The notes beneath the pieces were generated by a model that had not been told where the DNA came from, did no database searches, and saw nothing but the letters and a program-made list of their open reading frames with translations. From assembly GCA_030620115.1 (NCBI GenBank), contig JAUXFG010000141.1, positions 1-10,201 on the forward strand: 10,201 bases of DNA, written 5' to 3'. Positions 1 through 10,201 of the stretch are shown piece by piece. This stretch comes from Candidatus Fermentibacterota bacterium. Its GTDB lineage: Bacteria > JAFGKV01. A program made the translations under genes and the position numbers. Numbering within the stretch: the first letter of the stretch is position 1; the number at the start of each line of letters is the position of its first letter.

Positions 1-3000
1 CTGTCGGTGGAGCTGGCTTTGCCTGCGGTAGGGACACGATGCATGGTGTTGGGCTTCAAGCCTGAGACAGAGGCGGATGCAGAGATACTGATAAGGTATG
101 GAGGGGTGTACGGGGCGCCGGCGTACTTGGTACGGGTGACGCCTGTGCTCCGGCTACAGGGAGAGACAGTAGGATATGGCGAGGGGGGGATCGGGTTAGG
201 TAAGGAGTACAAGGTGTGGTTTCGAGTAGAAGGGCCGAAGGGAGCGTTTGGGGCCCAGGAGATGCGGAAGACCGCGGGGATGCAGTGGGGCGTGGGGATA
301 GTGAGCGGTCGTGTACCTGGTGTATTGGATCGTGTGAGACGCGGCGGGAATAGCGAAGGGCTACATGGGCGGGAGTTGCACGAGTTGGTGATGCGTTATT
401 GGGAAGGTGCGTGGGGTGAGCAGGAACGATTTGGGGAGTTGTGGTGGACGAGGGTAATGAATGAGCCGGATGTGAGCTTGACGTCGACACGGCTTTTGGT
501 GGACAAGGTATATGGGCAGCCGGCAGAAATATCGTGGTGTGGTTTGTATGTGAATGTGCATGCGCGCGTCGGGATAGTGGAGCTGGCGCGGGAAGTGAGC
601 GATCGAGATCTGGTGTGGCGGGGGATGGTGTTTGTGGGGATGGGGACAGCTTCATGGATGGAGCATCGGATATTTGAGGAGAAGTACAAGGTGAGCGCGA
701 TTAGTGCGGTGTTGGCGTTGGAGCGTGGGATAGAGCAGGGGGTTGGAGTATATGATTTGGACAGTACGAATGTGGAGTCACAGTTAGGGATGATGGATTT
801 GCCTGTATGGGCGGAGGAGCGGATCCGCGGGTATGTGCATGAGGGGTACAAGGTAAAGGCAGTGGGCGAGGAGGTGACGCAGGGGGAGTGGGAAGGCGTA
901 GGGTATATGTGTTGGAAGGAGCGAGGAGGAGGAGGATACATAATCCAGCGAGACCTTGGTGGAGGGGAGACCACGGAACCGTTTATCTGGGGAGGATGGA
1001 ACACCTTTTGGATGGTAGTATGTGGATGGCAGAACTACTATCCTGATATACCTACCGGACCGGAGGAAGACAATCTGAACATTCCGTGTGGCTTGTGCAG
1101 CACACGAGTGGAGTGGGAGGGTCCGCCTGACAGTTCGGTGTGGGCGTGGGGGGAGAGTATAGCGGTAAGCCGGTATGACACGCTATTCTGGGAAGACGAA
1201 GAGGAGCCGGAGGTGTTAGGCCCTGACACGTGCTGGTTTCGGACGTGGGAGCACGATCCGGACTTCTGGACATTACGCGCAGAGATCTTTGGTATATATC
1301 CGGATGCCCCGCCAGAATTAGAAGAAGAGCCCATTTTTTATTTTGGTGGAGATACGTTGCGATTTTGGACCGTGAAGGTGGAGGTGGATACCACGCAGTC
1401 GAGTATGCTGTTCGAGGTCCCTCTTGAGGGAGAAGAGGGGGTGAAGGATACGGCTCAGACGGTGTTCACCATACTGCCTGACACCTCATTTTTCGAGAGT
1501 CCAGTGATGGAGTCGTTGAAGTACTGGCATTATGTGACAAGGGAGACAGAAGGAGGCGCAGTCGACACGGTGAAGTCCAAGGTGCGTTTTGGATTGGATT
1601 CGTTGGAGGTGCTGGAGGTCTCAGGAGACCCGTACTGGGTCAAGGAATGGCTGCAGCAGGATGATGAGCATGAATGGTTGGATCCAGTGGATAATCCTTT
1701 CGAGAGCCACATCCGGATGGAGTGGGTGAACCGTGATGAGGAGACGAGGGAGACAACACGACACAACAACGACGAGGAGCACGAAGCAGAAGGGATCGGG
1801 ATCAACCTGGTGGTCTACCTGCCAGGTGGGAGCGCACTTCCGGAAGCGGCTGAACAGGGTGCGGGCAGTGGGATGTTCGTGAAACTGAACGACGACTATG
1901 ATGCAGGGCAAGAAATCCCTGACTGGGAGCTTGAGCAGGTGCCGGGGGAAAATGATCTGGTGAGAATAGAGATCAAGCCAACATTTGATGAAGAAGGGGA
2001 ACTCATCCGGGTTGGGAAGCTGACATTGGAGATTGCGAGAGTTGAGGGCGGAGGTGGAAGGATGGGAGACCTTATTGAGAAGGTGAAGATATGGAAACAC
2101 CGGGAGAAGGGGAGCGGCAATCTGTTGATCGGTGGAGAGGAGGATCCATCGAAGACGTGGGACCTGACATCAGACGAAGACGTGCTGGAGCTCATGAAGA
2201 TCGTGGGCGATGAGCCGAGTGAAACGCTTTGGGTGGAGGGCAGCAAAGAGCCAAGTGAGAGACTAAAGGATTGGCGATTGGTGCTTACCTTGGAGGATGA
2301 GCAGGGGAGTAGAGCAGAGGAGGATGAGGTCGAGGGAACGGTGATGAAACTGAAAGTGAAGAACTATGCATTCCCAGAGAGAATTGCGGATAGGATGCCT
2401 GGTATATGGGTCGGGCTGAACATCGATGATGACAACCGGAATAACATCGAAGACCGAGAGGAAGATGGCCCGATTGCAGCAACACAGCAAAATCAGACGG
2501 TTGTGATCGATGGCGTCACGTACGCCTACGCAACGGATGAAGACAACTTGATGAAGCTATCTCTTGAGATGGAGCCGTTTGTTGATCGAGGCCACGCGAT
2601 GCTTCATCGCACAGATGAGAAGATAAGAGCTTGGAAGGAGCTGACCAAAGGCGCCGACCATGGGATAATCACCGGCGTCGATCATAGCGTTACATGGGAT
2701 CTCTCAGAGTATCCTGGTGATAGATATGAGTTCACCCAAGTAATGGAGGAGTTCTGGGTCGAGGGTGTGGAGAGATCGGCCATGGGGAGGGACTGCGGCA
2801 TTGGCATAGGATATAAACCCGCTGGGTACTCAGCATGCGCGATTGAGGACACGCTGGGCATCACGGTGGGAGAATTGGTGGTGTCCTATCATTGGGCACA
2901 AGGGTCCCCACCCTATCCACGACTCATTTCTTCCTGGGTGGATGTTGAGTTGGTACCGATCTTGGTAGTAGATTCTGATGCCATGTGGGGCGGCGCCTAC

Positions 3001-3981
3001 GATCTGGCAAATGATGGGAAGTTCTACATAACGGGTACCAAACACGGGCCGGAGGACGAGAATCCTGAAGTGGGTTGGTCCAACATCAAACCCCAGGCGA
3101 TTTCGGACTTTCCGAGCATAGAGCCAGGCACCATATTGGGTATGCCGCAGGCGATGAGGGATTACTACAACTGTGAGATCGTCTTGCTGCTTCACAAGGG
3201 GTCAGAACCGCAAGGAGGAAGCAACAGACAGCATTGCTACAATGCAGTTACTCTGGTCAACGCGCCATGGGGTGGCATTCATACCTTCCCGTATCGGGTA
3301 CTGTCCGCGGGTCTCTACAGGCTCAGCGCTCGATTGAAGCCAACAGAAGCCAGCCGTGGCTGCGTGATCGAGTCAAGGAATGGGGCGCATGCGACAAGGA
3401 TCGCTGTGCGAGATGCTTCCGTTTCGGATGATCGGAATAGGACGAGGTTTCTTGAGTGGATGACTGCGTATCTTACTGAGCCTTACGAGTGGGGAGGAGC
3501 ATGGTTCGGTGGCAAGACGACGATGGAGTATGATGGAGCCGATCCCCACTATGATGGCTATGGGATTCAATGTGGTGCGCTGATATGCTGCGGGACGTTA
3601 TGGACAAACTACGGATGGGACCCTTGGTATGTGAGTACCTGGGCGCTAGTAGACCCGCATGAGGCTCCGGATTGCACTGAAGAGCTGTCCAATCCAGACA
3701 GTGTCAGGCCGGGAGATCTGTTGATTTGGCCGGGGGGTCACGTGGTCGCGGTTGTCTCAAGAAGCCCCGAAGGGTCAACGCCGATAATGATCGATGTGAT
3801 AGAGGCTGCGGGGGGATTGACACCATATAACGACTTCCCCAATCGAAACAGAGTCAGATACCGGTGGGACCAGGATCTTCATGATGACTTCCTGGAACTG
3901 CAGCAGGCTCCGGGCTACCCGGAACCTAACTATCATCTCTACAGGCTGAAGGCACCTGCACCGGGCTCGGGTTCAGGATAG
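1..3981 (+). CDS. Large multidomain protein, 5'-truncated: transglutaminase-associated N-terminal segment, acidic middle with two repeated modules, C-terminal NlpC/P60-like peptidase domain
   Basis: The reading frame is open from base 1. GTG at 7 has no Shine-Dalgarno, so the gene almost certainly starts upstream. Residues below count from GTG 7. Residues 1-320 (marks: ETEADAEILIRYGG, PAYLVRVTPVLRL, SAISAVLALERGIEQGVGVYD, WEGVGYMCW) resemble, from memory, the segment after the transglutaminase-like core in large secreted bacterial proteins; the core would then lie off the left edge. Residues 330-620 are rich in D, E and W and unrecognised. Two related modules occupy about 625-765 and 802-945. 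Residues 1144-1315 look like an NlpC/P60 cysteine peptidase: YEWGG at 1160, Cys1189 in GIQCGAL, His1245 in GDLLIWPGGHVV, and Glu1266 in VIEA as possible third residue. NlpC/P60 enzymes usually cleave peptidoglycan peptides, which suggests an extracytoplasmic site. The signal peptide, if any, is not visible. Frame and C-terminal fold are fairly sure; overall role is unknown. Confidence 0.85.
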   Translation: MSVELALPAVGTRCMVLGFKPETEADAEILIRYGGVYGAPAYLVRVTPVLRLQGETVGYGEGGIGLGKEYKVWFRVEGPKGAFGAQEMRKTAGMQWGVGIVSGRVPGVLDRVRRGGNSEGLHGRELHELVMRYWEGAWGEQERFGELWWTRVMNEPDVSLTSTRLLVDKVYGQPAEISWCGLYVNVHARVGIVELAREVSDRDLVWRGMVFVGMGTASWMEHRIFEEKYKVSAISAVLALERGIEQGVGVYDLDSTNVESQLGMMDLPVWAEERIRGYVHEGYKVKAVGEEVTQGEWEGVGYMCWKERGGGGYIIQRDLGGGETTEPFIWGGWNTFWMVVCGWQNYYPDIPTGPEEDNLNIPCGLCSTRVEWEGPPDSSVWAWGESIAVSRYDTLFWEDEEEPEVLGPDTCWFRTWEHDPDFWTLRAEIFGIYPDAPPELEEEPIFYFGGDTLRFWTVKVEVDTTQSSMLFEVPLEGEEGVKDTAQTVFTILPDTSFFESPVMESLKYWHYVTRETEGGAVDTVKSKVRFGLDSLEVLEVSGDPYWVKEWLQQDDEHEWLDPVDNPFESHIRMEWVNRDEETRETTRHNNDEEHEAEGIGINLVVYLPGGSALPEAAEQGAGSGMFVKLNDDYDAGQEIPDWELEQVPGENDLVRIEIKPTFDEEGELIRVGKLTLEIARVEGGGGRMGDLIEKVKIWKHREKGSGNLLIGGEEDPSKTWDLTSDEDVLELMKIVGDEPSETLWVEGSKEPSERLKDWRLVLTLEDEQGSRAEEDEVEGTVMKLKVKNYAFPERIADRMPGIWVGLNIDDDNRNNIEDREEDGPIAATQQNQTVVIDGVTYAYATDEDNLMKLSLEMEPFVDRGHAMLHRTDEKIRAWKELTKGADHGIITGVDHSVTWDLSEYPGDRYEFTQVMEEFWVEGVERSAMGRDCGIGIGYKPAGYSACAIEDTLGITVGELVVSYHWAQGSPPYPRLISSWVDVELVPILVVDSDAMWGGAYDLANDGKFYITGTKHGPEDENPEVGWSNIKPQAISDFPSIEPGTILGMPQAMRDYYNCEIVLLLHKGSEPQGGSNRQHCYNAVTLVNAPWGGIHTFPYRVLSAGLYRLSARLKPTEASRGCVIESRNGAHATRIAVRDASVSDDRNRTRFLEWMTAYLTEPYEWGGAWFGGKTTMEYDGADPHYDGYGIQCGALICCGTLWTNYGWDPWYVSTWALVDPHEAPDCTEELSNPDSVRPGDLLIWPGGHVVAVVSRSPEGSTPIMIDVIEAAGGLTPYNDFPNRNRVRYRWDQDLHDDFLELQQAPGYPEPNYHLYRLKAPAPGSGSG
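1879..2841 (+). repeat. Two tandem diverged protein modules (LNxDDD...TWDL...WVEG) within the large protein
   Basis: This is protein-level duplication. Copy 1 (1879-2301, residues 625-765) has VKLNDDYDAG, NDLVRIEIKP, VKIWK, TWDL at 717 and LWVEG at 741. Copy 2 (2410-2841, residues 802-945) has VGLNIDDDNRNN, DNLMKLSLEM, KIRAWK, TWDL at 896 and FWVEG at 916. The landmarks occur in the same order with similar spacing. Similar Asp/Asn-rich 'N-D-D-D-N' openings followed by a W-V-E-G strand occur in large secreted proteins of several environmental phyla. They are probably beta-sandwich-like stalk or adhesion modules, possibly binding calcium; that role is inferred. Confidence 0.6.
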
Positions 3982-3990
3982 CCATCTCAG

Positions 3991-3996
3991 AGGAGG
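3991..3996 (+). promoter_or_regulatory. Strong Shine-Dalgarno for the HEAT-repeat gene
   Basis: AGGAGG lies 6 nt before ATG 4003, within the 21-bp gap after the upstream TAG stop. It fixes the start of the downstream gene. The short gap leaves little room for a separate promoter, so the two genes are probably co-transcribed. Confidence 0.85.
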
Positions 3997-4002
3997 ATCG
4001 CA

Positions 4003-6135
4003 ATGAAGGCGTTTGCTGCCGTTTGTGCCTATTTGATGCTCATTGGTCAAAGCCTGGCAGGCTCCGAATTCAACCGTGAAGTACTGGCTACGCTGGAATA
4101 CGGTGTGGGCCCCGGCCAAGCCCTGGTTGTGCAGGAGAGAGGAGGACCAGGCTCGCCAGAAGGCATAACGGATTTCTGGGTATCAGACGGCCTATGCGTG
4201 TGGATAGCCGAAGGCGTTTTGGGTAGGATACAGAAATTCGACAGCAATGGCGAGTTGGATTGGGTGGCCAACAACATTGACTGCATAAATGGCATCGCTG
4301 TTGACGAGAAAGGTTGGGTGTTCACTAGAGGGGGGAGTGGACGCGGAGATGTGACAATAGTGCATCAGAATGGCACGAAGGTATGGGAGACTCTTGGCAT
4401 GTATCCTGGTGGACCGGAAGAGAGAGCCAGGATAGATGCCGTGATACAGAATGTGGAAGGCAGATTCTCTCACAGGGAACGGCGGCTGAGAGGGCTCCGT
4501 GTTGAGGAGGGGAAGACTATTCGAGATAAGCATGGCGGAGAATATAGCATACGGCGGGCGCAAGGGGAGAAGGATCAGGAGAGGGTCTCAATTGAGGTGT
4601 TGGATAGCGCATCAGGGGAAAGCAGAGAGGTGAGAGTACCGGCGGGTTTCTATGTATCTGTGGATGAGGAGGGAAGGATCTGGGTGACCGAGGTTGTAGA
4701 CAGGCCGGAAACCAAGCTGATCATGGACCGTGTGGGAGAAAATCCGGTTGTTTGGGCATCATCTTCGGAGTTGCGAATCGCAGCATACGATCATGAGGGT
4801 CGTGAATTGGCCAGGCTCACGGTTGATCGGCCACCTCACATCATAGGCAGCGCGAACGTTGAAGTGAAGCGGGACGGCTCTGTGGTGCTCTTGGAGTATC
4901 AATCTGATCATGTGGAAGTAGTACGGTACGTATTGGAAGATGACCAAGCCGATGGCGAAGCGGAGCCAGAGGGAGAAGACGCTGCAGAGTTAGTAGGCTT
5001 CAAGCTGAGAAGCACGGATCCGATGGTGCGCCAGATAGGAGTGGAATTGCTTGTATCGAAAGGTCAGAAGGGCCTGGATGAAGTAATCGAGATGTTGGAT
5101 TCGCCGGATGCTAACGTTCGAGGGGGAGCCGCCGAGGCGTTGGGCCGGATTGGGGACAAGAAGGCGGTGGGACCATTGCTTAGGTTGGTTCAGGATGAAG
5201 ATCGATACGTACGACGGCGCGCAGTACAGGCTCTCGGAGAGCTGAGAGCAGAGAGAGCTGTCAGACCACTCGTCGGTAGACTGAGCGACAACGACTGGTT
5301 TGTTCGATGGAAGGTGGCAGAGGCCCTTGGGAAGATAGGGGGATCAGGGGCGATTGAGGCTCTACTCATTGCCCTGGAGGACGAGAATAGATATGTGCGA
5401 GATGAGGCGACGGCCGTCCTTCAGCGCATGAAGGACCCAACTGCTTTGGAGATGATAGCGATGCGTCTTGGACATGAGGATGATCTTGTACGCATTGCCG
5501 CAGCGCGGGTTTTGGAAAGCATTGTCGAGGATACGGGCGATACCCGAGCCCTGCAACCGCTGCTGAAGGCTTTGGACAATCGGTGTGTGAACGTGCAGGA
5601 AATCGCAGCACGGGCACTAGGGCATATTGGCGAGCCTGCTGTTGAGCCTCTCTTGCGTCTATTAAACCACGAGCTCGACTATGTCGTACGGGGAGCGGCG
5701 AAGGCGCTCGGAGAAATCGGGGACCACAGAGCCGTAGATCCACTCCTGGCCCTACTACCCCGATGGGAATACCATGGCGGGACTCGCTACACGAGAGATC
5801 CGTTTGTCAGAAAGATATCCGTGCGAGCCTTGGGGAAGATAGGAGATGCAGCAGCTATAGACTCTCTGGTAAAGATTGTTGAAAGCTCTACCGAAGATTC
5901 TGGAATACGTTCGGATGCGGCAAAAGCGTTAGGTGCAATCGGAGAGCCGGCTCTTTCTGACCTGTTACGCCTAGTCAAGAGTGCCGACTTCCATACTCGG
6001 GGAATCGCAGTGACGGGACTTATGGAGATAGATGACGAACAAGCATCGAAGGCAGTGAAGGACGCACAAAATGATCCCCATGGCTTTGTCCGCACGGTAG
6101 CTCGTCAGGGTTCGGACTATCGCGTCAATCCCTGA
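4003..6135 (+). CDS. Secreted NHL/propeller-like protein with about 12 C-terminal HEAT repeats
   Basis: The 710-residue product starts with a signal peptide (MKAFAAVCAYLMLIGQSLAG; likely cleavage after SLA, residue 19). Residues 25-310 resemble NHL or propeller blades: GRIQKFDSNGELDW at 74 followed by GIAVDEKGWVF at 97, and FYVSVDEEGRIWVTE at 216. An acidic linker (about 311-329) leads to HEAT/PBS-lyase-type repeats from 339 to the C-terminus. The V-R plus A-x-A-L-G-x-I-G pattern recurs near 341, 371, 402, 433, 464, 495, 530, 561, 601, 635, 665 and 696. No catalytic motif is visible. HEAT solenoids with propellers usually bind proteins, so a scaffold or sensor outside the cytoplasm is likely. 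It lies directly behind the large peptidase-like gene with its own good Shine-Dalgarno. The two may work together, but this is inferred from adjacency. The stop is TGA. Confidence 0.9.
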   Translation: MKAFAAVCAYLMLIGQSLAGSEFNREVLATLEYGVGPGQALVVQERGGPGSPEGITDFWVSDGLCVWIAEGVLGRIQKFDSNGELDWVANNIDCINGIAVDEKGWVFTRGGSGRGDVTIVHQNGTKVWETLGMYPGGPEERARIDAVIQNVEGRFSHRERRLRGLRVEEGKTIRDKHGGEYSIRRAQGEKDQERVSIEVLDSASGESREVRVPAGFYVSVDEEGRIWVTEVVDRPETKLIMDRVGENPVVWASSSELRIAAYDHEGRELARLTVDRPPHIIGSANVEVKRDGSVVLLEYQSDHVEVVRYVLEDDQADGEAEPEGEDAAELVGFKLRSTDPMVRQIGVELLVSKGQKGLDEVIEMLDSPDANVRGGAAEALGRIGDKKAVGPLLRLVQDEDRYVRRRAVQALGELRAERAVRPLVGRLSDNDWFVRWKVAEALGKIGGSGAIEALLIALEDENRYVRDEATAVLQRMKDPTALEMIAMRLGHEDDLVRIAAARVLESIVEDTGDTRALQPLLKALDNRCVNVQEIAARALGHIGEPAVEPLLRLLNHELDYVVRGAAKALGEIGDHRAVDPLLALLPRWEYHGGTRYTRDPFVRKISVRALGKIGDAAAIDSLVKIVESSTEDSGIRSDAAKALGAIGEPALSDLLRLVKSADFHTRGIAVTGLMEIDDEQASKAVKDAQNDPHGFVRTVARQGSDYRVNP

Positions 6136-6159
6136 ATTGCAGATTTGGATGGACATAGA

Positions 6160-6189
6160 CACCCCCATCCTTTGGGTGGGCAGTTTTCT
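6160..6189 (+). terminator. Weak candidate hairpin after the HEAT-repeat gene
   Basis: CACCC at 6160-6164 can pair with GGGTG at 6174-6178 across a 9-nt loop, and TTTT occurs at 6184-6187 after a short spacer. The stem is short and the T run is not adjacent, so this is only a possible terminator, 24 bp after the upstream stop. Confidence 0.25.
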
Positions 6190-6353
6190 TCCGGCAGACA
6201 GCAACGGAGTAGAGACAGAGAAGCAATAGCCTTCAAGAAAGAAGACGCAGGAAAATCACGGTGCCAAGTCTCCTGTTTGGGGATTCTGGATGCACCTATT
6301 GTGTAGCAGATCGTATTTGATTGTACAGGTATCTTGCTTGTGGCGTCGTCTGT

Positions 6354-6378
6354 CAGATCAAGCCGCGATCTGCTTTTT
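6354..6378 (+). terminator. Candidate intrinsic terminator in the intergenic region
   Basis: CAGATC (6354-6359) and GATCTG (6367-6372) form a perfect 6-bp stem with a 7-nt loop, followed directly by CTTTTT. It could end the upstream two-gene transcript before the RAYT fragment. GATCTG also belongs to a longer alternative pairing: AGCAGATCG at 6305-6313 is the exact reverse complement of 6366-6374. The two structures exclude each other. Confidence 0.35.
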
Positions 6379-6499
6379 GCGGACAATCGCTTTGCCCGCT
6401 GGCATCGTATCCTCACGGCGTTCTCGTATGTGGCAATGGGGACGTAGCTAGTATATTAAACTTGCGAATGGCTTCGGCGCTGGTCATATTGGTTGCATT

Positions 6500-6691
6500 A
6501 TGCCACGAGGACCAAGACTTGATACCACGGGCGCGTTGCATCACGTAATGGTGCGTGGGATTGAGCGGTGCAAGATTTTCCGGTCCAACAAGGACCGCGA
6601 GGACCTTCTGAATCGATTGGCCGACATTGTTGTTTCCTCGGGAATGTCGGTGTACGCCTGGAGCCTGCTCCGGAATCACGCTTTATGTTGA
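6500..6691 (+). pseudogene. REP-associated tyrosine transposase (RAYT, Y1/IS200-like), 5' fragment cut by the RIT element
   Basis: The frame begins MPRGPRLDTTGALHHVMVRG and continues IERCKIF, KDREDLLNRL and VYAWSLLRNHA, a very typical RAYT N-terminus. RAYTs are single-copy Y1 HUH transposases, about 200-300 residues or more, linked to REP palindromes. Homology ends after Asn-His-Ala (His60); the family motif continues as His-Leu-Leu. The next codons, tta tgt tga, come from the inserted element and stop the frame at 6689-6691. The first His of the catalytic His-x-His is present; the second His and the tyrosine helix are missing. The remnant is therefore inactive. No Shine-Dalgarno is evident before ATG 6500; the start rests on the conserved MPRGPR opening. 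The rest of the gene should lie beyond the right edge of the window. Confidence 0.85.
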
Positions 6692-6702
6692 GCTCAACAT
6701 AA
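6683..6702. repeat. 20-bp perfect palindrome at the left junction
   Basis: ttatgttgagctcaacataa is its own reverse complement. It abuts the last RAYT-like codon and precedes the 35-bp terminal repeat by 3 bp. Each half matches the ATTATGTGGAG motif of the terminal repeat with one change in the shared part (T for G), so it is probably a pair of opposed recombinase half-sites. Confidence 0.75.
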
Positions 6703-6705
6703 TGC

Positions 6706-6740
6706 GTGCTATGTGAAGTTCCGCATTATGTGGAGTTGAT
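6706..6740 (+). repeat. Left terminal inverted repeat of the RIT element
   Basis: These 35 bp are the exact reverse complement of 10167-10201. They start GTGCTATGTGAAG and end CATTATGTGGAGTTGAT. After a 6-bp interruption, CCCTCCTT (6747-6754) is also mirrored at the right end (10159-10166), where it directly adjoins the repeat. This suggests a longer ancestral repeat with one indel. Confidence 0.95.
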
Positions 6741-6781
6741 GCGTTTCCCTCCTTGGTTCTGGCCCCATTGTAGACATCAGC

Positions 6782-7813
6782 TTAGTGATTAACTACACAT
6801 AATCTGGGGTCTCTGGCAAGGGCGTTGAGCCACTGCAAGACATGCGGTTTGTGCCAGGGGGCTTGCTTACTGATGCTGGGCGGTTCGGCTTTGGCGAGCA
6901 TCCTGCGTTTGGTCTCCATGTCGATTTCCACATAGATGTGGGTGGTATTGAGATCCGCGTGCCCCAGCCAGTAGCTGACCATGTTGATGTCGTTGCCCGA
7001 GCGCAAGAGATGCATTGCGGTGGTATGTCTGATGGTATGGGGGTTGAGCGGCTTGCTGGTGAGTGACGGTTGTTTGGCTTTGGCCCGAACGCCATACGAG
7101 CGGGTCACATAGCGGATACCGAAGCGGGTGATGGGATCCCCGTTGGCGTTAAGGAACACGTGTTCAATGCCTGCCGTTTTGGGCGTGCGCTGCTCGATGT
7201 AGGCCTCAACGGCAGCGACGGTCTCAGGCCACAGAGGACAGGAACGCTCCTTGTTACCTTTGCCGTGGAGTCTGATCTGTGGCGAGCCGACCAAGCGCAA
7301 GTCGGCAAGCTGAAGGGTCACGATCTCGCTGACGCGGGCGCCGGTATTGTAGAGCAGCAGAAGGAGGGCTCGGTCCCGGATCCCCGTGCGTGAGTTGATA
7401 TCGACAGCATCAAGCACGGCCTGCATTTCGTTCTCTTCGAGATAGTCTATGGTTTTGTGCTTGGTGCGCTTCAGTGGGATAGCACGGACCTGCTGACACT
7501 GCACCAGGAGTATAGGTTCCTCCCGTGCGATAAAGGCGAACAGGCTGCGGATAGCCGCCAGGCGGGAGTTGCGCGTACGGGCGGAGCACCCCCGCGTCTG
7601 TTCGAGGTCATCGAGGAATCTGAGCACGAGCGGTTCGGCAAGATCTTCCACGGCCAGGAGATCCACAGATTTGTGGAGGCTATCCGCAGCGTAACAGAGC
7701 AACAGTTTGACCGTATCGCGGTAGACTCGCACGGTGTTGACCGAGAGCCCTTTCTGCACCGGCAGATAGTGGCTGAAGAATCGTTTCAGCAGGGGGGCCA
7801 AGGGATGAGTCAT
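6782..7813 (-). CDS. ritC: Tyrosine recombinase RitC (third gene of RIT element)
   Basis: This 343-residue XerC/D-like site-specific recombinase has an N-terminal SAM-like core-binding domain (about 1-100) and a C-terminal catalytic domain (about 120-300). The catalytic set is complete: Arg160 (TGARVSE), Lys185 (HGKGNKER), His259 and Arg262 (HTIRH), His285 (LGH) and the nucleophile Tyr294 (THIY). A roughly 45-residue tail after the tyrosine, with WHKPHVLQWLNAL, is in keeping with RitC proteins. ATG 7813 overlaps the ritB stop in an ATGA junction. A GGAG Shine-Dalgarno (7824-7821) lies 7 nt upstream, so translation is probably coupled to ritB. The end of the gene runs through an inner copy of the terminal-repeat motif (6788-6803), and it stops at TAA. 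It should act with RitA and RitB on the element ends. Confidence 0.93.
   Translation of the reverse strand: MTHPLAPLLKRFFSHYLPVQKGLSVNTVRVYRDTVKLLLCYAADSLHKSVDLLAVEDLAEPLVLRFLDDLEQTRGCSARTRNSRLAAIRSLFAFIAREEPILLVQCQQVRAIPLKRTKHKTIDYLEENEMQAVLDAVDINSRTGIRDRALLLLLYNTGARVSEIVTLQLADLRLVGSPQIRLHGKGNKERSCPLWPETVAAVEAYIEQRTPKTAGIEHVFLNANGDPITRFGIRYVTRSYGVRAKAKQPSLTSKPLNPHTIRHTTAMHLLRSGNDINMVSYWLGHADLNTTHIYVEIDMETKRRMLAKAEPPSISKQAPWHKPHVLQWLNALARDPRLCVVNH
6788..6803 (-). repeat. Inner copy of the terminal motif at the left end, inside the ritC 3' end
   Basis: Read on the - strand this is ATTATGTGTAGTTAAT, matching 14 of 16 bases of 6725-6740 in opposite orientation, with 47 bp between them. It encodes the last residues of RitC. 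It is a likely extra recombinase binding half-site. Confidence 0.55.
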
Positions 7814-8718
7814 GATCGTTCTCCGTGAGACGTGACGTTCTTCACATAGTAGGTGTGGAACCGATTGTGGACTTCGCCGAGCAACTCGGCAGTGGGTTGC
7901 AGGTAGACTTGAGTCGAACTGATATCTACATGTCCCATATAGGTAGCAAGGGCCGGAAGCCTGGCGTTGACATCCTGTCCGTCTCGATACCAGGCCAGCA
8001 GCCGATGAACGGCAAAGGTGTGACGTGCGTCATGGATGCGCGGGCCGTGGTGTTTGCTTTTAGCGATGCCGCACTGTGCAAGCAGGCGCTTGAACGTTTG
8101 ATGGACCGAGGAGTGACAGAGCCGCCGACCACGCTCGTTAAGCAACAGTGGCGAGTCCGTCGAGCGAGGTTTTCTCTGCAGCCGTCTGTCGAGGTATTGG
8201 TGCAATGCCTGGGAGGTAGAGCCGCTCAACGCGATCCAGCGAGCCTTGCGGAACTTGCCTTCGGCGATATAGAGCCGCTGCTCATTCACGTAGAAGTGTT
8301 CCACGTTCAGCGCGAAGGTTTCCCCGATCCGTATGCCGGTGCTATAGAGAAGACCCAGCAACGTGTGGAACGTGTGCGGTCGCAAGGATCCAGGGGGCGG
8401 CAGATCAGAGGCGGCTGCCAACAGTGCCCGGACTTCGTCCAAGCTGTAGATATATGGCTGATGAGCCCCATGCGGAGGGGGCGTCCGCAGTGGCTCGGGT
8501 ACATAGCTGAGCGGATCGGTTCCGGCCAGGTATTTACAGAACTGGCGGACCACACTGAAGCGGTTGCCCTGGGTGCGCGGCGCAAGCATCGAAAGAGACT
8601 GCTGATACCGATCGGTGATCTGGCGGGTGAGGCGTGGCTCGCTCAGCTTTTGTTGGACCAGGAAACGGTCGAAATACCCCAACAGGAGAGCCTGCGAAGC
8701 GTAGTCAGTGCCTGACAC
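7810..8718 (-). CDS. ritB: Tyrosine recombinase RitB (second gene of RIT element), start uncertain
   Basis: As drawn from GTG 8718 the product has 302 residues. The catalytic set is complete: Arg130 (TGIRIGE), Lys155 (EGKFRK), His229 and Arg232 (HDARH), His263 (MGH) and Tyr272 (TQVYLQ). The GTG start has no Shine-Dalgarno and is probably not the ancestral start. The same frame continues upstream as KIENFINLRR, which resembles the first helix of RitB-type recombinases. The natural start is ATG 8784, which overlaps the ritA TGA as ATGA and has AGGAGG 7 nt upstream, but its fourth codon is TGA (8775-8773). RitB is thus either made from a weak internal start, made by readthrough, or is a recent pseudogene whose catalytic domain has not yet decayed. 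The 3' end overlaps ritC by 4 bp. Confidence 0.85.
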   Translation of the reverse strand: MSGTDYASQALLLGYFDRFLVQQKLSEPRLTRQITDRYQQSLSMLAPRTQGNRFSVVRQFCKYLAGTDPLSYVPEPLRTPPPHGAHQPYIYSLDEVRALLAAASDLPPPGSLRPHTFHTLLGLLYSTGIRIGETFALNVEHFYVNEQRLYIAEGKFRKARWIALSGSTSQALHQYLDRRLQRKPRSTDSPLLLNERGRRLCHSSVHQTFKRLLAQCGIAKSKHHGPRIHDARHTFAVHRLLAWYRDGQDVNARLPALATYMGHVDISSTQVYLQPTAELLGEVHNRFHTYYVKNVTSHGERS

Positions 8719-8784
8719 ACGACGCAGGTTGATGAAGTTCTCGATCTTTGTCGCTAAACAACTGCACAGCTTTCATGCGCTCAT
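8719..8784 (-). other. Upstream in-frame extension of ritB with TGA at codon 4
   Basis: Reading down from ATG 8784 gives Met-Ser-Ala-stop, then an open stretch (LCSCLATKIENFINLRR) that joins ritB in frame. No ATG, GTG or TTG lies in that stretch before GTG 8718; only CTG codons do. A second ATG at 8776 is in another frame and ends after 23 codons. A single C-to-T change (CGA to TGA) would explain the stop. Confidence 0.7.
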
Positions 8785-10046
8785 TCGCTCACCTCCTGTG
8801 GCCAGTCCAGGGCTACCTGCTTCAGCGCGTTGAAATCCACCTTGGTATAGATGAACGTAGTGGAGAGATGGCGATGGCCGAGGACGTCGGCTACGGCTTT
8901 GAGGGAATGACCCTCCTCGACCATGCGGGTGACAAAGCCATGTCTGAAGGCATGTGTGCCTTTACTCGGGATGTCGATACCGGCAGCCCGTATGCGGCGC
9001 TCCGCCATGGCGGAAAGGATGTCGGGATGAAGCATCGGATGAAACGGTGATCGAGAGGTCAGAAAGACCTCGGGGAAAGAACAATGCGGACGGGCGTTTT
9101 GCAGATAGTCCAGCAGGCTCTCGCCCACCTCCCTGGTCAAGGGCAGGAGACTGTCTTTGCCGTGCTTGGAAGCCTTGAATAGGATCCGGTTCTCGGCCCA
9201 GTCAATATCCTCAAGGCGGAGCGCACGAACCTGTCCGCCACGTACACCATAGGCATGGAGGAGTTGGATAATCGCATAGTCACGACGCCCCGCATCGGTT
9301 GCTCGATTTATGCAGCCCAGTACCTGTTGGGCCTGGGTCTCGGTCAACCCGCGTGGAACCGTGCTCAGCTTGTACGTTCGCAATGTGGGCACTGCCAGGT
9401 CTAGGGGCTGGTGAATATAGCCGTGGTGCAAACAGAACCGGAAAAACGTGCGCAAAGCCGCTTGCATCGAGCGGCGGGCCGATCGGCCCATCCTGTGCGC
9501 ATACCACAGGAAAAACGCCTCAACCCTTTCAGGGCTTAGCCTTTCCAAGCCCTGCCGTGTAGCCTCCGAGCCAAGCCATTCAAGGAATTGACGTATACAA
9601 TGAGCCCGAAGCGCCACGGTGCCTTCAGCGGCATGCCGGTAGCCCCGCATCCACTCCAGGTAAGCATCAACAAGGGGCTGATACTGTGCCTGCCGCGGTA
9701 AGGGATCGAACAGCCCCTTGTGGTGAAGGTAGCCGGTGAAACGATTGATCGAAGAGCGGACTCGATGCAGGTACTCCTCAAGCGGCCCCCGGTTCCGGCA
9801 CCATGAAGGGTACGCCTGGAAGAAGCCCTCAACATCCTTTACCGTAATCCTAACCTGGGGCTTCGCTGTTGGACCGCCCAAGTACTGATTGAAATGTGAT
9901 ACGTTCCCTATATGCGTCCGAATGGACCAGCGGCTGAAGCCCTTGCTCACCAACCAGTCGCAGAACCCATCGAGAAGCTGACACAACGGCCCACTTCGCA
10001 GCCGATCACATGTCCGTGGACACTCAAAGACCTGTTCCAACGCCAT
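8781..10046 (-). CDS. ritA: Tyrosine recombinase RitA (first gene of RIT element)
   Basis: The 421-residue product is the longest of the trio, as expected for RitA. An extra N-terminal region (about 1-115) precedes the core-binding domain (about 120-215) and the catalytic domain (about 232-405). The catalytic set is complete: Arg269 (YGVRGGQ), Lys294 (ASKHGK), His365 and Arg368 (HAFRHG), His391 (LGHRH) and the nucleophile Tyr400 (TTFIY). The ATG has AAGGAGG 5 nt upstream, so the start is firm. A 7-bp hairpin lies just before the Shine-Dalgarno. The gene ends with TGA 8783-8781, overlapping ATG 8784 as ATGA, which is the same junction type as ritB/ritC. RitA would cut and join DNA at the element ends with RitB and RitC, but the division of labour is unknown. 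Confidence 0.94.
   Translation of the reverse strand: MALEQVFECPRTCDRLRSGPLCQLLDGFCDWLVSKGFSRWSIRTHIGNVSHFNQYLGGPTAKPQVRITVKDVEGFFQAYPSWCRNRGPLEEYLHRVRSSINRFTGYLHHKGLFDPLPRQAQYQPLVDAYLEWMRGYRHAAEGTVALRAHCIRQFLEWLGSEATRQGLERLSPERVEAFFLWYAHRMGRSARRSMQAALRTFFRFCLHHGYIHQPLDLAVPTLRTYKLSTVPRGLTETQAQQVLGCINRATDAGRRDYAIIQLLHAYGVRGGQVRALRLEDIDWAENRILFKASKHGKDSLLPLTREVGESLLDYLQNARPHCSFPEVFLTSRSPFHPMLHPDILSAMAERRIRAAGIDIPSKGTHAFRHGFVTRMVEEGHSLKAVADVLGHRHLSTTFIYTKVDFNALKQVALDWPQEVSE
8792..8797 (-). promoter_or_regulatory. Shine-Dalgarno for the ancestral ritB start
   Basis: AGGAGG on the - strand lies within the last codons of ritA, 7 nt before ATG 8784. The spacing is ideal for that ATG and much too far (about 73 nt) from GTG 8718. 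It therefore argues that ATG 8784 is the original ritB start. Confidence 0.75.
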
Positions 10047-10051
10047 AACAA

Positions 10052-10058
10052 CCTCCTT
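10052..10058 (-). promoter_or_regulatory. Shine-Dalgarno for ritA
   Basis: AAGGAGG on the - strand is followed 5 nt later by ATG 10046. It is a strong site that fixes the ritA start. Confidence 0.85.
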
Positions 10059-10060
10059 CC

Positions 10061-10082
10061 CTTGCCCCGTTCATCGGGCAAG
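10061..10082 (-). promoter_or_regulatory. Hairpin in the ritA leader
   Basis: CTTGCCC (10061-10067) and GGGCAAG (10076-10082) are perfect inverted repeats around an 8-nt loop, ending 2-3 nt before the ritA Shine-Dalgarno. There is no following T run, so a simple terminator is unlikely. It may be an operator or a leader structure affecting ritA translation. Confidence 0.4.
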
Positions 10083-10104
10083 TCAGAGATAGCTATAGCA
10101 CGGA

Positions 10105-10119
10105 ATTATGTGCAGCAAT
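10105..10119 (+). repeat. Inner copy of the terminal motif at the right end, upstream of ritA
   Basis: ATTATGTGCAGCAAT keeps 10 of the first 11 bases of ATTATGTGGAG and is inverted relative to the right terminal repeat. The start-to-start distance between inner and terminal motifs is 77 bp here and 78 bp at the left end. It lies in the ritA leader and could let recombinase binding affect ritA expression. Confidence 0.45.
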
Positions 10120-10140
10120 ACCTATCATATGTGTCGGAAT

Positions 10141-10157
10141 GCCCTGGGAATCAGGGC
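10141..10157. repeat. Short perfect inverted repeat inside the right end
   Basis: GCCCTG (10141-10146) and CAGGGC (10152-10157) form a 6-bp stem with a 5-nt loop, 9 bp inside the right terminal repeat. No T run follows. It has no obvious equivalent at the left end. Confidence 0.4.
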
Positions 10158-10166
10158 GAAGGAGGG

Positions 10167-10201
10167 ATCAACTCCACATAATGCGGAACTTCACATAGCA
10201 C
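10167..10201 (-). repeat. Right terminal inverted repeat of the RIT element
   Basis: This is a 35-bp exact reverse complement of 6706-6740. It reaches the last base of the window, so 35 bp is a minimum length. The left end predicts that the palindrome motif follows at once. Confidence 0.95.

Follow-up and report, generated by a model that had tools for sequence, protein, structure and literature searches.

It was found that the ritB gene of a RIT element (recombinase in trio; Van Houdt et al. 2009 and 2012, PMC3414803) is interrupted by a TGA stop at its fourth codon, while the element is otherwise intact. The element lies in a contig of a Candidatus Fermentibacterota bacterium, and the whole stretch of 10,201 nucleotides that was analysed is called the window here. 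It is quite probable that a genuine, recent nonsense mutation from TGG to TGA has disabled RitB, and with it probably this RIT copy. A sequence-only reading of the window had offered three options, namely a disabled gene, a gene limited by readthrough or restart, and a read error. The list was right, and disabling is now favoured, while a restart at the GTG at 8718 is disfavoured.

The RIT element occupies positions 6709 to 10198 on the minus strand, between the outermost half-sites CTATGTGAAG (6709) and CTTCACATAG (10198), with the gene order ritA-ritB-ritC. It has the length of a RIT, about 3.5 kb (here 3.49 kb, or 3,490 bp), and is bounded by terminal inverted repeat arms (6706-6759 and 10148-10201) that are 83% complementary over 54 nt. 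The ritA gene (8781-10046, minus strand) is intact, encodes a 421-aa tyrosine recombinase (PF00589, E=4e-24), and is co-linear with the RitA of L004-L007. The ritC gene (6782-7813, minus strand) is also intact and encodes a 343-aa tyrosine recombinase (PF00589, E=7e-34). Between them, ritB (7810-8784, minus strand) has 324 codons and a stop if codon 4 is read through. PF00589 is matched by all three adjacent recombinases on the same strand, which form the gene trio of a RIT, and both junctions are short 4-nt overlaps of the ATGA type, as had been noticed before (ritA/ritB at 8784-8781 and ritB/ritC at 7813-7810). The catalytic residues of RitB are kept in the alignment. An intact copy has three translatable recombinases with their catalytic residues, but here the ritB frame is stopped at codon 4. 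Judged by its sequence, the element belongs to the RITs by descent, and one of its genes is broken. Upstream in the window, a 1,326-aa open frame (1-3981) enters from the contig start and matched no Pfam family at E 0.001; after it comes the gene for a 710-aa HEAT-repeat protein (4003-6135).

The start of ritB is well formed, as the sequence-only reading had described. Its ATG (8782-8784, minus strand) overlaps the stop codon of ritA, and a Shine-Dalgarno sequence AGGAGG (8792-8797, minus strand), which most relatives also have, lies 7 nt before ATG 8784. The duplex with the anti-Shine-Dalgarno sequence was estimated at -11.6 kcal/mol for this ATG, compared with -12.3 for ritA and -6.6 for ritC. 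The minus strand from 8784 to 8773 reads ATG AGC GCA TGA (Met-Ser-Ala-stop), with the premature TGA at 8773-8775, and the next 320 codons are open down to the TGA at 7812-7810. The first in-frame ATG, GTG or TTG past the stop is the GTG at codon 23 (8716-8718, minus strand), which lacks a Shine-Dalgarno sequence; no anti-Shine-Dalgarno duplex was obtained for it. In addition, an ATG at 8776 overlaps the premature TGA as ATGA and opens an out-of-frame ORF of 23 codons (8705-8776, minus strand; stop at 8707-8705).

Is codon 4 a stop in related RIT elements? Seven close relatives came out of a scan of genome contigs; six of them have a complete RitB start and are 58-65% identical to the window RitB. 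In all six, the equivalent of ATG 8784 is the start. Their RitB length is 323 or 324 codons, except in L008, whose gene is cut by a deletion, and the RitB of L003, L004, L005, and L007 equals the window ritB in both length and start. The six align with the window in every codon, across the TGA and beyond it, with no indel, and the frame is conserved on both sides of the stop. Residue by residue, the window sequence MSA*KLCSCLATKIENFINLRR can be aligned to MSAWTLCSCLAEEIEKFIRLR and MSAWTLCSCLAGEIDKFIKLRR, which come from relatives having the same ritB start, and it is not a chance reading frame. The aligned N-termini are MSA*KLCSCLATKIENFINLRRVSGTDY for the window, MSAWTLCSCLAEEIEKFIRLRCLSGTDY for L008, MSAWTLCSCLAGEIDKFIKLRRLSGTDY for L004, MNAWTACSCLAPQIERFIELRRLSGSSY for L003, MRAWTLCSCLAEEIGKFIKLRCLSGTDY for L007, MKAIEFHSCLAAELQRFVELRRAGGSDY for L005, and MQTIIFHSWLSKQICHFIELRRLSGTDY for L006. 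Codon 4 is TGG (Trp) in L003, L004, L007, and L008, L005 and L006 have a codon for Ile instead, and none of the six has a stop there. Since there is no indel relative to these genes, the lesion in the window is a substitution, most simply TGG to TGA by a G-to-A change. A single-base indel was considered, because a start at ATG 8776 followed by a one-base slip would read MKAVQLFSDK-IENFINLRR, and was rejected because the relatives align gap-free to the frame of ATG 8784 and their counterparts of ATG 8776 open short frames only.

The sequence-only reading had also suspected a conserved helix just past the stop, and this proved correct: the helix is kept in every RitB examined, including distant ones. 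The start lies ahead of the helix in the more distant RitB sequences (L049-L057, from a further search) and in the RitB of the genome's second RIT, and no stop is present there in any of them. In plasmid RITs of Rhizobium, Rhodococcus, and Methylovirgula, the annotated RitB uses the overlapping start and has a few residues in front of the helix; in one Bradyrhizobium entry, the annotation begins further upstream. Homologues that start at the position of GTG 8718 and lack the upstream helix would have spoken against the proposal; they were looked for, and none was found among the RitB sequences examined. An AlphaFold2 model of RitB built from seven sequences is confident in the N-terminal domain only. 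The predicted helices at residues 11-24, 28-44, 54-63, and 69-89 correspond to the usual four-helix core-binding domain, the first of them being encoded by codons 11-24 (8713-8754, minus strand; block pLDDT 87 for residues 11-20). A fold search with this model gave matches to Xer and integron integrases, which are weak because only the N-terminal domain is confident.

According to the model, a restart at GTG 8718 (residue 23) would lose the helix 11-24 almost completely. The GTG also lacks a Shine-Dalgarno sequence. Translation of a shorter but working RitB after a restart, either at this GTG or at a start outside the standard set, for instance CTG 8769 (codon 6, 3 nt after the stop), is highly improbable. 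It is true that codons 2-7 are variable and that some plasmid RitBs start at about codon 7. Since the first seven codons vary among the relatives, a weak non-standard start at codons 5-10 could restore an almost normal RitB. However, restarting ribosomes would probably favour the ATG 8776 that overlaps the TGA, which is in the wrong frame, over GTG 8718.

UGA is a normal stop codon in this genome: TGA ends ritA, ritB, and the upstream HEAT-repeat gene, the prfB gene for RF2 is intact, and rpoB has no internal stop. Genome-wide reassignment of UGA to a sense codon was rejected on these grounds. On the other hand, the host genome encodes a tRNASec with the anticodon UCA (L030, G000:C115:25493-25586), which scores 75 bits, above the Rfam cut-off, and the host probably makes selenoproteins. 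Insertion of selenocysteine at codon 4 of ritB was rejected in spite of this tRNA, since no SECIS-like fold was found after the premature TGA, where the RNA folds no better than shuffled sequences (z-scores 0.5 to 1.0), and this codon stands for Trp or Ile in the relatives and not for Cys. Thus, the gene has neither a recoding signal nor a reassigned code to make it a UGA-recoded gene, and a selenocysteine or reassigned reading of the UGA is close to refuted.

The stop may still leak. If tRNATrp read the UGA, the Trp found at codon 4 in four of the six close relatives would be restored, and a low but useful amount of RitB would be made, with the stop acting as a brake on transposition. The absence of drift after the TGA would fit this idea. 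The base following the TGA is A, and an A directly after UGA is a favourable context for readthrough. UGA is also misread more than UAG, with rates from 0.04-0.08% in two Pseudomonas species up to about 12% in one reporter in E. coli (PMC9481147); a trace of RitB is plausible because such misreading varies widely between hosts. However, no other RitB examined has a stop at codon 4, which argues against a conserved device, and no stimulatory structure follows the stop. The tRNATrp gene, located by similarity, has the anticodon CCA and a normal anticodon stem of 5 bp, so that a shortened anticodon stem, an idea taken from PMC13092985, was discarded. All in all, useful leakage is quite unlikely. 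That the UGA has been kept as a regulated brake, with RitB made solely through Trp misreading and transposition held low and dependent on translation fidelity, is very unlikely, and the comparison of RitB sequences does not support such a brake by conservation.

An error of assembly or consensus, or a base of a minority strain taken into the metagenome assembly, would mean that in the population 8773-8775 is a sense codon and ritB is intact. The genome is a 296-contig draft, the contig end falls inside the RIT's own repeat, and the rest of ritB looks to be under selection, all of which would suit an error. However, the lesion is a single substitution and not the usual homopolymer indel, the three recombinase genes and the two long upstream ORFs are otherwise open, and the second RIT of the genome has a nonsense codon too. 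An error is unlikely on balance. No second copy of the window's RIT was found in the 296 contigs, and no near-identical element was found in plasmids, viral contigs, or related genomes. Apart from the window's element, the assembly yielded a single RIT (L002; G000:C290, 1-1900), which belongs to another subgroup, with a RitB 37% identical to that of the window; it has a single in-frame TAA in ritA and a partial ritB at the contig end. Among the close relatives, a deletion in L008 fuses ritB to ritC, and L009 is missing the first part of ritB. Together with the nonsense codon of the second RIT, these cases indicate that single lesions are common in RIT copies here. Broken RIT genes have already been reported for plasmids (PMC3414803).

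Under the favoured explanation, a nonsense mutation that disables RitB, ribosomes starting at the strong ATG 8784 would make a three-residue peptide and then stop. Those that restart would most likely be caught by the overlapping ATG 8776 and led into the 23-codon dead-end frame. Full-length RitB would arise at trace level only, via near-cognate misreading of UGA by tRNATrp, and ritC may lose part of its coupled translation. By analogy with the RIT-like GInt elements, in which all four genes of ginABCD are needed for excision and integration (PMC5385486), the loss of RitB should stop RIT movement. This RIT copy is thus probably immobile, or dependent on RitB supplied from elsewhere, for example by another RIT, and the codon-4 stop would decide whether the element is still mobile, as had been proposed from the sequence.

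How old is the lesion? The change had been called very recent, and this could only be bounded. At 95 alignment columns that are invariant in the other RitB sequences, the window differs at 4, while close intact relatives differ at 2-7. No excess of changes at conserved positions was seen, so that the loss of function may be recent or incomplete. In ritB, 3.9% of single-base changes would create another stop, and none was seen; the frames of ritA and ritC are open, and both genes are co-linear with those of the relatives. From these comparisons, the neutral divergence since inactivation is estimated at less than about 4%. Since ritB has no sign of pseudogene drift, either the change is recent or a little translation of the gene persists.

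The insertion site of the element was also inspected. The RIT of the window breaks a RAYT/Y1-like transposase gene exactly at its H-x-H (HUH) motif. The 5′ half of this gene (6500-6682, plus strand; a weak match to PF01797 positions 7-52) ends in ...SLLRNHA at the motif. The RIT of L009 likewise adjoins a RAYT 5′ half ending in NH-x (...CLMGNHI), while the RITs of L005, L006, L007 (at both ends), and L008 adjoin RAYT 3′ halves that begin with H-x-H. In three of the RAYT halves, the match to NF047646 begins at its position 58 or 62. The shared 6-bp spacer CAYNNN encodes H-x. A 20-bp palindrome TTATGTTGAGCTCAACATAA (6683-6702), which consists of two element half-sites, lies between the end of the RIT and the interrupted RAYT gene and is flanked by the 6-bp spacers CACGCT (6677-6682) and TGCGTG (6703-6708). 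The order is spacer, palindrome, inverted spacer, RIT, and spacer, the inner spacer being the reverse complement of the outer one, or nearly so. The same arrangement on the 5′ side was found in L009 and L004, and with 18-20 bp in two G134 copies (L059 and L061). G134 is a 6-Mb genome with four copies of one RIT (L058-L061) whose ritB genes match. In the left flank of L059 and L061, a radC-like gene is apparently broken near its HNH motif, another stretch of H-x-H codons; a RIT in radC has been reported (PMC3414803). In L007 (938-946 and 4475-4490), the RIT is flanked on each side by the 3′ half of a RAYT gene; the two genes differ, and their halves are inverted relative to each other, as would be expected from a recombination between two opposite RIT copies. 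From these junctions, this RIT clade appears to insert repeatedly in RAYT/Y1-like transposase genes at their HxH motif, and the independent insertions of relatives in different RAYT genes lend indirect support to the mobility of the clade. No description of RAYT targeting by RITs was found in the searchable literature, a scope outside which key RIT papers lie.

These results settle the RitB start in this clade, and a single early nonsense codon separates the window copy from an apparently complete RIT. They are further evidence for a frequent inactivation of RIT copies through single lesions, which is an ordinary end for a mobile element. They say little new on mechanism; for RIT biology, the pattern of insertion at the HxH motif of RAYT genes is probably a more useful lead. 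A demonstration of RIT transposition is not given in PMC3414803. The window element resembles known RITs in its three adjacent tyrosine recombinase genes with 4-nt overlaps, its length of about 3.5 kb, its terminal inverted repeats, and the overlapping palindrome beside one end, but differs in the nonsense codon at ritB codon 4 and in its location in a RAYT gene. GInts also have three tyrosine recombinases or their relatives per operon. In contrast to the window element, which has only three genes between its repeats, they have a fourth gene, ginD, and cargo DNA. The strand-biased circularizing integrative elements (SEs) and Tn554-like elements likewise have several tyrosine recombinases, and 6 bp of flank enters their transposition product (PMC10214605), which may be compared with the 6-bp spacer here. 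However, they have cargo genes and a small fourth protein, and the window element is not an SE by gene content.
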